DNA from: a virus
Virus record (IMG/VR): IMGVR_UViG_3300028908_000020
Coordinates: 1-37,908 of that record
Reading direction: 5' to 3' (one strand)
DNA length: 37,908 nucleotides
The notes beneath the pieces were generated by a model. The model saw nothing but the letters and a program-made list of their open reading frames with translations, had not been told where the DNA came from and did no database searches. Below are positions 1-37,908 of this stretch, piece after piece. Each line of letters begins with the position of its first letter. Position 1 is the stretch's first letter. Both the position numbers and the translations under genes were made by a program.

Positions 1-31
1 AGCACCGGCAGGTGCTTTATTTTTTTATTTT
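1..31 (+). terminator. Rho-independent terminator of a gene left of the window
   Basis: AGCACC and GGTGCT pair around a GGCA loop and are followed by TTATTTTTTTATTTT. It would end a + strand transcript entering from outside the window and lies just before the promoter of the next gene. Confidence 0.75.
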
Positions 32-56
32 AATTGATTTCATTCGCATATATAAG
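32..56 (+). promoter_or_regulatory. Candidate phage promoter (TATATATAA class)
   Basis: AATTGATTT (32-40), TTCG (43-46) and CATATATAAG (47-56) lie 26 bases before the ATG at 82. The same elements recur at 16239-16268 and 29131-29160, each between a terminator or divergent gene and an isolated + strand gene. The shared sequence is seen; the promoter role is inferred. Confidence 0.5.
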
Positions 57-81
57 TTGTAGTAAATTCCGGAGTTTTTTT

Positions 82-360
82 ATGTCTAAATATTTTTATA
101 TCCGAGCCTGTGAAGATCTTGCCAAAGCTTTTGAAGTTCTTGGTCTAGATGAAGAGTCGGCTTCGATAGAAGCCATGCGTATCGTCTCGTCTATCCGTGC
201 TGAAATGCAACGTTTTCTACGCAGGACAAAATGTGATAAAAAACACATCAAAAGAGACCTACAATCTCTGGTATTTATTATGGCCAGACGATATAGAGAT
301 AACTTACTCCGTATCGAACGCAAAATGCGTATTCCTGTTTTGCCAGTAAAGAAAAAATAA
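82..360 (+). CDS. Small basic helical protein, unknown function
   Basis: The 92-residue product is not recognised. The ATG at 82 is chosen over an upstream in-frame ATG at 34 because a GGAG Shine-Dalgarno sits at 71-74 and the upstream ATG falls inside the promoter motif. The protein begins MSKYFYIRACEDLAKAF, is rich in Arg and Lys in its second half (FLRRTKCDKKHIKRDL, ARRYRDNLL) and looks all-helical, with no membrane segment. A basic helical small protein could bind nucleic acid or a host protein, but nothing in the sequence proves it. It is a single-gene unit with its own promoter and terminator, and is convergent with the giant M15 protein. Confidence 0.7.
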   Translation: MSKYFYIRACEDLAKAFEVLGLDEESASIEAMRIVSSIRAEMQRFLRRTKCDKKHIKRDLQSLVFIMARRYRDNLLRIERKMRIPVLPVKKK

Positions 361-365
361 ATACC

Positions 366-414
366 CCTACCCACCCCCATGGACAGGGAGTGGGTAGGAA
401 TGGTATTTTTTTTT
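366..414. terminator. Bidirectional terminator, GGGAGTGGG family
   Basis: Arms 366-378 and 386-398 form a 13-bp stem with one C-A mismatch around ATGGACA. T-runs follow on the + strand (404-414) and, read on the other strand, across the A-rich end of the 82-360 gene. It separates two convergent genes. Confidence 0.85.
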
Positions 415-3400
415 ACCTACTTAAATCCAAAGCTGGTTTTGGTATACTATGTTTCTGTGGTTTAGGCTTTTTTGGAGTGTCTGTAGTCTTTGTATTTTCG
501 AGTTTCATATTTCTATATTCCAATAAGATATCTCGTATTTCTTTTTGTACTTGTAATGATTCTGTTAGTGTACTACTCATAGTAGAGATTGGTTCTAATA
601 AGTCGTTGGATATCGGTGGTGGTGCTGGCATTACAGTAGGTGTCGATATCTTTGGTATTGGGGTGGTTTTCGACTGCGGTACGACTGGTTGTACAGAAGC
701 CATTTCCACTTTCTTGGTAAGAGGTCTATCCATACCCATCGACTGCATGGCTACTTTCTTTGACCGTCCTCTCTTTCTTGCACCACGCACAGTACCATAT
801 CCACCGCCTCCCTTTCCTGGGCTATTTATGATCTGCTGCATAGCCCAATCTGGATCAGTTTTTGCTCTACTGATATCCACCTGTAATCCAGCAGGTTCTA
901 TATGCCAAGGTTCTCCTCCAATGGGTCTTGTAAATCCATACTTACGAAGGAGTCCGAGTTCTTCTAATGCATTCGCATCGCTACTATTGATATCTATTGC
1001 ATATCCAAGACTGTGCATGGAAAGTCCTTTTGCAGCATTCCTGTTCCTTCTTGCCAAACGACTTTGTTCTCTTCTAGACCTATATGCAGAATTTACTTGT
1101 ATTTTCTTACCCGTAAGCTGATGATATTCCGTAACCATAGCCAAAAAGAGTCTACGTACTGCTATATTGAGTTTTATAATACTATCTTTATCCGTATTGT
1201 GGAATCTTATGTATTTTAAAGCTTCTTTTTCATCTGGGGTAAGATCTACATCTATAGTACCTGTATCTGTAAGTGCTATATCTCTAGCAGCTAAACCAGC
1301 ATCGATGGCTGTTGATATTCCAGTCCCTATACCGGGTATTGTTCCGGCTACACCTGAAGCTACTTCTCCTATAGCACCTGTGATATCGCCTTGTAGTAAT
1401 CTTTGGATTCCAAATCCAAGGCCTGCACCAATACTTATTATAGGTATCTTTTTAAGTAGGCTCTTTCCTACTGTTTTTCCTGCTGTCTCTGCTACTGTTT
1501 TTCCTGTTGCCTTTTCTATCGCTAAAGATCCTTTACTACCAAGATCTTTTAACACTTTATCTTGTACTTTACCACTAGTCCTCTTTCTAAGGCTTTCAAG
1601 AGCTTTCTTCCCTGCATAGGCGGTTCCTGCTGCTTTTACTACATTTCCAACTTTTTTACCCATCTTATCCAGTCCAAACATATTGGACGCCTTAGAAAAT
1701 AACTCCATTATATTGTCTAGTGAAAACATAGACTTCTTACTACTTTTTTCTTTTATAGTCGTTTTTCTATCTTCTTTCTTCGTATCTTTCTTCCTATTCT
1801 TTATACGCTCTCTCCAACTTCCTCTTCGAATGTTCTCTCCGTCTAACTCGTCCAATATTTTAGTAAGTAGCTCTGTTTGCTTTACAAGTTCATCATAGAT
1901 GTCTTTATTGTGTTCTGTTCGTATTATGGTAGTAGATAGTATGGATTTAAACGCATCGGCAGAAAATACCTCTCCTAGCTTTCCAGACATTTGGTTATAT
2001 TTGTCTGTAACAATACCTTTAAACTTCTTGGATTTGTCTTTGAATTGTAATCCTGTAACTCTCGATATAACTTTTCCTATTCCCTTTACCAGTCCTTTCT
2101 TTATACTACTTCCTAATGATATCAGGTTTCCTTGTGCGTCTTTTAAACCTTTCCTTAGATCAGAAGTAGTAAGTACCATATTGCCTTCGATATCCATTAC
2201 TGGTCCTGTAATATCACTAAGCTTACTTATTATTTTACCTGTAGTAATATCTACATACAAACCCATTTCCATTGCTTTTGCCCTTATTACAGGCTCTGGA
2301 TTTCCGTCGATAAAAAGATCCATGGGTTTATCTTTTTGACCTACTATAAAGCTGGCTACCTTTCCAATACCTTTTTTGGCTATTTTTAATAAGTCTGGTA
2401 ATCTTTTTATCCCATACGTAGTCATAGCTGTCATTACTGTAAGGGATCTGCTAAATATATCACTAAGTGTGGATGACAAAGCAGTCATCGGACCTAATAG
2501 TGTTTTATATGTAGTTCCTGCTGTGGCTAACAGCTTTGCCATCACTCCTTGTATAGAGCTGGCTGTAAACTTTATAGCATTCATTGGAGAAAGCTTGGAA
2601 ATAAAATTCTTTGCTTTTCCAAGACCACCCATTGCTAAATTCTTTATAAACCTACCGCCAACTCCAATTGCCTTCAATACGCTCGGAAGTTTAAAGCCAT
2701 ATTTCTCAATATCTTTTACCGTATCATTACTTACAAATGACATATTGGCTATGCTGTCTAAGATACTCGTCAGTATCGTATTGGTATTCTCTTGGTTGGA
2801 GTTCATTACCTCCAATAGTTCTGTCTGTTTATCCAGCTTATCAGCACACCAACACTGTCCTTCTTCATTTTCTTCTACTGGTTGTCCTACAGGAGATATT
2901 CCCATATTAAAACTACGCAGCTTCTGTAAATCGACGAGTACTGTACTCTTTCCACTACCAGACAACACACCAGAGGCTGTTAATGTATCCAAACCAGCTT
3001 GATCTATAAGTCTATTTAGTCGTTCATGGTCGTCTTTTGACATACCATCTATTGTCGTAGTAACAATGTCCTCTACTACTTTCTTAGAACTTTTACTACC
3101 TTTTACCGCGTTTGGTTTGTTATTGAACAGACTATAATACGTTTCCATATCCAGAGAATAGCCACTATCTGATATATAGTCTTGTACGTAGTCTTGCATT
3201 CCAGCATCGATATATCGCTGTACGATATCTTTTATATCAGGCATGTAACTTCTGATAAGCCCCATAGTGGCTATAACTTCTTGTTCATTGTCTCGTAACG
3301 TTTGCTCTAATTTCCCGGCTAGTTCTTCTTCATCGTTTACACGTAGAGTTTTTAATATGTCTTCTATTCCGTAGTATTTCTTTGTGGCTATAGTACGTAT

Positions 3401-4936
3401 GATTGCATTCTTAAAAGACTGCTTCTCTTTTTTAGTAAGGTTCAAATCTTTAGAATATTTCTTTATGAAAGTATTTATATCTTCTTTTGCTACAGACTCA
3501 TTTACACGAGTATCGATATTCCTTTTGATTTCTCGCTTCAACGCAGTCGTTCTTTTGAATTCTCCACTACTGTAATCGAAGTCTAACAGATCTACAGATG
3601 GATCACCTGTACGTATAGAAGTAATCTCTCCTAGAATTCTTTTCAGATAGCCAGGTATTACTTTTACGATACTTATTCTTGAGCTATTATCAAAAATAGC
3701 AGGACCCGTAGGATTAAATTCTGCAATATTTAATTTTTTATTGGTGGAGGTATCTGTAGCCAGTGAAAGGAAACCACGACCAATTGTCTTTAAGAACTCT
3801 GGAGTGTTTTCCCTTGCTATATAATCGCGTACGAATCCAGGAGCATTCTTTACTCGTTCGTTATACAACGAAAGAACTTTCATAAGTTTTTCGTTTTCGA
3901 GTATCTTATCTCCTACTCTGTTTCCTACAGCATTACGAACTCTGCCACCTACAAAGCCTCCAACTTTCCGTTCCTTCGATGTCTGTACTCCCATTTCAGC
4001 CATCATGGCTTGCATTTCAAGACCCATACTGGCAGCCGATAATCCCTGTACTACCATATTTACGCTTTCTGCTACCTTACTCTTTACATTTTTCAGTAAG
4101 TTTCCTATCCAGGTATCTTCACCAAACATAGCTTCTTGTACGTTTTGTAATGTTGTATCTCTGAGGATCTCTGCAAAGCGTTCTGTTTTTCGTATCTTTA
4201 ATACTTCTGGTAATGCTGTATTCGTTACGATACTTTCTAATTGTCTCTTTATGGTCTCGTTATTGCTCTTGTTGAGTTCCAGTATTTTCTCTAAAGTAAA
4301 TAATGTCCGGTATTTTAACTCTAGAGATTTCGATTGATACCTGGATTCATACTCTACTTGATATCTCCAGAGTCCTTTTAGACTACCAGATATTTCTTGT
4401 AGTGCTTGAAGCTCTGTCTCCCACTTCTTGTGAGAAACCATCTCCTTGAGTTTCTTTTCAGCTTCCGATCCCTCTGTCAAAGAAGGTAGAATGCCTAGTA
4501 TCTTTGCTCTAATAAGTTCCTTTTCAGACTCTTTCGCTTGACGTGGATCTTCTATACCACCAATTCTATCCAGCAGATCCCTTGTTCTTTTAAATTTGGA
4601 TGGTATTACTTTTTTACTAAGTCTGGCTACTTTTTGTAATTCTGGTTTAATGCCTTTAACGGCTTCTTTATAGATATCTGATATTCCTGTATTTATCGTC
4701 TCTATAGCCGATACGGTTTCTGATAATTCATCTGGTATTGCGGTATCTACTAACGTGGATATTATTTTTGAAGTATCGAGTTCTTCTTTTATACCAGTAC
4801 CAAAGTCTTTTACTACTTTAGTAACTACTGCTCTCTTATCTGATGGTTTATTGTCCTCAAGTATGTCGCCATCTCCAGCGACATCGAACATACCATCATC
4901 GTCCATATCAAAATCGAAATCAAGATCGTCAGCCAT
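413..4936 (-). CDS. Giant virion/tail protein with C-terminal M15 (VanY-like) peptidase domain
   Basis: The 1507-residue product is probably a virion protein carrying a peptidoglycan-cleaving domain. Residues 1-35 are strongly acidic (DLDFDFDMDDD), residues about 60-700 are long helical, and residues about 720-860 are Gly/Ala-rich and hydrophobic. An M15 metallopeptidase domain lies at about 1265-1350: SAYRSRREQ, then SMHSLGYAID supplying H1308 and D1315, then EPWHIEP supplying E1342 and H1345, the usual zinc and catalytic set of DD/LD-peptidases. The tail is Pro-rich. ATG 4936 is preferred to ATG 4951 because GGAG sits nine bases ahead of it. The gene lies divergent to the RNAP operon, where phiKZ (from memory) has the large transglycosylase protein gp181. 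Tape measure or baseplate lysin roles are both possible. Confidence 0.8.
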   Translation of the reverse strand: MADDLDFDFDMDDDGMFDVAGDGDILEDNKPSDKRAVVTKVVKDFGTGIKEELDTSKIISTLVDTAIPDELSETVSAIETINTGISDIYKEAVKGIKPELQKVARLSKKVIPSKFKRTRDLLDRIGGIEDPRQAKESEKELIRAKILGILPSLTEGSEAEKKLKEMVSHKKWETELQALQEISGSLKGLWRYQVEYESRYQSKSLELKYRTLFTLEKILELNKSNNETIKRQLESIVTNTALPEVLKIRKTERFAEILRDTTLQNVQEAMFGEDTWIGNLLKNVKSKVAESVNMVVQGLSAASMGLEMQAMMAEMGVQTSKERKVGGFVGGRVRNAVGNRVGDKILENEKLMKVLSLYNERVKNAPGFVRDYIARENTPEFLKTIGRGFLSLATDTSTNKKLNIAEFNPTGPAIFDNSSRISIVKVIPGYLKRILGEITSIRTGDPSVDLLDFDYSSGEFKRTTALKREIKRNIDTRVNESVAKEDINTFIKKYSKDLNLTKKEKQSFKNAIIRTIATKKYYGIEDILKTLRVNDEEELAGKLEQTLRDNEQEVIATMGLIRSYMPDIKDIVQRYIDAGMQDYVQDYISDSGYSLDMETYYSLFNNKPNAVKGSKSSKKVVEDIVTTTIDGMSKDDHERLNRLIDQAGLDTLTASGVLSGSGKSTVLVDLQKLRSFNMGISPVGQPVEENEEGQCWCADKLDKQTELLEVMNSNQENTNTILTSILDSIANMSFVSNDTVKDIEKYGFKLPSVLKAIGVGGRFIKNLAMGGLGKAKNFISKLSPMNAIKFTASSIQGVMAKLLATAGTTYKTLLGPMTALSSTLSDIFSRSLTVMTAMTTYGIKRLPDLLKIAKKGIGKVASFIVGQKDKPMDLFIDGNPEPVIRAKAMEMGLYVDITTGKIISKLSDITGPVMDIEGNMVLTTSDLRKGLKDAQGNLISLGSSIKKGLVKGIGKVISRVTGLQFKDKSKKFKGIVTDKYNQMSGKLGEVFSADAFKSILSTTIIRTEHNKDIYDELVKQTELLTKILDELDGENIRRGSWRERIKNRKKDTKKEDRKTTIKEKSSKKSMFSLDNIMELFSKASNMFGLDKMGKKVGNVVKAAGTAYAGKKALESLRKRTSGKVQDKVLKDLGSKGSLAIEKATGKTVAETAGKTVGKSLLKKIPIISIGAGLGFGIQRLLQGDITGAIGEVASGVAGTIPGIGTGISTAIDAGLAARDIALTDTGTIDVDLTPDEKEALKYIRFHNTDKDSIIKLNIAVRRLFLAMVTEYHQLTGKKIQVNSAYRSRREQSRLARRNRNAAKGLSMHSLGYAIDINSSDANALEELGLLRKYGFTRPIGGEPWHIEPAGLQVDISRAKTDPDWAMQQIINSPGKGGGGYGTVRGARKRGRSKKVAMQSMGMDRPLTKKVEMASVQPVVPQSKTTPIPKISTPTVMPAPPPISNDLLEPISTMSSTLTESLQVQKEIRDILLEYRNMKLENTKTTDTPKKPKPQKHSIPKPALDLSR

Positions 4937-4965
4937 TCGCTGCTGCTCCATAACAATATCAGGAA

Positions 4966-4980
4966 ATTTCTTGATATTCT
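4966..4980 (+). promoter_or_regulatory. Candidate promoter, ATTTCTTGATATTC class
   Basis: ATTTCTTGATATTCT ends 15 bases before the ATG of the RNAP beta' gene, inside a 58-bp divergent gap. The same 14 bases recur at 19752-19765 at nearly the same distance from a start. A TTGATATT core also occurs twice in the repeats at 37796-37871. Confidence 0.45.
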
Positions 4981-4994
4981 ATTGGAACACACTC

Positions 4995-6614
4995 ATGCTC
5001 CCAGATAAAAAACCATTTAACCTTGACCTCATACTTCCAGATGAAACCTACGTAAAGGCTTTAGGTCTCAAAAAAGTATCCTCTCTCCAAATCATCGATA
5101 CCTCTACAAAGTCTTTTCATGATGAAGGTCTCTATAGTACTAGTATATTTGGTCCTGTAGGGTCTGAAGAAAGGCGAAATACATTTGCCTATATCGATTT
5201 AAAAGTACCAATAATGCATCCTCTCTTATTCAAGACACTAATGGATCTTAGGAAGATGTATGGCGACATTATGCAAGGAAGAACCTATGCTTTCCTAAAA
5301 AAGACAGAAGAAACTACAGATTTTGAAAAGGGAAGTGTTTTGAATGGAGATACCGGATACCAGTATCTTGTGGAAAATATCGATAAGTTAAAATTAACGG
5401 ATCGTGGAAGTGTTACTAGAGAACACAATATAAAGTTACTGGAGAAGTATAAGAAAAAGAGAATGATTACAAAAATGTTAGTAATACCAGCATGGTATCG
5501 AGAATATGAAGTAGACAAGAATGGTAATCCAACAGATCCAGAGATCAATACACTCTATAGAAAGATTATTAATATAAGTAACTTGATCGATGAGAACCAA
5601 ATAGCTGAAAACATCAGACTCCTAGATAACCTTAGATACAAGTTACAATTGGCCGTATATGAGTTATTCGAATACATACTGGATTTTCTAAATGGTAAAA
5701 AAGGATTTATCTACAGGAAGTTTGCTAGAAGAAACGTATTTCATACGAGTAGAAACGTAATTACTACTTTGGCAGTAGAACAAACAAAACTGCACGATGA
5801 TCGAAATCTAAAAGCAAATGATACAGCCATGGGGGTGCATCAGTATGCTGTAAACACCATGCCTGTATTGGGACATCATCTACGAACTGGACCACTATCT
5901 AAGGTCTTTATAGAAAATAGTAATACTGCCAGACTTATCGATCCGAAGACACTAAAACAAACCACTGTAGAAATTAAACCAAAGACATATGAAACCTGGC
6001 TTAGTCGTACTGGTATAGAAAAACTTGTATCGACGTTGATACAGGAAGAAACCAAACATAAACCAATCATGATAGAAGGATACTATCTGGCATTGCTCTA
6101 TAATGATAAGAAACACTTCCGTATATTCTACGACATCGATGAGTTACCTGAGGATAAAGATAAGAAGTACGTCCAACCCATTACCTTAGAAGAATTAATG
6201 TATATTACTATGGCTAAGTATCCTAAGAAATATCATACATTTGTAACAAGGTATCCTGTATTGGGAGAAGGGGGAATTTATCCTTCTACTGTCTACTTGG
6301 TTAGTACAGTACCATATGAAAGCAAAACAGAGTTGGATAGTTTTTGGAACGAAACCGATGTAACGTTACCTACTTTTCCAATTCGTGGAGAGAAGTCCTA
6401 CAATAGTACAAGTCCAAACCCCATACATCTTGGTGCCCTTGGGGGCGACCACGATGGTGATACAGTAGGAACACAGACGGTCTTAAGTGAAGAAGCCAAT
6501 GAAGAACTGGAGAAACTGATGAAATCTAAGAAATATTACGTTGGGTTCCAAGGCAACCCAAATTACTCTGCATCGATCGATGTAGCGGAATACACTCTGG
6601 CCTACATGTTGTAA
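4995..6614 (+). CDS. RNA polymerase beta'-like subunit, N-terminal half
   Basis: The 539-residue product matches the clamp-to-active-site half of bacterial RpoC and should form part of a phage multisubunit RNA polymerase. Signs in order: STSIFGP and VPIMHPLLFK (55-80) as in the RpoC N-terminus but without zinc-ribbon cysteines; VIPAWYRE (163-170) and INTLYRKIINISN (184-196); KKGFIYRKFARRNVFHTSR (235-253), the counterpart of KQGRFRQNLLGKRVDYSGR; and GGDHDGDT (483-490), where D485, D487 and D489 match the magnesium-binding DFDGD. The chain stops about 50 residues after this motif, so the bridge-helix and trigger-loop half must be encoded elsewhere, as in phiKZ-type split polymerases. The start at 4995 is set by loss of homology upstream. 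The stop overlaps the beta start (TAATG). Confidence 0.92.
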   Translation: MLPDKKPFNLDLILPDETYVKALGLKKVSSLQIIDTSTKSFHDEGLYSTSIFGPVGSEERRNTFAYIDLKVPIMHPLLFKTLMDLRKMYGDIMQGRTYAFLKKTEETTDFEKGSVLNGDTGYQYLVENIDKLKLTDRGSVTREHNIKLLEKYKKKRMITKMLVIPAWYREYEVDKNGNPTDPEINTLYRKIINISNLIDENQIAENIRLLDNLRYKLQLAVYELFEYILDFLNGKKGFIYRKFARRNVFHTSRNVITTLAVEQTKLHDDRNLKANDTAMGVHQYAVNTMPVLGHHLRTGPLSKVFIENSNTARLIDPKTLKQTTVEIKPKTYETWLSRTGIEKLVSTLIQEETKHKPIMIEGYYLALLYNDKKHFRIFYDIDELPEDKDKKYVQPITLEELMYITMAKYPKKYHTFVTRYPVLGEGGIYPSTVYLVSTVPYESKTELDSFWNETDVTLPTFPIRGEKSYNSTSPNPIHLGALGGDHDGDTVGTQTVLSEEANEELEKLMKSKKYYVGFQGNPNYSASIDVAEYTLAYML

Positions 6615-9600
6615 TGTATACCTATCAGATTTTCTATAAAAAATACGGCGTTAGAAGACCGGGACATTTAATTACAAGAGCATTACACCCTTTTACTGAA
6701 TTTGCTTCTATCAAAAGAGCAGTCTATATACACGATAGTAAGGAAAGTAATAGCGTTACAGTTCCAACAATGTCGTTTATTGATGTTTCACAAAAGATAC
6801 CTATCTTTGTGCCAGAGCTTCCCGATTCTGGTCAAATAGAAAATGGTAAAGTCTATGCAAGACACTATACTAAATATCTACAACTTATTAAGAAGAATAG
6901 AGATTATCGCTATTATGATGCTGTACGTATGACAATACCTGAGAAAATTCCAGTCGTTTTGGATACACAACTTGCACACTATGCATTTAAACACTATCCA
7001 AGTCGTTTAAAAAGTTATTATATTTGGCTGGATAGAATAAAGTATACACTGCGAGGTATAAAAGAAACAAAAGATTTGGATAGGGAATATTTTTGGTTTC
7101 TAAAACCAGAGAGGGATTTGGTTACTTTTGCAGAGTTGAATCGATGGGCAAAGGAAGATATTACGCCTACACAGAGTAACATCATCAATACAGACTGGAA
7201 GAGATTCTTTATACATCTTTATCGTTACGTACATAGCGATGTGGAATTAAAAAATAAAAGTATTTTTTCTAGCATTCCTGAAGAAGTTGCCAATAGAATT
7301 AACTTTGTCATAGTCGACGAAACGAATAAATTTATTATATTATCACTGCGTCTCTTGAAGGAGTGGGCAATCAGCAATACAAAGCTCATAGAGAAAGCAT
7401 TATTGTTCTTTTTCATACGTGTAGCAGAACATATCGAAATTGATGAAGACGAGGAAGAAATTCCAATTGAAAAATTGGTAACAAAAAGCCTGAAGGAAAT
7501 AAACAAGGCAGAAGCTATAGCAAGTTCAAAGAAGCTTGTAGATAAAGACGAAGTCGATCCAAAGACACTTGTAGAAGAAGAAAAGGACGCAGATGATGTC
7601 ATAAAAGAACAAGCAAGTATACTGTTGGATCAGAAAGTAATAGGTAAGGTACAATATAAGAACATAGTAGAAGCCTTGGAAAACAAGAAAAGGATAAAGG
7701 ATCCATATGGAGAAAAGAAAACAGCAGTAAGCAGAGTAGTAGAAAATATCGACACAGAAATACAGGAAGAAGAAATTGCTCTTCCAATAGAGGATATAGT
7801 TCCAGACAAATCCATGGCAAAGAATGTAATACGTACAATTGATAAAAAGTATCTCAAGGAAGGATATAAAACAGATGTAGTAAAATCTACTATATTGTCC
7901 TTAGAGAAGACTGGTGCAATTGTAGAGGATTACAAAATAGAGAAGAAAACTCATGTGCTTGGTGATAAAGAAATACATGAGATCAAAGTACGACCAATAG
8001 ATGGTAAACCTAGTATTATTAAGTTCGAACTCCCAGTAATTACTGAAGACGGAGAACTTACTATGGGAGGTACAAAATATCGTTTACGTAGACAAAGAAC
8101 AGATTTACCTATTCGAAAGATACGTAGTAATATTGTAGCACTTACATCCTTTTATGGAAAAGTAATGATAAAAAGGTCTCCTTATAAGAGACAAGAATAT
8201 GCTTATTGGTTATATAGAAAGATGTCGAACAGTTTTACTGCAAAGGACAATATCGTTACAGACCTACGATCTATGAACATACAAACCAATGAAAAAGAAC
8301 TTCCCTTTCTCTATACTGGTTTGTCGAAATATGTAGGTTATACAACAATAAATGGTATAGAATATATATTCGATTATGATAATCGCGGAGCCTATCTCGG
8401 AATAGATCCAAAGGATTATGAGAAGAAAGGGTCTGTTGTAATAGGTAAGAAAGGAAAAGCCATACTGATTATGACGAAGGACAATGAGATAAAAATAGTA
8501 AAAGATGGAAAGGAAGAACCATATGATAGCTTTGCACAGCAGCTTGGTGTAGATATGGGTAAGGCACCTGTGGATGGTGTCTTTATGAACCTCTATGGAA
8601 AGGCTGTTCCTTTGGGTATTGTATTATCCTACTACATTGGTTTCATAAACTTACTAAAATATTTAAACGTATCATACTACGTAATCGGTGTACGTGATAG
8701 GTTAAAAGATCCTGAAAACGAATATGCTCTACGTCTTAATGACAAGAAGTATGTATTCAAAAGAGGTATTAATAAAGAAAATCTTATTATTGGTAGTATG
8801 ACCTATTCTAAGAACATACTGTCTAGTCTTACGGAAGAAGAACTCAATGAAAAATCAGTCTTCTTGCAGTTTATGACCACTTCTCAATTACGAGAATTGG
8901 ATATGTTGGATAGTTCGTTTATTGATCCGATCACCAAAGACATATTACGAGATCTAAAAGAACCAGAAACGTTTAGAGGTCTTCTTATTCGATCCGCAGA
9001 ATTGATGACCATCGACTATCATCCATACTTGCAAGATATGGATCTTATGTTGATTAGAGGATATGAACGTATTCCTGGTCTTATATATAAAGAACTTACG
9101 AAGGCGGTTAGAGATTATAAACAAAGAAATGTCTTTGGTAATAGTAAGATAGAAATGTCTCCATATACTATATGGAACACAATACAAGGAGATAGTGCAA
9201 AGAGTATTTCTGAAGAGCTTAATCCTGTTGGTAGTCTGAAACTCATAGAAGAGGTCACTTATCTTGGAGAAGGTGGAAGGAGTAGGGAAACCATGTCTGA
9301 ATCCACCAGAAAGTATCATACCTCAGATCTTGGTGTCATCTCAGAGGCTACAAAAGACAGCGGTGATGTAGGTATTAGTGCTGGTCTATCGGCCAATCCA
9401 AATATACGAGATATTCGAGGTAGGAAAGCCAAACCATTTGACATAGAGAAAGATGGTCCTGCAAGTCTTTTATCGACTTCAGCTATGTTGGCTGTTGGAA
9501 GTGATACAGACGATCCAAAGCGAGTAGGATTTGTAAGCATTCAGAATTCACACGTAGTGCCTATCGAAGGACAAGTACAGCCAAAAGTGCGTACGGGATA

Positions 9601-10624
9601 TGATTATGTATTACCTTATAAGGTAGAAAGTAAGTATGTACTCATGGCTGAAGAAGATGGTGTAGTAAAAAATCTCACAAAGAAAAACATTACAGTAGAG
9701 TATAAGAATGGAGAGAGTGGTAGTTACAAAATAGGTGTATGGTACAGTCGTCCTGAAGCAGGGTCTGCTTACATGCATGAGTTAGTTACAGATCTCAAGA
9801 AGGGAGATAAGTTCAAGAAAGGAGATCCGATCTACTACGATAGGATGTTTTTCGAAAAAGATTGGTTGTACGACGATAAAATCGTATATAAACAAGCTAC
9901 TCTAATGAATGTGGCTCTTATGGAAACGGATCAGACCTTCGAAGATAGCTCTGCTATTACAAAGAAAGCCACTGAAAAACTTACATCAGAAATTGCAAAA
10001 GTACACACATATACACTACCATTTACGGCAACTATATCCGATATGGTCAAAGTAGGTGATCGTGTAAAAACAGGTGATAATCTATTTATATATGCCGAAG
10101 GATCTTTGGATGATGGTTTGGATGAAGATACTAGAAAAGCATTAGCAGAACTTACTACGAAAGCTCCTAGTTCTAAATACATAGGTACTATTGATAAAGT
10201 TATAATGTATTGGAATGGGAATATGGAGGATATGTCTCCAAGCCTTAAAAAATTAGCTGAAGAAAGTAATAAGACATTGTCCAAAGAACTTGGAAAAAAA
10301 GTAGACGGAAATACAGATGGACAATTACTGGTAGAAGGACGACAATTAGGGATGAATGAGGTCGTTATATATATTTATGTAAAGATACAAGAGAAGTATG
10401 GTCTTGGTGATAAAGGAATCTTTGCCAACCAGATGAAAACAGTAACAAGTGAGGTCATCCAGCATGATATCACTACAGAAGATGGAACGCCAATCGATGC
10501 ACTATTCGGGGATCGGTCTGTCTATGCTCGAATAGTTTTATCTCCTATGGTAATAGGAACAACCAACAAGTTGCTGACACTTATCAAGAATAAGGCAGTG
10601 GCTGCTTATTTCGGAGACGAATAA
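6614..10624 (+). CDS. RNA polymerase beta-like subunit in one chain
   Basis: The 1336-residue product is an RpoB-like subunit. Residues 1 to about 450 show no clear RpoB match and include an acidic/Lys-rich stretch near 275-330. From about 470 it resembles the RpoB lobe (LTMGGTKYRLRRQR, then KRSP). Residues about 870-935 match the fork/rifampicin-pocket region (NPVGSLKLIEEVTYLGEGG, YHTSDLGVI). ETDQTFEDSSAI near 1104 matches the GYNFEDAI region. The C-terminal GDKGIFANQMK supplies K1267 and K1275, spaced exactly like the catalytic lysines in GDKMAGRHGNK of RpoB. Both N- and C-terminal beta parts are thus in one polypeptide, whereas phiKZ splits its beta chains (from memory). It overlaps both neighbours by one base. 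Confidence 0.9.
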   Translation: MYTYQIFYKKYGVRRPGHLITRALHPFTEFASIKRAVYIHDSKESNSVTVPTMSFIDVSQKIPIFVPELPDSGQIENGKVYARHYTKYLQLIKKNRDYRYYDAVRMTIPEKIPVVLDTQLAHYAFKHYPSRLKSYYIWLDRIKYTLRGIKETKDLDREYFWFLKPERDLVTFAELNRWAKEDITPTQSNIINTDWKRFFIHLYRYVHSDVELKNKSIFSSIPEEVANRINFVIVDETNKFIILSLRLLKEWAISNTKLIEKALLFFFIRVAEHIEIDEDEEEIPIEKLVTKSLKEINKAEAIASSKKLVDKDEVDPKTLVEEEKDADDVIKEQASILLDQKVIGKVQYKNIVEALENKKRIKDPYGEKKTAVSRVVENIDTEIQEEEIALPIEDIVPDKSMAKNVIRTIDKKYLKEGYKTDVVKSTILSLEKTGAIVEDYKIEKKTHVLGDKEIHEIKVRPIDGKPSIIKFELPVITEDGELTMGGTKYRLRRQRTDLPIRKIRSNIVALTSFYGKVMIKRSPYKRQEYAYWLYRKMSNSFTAKDNIVTDLRSMNIQTNEKELPFLYTGLSKYVGYTTINGIEYIFDYDNRGAYLGIDPKDYEKKGSVVIGKKGKAILIMTKDNEIKIVKDGKEEPYDSFAQQLGVDMGKAPVDGVFMNLYGKAVPLGIVLSYYIGFINLLKYLNVSYYVIGVRDRLKDPENEYALRLNDKKYVFKRGINKENLIIGSMTYSKNILSSLTEEELNEKSVFLQFMTTSQLRELDMLDSSFIDPITKDILRDLKEPETFRGLLIRSAELMTIDYHPYLQDMDLMLIRGYERIPGLIYKELTKAVRDYKQRNVFGNSKIEMSPYTIWNTIQGDSAKSISEELNPVGSLKLIEEVTYLGEGGRSRETMSESTRKYHTSDLGVISEATKDSGDVGISAGLSANPNIRDIRGRKAKPFDIEKDGPASLLSTSAMLAVGSDTDDPKRVGFVSIQNSHVVPIEGQVQPKVRTGYDYVLPYKVESKYVLMAEEDGVVKNLTKKNITVEYKNGESGSYKIGVWYSRPEAGSAYMHELVTDLKKGDKFKKGDPIYYDRMFFEKDWLYDDKIVYKQATLMNVALMETDQTFEDSSAITKKATEKLTSEIAKVHTYTLPFTATISDMVKVGDRVKTGDNLFIYAEGSLDDGLDEDTRKALAELTTKAPSSKYIGTIDKVIMYWNGNMEDMSPSLKKLAEESNKTLSKELGKKVDGNTDGQLLVEGRQLGMNEVVIYIYVKIQEKYGLGDKGIFANQMKTVTSEVIQHDITTEDGTPIDALFGDRSVYARIVLSPMVIGTTNKLLTLIKNKAVAAYFGDE

Positions 10625-10797
10625 TGAAAGATCATGAGTTTTATTACAATATACAAAATGGAGCGATGCTCGCCATCATACACTCCATCATACTTGAGAT
10701 TATGAAAGAGAATAATGAGAGTATTTTTGGTCAAATCTCAGAAGAACGTCTGAGCAGTATTATCGTTAGTGATCTGAACCAGGGGCTGTCAGAATGA
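10624..10797 (+). CDS. Small operon protein, 57 residues, unknown
   Basis: ATG overlaps the beta stop codon (TAATG) and the TGA overlaps the next start (ATGA), so it is very likely translated by coupling. The product begins MKDHEFYYNIQNGAM, is acidic and predicted helical, and has no membrane segment or known motif. Its place between RNAP beta and the operon's unknown genes suggests a small accessory of the polymerase or the virion, which is only a context inference. Confidence 0.7.
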   Translation: MKDHEFYYNIQNGAMLAIIHSIILEIMKENNESIFGQISEERLSSIIVSDLNQGLSE

Positions 10798-12266
10798 AAA
10801 TAGACAAGAAGAGCATATACGCTACATTACAACTTGCTAAAAACATTACTGCTCGTAACAAAATCATTAAAGGCAAACCTCCTACTTTGTTACATGATAT
10901 TGGACAGGTAGTAAGTGCTTCTATTCCAAAAGTATCTCTTGTCATAGAAGAATCGAGACAAAGCGAAGACGAGCTCGTAACACAAATCGAATATATTCTC
11001 TCTGAAAGCAATTCCATGGATTTTGGAAAGATCTTAAAAAATGTAACAAAGGAAGTAATTACGGAAAAACTGAGGAAGGATATTGCATTCATAAAGAATG
11101 TGGTAAAACCTATCTTGGAAGATACAATAGAGAAAGTATCTGAGAAATACAACTCTCTCGTAGAAGGAAAAAACACGAATATCGTACGAATGGAATTATT
11201 GGATATTCCGGAGATCATGAAGTATCCAAATGTATTGGATTTTTATAAACAACACACATATAGACCTACAAATGAAACGATTAAAACGCGTCTTACATTA
11301 AACAGTATTTCCATAGATGTCATTCGTAAGGCTCTGAATGGTTTAACCTCATCAGAACTCTACCCTTATGATGAGCTCCATACATATCTTTCCGAGGTAC
11401 CAGCAGACACACTGCGGAATATCTCAGATACGTATTTTACATCAATTACTCCGGATGGGTATAACTGGAAAGAACTCAGAAAAGAAATCTCAGTAGGTAA
11501 TAGTGAGAAAGTACTTCTTATCAACTTGTTAGCAAAAGCATATCTGCTCAATCCGCCTAATGCATTTACTGGTGATAGTGCTACATACAACAAAACAATG
11601 AAACAAATTATTCGTTATACCGATAGTATTCTTGGTGTTATTATACGGATTTATTTGGGACGAGTAAAACAAGGGATACTGCTGGCATCGGTTCGGGATA
11701 ATACAGGCTATGTTTATAATGCAGTACTCGAAGACTATCTGAAGGATGAACACCCTATCGATGCAGTGTATGGAGCTATTGTGTCGAGTTCTTCTACGGA
11801 TAGAAGGTATAGTACCATTGAATCCATCATTAAAAACAAGGATGAGTTGGTAAATATATGGAAAAGGTACTATCTGATGGCAAGTAACCAAAATAAAGCG
11901 GTTTCGAAGAACGCTTTAAAACGTATTATGGAAGACGTAATGGTATCAGATATACGTATCGCGGATGATATAGAACTCGCATTGCGTGAAACCTATACAA
12001 ATGGAGATTTTGTAAAGGAAGCATTGCCCAGACTTAGAAAAGCGCTGGATAATATTTCTGTCGATGAGATTAGTCTGGAGCTCGATGAGATAATAATGGA
12101 AGTTCTTATGGAGTATCGTTTTCCATATACGAAAGCAAAGCAGTTCTTTGAATACATGGAAGAATTTGCAGAGCATTATCCTACCATGGAACCTGAAGAT
12201 GCTGCTGCATTAGCATCTATGAAATATGTCGTAGGATATTGCTTGGAACACATTGAGTTGGTGTGA
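10794..12266 (+). CDS. Unknown 490-residue phage protein between RNAP beta and prohead protease
   Basis: Not recognised. The product is mostly helical, soluble and mixed-charge, starting MKIDKKSIYATLQLAKN and ending acidic (FAEHYPTMEPEDAAALASM). No nucleotide-binding, zinc or transmembrane motif is visible. It is coupled to the previous gene by ATGA and to the next by a GTGA overlap. In phiKZ relatives (from memory) genes at this place, between virion RNAP beta and prohead protease, include conserved proteins of unknown function. A virion or polymerase-associated role is a context guess. Confidence 0.8.
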   Translation: MKIDKKSIYATLQLAKNITARNKIIKGKPPTLLHDIGQVVSASIPKVSLVIEESRQSEDELVTQIEYILSESNSMDFGKILKNVTKEVITEKLRKDIAFIKNVVKPILEDTIEKVSEKYNSLVEGKNTNIVRMELLDIPEIMKYPNVLDFYKQHTYRPTNETIKTRLTLNSISIDVIRKALNGLTSSELYPYDELHTYLSEVPADTLRNISDTYFTSITPDGYNWKELRKEISVGNSEKVLLINLLAKAYLLNPPNAFTGDSATYNKTMKQIIRYTDSILGVIIRIYLGRVKQGILLASVRDNTGYVYNAVLEDYLKDEHPIDAVYGAIVSSSSTDRRYSTIESIIKNKDELVNIWKRYYLMASNQNKAVSKNALKRIMEDVMVSDIRIADDIELALRETYTNGDFVKEALPRLRKALDNISVDEISLELDEIIMEVLMEYRFPYTKAKQFFEYMEEFAEHYPTMEPEDAAALASMKYVVGYCLEHIELV

Positions 12267-12982
12267 AGACTCTATCATCAAACACTCTCCGGAGGGACCC
12301 GGAGAGAATTAAAAAGATACTGACAGAAAAGAATAATTCTCTGTTTACGGATAACGATATTACTATCCATATTCCAAAACGATATGTAGATGTAAAGCTA
12401 GCAAAAGTACAAGATACTATTTCTAGTCTATTATGCGCCGCTATTGTACTGGATGATGAAGTATATTCCGTAATAAACTTACTCAGTATGGTAATATTTC
12501 TTCCTGATGCTGTAGAGGAAATATTAGTAGATGATAAAGAGTATTATGAATTACATTTCAATAAAGGATCGACAGTAATACAAAATCTTAAAGTAGTAAA
12601 GAATGATGAGGTCATCTATCCTGTTATCAATGAGTTTTTGATTAATGGGAATGTACCTTGGTTTATGGAGTATGAAGACCTCGGTATAAACCTGTTTAAG
12701 ACTTCAAAAACACATGCCGATAGTCCTGTTTCTAATAACTTGGTAGGATTTGAAGCCATGATATCTACAATGGCTAGAGATCCAGATGATAGAACAAAGG
12801 AAATACGACATTTGCAAAAGTTTACTGGTAAACCAATATGGATTGGGTTATCAAATGTCTACTATGCCTTTAAGAATACCACAAACAAATTATTAGGTTC
12901 TTACATGAAAAAAGGTGTAAGAGCCGCACTGATACATCCTGCTGAAAGTGTTGAAAAAGTTGAAGATTTAATTCGGAGATAA
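12263..12982 (+). CDS. Unknown 239-residue operon protein
   Basis: Starts with GTG overlapping the previous stop (GTGA). The product begins MKTLSSNTLRRDPERI, has a mixed alpha/beta middle (VDVKLAKVQDTISSLLCAA, VIYPVINEFLINGNVPWFM) and a basic C-terminus (VEDLIRR). No known motif is seen. It ends four bases before the prohead protease start, whose GGAG Shine-Dalgarno overlaps its 3' end. A role in head assembly is plausible from position only. Confidence 0.8.
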   Translation: MKTLSSNTLRRDPERIKKILTEKNNSLFTDNDITIHIPKRYVDVKLAKVQDTISSLLCAAIVLDDEVYSVINLLSMVIFLPDAVEEILVDDKEYYELHFNKGSTVIQNLKVVKNDEVIYPVINEFLINGNVPWFMEYEDLGINLFKTSKTHADSPVSNNLVGFEAMISTMARDPDDRTKEIRHLQKFTGKPIWIGLSNVYYAFKNTTNKLLGSYMKKGVRAALIHPAESVEKVEDLIRR

Positions 12983-12986
12983 CGTT

Positions 12987-13751
12987 TTGTCAAATAGTCC
13001 TGTTTATATTGCTGTATCTCGTCTTACCACCAAAGCGCCTGATAAGAAAGGTGTTCTTAAACCTGATAGTGAAGGGTATTACACTGTCGTATTGGGAGGT
13101 TTAAACGTATTGAATAGCTCGAATTGTTTCTATCCATTGGATGGCAATCGAGAAATGTTTGAACCCAATAGTATCTTACAACGTCGTATACAGAACGGAC
13201 ATATGTATATGGAAATGGGTCATCCAAAAAGAGAACCCGGAATGACTGACAGGGATTGGTTCGTGAGAGTACTTCGAATAGAAGAAAAGAACCACTGTGG
13301 ACATATCAAGGAAGTGTGGTTAGAGGAAAACTATAAACCTCTTGGTGAGAAGAATAGTAAAATAGTAGCTATTATCGGTAAAGTAAAACCTACTGGACCG
13401 TATAAAGAATCTCTGGAGGAGTATTTAAAAACTCCATCGATCAATGCGGCATTCTCAGTGCGTAGTTTTACTAATGATAAAATGTCACAAGGTACGATTT
13501 ATAAATACTACAAAGATATCATATGTTGGGATTTTGTAACAGAACCCGGTATAGCAAATGCTACGAAGTGGGATAGTCCTGGGTTGGAATCCATACATAT
13601 AGATACAGAATACGAACTCATGGTGACATCAGGAATGGTAGACTATGCCAAGAACATGGCCGCTGATAGCATCAGTGTAGAATCGAAAGAATTCTTAGAA
13701 AGCATTGATATTCCGTCTTCCAATCCAAATAAGATCTGGAAGAAGTGGTAA
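12987..13751 (+). CDS. Prohead maturation protease (T4 gp21 / phiKZ gp175-like, S80 family)
   Basis: The 254-residue product resembles the herpesvirus-assemblin-like prohead proteases, which cleave scaffold and head proteins inside the prohead. Visible family features in order: MEMGHPKRE (75-82) with the candidate catalytic H79; a strand leading to HIKEVWLEE (106-114); AIIGKVKPTGPYKESLEEYL (128-147), as in the GKI...TP.G..K segment of T4-type enzymes; INAAFSVRS (152-160) with candidate nucleophile S157; and CWDFVTEPG (180-188), the D.V..PS-like end of the fold. The start is TTG with GGAG seven bases upstream. It is the last gene of the RNAP operon, ahead of a terminator, so RNAP and head maturation functions are co-transcribed. 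Confidence 0.87.
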   Translation: MSNSPVYIAVSRLTTKAPDKKGVLKPDSEGYYTVVLGGLNVLNSSNCFYPLDGNREMFEPNSILQRRIQNGHMYMEMGHPKREPGMTDRDWFVRVLRIEEKNHCGHIKEVWLEENYKPLGEKNSKIVAIIGKVKPTGPYKESLEEYLKTPSINAAFSVRSFTNDKMSQGTIYKYYKDIICWDFVTEPGIANATKWDSPGLESIHIDTEYELMVTSGMVDYAKNMAADSISVESKEFLESIDIPSSNPNKIWKKW

Positions 13752-13768
13752 CCTTCTATCTTCCTCCT

Positions 13769-13803
13769 ACTCCCTACCCTTCCACGGGTAGGGAGTTCTA
13801 TTC
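13769..13803 (+). terminator. Terminator of the RNAP/prohead-protease operon
   Basis: ACTCCCTACCC (13769-13779) and GGGTAGGGAGT (13786-13796) form a perfect 11-bp stem with a TTCCAC loop. The following TCTATTCCCC is a weak T-tract, so termination may be leaky. The stem sequence is close to the GGGAGTGGG hairpin family. Confidence 0.65.
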
Positions 13804-13832
13804 CCCTCTCGCAAATCCTTTCATCTTGTTCC

Positions 13833-13842
13833 TATATATTAG
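13833..13842 (+). promoter_or_regulatory. Candidate promoter, TATATATTAG
   Basis: TTGTTCC precedes TATATATTAG, similar to the GTTCC...TATATATAATA element at 29140-29160. It lies 46 bases before the ATG at 13889, after the operon terminator. The AATTGATTT part is missing. Confidence 0.35.
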
Positions 13843-13888
13843 TCTAGAGTCATAACTGACTCACCTTCTTTTTCCATGGAGAAACGAC

Positions 13889-14320
13889 ATGTCTAAAAAT
13901 CCAATCATTGCAAAATACTTCGGTAAGGCTCCTGATACTGTAAAGGAGATCGTAGATACCCTAACGCCAAATACCCCGGTAGAGATTACCGAGACAGACA
14001 AGAGAGTACACGCTACAATTCAGCTTACAAAAGAAAACCTTCCAAAAGGTATTACACCAGCTACACTGAAGAAGGTAAAAGAATTTCAAGATGCTCTACG
14101 CGGAGTTACAGCGGCTGCTACCATCAATCTACAGCAGAAGCACAAGGATAAAAAAGCGGCGGTAAGTATCGACGTCTCTGGTATATACGAAATAGAAGGT
14201 GTTACTCTAAAGAACGGAAGGATACTGACCAGAGTGAAGTCAGATATCTCCGAGGAAGAACAGGAATATCTGGCCGACCTGGATTCCTATGCCAAAAAGT
14301 TGTTGGGGAAAGACAGCTAG
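13889..14320 (+). CDS. Unknown 143-residue protein downstream of the prohead protease
   Basis: Not recognised. The product begins MSKNPIIAKYFGKAPDTV and has a central Lys-rich, beta-prone part (AAATINLQQKHKDKKAAVSI, GIYEIEGVTLKNGRILTRV) and an acidic helical tail. No cysteine or membrane segment. GGAGAAACGAC abuts the ATG, a variant of the 13-base leader used at 15706, 26940 and 29176. It is an isolated unit between two terminators with its own candidate promoter, so it may be made in larger amounts or at another time than the operon upstream. A head-related role is a guess from position. Confidence 0.8.
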   Translation: MSKNPIIAKYFGKAPDTVKEIVDTLTPNTPVEITETDKRVHATIQLTKENLPKGITPATLKKVKEFQDALRGVTAAATINLQQKHKDKKAAVSIDVSGIYEIEGVTLKNGRILTRVKSDISEEEQEYLADLDSYAKKLLGKDS

Positions 14321-14336
14321 TCACCTATTCAAACAT

Positions 14337-14375
14337 GCCTCTAGGAGCCTCTGAGAGGCTCTCTGAGGCGTTTTT
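14337..14375 (+). terminator. Nested-hairpin terminator, CCTCTGAG type
   Basis: GCCTC (14337-14341) pairs with GAGGC (14365-14369) and GAGCCTC (14345-14351) pairs with GAGGCTC (14355-14361), with symmetric 3-nt internal loops TAG/TCT and a TGA loop, then GTTTTT. The same CCTCTGAGAGsCTC vocabulary dominates the non-coding repeats at 36748-37416. Confidence 0.75.
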
Positions 14376-14380
14376 ACCAC

Positions 14381-14414
14381 CTACCCTATACCTAGGTATA
14401 GGGTAGGGTATTTT
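14381..14414 (+). terminator. Perfect 26-bp palindrome with T-tract before the macro/SLOG gene
   Basis: 14381-14406 is a perfect palindrome (CTACCCTATACC... centred on CCTAGG), followed by GGTATTTT and then directly by AGGAGG, the Shine-Dalgarno of the TTG start at 14430. It may be a second terminator or a leader hairpin that affects translation of the next gene. Confidence 0.55.
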
Positions 14415-14429
14415 AGGAGGTTCTTTTCG

Positions 14430-15194
14430 TTGATAAAACACTTATCAGAAAACCAAATCTTTGTCTTTGGTAGTAACTTAGCTGGTAGACATGGACGAGG
14501 CGCTGCCAAGCAAGCAGTCGATTCTTTTGGGGCTGTATACGGCCAAGCTGTCGGTCTGCAAGGGAAGACTTACGCCATTCCTACAAAAGACAAAAAATTG
14601 CAAACACTACCTTTGGGTACAATCGGTAAATACGTTCTGGATTTTTTAAAGTTTGCTGGAGAACATTCAGAGCTAGAATTCTTGCTTACAAAAATAGGTT
14701 GTGGGTTAGCTGGATATCCAGAAGAACTCATTAAACCATTATTCTATCGAGCACCTGAAAATATAGTTCTACCAGATGGGTGGGAACGTAATGATATGCT
14801 AAAAGGAAAAGTATTGTTAGTGGCTGGTAGTCGCTCTATTACAGATAAAGATAAGATATATAAAGCTCTATCGGATAAAATTACAGAAGATACTGTAATT
14901 TTATCCGGAGGTGCTGATGGAGTAGACAGTATTGCTGAACAGTATACAACAGACAATGGAATAGACGTTGTTGTTCTAAAGGCACCATGGTCTGTATTAA
15001 ACACGCCTTTCAAACGTGTACGTACTACCAAATCTGGTTATACGTATAATGCTTCTGCTGGATATTTTAGGAATGTTTGGATGGGTGTGAACTGTGATGA
15101 AGCTGTTGTTTTTTGGGATGGAAAATCACCAGGAACGAGGCATATGTTGGATCTCCTAAAAATCTTTGAAATCGAGGCGTGTTTGTGTCAATAG
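14430..15194 (+). CDS. Macro-domain-like (A1S_2505 type) fused to SLOG/DUF2493 domain
   Basis: The 254-residue fusion has two nucleotide-ligand-type domains. Residues about 5-115 match the phage/bacterial A1S_2505 macro-like family: FVFGSNLAGRHGRGAAKQA (11-29), YAIPTKDK, LTKIGCGLAGYPEEL, IVLPDGW. Residues about 127-250 match the YspA/cpYpsA-related SLOG family: VLLVAGSRSITD, VILSGGADGVDSIAEQY, YFRNVWMG, DEAVVFWDGKSPGT. Families of this kind bind NAD-derived nucleotides or other nucleotide ligands; the ligand here is unknown. Start is TTG with AGGAGG eight bases ahead. It leads a run of small genes 14430-16183. An anti-defence or NAD-metabolite role is inference. Confidence 0.85.
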   Translation: MIKHLSENQIFVFGSNLAGRHGRGAAKQAVDSFGAVYGQAVGLQGKTYAIPTKDKKLQTLPLGTIGKYVLDFLKFAGEHSELEFLLTKIGCGLAGYPEELIKPLFYRAPENIVLPDGWERNDMLKGKVLLVAGSRSITDKDKIYKALSDKITEDTVILSGGADGVDSIAEQYTTDNGIDVVVLKAPWSVLNTPFKRVRTTKSGYTYNASAGYFRNVWMGVNCDEAVVFWDGKSPGTRHMLDLLKIFEIEACLCQ

Positions 15195-15391
15195 AAGTCG
15201 AACCCGATATAGCCAAATATCTTCCATACAATATAACGATTATAGAAAAACACTACGATGATGATACGCGATGGAGTATTGTCTATAAGGATCATAACAC
15301 GGATAAGTTTATGAGAATCGTAAAAAAGGATAATTGCGTGTATAAGTATGGTTTTAAGGTAGATGAACACACGGTGACTTCCCTTGAATAA
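15185..15391 (+). CDS. Small unknown protein, 68 residues
   Basis: Overlaps the end of the macro/SLOG gene. GTG 15185 is chosen because GAGG lies seven bases ahead; GTG 15179 would leave only one base. The product (MSIEVEPDIAKYLPYN...) is beta-prone and acidic, with no motif or membrane segment. The tight overlap suggests co-translation with the fusion gene upstream. Confidence 0.65.
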   Translation: MSIEVEPDIAKYLPYNITIIEKHYDDDTRWSIVYKDHNTDKFMRIVKKDNCVYKYGFKVDEHTVTSLE

Positions 15392-15845
15392 ATTCGATAT
15401 CTTTTACTCTCTCTACGACAACAAGATTATCTACTCCTTGGACGGAATGAAGACATGGAAGGAACGAGAACTTCTTAGCAAACGAACTAAAGGAAATACT
15501 ACGACTTTCCTATACGCCATTCCAAAACCAACTACTACTATACCTACGAAACCTTATAGGTTAATGATGAGTACAGGTGCGACGATACCTGCTGAATCCA
15601 TAATAACTTTAATAACATACTATAACGCATATGATAGTTTCGTAAACCCCATCGGACATGCAGAAATGCGAAACTATTCCGACGGCACTTTGCAGTTAAC
15701 AATTTCCGGAGAAACAACATGTTCATCATCAGACCAAAATACTCATTTGAGCTTTCACCATACACTAAAACAGTTCATGAAGAAACTGCGTTCTATCTTG
15801 ACGGGACTACCTCGTCTATTGTCGTCGTCTACCAACCGAAGCTAG
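15384..15845 (+). CDS. Probable unknown protein, 153 residues, overlapping the next gene
   Basis: TTG start overlaps the preceding stop. The first about 105 residues (MNKFDIFYSLYDNKIIYSLD, LYAIPKP, AYDSFVNPIGHAEM) look protein-like and beta-rich, and no other frame fills 15392-15718. The last about 42 residues overlap 15719-16183 in another frame and are Ser-rich, as expected for a frame shadow. Either the 127-base overlap is real or a frameshift separates a shorter original gene. Function is not recognised. Confidence 0.5.
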   Translation: MNKFDIFYSLYDNKIIYSLDGMKTWKERELLSKRTKGNTTTFLYAIPKPTTTIPTKPYRLMMSTGATIPAESIITLITYYNAYDSFVNPIGHAEMRNYSDGTLQLTISGETTCSSSDQNTHLSFHHTLKQFMKKLRSILTGLPRLLSSSTNRS

Positions 15846-16183
15846 ACGGAGAAGGTGAAAGTCACGAGCTCATTACTGGCACTGGACTTAACCCTGAAAA
15901 AGGTACGTCTGTTAGAATAAAATATAGCTTTATGTCACAGAAAGCCTTGAATGACTACATGTCTTCATCAAACCTCAGTCTCCAGGATATCAGCGGTTAT
16001 CTGAAGTTGCTGCCCGCCACCAACCAAAAGCAACCAAAATTGGCATTGACTATCACAGAGACATATCCAGGGGTCAAACCTTCTGAAGCCAATATACTCC
16101 TTGGTCCTCTTTACACTATCCACTGTTCTTCTAATGTCAACAAGGTAACAGAAAGCCTGAAGCTTACCGACTTGCTTTGCTAA
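15719..16183 (+). CDS. Unknown 154-residue beta-rich protein
   Basis: The start is well supported: CCGGAGAAACAAC (15706-15718) abuts the ATG, the same 13 bases as before TerL and before the HNH-like gene. The product begins MFIIRPKYSFELSPYTK and is beta-rich (SSIVVVYQPKLDGEG, TSVRIKYSFMSQ, LALTITETYPGVK), soluble, with two cysteines near the C-terminus. It resembles no family I know. It is last in the 14430 cluster and followed by a strong terminator. Confidence 0.8.
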   Translation: MFIIRPKYSFELSPYTKTVHEETAFYLDGTTSSIVVVYQPKLDGEGESHELITGTGLNPEKGTSVRIKYSFMSQKALNDYMSSSNLSLQDISGYLKLLPATNQKQPKLALTITETYPGVKPSEANILLGPLYTIHCSSNVNKVTESLKLTDLLC

Positions 16184-16193
16184 ATATCAATTA

Positions 16194-16237
16194 CCCACCC
16201 ACTCCCATAGACTGGGAGTGGGTGGGTTAGTTTTTTT
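16194..16237 (+). terminator. Terminator, GGGAGTGGG family
   Basis: CCCACCCACTCCCA (16194-16207) and TGGGAGTGGGTGGG (16213-16226) form a perfect 14-bp stem with loop TAGAC; a seven-T run follows at 16231-16237. Confidence 0.9.
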
Positions 16238-16238
16238 A

Positions 16239-16268
16239 AATTGATTTTATGTATTCGTATATATAATA
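16239..16268 (+). promoter_or_regulatory. Candidate phage promoter (TATATATAA class)
   Basis: AATTGATTT (16239-16247), TTCG (16254-16257) and TATATATAATA (16258-16268) directly follow the terminator and precede the ATG at 16319 by 50 bases. The last 11 bases are identical to 29150-29160. Confidence 0.5.
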
Positions 16269-16318
16269 GTAGGTGTTGTTGTATTATTCTTTTTATAGTT
16301 AGAGGTAGGAGACAAATT

Positions 16319-16639
16319 ATGAACATCGAAGCAAAACTAACTAAACTTTCCAAAGAATTAGAAGTTCTGGTTTCAAGAAACATTCTCTTCCCAGACTTTT
16401 GGGGGTCTAAAGATTGGAACATCCATGTCTTTGATGACATCCTTTCGCGAGAGGATGATTATAAGGACATTCTCGCAGGGTCTCCTCTCTTATTGGAGAT
16501 TTTTAACCGGCGGACACAACTGCTGTTTATGGTCCATAACCGAACCGAATTTCAAAATGAAGAGATACGAAAGTTATCTCTCCAGCACGACGAGGACCAG
16601 CAGATGATGCTAGAAGCGGGGGAACTCGCTTTTGGGTAA
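16319..16639 (+). CDS. Small acidic helical protein, unknown
   Basis: ATG 16319 is chosen over the in-frame 16241 ATG because AGGAG lies eight bases before it and 16241 lies in the promoter motif. The 106-residue product starts MNIEAKLTKLSKELEVLV, contains PDFWGSKDWNIHVFDDIL and ends in an acidic helix (LSLQHDEDQQMMLEAGEL). No membrane segment and no family recognised. It is a single-gene unit with its own promoter and terminator, like 82-360, and is convergent with the tail tube gene. Confidence 0.75.
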   Translation: MNIEAKLTKLSKELEVLVSRNILFPDFWGSKDWNIHVFDDILSREDDYKDILAGSPLLLEIFNRRTQLLFMVHNRTEFQNEEIRKLSLQHDEDQQMMLEAGELAFG

Positions 16640-16644
16640 AATAC

Positions 16645-16694
16645 CCCACCCACTCCCATGGATCGGGAGTGGGTGGGTTCTTTATTTTTTTTTT
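16645..16694. terminator. Bidirectional terminator, GGGAGTGGG family
   Basis: CCCACCCACTCCC (16645-16657) and GGGAGTGGGTGGG (16665-16677) pair around ATGGATC. A T-run at 16678-16694 serves the + strand; the TATTTTACC read on the - strand serves the tube/sheath operon. Confidence 0.88.
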
Positions 16695-17535
16695 AATCTT
16701 TGGAGTCTTCTACCGATTTGACATATCCATTTTCAGCAGCCTTGATATCAGGATGTATATCATCCACAAATGCAGGTTTGGTATACGGATTCGCACCGAT
16801 CAGATTAATGCTATCTAACAGCTTCTGAGCCAGCTTGTTAGGACCGCGCCCGCTTTGATAGATACCAGTCCATTCGATATTGATCTCGATACCACTACCA
16901 CCGTCTGTGCGTGCTTTACGACCTATGATGTCTCCGGTGTTTTTCGGGAACATCCCTGCACCGATCCAGGACTTCAACGGACGAGTATGTGTCGGATCCG
17001 GTTCAGTAAAGAGACATGTCATTGTGTACCAATCTGCCAGAGCATCCTCAGGAGCTTCAGGAAGTGTACCAGAAAGGGCATATTTGGTATCCGGGTCCAT
17101 CATGCCGTATACGATCCAGTTGTACAGAAAGTTCGATACGGGTAAACCGTATTTCTCACGCACTGTGGTCGATACCTGACTACGTGCACGAGTTACGTTA
17201 GTGTACTCTTCCATCATCTCACCGGCACCACCGACAGGATGCTCTTCTGTATCTACCGTAAGACCCATGTTGAGACCTTCTATCGTATATGTGTGTACTT
17301 CCATCAACGCCTTCAGCGATGAAATCCATTTATCAGGATTAGGCATCAGTTGGAAGAACCTAGGAGCTTCCAATACAAAGCAGATAATGTCTCGATTTAT
17401 ATAAGCCTGGTTACTAACCCATTCCGTAAGATTCGGCGACCAGCCAAACATACCACCATACTCAAGATCGAGCATGGGTGTTTCGGATTGGTTATACGCC
17501 TTATCCGTTAATATTGCATTCGTTACTCTACCCAT
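16693..17535 (-). CDS. Tail tube protein (phiKZ gp30-like)
   Basis: The 280-residue product lies directly after the sheath gene (nine-base gap), the standard sheath-tube order of contractile tails. It begins MGRVTNAILTDKAYN and contains YGGMFGWSPNLTEWVSNQAY, YGLPVSNFLYNWIVYGMMDP and EINIEWTGIYQSG near the C-terminus. The tube would form the inner channel through which DNA and virion RNA polymerase pass. AGGAG lies six bases before the ATG. The call rests on length, position and general resemblance to phiKZ-type tubes rather than on a catalytic motif. Confidence 0.8.
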   Translation of the reverse strand: MGRVTNAILTDKAYNQSETPMLDLEYGGMFGWSPNLTEWVSNQAYINRDIICFVLEAPRFFQLMPNPDKWISSLKALMEVHTYTIEGLNMGLTVDTEEHPVGGAGEMMEEYTNVTRARSQVSTTVREKYGLPVSNFLYNWIVYGMMDPDTKYALSGTLPEAPEDALADWYTMTCLFTEPDPTHTRPLKSWIGAGMFPKNTGDIIGRKARTDGGSGIEINIEWTGIYQSGRGPNKLAQKLLDSINLIGANPYTKPAFVDDIHPDIKAAENGYVKSVEDSKD

Positions 17536-17544
17536 TTCTTACTC

Positions 17545-19662
17545 CTATGCTCCGAGATCGCCAATGCGGTAAGTCTCAATCTTGAGGGTTTCCACAGTCT
17601 TCATGTTTGGCGCATACAGCTTGATAACCAGCGTCCAGCTATAACCCCTCAGGGCGTCTGCTTCTGTCATGAAAGCCTCTGGAATGACAACAAATCGATC
17701 GTCGAATTTGTCTCTGACACGATCATTTACGTATTCTATTACACGCTGAGAGAGCTGAGCATCGGTAAGAGACGACACGCCTGTGAAATTCCTCCAAGCA
17801 TCCCAACCAATTTTATCCAGCTCTACAGCAGCCATAGCTGTAATAAAGTTGTTCAATACCGAGGTATCGTTATCATATGCGGTTTGACCTGCTGGGAAGA
17901 AATAGCGTTTCCTATCAAACGGCTGTGCCCATACAAGTTGTTTATCCCACATAAGATATTTCGTATTGGCAGGAATAAAGTCTGCTTCGATTTTGTATAT
18001 GTGGTCGATAATGTTGCCAGGTGCATAGTCAAAACCAGCGCCATTTTTCCATTTGCTATTAGCAGCACCCATGTACCGAGCTGCCTTGATAGCCATCTCT
18101 AACAGGAGAGGAGTACGTTTAGTATAAGTATGGTTCCGTACAAAACCAGTTTGAGCTACGATCATAGCTCGGAATACTTTTGTACCAAAGAACTCACTAT
18201 CAGGAAAACCAGCCAGTGATGTAGCTAACGATGTAGCAGTAGCCATATCATCGGAAATAGACGGAGCTGGATTCCCATCGATATAAGTGGTAAGTGCCAG
18301 GAAAGTATCTTTACGAATAGCGAGGACATTCATCAAGTCCTTCTTGGTTTGCATTCCGAAACCAGAATCATAAAAGATACTTTCTACATTGATTGCGTTG
18401 TCTTGTACACGACTATTTGGATCCAGATATTCCAATGCTTTAGCAGATACCAGGCTATCGAAGGTAGAATTATCCATGGTACCATCGACGCCGTTAGCCA
18501 TGAGGTTATCTGTAGTCTTGCTGAAGTAAATTCCAGCATTTGCACCTGTAGCCAACTCAGCACCAGAATACGGAGCACCTTTTGTACTGGTAAGTGTAAG
18601 AATATTGTTAAGTGGATCTACATCAGTACTGGTAGACGCTGCATCGTAATCAAACCATGCATCGTTCCAATAGTTTGTACCACCAGGAGATAATGCTGCT
18701 TTTGCATCTTGCATTTCCTGGTGAATCAACGCTTGTATCGTCGAAATATTCGTGTGGTATACGTTTATTTCACCGAAGTCACTGTAAGTAAGAGGATATC
18801 TCGGATCTTCACTATTCTCATACCAAGATAGGAATTTCTTCTCGATATCCAACTCGGCAGTAGTAACACCGTTGATGCTATTGGGTTCGAAGCTGAACAG
18901 CGTACGACCTTCACCAAAGTTATTGGCCAGAGTCTTTGCACTGGAAGCCGCATCAGGCTTACGAATTACTTCGATCCAATACGGAAATACACCGGATTTG
19001 GTAATAAAACCGGAAGGAAGTTCTTCCTCCTTTGCAGGGTAAATGCGAATACCGGCCAGGTTGGCAAATGCACCAGGACCTTTGGCTTTGAGTTCAAGTA
19101 TAGGATATTCGGTACTATTGGTTAAAACACTACCTGATTGTGAGGACAGGTTGCCGAAATCGTTATCAATATTTGTAGCAGTATGTGCTTCTAATCTCCA
19201 CCGTAAAACTTTACCATTCAGAGTGGTTGCGGGTGCGCCAGTATCGGCTTGCGGATCTCCATTACTATCGAGGATATATTTGCCCGTAGCAGGGTCTCTT
19301 TGATAAACTGTAAGGGTTTCATCAGCTACTTCACACCAAAGGATAAGGGAACCTACGACAGCGTCAGCAGGAACTACCCTCTCCAACATACAAATATTTC
19401 CCTCTGCCATAATAGAGGTAGCAAATAAAGATGCATGGTTATAATAAGGTTTAAGTGGATCAAAGCTAGCAGATCCGTACATTTGTTTTGCAGCCGCGCT
19501 ACTTACAAGCTGAGGACCAAGGGGTCCTTTTTCTGTAAACAACCAAAACTTCGGCAGATGTGTAGGACGTGGTATCGGTTCTACCGGAACTACTCGGGTA
19601 GACTTGTCATCACGACCTAAATCAACTACCGTGGGACTGGCATTGATTATGCTAGATACCAT
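17545..19662 (-). CDS. Contractile tail sheath protein (phiKZ gp29-like)
   Basis: The 705-residue length is typical of phiKZ-group sheaths (about 695 in phiKZ, from memory). The N-terminus carries ASPTVVDLGRDDKSTRV and PTHLPKFWLFTEKGPLGPQ, and an early segment has HASLFATSIMAEGNICMLER, the usual sheath N-terminal pattern. The C-terminal third has RYMGAANSKW, the VNDRVRDKFDDRFVVIPEAF helix-strand unit and LVIKLYAPN, the conserved sheath core that contacts the tube. It leads a two-gene operon with the tube. The Shine-Dalgarno is weak (GGGA about eight bases ahead). The gene is divergent from 19783. Confidence 0.88.
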   Translation of the reverse strand: MVSSIINASPTVVDLGRDDKSTRVVPVEPIPRPTHLPKFWLFTEKGPLGPQLVSSAAAKQMYGSASFDPLKPYYNHASLFATSIMAEGNICMLERVVPADAVVGSLILWCEVADETLTVYQRDPATGKYILDSNGDPQADTGAPATTLNGKVLRWRLEAHTATNIDNDFGNLSSQSGSVLTNSTEYPILELKAKGPGAFANLAGIRIYPAKEEELPSGFITKSGVFPYWIEVIRKPDAASSAKTLANNFGEGRTLFSFEPNSINGVTTAELDIEKKFLSWYENSEDPRYPLTYSDFGEINVYHTNISTIQALIHQEMQDAKAALSPGGTNYWNDAWFDYDAASTSTDVDPLNNILTLTSTKGAPYSGAELATGANAGIYFSKTTDNLMANGVDGTMDNSTFDSLVSAKALEYLDPNSRVQDNAINVESIFYDSGFGMQTKKDLMNVLAIRKDTFLALTTYIDGNPAPSISDDMATATSLATSLAGFPDSEFFGTKVFRAMIVAQTGFVRNHTYTKRTPLLLEMAIKAARYMGAANSKWKNGAGFDYAPGNIIDHIYKIEADFIPANTKYLMWDKQLVWAQPFDRKRYFFPAGQTAYDNDTSVLNNFITAMAAVELDKIGWDAWRNFTGVSSLTDAQLSQRVIEYVNDRVRDKFDDRFVVIPEAFMTEADALRGYSWTLVIKLYAPNMKTVETLKIETYRIGDLGA

Positions 19663-19708
19663 GGATTATTTTCCCAATTTTCACGTGAAAAAACGAAAGT
19701 TATAGCGA

Positions 19709-19722
19709 TTGAGCTTGCTCAA
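19709..19722. promoter_or_regulatory. Inverted repeat between divergent sheath and unknown genes
   Basis: TTGAGC and GCTCAA flank a TT spacer in the 120-bp divergent gap. It could be an operator or a small hairpin in the sheath leader. No protein partner can be named. Confidence 0.3.
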
Positions 19723-19751
19723 CTTAATTTCAAAGATTAAAGTATTAATAG

Positions 19752-19765
19752 ATTTCTTGATATTC
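19752..19765 (+). promoter_or_regulatory. Candidate promoter, ATTTCTTGATATTC class
   Basis: Exact 14-base copy of the motif at 4966-4979, ending 17 bases before the GTG start at 19783. CTGGAG follows as Shine-Dalgarno. Confidence 0.45.
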
Positions 19766-19782
19766 ATCTGGAGTTTTTCGCC

Positions 19783-20706
19783 GTGATCTACAGAACCGCT
19801 TACGATATTCCCGTACTAAAACTTACTGATATGTCAAAGGTAGACAAGGAATTACAACAGGCTTTTCTCCATGAACTTCCAGATATGGAAATCTTTGGAC
19901 TTAGGTCTGGTTTGATAAAACCATATGCAATTTCTGGATGGTATCCCGGAGAGTCTGCAATTCCAAGTTTTACACATACGTATCTAAAAGAACATGGTAA
20001 ATCTACGTATGCTTGTATTGATATCAGACCTTTCGTAAAGAGAGCTATACTTCCTATACTGGATGTTGAAAAACTAATATCTAATAAAACAGAATTCAAA
20101 TACGCCATGTACAAACTGATTACCACTATGGATTGGGTGGAAAGTACGGAAAGTATTATTTCATTAAACAATTTTGATCAGCATGTATATGCACAATGGA
20201 TATCTGGTGCTTTATCTTATGCCTATAATTTAGACGCAGAAGAACGCATGAAACTTCGTATTGCTGCATACCTCTACTATCGATCATTGTTTGTTGAAAA
20301 CGTAGATGACGATTATCATCAGGCAGGCGTTATACAGATTTCGAATAAACTACCTATTAGTGCCACAGATGCTATAAAATATGCGGATGGTCTTACAAGA
20401 AATACAAAACATCTTGAGGACTTTATCTTGAATATAACGAAATGTTCCAGCAAGATGAAGAACATTACCTCTGATCTCTTGGTATCTTTGATCGCTAGAG
20501 GATGGTTTGGGTTCAATCAGGTAGAAAATATTGCTGCGGCTTTAATGCATCCTCCTACCTTTATTTCATTATTGCGGATCGCAATGGAAGTACCGATTTA
20601 TAAAAGAACCACCATCATGAACGCAGTAAATAGTCTTCGTATGAAACAATTAGAAAAAGAATGGATAAAGTCCTTTGAACAACTAATTTCCGATTATCGG
20701 ATCTAA
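19783..20706 (+). CDS. Unknown 307-residue protein
   Basis: GTG start with CTGGAG upstream. The product begins MIYRTAYDIPVLKL, is alpha-rich through most of its length (MKLRIAAYLYYRSLF, TSDLLVSLIARGWFGFNQ, NAVNSLRMKQLEKEW) and has no transmembrane or catalytic motif that I can identify. Its place divergent to the sheath and convergent with the fibre operon puts it among structural genes. A virion or tail-assembly role is a context guess. Confidence 0.75.
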   Translation: MIYRTAYDIPVLKLTDMSKVDKELQQAFLHELPDMEIFGLRSGLIKPYAISGWYPGESAIPSFTHTYLKEHGKSTYACIDIRPFVKRAILPILDVEKLISNKTEFKYAMYKLITTMDWVESTESIISLNNFDQHVYAQWISGALSYAYNLDAEERMKLRIAAYLYYRSLFVENVDDDYHQAGVIQISNKLPISATDAIKYADGLTRNTKHLEDFILNITKCSSKMKNITSDLLVSLIARGWFGFNQVENIAAALMHPPTFISLLRIAMEVPIYKRTTIMNAVNSLRMKQLEKEWIKSFEQLISDYRI

Positions 20707-20715
20707 CGTATTATA

Positions 20716-20758
20716 CCCACCCACTCCCAATTCATGGGAGTGGGTGGGATATTTTATC
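20716..20758. terminator. Bidirectional terminator, GGGAGTGGG family
   Basis: CCCACCCACTCCCA (20716-20729) and TGGGAGTGGGTGGG (20735-20748) form a perfect 14-bp stem with loop ATTCA. ATATTTTAT follows on the + strand; on the - strand the stem is followed by TATAATACG. It separates convergent genes. Confidence 0.85.
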
Positions 20759-23700
20759 CGATAGTGATTTTTCTCGGACCGAGATAGTTGTAGAAGAATC
20801 GATTTCCTACACGAAGACCTCCTACACCAAACCTCCAATAACCATAATCCATAAAATAGATGTAGTCCCAGGTATCTGTAGTAAAGTCATAGATTGTAAC
20901 AAATTTACTTTTCAAACCACCGGTTTTCCATGGGACAGCGGGATGAAAAAGTTTAGTATCATCCCACAGACCACCAGGTGTATTATAATAAGGTTCTGGT
21001 AATGTCTGTTGTATAACGACTTGTGATCCAGTTGGTGCTGCTGGACTTATTTTTAATATCTTGTCTATTGAATTATATTGTGGGTATCTCCAGCTATGAT
21101 TTCCTCCATGAAGTATCATTTCTCCATTTGATAATGTGTGTAATAAACCAAATACATACTTCGGTAATGGGAGAGGATCCATATAACTATAATTCGTGCT
21201 ATTCATTGGTCGTTTGATTAGGGTGTTTCCACCATCATATCCGGTATCGTGTCTTCTACCGCCTGCTATGTAAGTTGTTTGATATACTTTATTGTATCCT
21301 GTCGCGGCAGTATTGAGTCTGCCTCCTACAAAGGTATCGAGATTACCGTTGTTATAAGACCAAGTATCTGTATCATAGTGGTAGTATGCTACGAAGTTAT
21401 TCGGAACAGGACCCTGATTACTAGAGTGAAATTCCACCCTTTTCTTATCCTGGTTATAACATATCGTAGCACCCCAATCTATTCGATTATAACTTCCATC
21501 TACACTGAAACCCTGTGAAGTAGAACTTCTAATCTGGGGTTCTCCAGGTGAGGAAGCATCGAACATAACTACCTTGAATGCTGATGTTGCGTATCCTACT
21601 CTAACCGCATCTACGGTAAATATAACTTCGTCATCCGTATCGAATCCAATTATAGCACCACCGTTTGTCAAAGTTGGTTCTTGTACTGTAATACTTCCTA
21701 CCGTTGGTGTAAATGTTCTAGACTGCCATGGAGAAGCTTTATCATTTGTAGTAGCATTGAATATCGGTCTGGCATACCGATAGTAAATCGTATACTGTTC
21801 ATTTATCGTCAATGCTTTTGTATTGTCATGTTGATGAAATTGTAATTGTGTATGATCATACGGATAATAATCCTGGTCAGGTGTTTTGTGATATACAACA
21901 TTTCCTGCACTATCCTTTATGTATATATGCATCTTGCCATAGTATCGTGGATTATCTGGTGGAGGTGTAATTATCAAGTCAGCATGAGTATAGAGTGGTG
22001 TCGTCGGTATACCAATAGATGTTTCACCACCGATAGTAAAATCATTACGTATTGTGTATGTGTTTGTATAAGTCGGATCTACTGTAAAGGATACGGTATC
22101 TGACCAACTTCCTGTCGGTAACTCCGGGAACGAGTGGTACTTCATTCTAACATAGTATTGCTGTCCTGCTACTAACTCTCCAGTAATATATTTATTTGCT
22201 GTTGCCATATCTGTGTGTGGATAAAATATATTTTCTGTATTGGGATTAGGACTACCATCTGGGTTTTGTTGTGTTCCCAGTTCTACATCCAAACCAATTA
22301 CTTTTATATAGAGAGGATCGCGCTCGTCTGTAGAAATTCCTGTAAGCGCTGTCATCTGTAACAGTCCGTTATTCTTTACAGCACCATCTACCGGATCTAC
22401 CATAGTTGGAGATGCGGGATAGAACTTTCCTGTAAGATCCATTATTCGTACATCAGACCAACAACCATATCCTCCTGTGGATAAAGCTCTCCTTGATCTG
22501 ACATAAAGCTTTGTATCTGCTGGGAACCAATGTCTAACAGAGCCAAAATACTCATATTGCCAATATGGTGCAGTATAACAATCCGCACCTATCCCAGTAC
22601 TTGGTCCGATATATTTGTTATCTAAATTCTGAAGGGATCTATCTGTATAAAATTCAAACTCTATCTTATCGGTTTGTGTGGCTGTAAAGTGTGCACCTCC
22701 AGTAATTCTAGCTCTATATCCAGTAGGGCCAGTATTTGCAAATTGAACATAAGGACCAGTCGTTAATAATTGACTAGCATCTACTGTAACTTGTACTGTA
22801 TTTGACCAGGCAGAATATACAAAATCCAATGGATTGGGTCCTGTGTATTTTCTATACCTACACCTTGTTTCCCATATCCTTACTTCACCTGGTGTGTTAG
22901 TAGCAGTTCTATCTAAATATACATCATAAATACCATCGGCATTGTAGCTGTATAAAATATTATACCAGTTACTCCAAGTGTTACCATTATCGTCAGAAAA
23001 CCGATACTCTACTATCATTTCTGGATCTGGGTATGGTGTATTTACATTATCGTGTTCCGATACGACTATGCTATTTGTACCTTCGTTTGTATTTGTAGGA
23101 TAGAGGATTACAGGTCTTACAATAAATGCTTCAGCATGAAACTGGAAAGGATCGGACCACTGACTAATGAGACTTCCAGACTTATATCTTACTCGTACCC
23201 AATAATCATAGCCTTGTGTCAATGTGTCAAGAACAATTGACGTAAGGTTGATTTGATCATCGTAAGAAGTAAAGACGATATTGGTCATATCGCCAGTGCT
23301 TGAGACTTCCCAATCACTCTTCGTGTGAGCACCAGTCCATCCTCCAGCCGGAGCATAGTCATCCGCCTGTACAAATCTATAACTCTCGTATAGAATTTGT
23401 GGTTTATCTACACTGAAGGTTACTTCATAATCAAACGAGACTTCCTCTGTCCATGTAGAAGCCCAGTTCCCTCCATTCTCTACCCATCGAACTTCCAAAT
23501 AATATGTCTGTTTTGGATCCCCACTACTTGCAATAGCTGAGCCAGCAATATCATAGATCTCCAATGGATTTTCAGGCTTTATTGTATTATAGACCAAACA
23601 AGTGTCATCCATTTCTGGACAGTTGTATACACGGATCTCTAAAGAAACATCCTCAATACCGTCACCTTTGTTTGGCTTCCCTACTTGCAATGGTATAATA

Positions 23701-23921
23701 GGAGAGCCTGTTAAATCTATACCATCTGTAAAGCCTTTTAGTAGTGGTTTTCCTATCTTTGCAGTAGGAGCATCAAATAGTCTTTCAAGCTCTATAAAGC
23801 CCAATCTTGTTACGAACTCTTCGTATCGATATCCATTTAGCGTGGCGGCTGAACCTGGACCCGGTACCTTGAATTTCTTCAAGAACAGATCCATATTGTG
23901 TTTATTACGTTGTTTTGTCAT
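20754..23921 (-). CDS. Tail fibre/adhesin with FN3-type repeats and Kelch-like C-terminus
   Basis: The 1055-residue product is probably a receptor-binding or fibre protein. Residues 1-70 form a short head. FN3-like modules follow, recognisable by a YxVRxRY...SxWS signature: YYLEVRW...STW (140-157), YWVRVRYKS...SQWSD (240-257), TRCRYRK...SAWSN (352-374), LYVRSRR...GCWSD (472-490), YYVRMKYHS...GSWSD (589-608) and YTIYYRYA...SPWQS (710-734). Residues about 840-1055 hold Kelch-like strands (YHYDTDTWSYN, YIAGGRRHDTG, MILHGGNHSW, YDFTTDTWDYIYF), suggesting a beta-propeller. ATG overlaps the previous stop (ATGA). It is last in the seven-gene TerL operon. Confidence 0.75.
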   Translation of the reverse strand: MTKQRNKHNMDLFLKKFKVPGPGSAATLNGYRYEEFVTRLGFIELERLFDAPTAKIGKPLLKGFTDGIDLTGSPIIPLQVGKPNKGDGIEDVSLEIRVYNCPEMDDTCLVYNTIKPENPLEIYDIAGSAIASSGDPKQTYYLEVRWVENGGNWASTWTEEVSFDYEVTFSVDKPQILYESYRFVQADDYAPAGGWTGAHTKSDWEVSSTGDMTNIVFTSYDDQINLTSIVLDTLTQGYDYWVRVRYKSGSLISQWSDPFQFHAEAFIVRPVILYPTNTNEGTNSIVVSEHDNVNTPYPDPEMIVEYRFSDDNGNTWSNWYNILYSYNADGIYDVYLDRTATNTPGEVRIWETRCRYRKYTGPNPLDFVYSAWSNTVQVTVDASQLLTTGPYVQFANTGPTGYRARITGGAHFTATQTDKIEFEFYTDRSLQNLDNKYIGPSTGIGADCYTAPYWQYEYFGSVRHWFPADTKLYVRSRRALSTGGYGCWSDVRIMDLTGKFYPASPTMVDPVDGAVKNNGLLQMTALTGISTDERDPLYIKVIGLDVELGTQQNPDGSPNPNTENIFYPHTDMATANKYITGELVAGQQYYVRMKYHSFPELPTGSWSDTVSFTVDPTYTNTYTIRNDFTIGGETSIGIPTTPLYTHADLIITPPPDNPRYYGKMHIYIKDSAGNVVYHKTPDQDYYPYDHTQLQFHQHDNTKALTINEQYTIYYRYARPIFNATTNDKASPWQSRTFTPTVGSITVQEPTLTNGGAIIGFDTDDEVIFTVDAVRVGYATSAFKVVMFDASSPGEPQIRSSTSQGFSVDGSYNRIDWGATICYNQDKKRVEFHSSNQGPVPNNFVAYYHYDTDTWSYNNGNLDTFVGGRLNTAATGYNKVYQTTYIAGGRRHDTGYDGGNTLIKRPMNSTNYSYMDPLPLPKYVFGLLHTLSNGEMILHGGNHSWRYPQYNSIDKILKISPAAPTGSQVVIQQTLPEPYYNTPGGLWDDTKLFHPAVPWKTGGLKSKFVTIYDFTTDTWDYIYFMDYGYWRFGVGGLRVGNRFFYNYLGPRKITIG

Positions 23922-24388
23922 GACACGAACCTAAAAGAGACTACATTTGACCAGCGTGAAGTGTAATAATTGGACTCATATCGTACACGAAGATAAAACC
24001 AATTATTCAAAGGCAGTGATAAACCAGTCCATGTCTTTGCGGTAAGATCGGTAGTATTACTAAGATCCTCTTCTAGTACATTTATAAAATTCTCATCTGC
24101 ACCAATTTGATAAGTCGTTGCAGTATGCGGTCCATTGAATGTCGTACTATGAATGTAATCCGATATGGATATGTTCAGTTCTAAAATTCCACCAGTATGA
24201 AGTTCTGCTTGATTCGTTGGAAGGTTGATAACTGGTTCATCTATAGGAGGTCTAAGGATTTCATTGGTGAGATACGAGATAGCTTGTGCTCGGACTAAAT
24301 CATCCAGAGATCCACCCTCTAACTCTGTAAAGTCGTTTGGAACTGTATAGTCCGGTATATCCTGGTAAAACCAAGGAAGATTGCTCAT
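23918..24388 (-). CDS. Small FN3-type virion protein
   Basis: The 156-residue product has a short helical head (SLDDLVRAQAISYLTNEIL) and one FN3-like module: TTYQIGADENFINVLEED, then FYLRVRYESNYYTSRWSN. It shares the module with the fibre downstream and with 24385, 34978 and 35724. Such a single-domain protein could be an adaptor, a decoration protein or a fibre connector. ATGA overlaps couple it on both sides. FN3 assignment is from pattern only. Confidence 0.72.
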   Translation of the reverse strand: MSNLPWFYQDIPDYTVPNDFTELEGGSLDDLVRAQAISYLTNEILRPPIDEPVINLPTNQAELHTGGILELNISISDYIHSTTFNGPHTATTYQIGADENFINVLEEDLSNTTDLTAKTWTGLSLPLNNWFYLRVRYESNYYTSRWSNVVSFRFVS

Positions 24389-24822
24389 AGAGTCACCGGC
24401 TCGATATTTGACCAGAGACCGTGTTCTGGATCACTGGTGTATTTGACACGGACATAATAATCTCCCGGAGTGGTAGTAGAGAACGTATATGAATACAAAT
24501 CACCAGTCGTCACTGTGGCTTCCTCTACTATGTTTTGGAATTCCAAATCTGAAGCCAACTGCCATACAGTACCAATATGTGGTCCTATCCAATATTCAGT
24601 GGTTTGATAGGGACTAGACTGAGCACTCAACTGACCACCAACTACTTGTACAGCCAATGTTGGTCTTCTGATAAAGGCTATCGACTGCTTACTTGCTTTG
24701 ATAGCTTCCAATAAATCTGTCATCTTTAGAAAATCATTTGCTGTAAGACCGTTAATATCTACAGCATCGCTTTCCACATATTCGTGGCTAATAAAACTTA
24801 CGAGATCTCGTTTATTACTCAT
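24385..24822 (-). CDS. Small FN3-type virion protein
   Basis: The 145-residue product starts MSNKRDLVSFISHEYVES and has a helical segment (NDFLKMTDLLEAIKASKQ) and one FN3-like module with VWQLASDLEFQNIVEEATV and YYVRVKYTSDPEHGLWSN. Its start overlaps the TerL stop (ATGA). With the next gene it forms a pair of short single-module relatives of the fibre protein, perhaps a nested set that assembles together. Confidence 0.72.
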   Translation of the reverse strand: MSNKRDLVSFISHEYVESDAVDINGLTANDFLKMTDLLEAIKASKQSIAFIRRPTLAVQVVGGQLSAQSSPYQTTEYWIGPHIGTVWQLASDLEFQNIVEEATVTTGDLYSYTFSTTTPGDYYVRVKYTSDPEHGLWSNIEPVTL

Positions 24823-26927
24823 CGCTCGTTCTTTATCCTCTCGACCAACTCAGCCATCGAGTATTCCTCAATAGCCCCCGCTTTCTTCAACTCTTCCATA
24901 CCAATTTTCAATTTCTTCTCCAGTATCTTTAATAAGTAAGGATTCTTTTCCTTCTGCATAGATTTTATTATAGAAGCGATTTCATTTCTTACTTTGTTGA
25001 CATGTCTTTCCTTGTACAAATCTTCTTTATTCGTGGTAGCTTCCATTGGTCTATTTCTCATAATACTCAAGGTGTCTATATTGTATTCTTTCAGATGTTT
25101 TCCTTGTGTCATAGCCCAATATGATAGAAGCCATGCAATTACCATATCATCGTGTTCACCATCCGCATGGTCTATGCGTCCATTCTTGGTAACCAATCCA
25201 AGTATCTGATCTGCTAGAACGCTATCTCTTACCGTGCTTCCGGTATATTTCACTGCTTGAGTAAGTGTTGTTCCGTATAAGGCATCGCGACTGGCTCTTC
25301 CAGATGCTGAAGTAGCAAATCCAAACTTCTTCCTGTATTTACTATAGAGTTCCGATTTATTATGTATCGATTTCGATAAGACTTCATTTCCTAATGCTCT
25401 ATTACTATCCAAGTCTTGTACTATCCAATTAAATAACCTTCTAAAAGGATTCATTCCTTCTGCTATCATCATAGTTACTAACGCATCCATGATCATCATT
25501 CCAGATGACCTTCTTTCTATAATCATCATCATTCGTTCATATTTGGTAAACCAAGTCATTAACCATTCTGAAAAGGTAAACAAATTGGTTTCATTATAGT
25601 TTCCAGCTGCAATTACACTGCCGTCGATTACACTACGAACGACTAAAGAAATATCATCATTCCCGACAGCATCCGAAGAATCCACAGCAATAATAATACC
25701 GCCATTCTTATCAGCATCTGCTATAATGTCTGACTTTATATACCAACGAGTAATATAGGTGCCTATGGTTCCTATCTCTGCATAGTAGTCTTGTATAACA
25801 CTGTTACGTATTCTTTCATTATCCTCTTTGCTCAGAGGACTATTTACTTTACCACTAGACCATTTGTTCAAGAAGTCTCGTTCGGCGTCTTCACCTGAAG
25901 CTACTGCTTGTTCTATCTTCTCTTTTAACCATTCATCTGTGTAACCTAACTGTCTATGACTAAAGGTAGCATTTACCATTAGACTTTTGTTATTGCTATT
26001 CTTTCTAATTGTTTCTTCCAACTCCTCCAGGTTCGCACAGTCGAACACTTTCTCTGTCCAAACCATAGCATTGGAAAGTAAGTTATATATAAACTTACCA
26101 CTACCATCGTCCTTTCTTCCTGCGTTTGACGTAATAATAGTTCCATATGGATTTCCGTGTGAGGCTGCAATATCTCTAGCTGCTGTACCCGCTGCTAGTG
26201 CTGCTGGCATCGTAATGTCTATGTTATAAAGGTTAGCTGCCTCGTCAATATGGAATATCGGCGCTGTATGACCACGCATTACGTTGTATGCTGCTTTAAT
26301 GGATCTCTGAGGTAGAAATCCTCTATAGACATTATTCAATGCCTTTACAGTAATCATGTAGTTGTTATTGCTATCTTCGTTTGTAGTAATTTGTAAATAA
26401 TAAGGAAATTCATCTTCGATATCCTTTAAAGTTTCTATCGTCTCCTGTCTAAGTGCTTCTGATAATGTAAGCAAATTCATATTGGTATTTGTACAACGTA
26501 TGTTTAATAGATATCTCATCAGACTACAAGTAGTTACAGTTTTACCTGTCTGTCTTGGTTGTACTACTATGGTGGTAATATGATTAAAGAATAGCCAATA
26601 GATAGCTATAGAAGCTCTGTTTGCTCTAAAGAAGATAGGTTCATTACTGGATATAGCAGGTATACGCATTACTTCTCTAATATAGTACCATGGGTTATTT
26701 TTCAATTCTACCAGTATTCGTGTTATTGTCTCTGTATCGAGATCTGGAGCAAATGGATCTACATCCTTTAGAGAAGGATCATGAAGAGCAAGAATAAAAT
26801 TGCTATTCTTTACTCCCATCTTCTCATATTTTGCAGATAGTCTTAGAAATGATTCATTCCTAGTATTTTCGTGTATGATAGCTTCTGGGTGTTTCTCTAC
26901 CCAATCCTTTTCAAAAAGGATTGCCAT
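24819..26927 (-). CDS. terL: Terminase large subunit (TerL)
   Basis: The 702-residue DNA-packaging motor has an N-terminal ATPase and a C-terminal RNase-H-like nuclease. Walker A is QPRQTGKT (123-130), Walker B with the catalytic Glu is IFHIDEA (D228, E229), and a motif-III-like IITSNAG lies at 264-270. Nuclease acidic residues are visible in IIIAVDSSD (D416), MMIIERRSSG (E471) and the late GEHDDMVIAWLL. CCGGAGAAACAAC abuts the ATG, giving a strong start. No small terminase is recognisable nearby. It sits mid-operon, after two unknowns and before the FN3-type genes. Confidence 0.95.
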   Translation of the reverse strand: MAILFEKDWVEKHPEAIIHENTRNESFLRLSAKYEKMGVKNSNFILALHDPSLKDVDPFAPDLDTETITRILVELKNNPWYYIREVMRIPAISSNEPIFFRANRASIAIYWLFFNHITTIVVQPRQTGKTVTTCSLMRYLLNIRCTNTNMNLLTLSEALRQETIETLKDIEDEFPYYLQITTNEDSNNNYMITVKALNNVYRGFLPQRSIKAAYNVMRGHTAPIFHIDEAANLYNIDITMPAALAAGTAARDIAASHGNPYGTIITSNAGRKDDGSGKFIYNLLSNAMVWTEKVFDCANLEELEETIRKNSNNKSLMVNATFSHRQLGYTDEWLKEKIEQAVASGEDAERDFLNKWSSGKVNSPLSKEDNERIRNSVIQDYYAEIGTIGTYITRWYIKSDIIADADKNGGIIIAVDSSDAVGNDDISLVVRSVIDGSVIAAGNYNETNLFTFSEWLMTWFTKYERMMMIIERRSSGMMIMDALVTMMIAEGMNPFRRLFNWIVQDLDSNRALGNEVLSKSIHNKSELYSKYRKKFGFATSASGRASRDALYGTTLTQAVKYTGSTVRDSVLADQILGLVTKNGRIDHADGEHDDMVIAWLLSYWAMTQGKHLKEYNIDTLSIMRNRPMEATTNKEDLYKERHVNKVRNEIASIIKSMQKEKNPYLLKILEKKLKIGMEELKKAGAIEEYSMAELVERIKNER

Positions 26928-26945
26928 GTTGTTTCTCCGGGATTT

Positions 26946-28151
26946 CTACTTGTAAGTCATTTTCAAGAAAAGATAAGTTACCGTCGCGACTGCCATTGAG
27001 TTCAGAAAGGCTTTCGACTTTTTATTGGTAACTTTTCTAATTAGCTCGATCCATTGTTCTTTTATTTCCTGTTGATTGTGTTCTATCCGCCGTATGGACC
27101 ATAGGTTCTTTACATCGATAGTGACATTTATGACATTAGAGGAGTTAATAACTGTATATCCCTTCTTTTGTATATAGTCCAAAGTAATACTCATCGATGA
27201 CTTTACTAACTCTCTCAGATCGACTTCCGTAGATTTGGAGCTATGAATATTATCAGCTAGCCAGTTAATCATTTTCCTGAGATCATTTTCTCGTGAAGCA
27301 CCTTTTACTATCTTTATTACAGTACGTATGTATACCAGATCAACAGCATGAGCTTTGTCTGCAAGAATAGCAAATATATCATCAACCTGACTATTTAAGC
27401 CAGTGGTGATATCCTTAACACTAACATCACCTTCCTCATCGATCTTATTATTCGATGAAATCTCTACCTTGGTTCCTTTGTTGGCTACTTCTACTGTTAA
27501 AGCATAGACTTGTAATAAAGCAGACTTCAATCTACCATTTCCGTCATTGATACTTCTAACAACATCCTCTGTTTTAAACTTCATTATTCTTGGATAATTC
27601 AATCCTTTTCTATCAATAAAGTCATTGGCTCTATAAATAAATACATCATTCCAAGAACCCAGTTTCTTTACAAGGAACTTGTTAGACATATGAAGAACCA
27701 CGCTTTCTGCTATTTCTCTACTAACGTTGTACTTAAAATACCGACAATGTATGGATACGAATGTTCTATAAGCAAATAACAGATATGCATCCCTTGCCGC
27801 TTCTTGATCGTTTGCATTCAAGAAGCCTCTAATAAGCCACATAATTGTAATATTGAATATATTACTACTGTGTTCTCTAGACTTATCTATACCTCTTACC
27901 TTGTATACTTCCTGTTGTAAAGTATCTCGTTCCTCGAACAACACATCGTTGAAGAAGGATCTAACATCAGAAGCTGTATACATTGGGTTAAAAACCCCAG
28001 TAAGATTACTTCCTAGAAACAGACCATTGTCATCGAGTTTGTTTATCCATCCGTACTTATATAGACGTAGACGTGTGGCCAGTTCTTTATCAAAAGTTAT
28101 ATTTGATAGATTCTTATTAAAGAACTCTATGAGATTAGAGTATTTCGACAT
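26946..28151 (-). CDS. Unknown 401-residue protein upstream of TerL
   Basis: ATG 28151 is preferred to the longer 28250 start: AGGA lies seven bases ahead and the longer form would overlap the previous gene by 116 bases rather than 17. The product begins MSKYSNLIEFFNKNLSN, is largely helical, contains NITIMWLIRGFLNANDQEAARDAYL split over two helices, and ends with a hydrophobic segment (FLNSMAVATVTYLFLKMTYK) that may be a C-terminal membrane anchor. Its position next to TerL matches phiKZ gp26 in order (from memory). Function unknown. Confidence 0.75.
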   Translation of the reverse strand: MSKYSNLIEFFNKNLSNITFDKELATRLRLYKYGWINKLDDNGLFLGSNLTGVFNPMYTASDVRSFFNDVLFEERDTLQQEVYKVRGIDKSREHSSNIFNITIMWLIRGFLNANDQEAARDAYLLFAYRTFVSIHCRYFKYNVSREIAESVVLHMSNKFLVKKLGSWNDVFIYRANDFIDRKGLNYPRIMKFKTEDVVRSINDGNGRLKSALLQVYALTVEVANKGTKVEISSNNKIDEEGDVSVKDITTGLNSQVDDIFAILADKAHAVDLVYIRTVIKIVKGASRENDLRKMINWLADNIHSSKSTEVDLRELVKSSMSITLDYIQKKGYTVINSSNVINVTIDVKNLWSIRRIEHNQQEIKEQWIELIRKVTNKKSKAFLNSMAVATVTYLFLKMTYK

Positions 28152-28485
28152 CTGAAAATCCTGAAATAGCCTTTCGTAAAGAACCGACGGGGGGTTCTTC
28201 GAATACCAGACAAAGTCCGCACTTATCTGAGATTCTTCTATAGTTTCCAATATCCTTCAAGACCTCTTGTGGTTTAGTGAACATGATTACTTTGTCAAAT
28301 TCTTCGTAATTGACTTCAGCGATTTTGTTATAAAGTTCTTTGTCTACTCCAATGATCGGATATTTCTTTTTCAGAAACTCCCTTACCTTTTCACGTATTT
28401 CAGGATCGAAAATTACGACAGTTTTTTCTTTGCTATTACTATCTGTATCATTACTAAAAAAGACGGCTTCGAAGAGTGCTTTCAT
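28135..28485 (-). CDS. Unknown 116-residue protein
   Basis: ATG overlaps the protease stop (ATGA); there is no clear Shine-Dalgarno, so translation is probably coupled. The product has an alpha/beta pattern (TVVIFDPEIREKVREFLKKK, DKVIMFTKPQEVLKDIG, GLCLVFEEPPVG) with two cysteines near residue 90. It is not recognised; the alternating strand-helix layout could be a small Rossmann-like or thioredoxin-like fold. Confidence 0.7.
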   Translation of the reverse strand: MKALFEAVFFSNDTDSNSKEKTVVIFDPEIREKVREFLKKKYPIIGVDKELYNKIAEVNYEEFDKVIMFTKPQEVLKDIGNYRRISDKCGLCLVFEEPPVGSLRKAISGFSDVEIL

Positions 28486-29102
28486 TCGGAAATAAAAACT
28501 GGTTTTATGGCTTTCGGAAGATATTTTGAACCACTGCTTTCTTTTAAACTCCTCTCTATAAAGGCTTTTATGATATGGGAAGGTACGGCAACAGAACCAT
28601 TATCCATGCAGGTATTCTTGTCCCTGGCTACTCCCATAATAACACCAACAGCCTTTCCATCTTTTTCATCCTTGATGATTCCACCAGACTGACCCGGATA
28701 GATAGAACCTTTGAAATACAAGAACCCTGAATCCACAAAATAATCTCCAGGATATGTCTTGTGTTTTACACCATCCAGGTATCCAAGTGCCACTCCAGAA
28801 CCCTCTGAAGCTTCTTTGAATTTGGTATGTTTGACGCCTTTAAAATCTCCCTCCAACAAGGCAATATCATTATTCGGATCTTTTGCAAGTACTTTGATGG
28901 CTCGATGTCCTTTCTTTCGTACCCACGCCATTACTATCTTATCCCCTACTACGTGTTTGTTGGTAATAGCTAGTCTATCGCTGATTACAGTGGCTGTACC
29001 TATCGATACATCATCTCCAATAGGTGATTGTATTAATATAATGTCAGCATAAGCATTTGTTGTAATCAGTAGTAAAATTGTAGCAATGAACGATTTTATC
29101 AC
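28482..29102 (-). CDS. Exported trypsin-like serine protease (S1/HtrA-type, no PDZ)
   Basis: With GTG 29102 as start (GGAG nine bases ahead) the product has 206 residues and a clean signal peptide, MIKSFIATILLLITTNAYA, cleaved after residue 19. The chymotrypsin-fold triad is visible: TNKHVVGD (H50), DPNNDIALLE (D79) and YPGQSGG (S139). GTATVIS and GVIMGVARDKNTCMDNGS complete the fold. No PDZ or transmembrane anchor follows, so it should act in the periplasm or outside. A longer frame reaches 29198 but would mask the signal peptide and run through the promoter gap. It is the first gene of the packaging/fibre operon, which is unusual for a secreted enzyme. Confidence 0.85.
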   Translation of the reverse strand: MIKSFIATILLLITTNAYADIILIQSPIGDDVSIGTATVISDRLAITNKHVVGDKIVMAWVRKKGHRAIKVLAKDPNNDIALLEGDFKGVKHTKFKEASEGSGVALGYLDGVKHKTYPGDYFVDSGFLYFKGSIYPGQSGGIIKDEKDGKAVGVIMGVARDKNTCMDNGSVAVPSHIIKAFIERSLKESSGSKYLPKAIKPVFISE

Positions 29103-29123
29103 GACCAATGTCTCCAAATTTTC

Positions 29124-29133
29124 ATCAAGAAAT
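29124..29133 (-). promoter_or_regulatory. Candidate promoter, ATTTCTTGAT
   Basis: On the - strand ATTTCTTGATGAA lies about 22 bases before the GTG of the exported protease, sharing its first ten bases with the motifs at 4966 and 19752. It overlaps the AATTGATTT of the opposite promoter. Confidence 0.35.
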
Positions 29134-29160
29134 TGATTTGTTCCTTTAATATATATAATA
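29131..29160 (+). promoter_or_regulatory. Candidate phage promoter (TATATATAA class)
   Basis: AATTGATTT (29131-29139), GTTCC and TATATATAATA (29150-29160) precede the ATG at 29189 by 28 bases in an 86-bp divergent gap. The leader then carries CCGGAGAAACAAC directly before the ATG. Confidence 0.5.
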
Positions 29161-29188
29161 ACTGTCCAATAATCTCCGGAGAAACAAC

Positions 29189-29989
29189 ATGACCACACAA
29201 CATCCCAAGTACCGTTTTCTTACTGTCAGTGAAAACGGGGAAGTATATGACACCATATCCAAACAACACCTTACACCACAAACAAACACACACGGATACG
29301 TGTATGTCAAATTACAATGTGGTTATAGATTTTACGTACATGAACTTGTTGCTGATACTTATCTAAAACCAAATACAGAGTTCAAACGCCATATGGTAGT
29401 GGCAAAACATATTGATGGAAATCCATCCAATAACTATTACAAGAATCTGAAATGGGAGCCGTTAGTACGTATAACGTTTGGAGAAGTAGTATGGAATCCA
29501 ATACCAGTTACTGTAGTGGATATCACAGAGGAAAAAAACAATATCAAATATTTCGATAGTAAAGCAGACATGAATAAGTGGTTTCGAGAACAGGGTTATA
29601 AAAATGTAGTATTCGATTACTCTCTAGATGGTTGGAGAAAGCTTACAAGAGGGAAATATATCCTCTTACGCACCGATTACGACGACCTCCCGGATCCTGA
29701 CGATATAGAATCCAAGTATATCTATCTATTACAAGATGGGAACTTTGTTTCTACAACTTCAAAGAAGAACCTCATGCAACCAGAGAGGTATATGATGGAA
29801 AATTTTAACTTGGAAGAGACAAACATTGCTTTATTGGAACTTCCTGTAAGAAACAAAACGAATGATCCAATTGCGCCAATAAAAGACGGATATGGAATTT
29901 GTTATGCCGAAGATTACGCCAGACTTCCAAACATACGCGAGCGATTCAAAGAGCTTTCAGACTACATTGCGGAAGACGTACCGTTCTGA
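29189..29989 (+). CDS. HNH-endonuclease-like protein (NUMOD4-HNH pattern)
   Basis: In the 266-residue product the N-terminal 90 residues follow the NUMOD4/HNH layout: YRFLTVSENGEVYDT (8-22), THGYVYVKL, FYVHELVADTYLKP (H51) and VVAKHIDGNPSNNYYKNLKW (70-89) with H74 and N82, close to NHIDGNxxNN...NLEW. A second part (YFDSKADMNKWFREQGYKN) could be a DNA-binding module; the C-terminal 100 residues are not recognised. It is the first gene of a seven-gene operon rather than a free-standing insert, so it may be a resident phage nuclease rather than a homing element. Catalytic competence is uncertain because the residue before H74 is Lys instead of Asn. Confidence 0.7.
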   Translation: MTTQHPKYRFLTVSENGEVYDTISKQHLTPQTNTHGYVYVKLQCGYRFYVHELVADTYLKPNTEFKRHMVVAKHIDGNPSNNYYKNLKWEPLVRITFGEVVWNPIPVTVVDITEEKNNIKYFDSKADMNKWFREQGYKNVVFDYSLDGWRKLTRGKYILLRTDYDDLPDPDDIESKYIYLLQDGNFVSTTSKKNLMQPERYMMENFNLEETNIALLELPVRNKTNDPIAPIKDGYGICYAEDYARLPNIRERFKELSDYIAEDVPF

Positions 29990-29993
29990 TAGC

Positions 29994-30671
29994 ATGTTTG
30001 TTACTCCAAGGACTTCACAAGCGCGAAGCTATGTGGAAGAGGTAATAACACTGCGAGGTGGTTGGCTATATGAAGTCGGCCACCTCGCAGACACATTGGA
30101 AAAGAAATACAAACAATACCTATTACCCTATAAAGAAGGCATTTACCTTGCAGGGACAAAAGAACCTATTATCTCAGAAGAAGATCCGTTAATTGATGAG
30201 ACTGGAAATGCTATTACAGATTTTGAAAGCTTTAGAAAGTCAGAAGGAGATCTTTCAAGAAGAGGAGAATTATTTATAAAGAAGAGTCATAAAAAGAATC
30301 TTCGGTTATTCAGGAAACCAACATATCCAGCCAGAGGTTATGAAATACTGGATAACTCCATACGAAGAGAACTTACTATAAATAACCCATACAAAGAATT
30401 ATTGATGGAGAATGGTGTATTCTCCAATACTGATGTGCCAGAATATGCCTGGCTTTATGATGTCTTTAAAGATGAGTTTATAGATGATCTAAAATCAAAG
30501 AAGTTAGATCCAGAACGATATTACGGCGAGTTATTGGAAAAGATCGCTCAAGATACCAAGGATAGAAATACTTATATCTTTACAAATGTAATAAAAGATC
30601 CTTTTCTATTCGTTGGTTATAGTCTGGATGTGAGAGCTGCCGAGTGGGAAAAAAATCGCTTTCAATATTGA
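29994..30671 (+). CDS. Unknown 225-residue protein
   Basis: ATG 29994 lies just after the previous stop; a longer in-frame start at 29892 would overlap the HNH-like gene by 98 bases. The product begins MFVTPRTSQARSYVEEVITL and is charged, with KKSHKKNLRLFRKPTYPARG in the middle and an acidic helical end. No known domain is seen. Tight linkage to the following small genes suggests co-expression. Confidence 0.75.
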   Translation: MFVTPRTSQARSYVEEVITLRGGWLYEVGHLADTLEKKYKQYLLPYKEGIYLAGTKEPIISEEDPLIDETGNAITDFESFRKSEGDLSRRGELFIKKSHKKNLRLFRKPTYPARGYEILDNSIRRELTINNPYKELLMENGVFSNTDVPEYAWLYDVFKDEFIDDLKSKKLDPERYYGELLEKIAQDTKDRNTYIFTNVIKDPFLFVGYSLDVRAAEWEKNRFQY

Positions 30672-30970
30672 TCAATTCAGAACCAATAGAGCCTGTACTG
30701 GTACAACACTTTAACGATACATCGCAGTTACCAGATATCTTGTCTTATGTTATTACTACTTACTTACAAGACTTGGGATACAAGATACATTACAGACAAA
30801 ATTTAAGTAGTAAGGATTATAGACTAGCTGTTGGAAACGCCTATAAAATATATCCAGAAGTTGGAATCCTTTGCAGTCACATGAGAGACATTATCGAGGA
30901 GGTGGATCCTGAATGCATCAGCTTGTATTACCGCAAAAACATATCGATGATCCGCATCGTTCTTCACTAG
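30644..30970 (+). CDS. Unknown 108-residue protein
   Basis: GTG 30644 overlaps the previous gene by 28 bases, with GAGTGGG-like purines nearby and no clear Shine-Dalgarno. The product includes VLVQHFNDTSQLPDILSYVI and YKIYPEVGILCSHMRDIIEE and looks alpha/beta and soluble. It is not recognised. It overlaps the next gene by 58 bases, so its C-terminal 19 codons are double-coding. Confidence 0.65.
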   Translation: MGKKSLSILINSEPIEPVLVQHFNDTSQLPDILSYVITTYLQDLGYKIHYRQNLSSKDYRLAVGNAYKIYPEVGILCSHMRDIIEEVDPECISLYYRKNISMIRIVLH

Positions 30971-31329
30971 ACTATTTGATCAATATAGAAATCTTTTACA
31001 GACATGTGAATTTCTTAAATGAGTATGGGTTATCTTATTCTTTAACTGAACTCATACCGCTAGTGCCAATGGTAGCCGTCGATGGAATAGATAGTCCACA
31101 GTGGCTAGAAGAAGCATTGGAGGTATTTACTGGAGTTCAAGGAGAAGACATAGATGATTCATACTGGGTTCTTGAAACACTAATAACAGATATGACTTCA
31201 TTCATGTCCGACCTCATACATGTATTATCGCTATCTGGAATATTCGATAACGGTATACCTGATGCAATGTTTCTCAAATCCATCAATGAAAATTTACGAT
31301 ACGGTGTAGTTACTGTTGTACTCCGATGA
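30913..31329 (+). CDS. Unknown 138-residue protein
   Basis: Strong Shine-Dalgarno GAGGAGGTGG precedes ATG 30913, which supports the start inside the previous gene. The product starts MHQLVLPQKHIDDPHRSSLD and is acidic and helical (SPQWLEEALEVFTGVQGEDI, FMSDLIHVLSLSG). No family recognised. It ends with an ATGA overlap to the next gene. Confidence 0.72.
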   Translation: MHQLVLPQKHIDDPHRSSLDYLINIEIFYRHVNFLNEYGLSYSLTELIPLVPMVAVDGIDSPQWLEEALEVFTGVQGEDIDDSYWVLETLITDMTSFMSDLIHVLSLSGIFDNGIPDAMFLKSINENLRYGVVTVVLR

Positions 31330-31676
31330 TTGTTTGTATTCCTCTGGATATTGAAACAGTATCAGATGTTACATCAGCCATTATGGATATCAACAAAGAT
31401 CCTCGCAGTGGAAAAGCCTTTGATTGGATAGTCTCATTATTCAATAGCTATCTATATCATAAAAACGATATACACACTGAACACAACTATGAATCATACC
31501 GCGATATGATATATGACGCATATGTAGATTATCTTACGGAAGATTCACTAAACCAAATGTGGTTGTTGATCAGTGAAGTATTCTATAAACTACAATGGAT
31601 GACAACTATGAACGCAAAGCTTATTGGTGTTCGAGAGATCGGACCAACACATTTGATCGGAGATTTGCATGTTTGA
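31326..31676 (+). CDS. Unknown 116-residue protein
   Basis: ATGA-coupled to the previous gene. It begins MIVCIPLDIETVSDVTSAIM; the LDIET string recalls the exonuclease-I motif of family-B polymerases, but no other exonuclease motif follows, so I do not call it one. The rest is helical and Tyr-rich (YRDMIYDAYVDYLTE). Soluble, function unknown. Confidence 0.7.
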   Translation: MIVCIPLDIETVSDVTSAIMDINKDPRSGKAFDWIVSLFNSYLYHKNDIHTEHNYESYRDMIYDAYVDYLTEDSLNQMWLLISEVFYKLQWMTTMNAKLIGVREIGPTHLIGDLHV

Positions 31677-32061
31677 ACTAAACAAAACTTACAACTTTAC
31701 AACATATAGTCCAAATATACTTGGCGGTGCTATATTCAAGAACATGAAAGTAACGGGTATTATCGATCTAGAGACTGCTCTTTCATATTCGGATGTAGTA
31801 TCGATACATAACAATATCTATAACGATCTACCACCAGGTACTACGTCTAATGAATCATTACTTACCTTTATCAAGTTTAGAGATAGTGATGGAAAAGAAC
31901 TCGTCCTTGCTCAAGAGTGGATAGACGGGTCTACCGTCATGGAAACACAGTCTACTATTATTACAATCACTATCAATGATGCTGGCACTGGCGATGTACC
32001 AGATATAAAAGATGCTTTAAGACTGTTGGGTTTCTCAAACTTTTCAGTTAAAACCACCTGA
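31669..32061 (+). CDS. Small beta-barrel-like phage protein (SH3-like pattern)
   Basis: The 130-residue product starts with GGAG six bases before the ATG and overlaps the previous gene by eight bases. FELNKTYNFTTYSPNILGG, FKNMKVTGIIDLETALSY, LLTFIKFRDSDGKELVLAQ and EWIDGSTVMET resemble small beta-rich proteins seen in many large myophages near tail or neck genes; I recall the pattern but not an established function. The C-terminal NDAGTGDVPDIKDALRLLG is a separate small helix region. The stop overlaps the next start (TGATG). Confidence 0.65.
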   Translation: MFELNKTYNFTTYSPNILGGAIFKNMKVTGIIDLETALSYSDVVSIHNNIYNDLPPGTTSNESLLTFIKFRDSDGKELVLAQEWIDGSTVMETQSTIITITINDAGTGDVPDIKDALRLLGFSNFSVKTT

Positions 32062-34175
32062 TGGGTATTTTCGATAGAGATTGGATTTGGTATGGGAGGC
32101 AGCGTATGTTGTCTCCCATACCGATCTATACGAAAGCATTATCTTTTTATTTATCAAAAGTAAAAAACAAACCAATAGAAGAGTGTGAAGAATACGTAAA
32201 GACCAATATCTTACCTAAGATGAGAAACCCAACGGTTACTTACTATGAAAGAGATCCATCCACGGGAGACAAAGAAATACGGAAGATAGATCTAGAAGGA
32301 TATATCTCTTCCATGAAAACAGAGAGATTATGTTCTGCTCCATCCTTTACCTGCTATACTCCCCATAGTGAGAAGAAAAGTCTATTAGTGGACTTTATCC
32401 AAACCCGTATGAAGCGTAGAGCAAAATACAAAAATATGGCTATACCTGCTAAAGCCAAAGGAGACATGGAGATGTTTACAAAATATAACCTACTACAACA
32501 AGTAATGAAACGCGACAATAATAGTGTGTCAGGTCTCTTAACTGTACGAGGAAGTGAGTTATACGACTACAGTGCACATTATACATTAACTTCTACTACG
32601 AGAAGTCTTACAGCAATAGGAAATGCCACTACAGAAAGAATGGTAGCTGGTAACCGGTATTACAGTACTCCAGACTCTGTAATTATAGATATCAGTATGT
32701 CTATACTATATAAGGAAAACCAAGCAATTGCTGATATGGTAAACCGACATAATCTTCATAAACCTACACCGGATGAAGTTATGTCTCTCGTATTGAAAAG
32801 TAGTAGAAAATATTGGAAAAATATGAAATATGAAAATAAGATCTATGATTATATCAAAGCACTTACACCTGAAGAACGTGCTATCTTTTCCTATGCTGGA
32901 GATCTATACCATTTTAGAAACTTCAACCCAACAGTTATGAAACAGATATTACAAGACCTATCCAGAAAGTATACTGGACTTAGCAGTAATGTAGAGGATA
33001 TCAAGAACACAGACCACAGTATAGTAAATCTTGTATCCCATATTCTGTTAGATGAGTTAAAAGGAAAAGGAACCAACTATGCTGGATATGATCCACAGTT
33101 ATTGGACTTATTTGCATCCACTTGTATAGGTGTAACAAATGCGTTTGAAAAATACAAGGATATTTTATACCCAATATGTTCCACTCCACATCTACCTATC
33201 AATTCTGCCTACCTACCAACAATGGTACGTGAAGCTACTCTACTTAGTGATACAGACTCTACCTGCGGAACATACCAGGAATGGGTAATGTTTTACAACG
33301 ATGGGAAGTTAGTATTTACACCAGAGAGTACTGCTATGGCAGCCGCAGTAATGACTATTACGACACAAACGATGTCGCATAATCACAAACTGTTTTCAGC
33401 AGGAATGGGTGTAGAAGAGGAGTTTAAAGAGACACTCGCTATGAAAAACGAGTTCACATGGAGTGTAATGACGCCTGCAAATGTATCGAAACACTATTAC
33501 GCATACACAGCAGTACAAGAGGGGAATGTATATAAAGAACAAGAGTTAGAACTCAAAGGCGTACATTTGATAGCCAGTAAGATACCGGATACTCTAACCA
33601 ATAGAGCACACGACATGATGATAGAGATTTGTAATAAAATCAATACAAACCAACCATTACAACTACGAGACTATTTAGAAAGAGTAAAAAATATAGAAGA
33701 AGAGATTATTCGTTACCTAAAGGCAGGACACCCTGACTTCTTAAACTTTGCTAAGATAAAAGATCCTGAAGAATATCTGAACAATCCAGCCTCTACACCA
33801 TACTTTGGACATATGTTTTGGGAAGAAGTCTTTGCTGAAGATTATCAACATGCAAACAAACCTCCTTATATTTGTGTAAAGTTCAATACAGTGCTGACGA
33901 ATATTACTGCTTTACGAGAATGGATAGATAGTATAGAAAATAAAAGAATACAAAATAAGCTATCATTTTTTGTAGAGAAATATAAAAAGAAACAGATACC
34001 TACCATATATTTGGATATCGATATTATAGTAAACCATGGCGTACCGAAAGAGATAGCCAGTGCAATAGATTACAGAAAAGTTACACTCGATATGTGTAAG
34101 GTATTCTACATCATACTGGAAACTCTTGGCTACTACAAACCCCCGAATATGTTGGTGTCTGATAGGTTAAACTAA
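32061..34175 (+). CDS. Family-B DNA polymerase-like protein, C-terminal (palm/thumb) half
   Basis: In the 704-residue product KSLLVDFIQTRMKRRAKYK (106-124) matches the linker before motif B; QQVMKRDNNSVSGLL (146-160) matches motif B, K...NSxYG; HYTLTSTTRSLTAIG (173-187) matches the A..iTs.GR segment; LLSDTDST (394-401) is motif C (D/SDTDS); SKHYYAYTAVQEG (476-488) with LELKG (496-500) matches the KKRY thumb motif. About 200 residues are inserted between the GR segment and motif C. No exonuclease domain and no DxxSLYPS motif A are found in it, so the polymerase may be split, with the rest elsewhere. It would act in phage genome replication. Confidence 0.6.
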   Translation: MGIFDRDWIWYGRQRMLSPIPIYTKALSFYLSKVKNKPIEECEEYVKTNILPKMRNPTVTYYERDPSTGDKEIRKIDLEGYISSMKTERLCSAPSFTCYTPHSEKKSLLVDFIQTRMKRRAKYKNMAIPAKAKGDMEMFTKYNLLQQVMKRDNNSVSGLLTVRGSELYDYSAHYTLTSTTRSLTAIGNATTERMVAGNRYYSTPDSVIIDISMSILYKENQAIADMVNRHNLHKPTPDEVMSLVLKSSRKYWKNMKYENKIYDYIKALTPEERAIFSYAGDLYHFRNFNPTVMKQILQDLSRKYTGLSSNVEDIKNTDHSIVNLVSHILLDELKGKGTNYAGYDPQLLDLFASTCIGVTNAFEKYKDILYPICSTPHLPINSAYLPTMVREATLLSDTDSTCGTYQEWVMFYNDGKLVFTPESTAMAAAVMTITTQTMSHNHKLFSAGMGVEEEFKETLAMKNEFTWSVMTPANVSKHYYAYTAVQEGNVYKEQELELKGVHLIASKIPDTLTNRAHDMMIEICNKINTNQPLQLRDYLERVKNIEEEIIRYLKAGHPDFLNFAKIKDPEEYLNNPASTPYFGHMFWEEVFAEDYQHANKPPYICVKFNTVLTNITALREWIDSIENKRIQNKLSFFVEKYKKKQIPTIYLDIDIIVNHGVPKEIASAIDYRKVTLDMCKVFYIILETLGYYKPPNMLVSDRLN

Positions 34176-34206
34176 ATCCCCTGATAATTTTGGGGGGAGG
34201 ATAGAA

Positions 34207-34323
34207 TTGTTACAGTTCTTACTTACTATCGTTCTGGCTGGTGTTGGTGTATTAACAATACTAGCCTTATCGATTATTGTTACAAAAGTAGTTACTTTAC
34301 CACGAGGTCAGAAACGTGATTGA
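34207..34323 (+). CDS. Tiny single-pass membrane protein, 38 residues
   Basis: TTG start with GGGAGG about five bases ahead. The product (MLQFLLTIVLAGVGVLTILA... then TLPRGQKRD) is one hydrophobic helix with a basic C-terminus. The last eight bases overlap the next start. With the next two genes it forms a compact cluster of overlapping small reading frames that looks like a membrane or lysis-related set; no holin or spanin identity can be proven. Confidence 0.6.
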   Translation: MLQFLLTIVLAGVGVLTILALSIIVTKVVTLPRGQKRD

Positions 34324-34471
34324 ACTCGTTGACTACATTATCGAAAAATATCAATATACCTCATCATCTTTGAACCGCTTGGAGCTTCTCTTGCTTGATA
34401 AACCTTCACACAAAGAATATCTCTATATTAGAAAGCACATAAAGCAATGCACAGCTTGTCTATATTCCTAG
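34316..34471 (+). CDS. Small soluble protein, 51 residues
   Basis: GTG start with GAGG eight bases ahead, overlapping the previous stop by eight bases. The product MIELVDYIIEKYQYTSSSLN... is helical, contains LELLLLDKP and ends HIKQCTACLYS with a CxxC pair near the C-terminus. Its last 25 bases overlap the next gene. No family recognised. Confidence 0.55.
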   Translation: MIELVDYIIEKYQYTSSSLNRLELLLLDKPSHKEYLYIRKHIKQCTACLYS

Positions 34472-34923
34472 TTCTTACAATATACATCGGTAGTCTTATC
34501 GTTATATTTATGGGTATTAGAGAATTAGAAAAAAGAATAGAAAAATTAAACCAGCAGGTAGATGAGCAGAAAAAGGTAATATCTCTTCTATTGAAACAAA
34601 AAAGGACGAGGCTTACAGTTTCTACTGATAGAAACTTTGTATATCCAAAATACCAACCAAAGGCAGTAGTCTTTACAGAAGTTAGTGATACAATAGCTGA
34701 TATGGTCAAAACAGTGGAAGCTATTGAAAGACATGCAAAGTTAGGAAGAATTACTTCAGAAGAAAAAATTGAAGAACTGAATAAAGTAATGGAAGAGTTG
34801 AAGCAAAGCAGAGACGCCATAAAGAAAAATAAACAACTTCGATACAGGACTCCATACCTGTATGAAATAGGCGAGCTCATAATAAGGATCGAAGATCTTT
34901 ACAACAAATTAAAATCTTCATAA
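34447..34923 (+). CDS. N-terminal membrane anchor plus coiled coil, 158 residues
   Basis: Residues 5-25 (SIFLVLTIYIGSLIVIFMG) form a transmembrane helix, followed by a heptad-like coiled coil (RELEKRIEKLNQQVDEQKKV) and a second helical part near 100-156. This layout fits an inner-membrane protein with a coiled-coil body, such as an i-spanin or a membrane scaffold, but no partner lipoprotein is visible in the window. There is no good Shine-Dalgarno, so coupling to the overlapping upstream frame is likely. A terminator follows. Confidence 0.7.
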   Translation: MHSLSIFLVLTIYIGSLIVIFMGIRELEKRIEKLNQQVDEQKKVISLLLKQKRTRLTVSTDRNFVYPKYQPKAVVFTEVSDTIADMVKTVEAIERHAKLGRITSEEKIEELNKVMEELKQSRDAIKKNKQLRYRTPYLYEIGELIIRIEDLYNKLKSS

Positions 34924-34932
34924 GAAACTAAC

Positions 34933-34979
34933 CCTACCCACTCCCTGACCATGGGAGTGGGTAGGTGGTGTTTTTTTTT
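34933..34979. terminator. Bidirectional terminator, GGGAGTGGG family
   Basis: CCTACCCACTCCC (34933-34945) and GGGAGTGGGTAGG (34953-34965) form a perfect 13-bp stem with loop TGACCAT. A nine-T run (34971-34979) follows on the + strand. It separates convergent genes. Confidence 0.88.
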
Positions 34980-35724
34980 ATCGACGTCGTAAAACACGTA
35001 AGGAATAGATCTCTGACCATTCTGATACTGCCTTCTCGCTATGATAGCGTATTCTTACATTGATGATACCTTCTAACGCTCTACCAAAACCAGAGCCGTT
35101 AAAATCAGCAATTGCCAAAAAGGTCTTAGTAGTAAGATATCTAGTATCTTTCCTGACGGTCCAATATGTATCTAATTCCATGTCGTAGTTATAAATCTCC
35201 CAGTCTGTAAAAACATGGGGTTCTGTTGGAGAACCAGTTCCGCTATAAGGACTAGCAACAATCGTTAAGTCTCCTAATGAATAATTTCGTTTATTTGGCT
35301 TAAGAGTATGAGACTTTACTTTTGGTGTATCGATAACCCAACCTACACTACTTCCATCATCTCTAAGATTACTTGGTGGAGTATAAGTAAAGAAACTCGC
35401 ATCAAAGCGGTCAGAAGTTACGTTATTTTTTAACTGATTCACTATAGAACTATCGGTAACTTTTACCACAACACTACTTGCGTCATAAACCGCAACGAGT
35501 TCTACGCCTGGTGTTTCCTGGATGAAACCAATAATCTCTGATGTTTTTACACCATTAGCTAGTGGCGAGATTACAGCAAATAAGTTACCGTTATAACTAG
35601 AAATATCTGGTATTTTAGAATAGCTGGTTTTTTCTATTAAACCGATAATGCGATTATCTAAATAAGTACGTTTGGTAAGGAAATTACCCCCATCGCTAGG
35701 ATCTAATAAACCAACAATATCCAT
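34978..35724 (-). CDS. FN3-type protein, paralogue of the upstream gene
   Basis: ATG 35724 overlaps the previous stop (TGATG); it begins MDIVGLLDPSDGG, as the upstream paralogue begins MDIVKLLFPGDGL. The 248-residue product has an alpha/beta head of about 110 residues (LFAVISPLANGVKTSEIIGF, VAVYDASSVVVKVTDSSIV) and one FN3-like module with FTDWEIYNYDMELDTYW and NVRIRYHSEKAVSEWSE. This is the module of the fibre operon 10 kb away. It is likely a virion or fibre-associated protein; the function of the head domain is unknown. Confidence 0.7.
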   Translation of the reverse strand: MDIVGLLDPSDGGNFLTKRTYLDNRIIGLIEKTSYSKIPDISSYNGNLFAVISPLANGVKTSEIIGFIQETPGVELVAVYDASSVVVKVTDSSIVNQLKNNVTSDRFDASFFTYTPPSNLRDDGSSVGWVIDTPKVKSHTLKPNKRNYSLGDLTIVASPYSGTGSPTEPHVFTDWEIYNYDMELDTYWTVRKDTRYLTTKTFLAIADFNGSGFGRALEGIINVRIRYHSEKAVSEWSEIYSLRVLRRR

Positions 35725-36374
35725 CAGGACACCTTCAAAACAAAGACATCGGACCAAGGAGAGACTACATCACCAGACCGATAACGGACACGAATATAAC
35801 GATTCTTTTTGATGGTTTTAAACCCATCCAATGGTAGCTCAGTCAAGAAGTTACTTTTACGTTTGGTGTTTTTTCTATCAAGCGTAGTAAGCTCTTCGTT
35901 CGTATAAACTTCCCAGTCTGTGAAATCGTGTTTTAATCCCTTAGAACCCTTGAAAATAGTAGCTACAAGGACGTTATCTTTTTTACGAATGAAACGAATT
36001 TTGGGTTTTTGAATTTCAGGTTTTGCCATGATTTTCTCCTGTTCTCTCGTGAAAAGTTCAATTTGAAACCCTGAATCTAAAAGGGTTTTGATTTGTTTAC
36101 AAAGTTTCCGATCGTTAATTTTACAAACAATAGCATCAGTGTCTAAAATACTGATAACATCTACAGTTTCTAAATCGGTAAGGAAGCTATAGACTTCATA
36201 GAAACGCAAGCCATTACCGGCTGGATATGCTACAGCGTATACAGGGCAAGGCACTGAGTCGGCAGGATTGTATCCATTTTCCAATAAAAAACTACGAGCT
36301 GTATTGATCAAGGTTTGATGACGAATAGTTAAATCCAAACCATCCCCAGGAAATAGAAGTTTTACAATATCCAT
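35724..36374 (-). CDS. FN3-type protein, tandem paralogue
   Basis: ATG 36374 is set by AGGA seven bases ahead and by alignment to the paralogue's MDIV start. The 216-residue product has a head domain with VYAVAYPAGNGLRFYEVYSF and VISILDTDAIVCKINDRKL aligning to the downstream copy, then a shorter FN3-like module (FTDWEVYTNEELTTLD, YIRVRYRSGDVVSPWSD). The two adjacent copies point to a gene duplication with later divergence, because identity is moderate. Confidence 0.7.
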   Translation of the reverse strand: MDIVKLLFPGDGLDLTIRHQTLINTARSFLLENGYNPADSVPCPVYAVAYPAGNGLRFYEVYSFLTDLETVDVISILDTDAIVCKINDRKLCKQIKTLLDSGFQIELFTREQEKIMAKPEIQKPKIRFIRKKDNVLVATIFKGSKGLKHDFTDWEVYTNEELTTLDRKNTKRKSNFLTELPLDGFKTIKKNRYIRVRYRSGDVVSPWSDVFVLKVS

Positions 36375-36425
36375 TAGCAATTCCTAATAAACGAAATCAT
36401 CTGAGCCAAGTCGGGGGTTATTGTT

Positions 36426-36551
36426 GTGTCGCTTTTCTTAGAAGTTTTATCAATCATTGGAATCACGTTTGTTGTGATTGTGGGTTATGTTTATTGGGTG
36501 GTAAACTATAAAACAGTTGAAACCGACGATGAAGAAAAAGAAGAGATTTGA
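36426..36551 (+). CDS. Tiny membrane protein, 41 residues
   Basis: GTG start with GGGGG about eight bases ahead. The product is one hydrophobic helix (LFLEVLSIIGITFVVIVGYV) followed by an acidic tail (TVETDDEEKEEI). It is divergent from the FN3-type pair and overlaps the next gene by 23 bases in another frame. Confidence 0.55.
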   Translation: MSLFLEVLSIIGITFVVIVGYVYWVVNYKTVETDDEEKEEI

Positions 36552-36675
36552 TAAAAAGAAAATCATCTATCTACTCGTTGGGTTTATTTACCTTCTGACG
36601 GTGTATTACATTTACACTTTGGATGAAAAATGTAAAGAATTGACTGTTGAGATTCAATCGGAATTTCATCGTTAA
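36529..36675 (+). CDS. Tiny membrane protein, 48 residues
   Basis: The product begins MKKKKRFDKKK, then one transmembrane helix (IIYLLVGFIYLLTVYYIY) and a short polar tail. The basic N-terminus predicts an N-in, C-out topology. It overlaps the preceding acidic-tail protein by 23 bases, so the two are probably made together; the opposite charges (acidic tail, basic head) could let them pair. A terminator follows at 36686. Confidence 0.6.
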   Translation: MKKKKRFDKKKIIYLLVGFIYLLTVYYIYTLDEKCKELTVEIQSEFHR

Positions 36676-36685
36676 AATCGATTTT

Positions 36686-36720
36686 CCAGTCGTGCCCAAT
36701 TGGGTGCGGCTGGGTATTTT
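36686..36720 (+). terminator. Rho-independent terminator
   Basis: CCAGTCGTGCCC (36686-36697) and GGGTGCGGCTGG (36702-36713) form a 12-bp stem with G-T wobbles and an AATT loop, then GTATTTTTA. It ends the two-gene membrane cluster and marks the start of the non-coding region. Confidence 0.8.
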
Positions 36721-36747
36721 TACCTAAATTTATCAAATCACTAAAAC

Positions 36748-37416
36748 CTCCTCAAATCGCTTCTAAGCCATTTTTTCTCCAACCCCTTCCTCAGATACTA
36801 CCAAATCCTTAAAAACGCCTTAGAGAGCCTCTGAGAGCCTCAGAGAGCTATTTCTGAAGATCATCCTTACCAAAAACTCATTTCGCCAAACAAAAATCCA
36901 TCACAAGACCATCTCGAAAAAATCTCAAGATTTTCATCAGAAAGTCAAAATCTCGGATATCGCCTCAGAGCTCCTCAGATGCGTTCTAAGCGATTTTTAT
37001 GCAAAACCCCCACTCAGATATGGGTCAAACCAAGAAAACGTCTCTGAGAGCCTCTGAGGAGCTCCTAGAGGCATTTCTGATTTCCCTCAAAAGCCAAAAC
37101 CTCAAAAACCAAACCAATTCCCATCGAAATCAAACCAAAACCAAACTGGATCGATTTCTGAAGATTTCAAAAACCACGGATAGCCCTAGAACGCTCTCAG
37201 ATCGTTTCTAAGGCGTTTTCTACCCCTCGGAGGTCTCACAGTACCACCCAGACCCTAAAAACCGCTCTGAGGGCCTCTGAGAGCGTCTGAGGACCATTTC
37301 CAATTTGGATCAAAACCAAAAACCTCTCTGTCAGGTCAAAAACCAGGTCTTTTTCCACAGGACCTTCATTCAGGCGCCTCAATATGTAGGGACCGGTTGG
37401 TTTGGATCTTCAGGTT
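36748..37416. repeat. Three degenerate tandem repeats of about 223 bp
   Basis: Units begin at 36748, 36971 and 37194, giving a period of 223 twice. Each opens with a variant of CTCCTCAGATCGTTCTAAG followed by a T-run. About 65 bases later each has an A-run plus ACG(C/T)CT-like box and a GAG(A/G)GCCTCTGAG core (36811-36855, 37035-37080, 37254-37303), then ATTTC. A stem is possible in each core although its sequence differs: CTCTGA/TCAGAG in unit 1, GCCTCT/AGAGGC in unit 2, CCTC/GAGG in unit 3. The unit tails are poorly conserved and the end of unit 3 is approximate. Confidence 0.7.
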
Positions 37417-37517
37417 GGTTTCGTCTCTCGGTTTGGATTGGATCGGGTTGTGGGATCGATGGCTTTCGGAAGGTCTTGGGAATCTGGAAGTCTGAGAGGC
37501 AATCGTCGGACACTCTA

Positions 37518-37573
37518 GTGTATACGTGCGCACGTACGCACGCGCACACACACGCGCCCGCGCACGCCCGCGC
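37518..37573. other. Alternating purine-pyrimidine (Z-DNA-prone) tract
   Basis: From 37518 to 37557 purine and pyrimidine alternate without a break for 40 bases, with GTGCGCACGTACGC and CGCGCACACACACGCG parts, then a C-interrupted CG-rich run to 37573. Such sequence readily adopts Z-DNA under negative supercoiling. It is far more GC-rich than the rest of the window. Confidence 0.8.
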
Positions 37574-37581
37574 AAAGAAGT

Positions 37582-37602
37582 ATATATTCCTACGGAATAT
37601 AT
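37582..37602. repeat. Inverted repeat
   Basis: ATATATTCC and GGAATATAT flank a TAC loop, directly after the Z-DNA-prone tract. Confidence 0.7.
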
Positions 37603-37622
37603 GGATTGTTTATTCAAATACC

Positions 37623-37651
37623 TAGATCTCTTCGATACTCTCAGAGATCTA
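37623..37651. repeat. Inverted repeat
   Basis: TAGATCTCT and AGAGATCTA flank an 11-base spacer. The arms contain the AGAG/CTCT vocabulary of the upstream repeats. Confidence 0.65.
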
Positions 37652-37676
37652 TCAGGGTTTACTTAGTCTGTAAGGA

Positions 37677-37698
37677 ATAATTATATAAATATAATTAT
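37677..37698. repeat. AT-only perfect inverted repeat
   Basis: ATAATTATAT and ATATAATTAT flank a central AA. All 22 bases are A or T, so the site melts easily. Confidence 0.75.
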
Positions 37699-37722
37699 AT
37701 CATAATAATAAAAAAAAAGAAA

Positions 37723-37766
37723 GGTATTTATATATAATAATATAAATATTATTATATATAAATACC
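37723..37766. repeat. Long near-AT-only perfect inverted repeat
   Basis: Two perfect 21-base arms (37723-37743 and 37746-37766) flank a central AA; the outer ends are GG and CC, the rest is A/T. This is a cruciform or unwinding candidate. There is no T-run after it, so it is not a typical terminator. Confidence 0.8.
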
Positions 37767-37795
37767 CAAAGAAAACAAAAAAAACCGAAATTAAA

Positions 37796-37871
37796 AGTTG
37801 AGATAAGTTGATATTCCAGATATAGATTACTTTTCCTGATGATTTAGAAATAGTTGAGATAAGTTGATATT
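37796..37871 (+). repeat. Pair of 20-bp direct repeats
   Basis: AGTTGAGATAAGTTGATATT occurs at 37796-37815 and 37852-37871, a 56-base period. Each copy ends in TTGATATT, the core of the ATTTCTTGATATTC motif before the genes at 4995 and 19783, so they may be tandem promoters for a gene beyond the window, or iteron-like protein sites. Confidence 0.65.
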
Positions 37872-37908
37872 GCAAGAATAGGAAAATTTGAGAGAGTTTT
37901 CTGAGATT

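Follow-up and report, generated by a model that had tools for sequence, protein, structure and literature searches.

The macrodomain–SLOG fusion gene and its phage

What might a jumbo phage gain from joining a macrodomain and a SLOG domain on one polypeptide, and which molecules could the two domains share? The gene that raises this question lies in a stretch of viral DNA (the window, the whole 37,908 bases of the virus record analysed here) that also carries two multisubunit RNA polymerase genes, an S80 head protease, a tail tube and a sheath. Relatives of the sheath are phiKZ-like jumbo phages, and the window represents part of the genome of such a phage. A 1512-aa protein is encoded on the minus strand (413-4951), with a tail-fibre-like N-terminal half and an endolysin/peptidase-like C-terminal half.

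The fusion gene occupies 14430-15194 on the plus strand, exactly the position given in the initial annotation, which had read a macro-like and a SLOG motif in this one frame; it encodes 254 aa from a TTG start. The start is supported by a Shine-Dalgarno sequence, AGGAGG, at 14416-14421 (plus strand), 8 nt ahead of the TTG by direct sequence reading. Directly upstream, a consensus scan found a 12-bp hairpin followed by a short U-rich stretch (14380-14407, plus strand), a possible terminator of the preceding gene. On the other side, a 70-aa ORF in the ORF list (15179-15391, plus strand) overlaps the end of the fusion gene by 16 nt and is possibly cotranscribed with it; this ORF had no Pfam match and a single weak PHROG match (E 0.017). 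The two halves of the protein are mutually unrelated in an hhalign profile comparison (probability 0.6%). They were modelled separately with AlphaFold2 because the joint alignment for one full-length model appeared misaligned.

An A1S_2505-type macrodomain at the N-terminus

The N-terminal half (residues 10-118; 14457-14783, plus strand) is a full-length, high-scoring member of the A1S_2505 family: it matches NCBIfam NF049995 (A1S_2505_Nterm) over model positions 1-109 of 109 at E 4.4e-43, with 146 bits against a curated cut-off of 45 bits. It also matches PHROG_2072 (E 4.8e-39) and, only weakly, PHROG_335 (E 2.8e-4). The Pfam scan returned no match to the Macro family PF01661, and the description "macro-like" therefore needed a test at the level of fold. 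That description held: the AlphaFold2 model (mean pLDDT 95.8, alignment of 37 sequences) places this half in the macrodomain superfamily, and its top Foldseek matches in the PDB were 2fg1 (a protein of unknown function), TARG1 and DarG, at probability 1.00 and moderate TM-scores of 0.60-0.67, with sequence identity of about 15-20%. Further macrodomains came next, together with designed OSH55-type hydrolases. A single-sequence PDB search gave no macro or SLOG match, and profile searches gave weak DprA only.

Residues N16, H21, K53 and D54 and an IGCGLAG loop are conserved in the macrodomain; among 129 relatives, N16 is present in 100% and K53 in 92%. To relate these positions to the TARG1/DarG class, where the nearest solved folds lie, we used gp152 of the phiKZ-like Erwinia phage RAY, which is DarG-like (NCBIfam DarG, E 1.2e-37). 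Profile alignment sets YAIPTKDK of the window protein on CFPTKDK of gp152, and FGSN on TVN. Through this sequence-based alignment, as distinct from a superposition, K53 and N16 fall on K80 and N22 of Thermus aquaticus DarG (TaqDarG), so that both equivalents appear to be kept. Ala94 stands at the aligned place of TARG1 D125, an Asp that thus appears to be replaced; Ala occupies the position in 93% of the family. In DarG, mutations of N22 and K80 cut activity most (PMC5179494), and K80 corresponds to K84 of TARG1 (PMC8501950). By alignment, then, K53 is the predicted equivalent of the catalytic Lys of the TARG1/DarG class and N16 that of its pocket Asn. The window macrodomain differs from this class in its low identity, in Ala94 and in having no DarT partner among the window ORFs scanned.

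Other A1S_2505 members that we found are mostly stand-alone, and some are fused to DUF7666 (L026, L029). Several members (L026:4974-6017, L022, L024, L020 and L233) join the A1S_2505 domain to a GAASATG-type repeat tail; L026, the member scanned, is the one that also carries DUF7666. In the members whose sequences were read, Leu takes the place of the IPTK lysine (IPTLDK), which suggests a non-catalytic branch. Tandem A1S_2505 genes occur as a pair at L229:5995-6939, on a contig binned to Deferribacteraceae with ordinary-looking bacterial genes around, and at L034:4947-5769 on a viral contig, where the first copy is without the glycine motifs (HKHTNS, ICDEYK), a sequence that suggests a diverged partner copy.

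A YAcAr-type SLOG domain at the C-terminus

The C-terminal half (residues 123-254; 14796-15191, plus strand) is a YAcAr-type SLOG domain. Residues 129-188 match Pfam PF10686 (YAcAr) at E 5.1e-11 with 42.7 bits, above the gathering cut-off of 28.2 bits, and residues 119-245 match PHROG_289 at E 2.7e-21. With NF049995 and PF10686 both above their cut-offs, the profile check bore out the two domains in one chain that had been called from motifs. The label of PHROG_289, "GTP-binding domain", finds no support in the window sequence. A scan with the SLOG half as a single protein gave no matches. The AlphaFold2 model (pLDDT 95.8, alignment of 63 sequences) has ShosA, DprA and TT1465 as its nearest solved folds in Foldseek.

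The SLOG motifs are intact (GSR, GGADGVD, W187, AGxxRN and WDGKSPGT), and the most conserved, invariant positions of the family are all kept (G133-S-R135, G160xAxGxD166, W187, AGxxRN, G231 and GT236). The domain differs from most of its family in an insert at about residues 189-206 that no more than about 17% of relatives share. After the GT, the chain continues R-H-M, which puts Met239 at the place of the Glu in the LOG phosphoribohydrolase motif. That motif is PGGxGTxxE with a catalytic Glu, and a LOG-type reaction is not expected in this half because the Glu is replaced by Met239. ShosA and DprA are the best structural matches, but the window SLOG is a single Rossmann-like domain and scores 23.5 bits against Pfam DprA (PF02481), below that family's gathering cut-off of 29.6.

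A variable slot among virion genes

In the window, the interval between the protease and the tail tube holds the fusion gene together with a gene of 143 aa and four small ORFs. L133, the closest relative that we found, with a tail tube 84% identical, carries an ortholog of the 143-aa gene in this interval, but where the window has the fusion it has two small ORFs and a repeat-rich protein of 1275 aa. L134 has an HNH-like and a helicase-like protein there. The fusion is absent from this interval in the relatives examined. Because its content differs between the three genomes, we regard the interval as a variable slot and the fusion as an accessory gene. The neighbours of the fusion gene are virion genes and not a recognised anti-defence island. 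The phages FLC9, FLC8 and RAY have no A1S_2505 match genome-wide, and all three carry a SLOG gene. Further along the window, two long, near-identical G+C-rich hairpins with T-rich tails (16193-16227 and 16645-16677; CCCACCCACTCCC...GGGAGTGGGTGGG) flank a 132-aa ORF; they are likely terminators where plus- and minus-strand gene blocks meet.

Recurrence of the macro–SLOG pairing

The pairing is found elsewhere. Fusions with the same order and the same SLOG type occur in the Bacteroides phages DAC16 and SJC03 (272 aa) and in Pseudomonas phage QdP_Psa3 (237 aa; a scan with this fusion as query gave no matches), and the order is reversed, SLOG first, in the viral contigs L192 and L203. A macrodomain is joined to another SLOG family, PF06908, in viral contig L202. 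Cyanobacterial fusions (L237-L241, Nostoc and Scytonema contigs) have a macrodomain followed by a C-terminal half that matched PF06908 in the member tested, L239; L239 and L240 are records titled plasmids. A single clade of all fusions was rejected (AU p = 0.0003), as was a clade of the window and Bacteroides fusions (AU p = 0.005), and a clade of the window and reversed fusions was not (AU p = 0.19), in a tree where the fused row of QdP_Psa3 has a very long branch. Since a single origin is rejected, the pairing arose repeatedly.

Macro and SLOG also occur as separate genes, no more than about 3 kb apart, in Schitoviridae (Moonfish, inbricus), in OLIVR4, where the SLOG gene is 1.3 kb upstream, and in several IMG/VR contigs. 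In RAY, the macrodomain gene gp152 adjoins a SLOG fusion, gp153. Among 80 IMG/VR SLOG loci, with flanks of up to 10 kb, none had an A1S_2505 gene nearby, and the coupling is therefore sporadic, recurrent and not general. We do not claim enrichment of neighbouring SLOG genes, because the control scan for chance co-location covered 3 loci only.

Several loci were considered beside these. OLIVR4 gp48, which adjoins the macro gene, was not SLOG-like by eye. The N-terminal half of RAY gp153 looked NADAR-like by eye, but PF08719 gave no match to it, and we therefore do not claim that NADAR stands in for Macro there. RAY gp151 (L045:4617-5036), beside gp152 and gp153, has a weak second SLOG-like match (E 2.5e-4). 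At L202:6001-8286, the Macro–YpsA-SLOG fusion has a DUF4326 gene 1.1 kb downstream, which fits a published DUF4326–Macro–SLOG theme. IMG/VR contig L099 encodes a triple fusion of DUF488-N3a, DUF7831 and YAcAr SLOG (9236-10351); its DUF7831 has an FGDN motif in common with the FGSN of the A1S_2505 domain, and assigning it to the A1S_2505 family is weakly supported (26%).

Proposed function and alternatives

Our tentative reading, to which we give somewhat less than an even chance, is that the fusion serves a phiKZ-like jumbo phage as an accessory enzyme of counter-defence, one that removes NAD/ADP-ribose-derived products of host immunity. The TARG1/DarG-type macrodomain would bind an ADP-ribose moiety and, judging from residue equivalence, might cleave the bond at the distal ribose via K53. 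The SLOG domain, to judge from its family, would bind a NAD- or ADP-ribose-derived nucleotide, and could thereby bring in, sense or also process the same class of molecule, so that both domains would jointly clear such products. Catalysis, the identity of the ligand and the counter-defence role are what we infer here; the two folds with their intact motifs on one chain, the repeated independent fusion and the variable accessory locus are observed. We favour an enzyme over a passive sponge because the Lys with the catalytic role in TARG1 and DarG is conserved, as is the residue next in importance, an Asn. The initial annotation had offered either, and on these residues the enzyme gains weight and the sponge becomes the weaker version.

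This reading has precedent. Iyer et al. (2021/2022) name YAcAr SLOG in jumbo phages and report SLOG–Macro and SLOG–NADAR fusions in large-genome phages, which they propose to dispose of NAD/ADP-ribose-derived immune signals (PMC7824862, PMC9503650), with counter-defence predicted for phage Macro, SLOG and NADAR proteins (PMC9503650). The window fusion is the same one-chain pairing, SLOG and Macro on one phage polypeptide. The main-text passages on these fusions make no particular mention of the A1S_2505 family, of a reversed order or of any phiKZ-like member. We add three points: the A1S_2505 domain, with its conserved lysine, is probably of TARG1/DarG type; a phiKZ-like phage carries the fusion in a variable slot; and there is evidence that fusion took place repeatedly, with the domains in either order. 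Macro and SLOG are common in phages, and in the parts of the literature considered the phage versions are interpreted by context; a compact natural fusion of 254 aa that conserves catalytic-type residues makes the published disposal prediction directly testable, and because the fusion recurs, candidate substrates can be limited to those that suit both domains. Several points stand against a counter-defence enzyme: the moderate TM-scores and low identity, Ala94 for D125, the sporadic coupling, the virion-gene surroundings and the DNA-binding relatives of the SLOG half.

The last of these leads to a serious, if less probable, alternative, that the fusion reverses DarT-type ADP-ribosylation of phage DNA or RNA, with the DarG-like macrodomain de-ADP-ribosylating bases and the DprA-like SLOG holding ssDNA. 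We weigh it seriously because the nearest solved SLOGs are DprA-like ssDNA-binding and antitoxin proteins and not the cADPR-binding SLOG of ThsA, with ShosA and ssDNA-binding DprA as top matches; in addition, TARG1 and DarG, nearest to the macro half, strip ADP-ribose from thymidine in ssDNA (PMC5179494, PMC8501950), and in RAY the DarG-like macrodomain gene adjoins a SLOG fusion. However, the phage SLOG is without the extra domains of DprA and falls short of the DprA cut-off, and viral SLOGs are placed in a YpsA-like clade that includes cADPR sensors (PMC9503650). The candidate substrates fall into two classes, ADP-ribose derivatives in solution and ADP-ribose attached to DNA or RNA; the second would also suit TARG1/DarG-type domains and DprA-like SLOG folds. 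A more specific proposal, which we consider rather unlikely, is a two-step enzyme dedicated to a single NAD-derived molecule or nucleic-acid adduct, in which SLOG would position an ADP-ribose-bearing nucleotide or ssDNA for the macrodomain. The pairing would then be a portable counter-defence module that phages and plasmids share and that evolved several times, in either order and with two different SLOG families.

Compared with the enzymatic reading that we prefer, it is quite improbable that the fusion is a non-catalytic sponge or sensor, binding cADPR-type signals without cleavage. Met239 at the LOG Glu position, which makes LOG-type catalysis by the SLOG half unlikely, would suit such a role; the catalytic-class lysine conserved in 92% of relatives argues against it, as does the fact that the known sponges Tad1, Tad2 and Acb4 belong to other families. 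No Tad1 or Tad2 family surfaced in the general collections Pfam, PHROGs, NCBIfam and PADLOC. Both halves do have folds with binders among them: the macrodomain of TM-macro ThsA binds ADPR with no hydrolysis, and the SLOG of ThsA binds 3'cADPR (PMC11204291). We think it very improbable that the protein serves a housekeeping role, disposing of the ADP-ribose phosphates or 5'-phosphate-ADP-ribosylated RNA that NAD metabolism and the repair of phage RNA leave behind. Bacterial macrodomains, like TARG1 in humans, do take ADP-ribose off RNA phosphate ends (PMC11833690), but the window proteins that were scanned yielded no KptA, 2H or RNA-ligase gene, and a variable locus, as in accessory genes, speaks against it. 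Finally, a chance or degenerate fusion with no function, for which one could cite its rarity and the lack of a close relative for measuring selection, is hardly credible given an intact frame with a Shine-Dalgarno sequence, invariant residues kept throughout both domains, and recurrence in several lineages.
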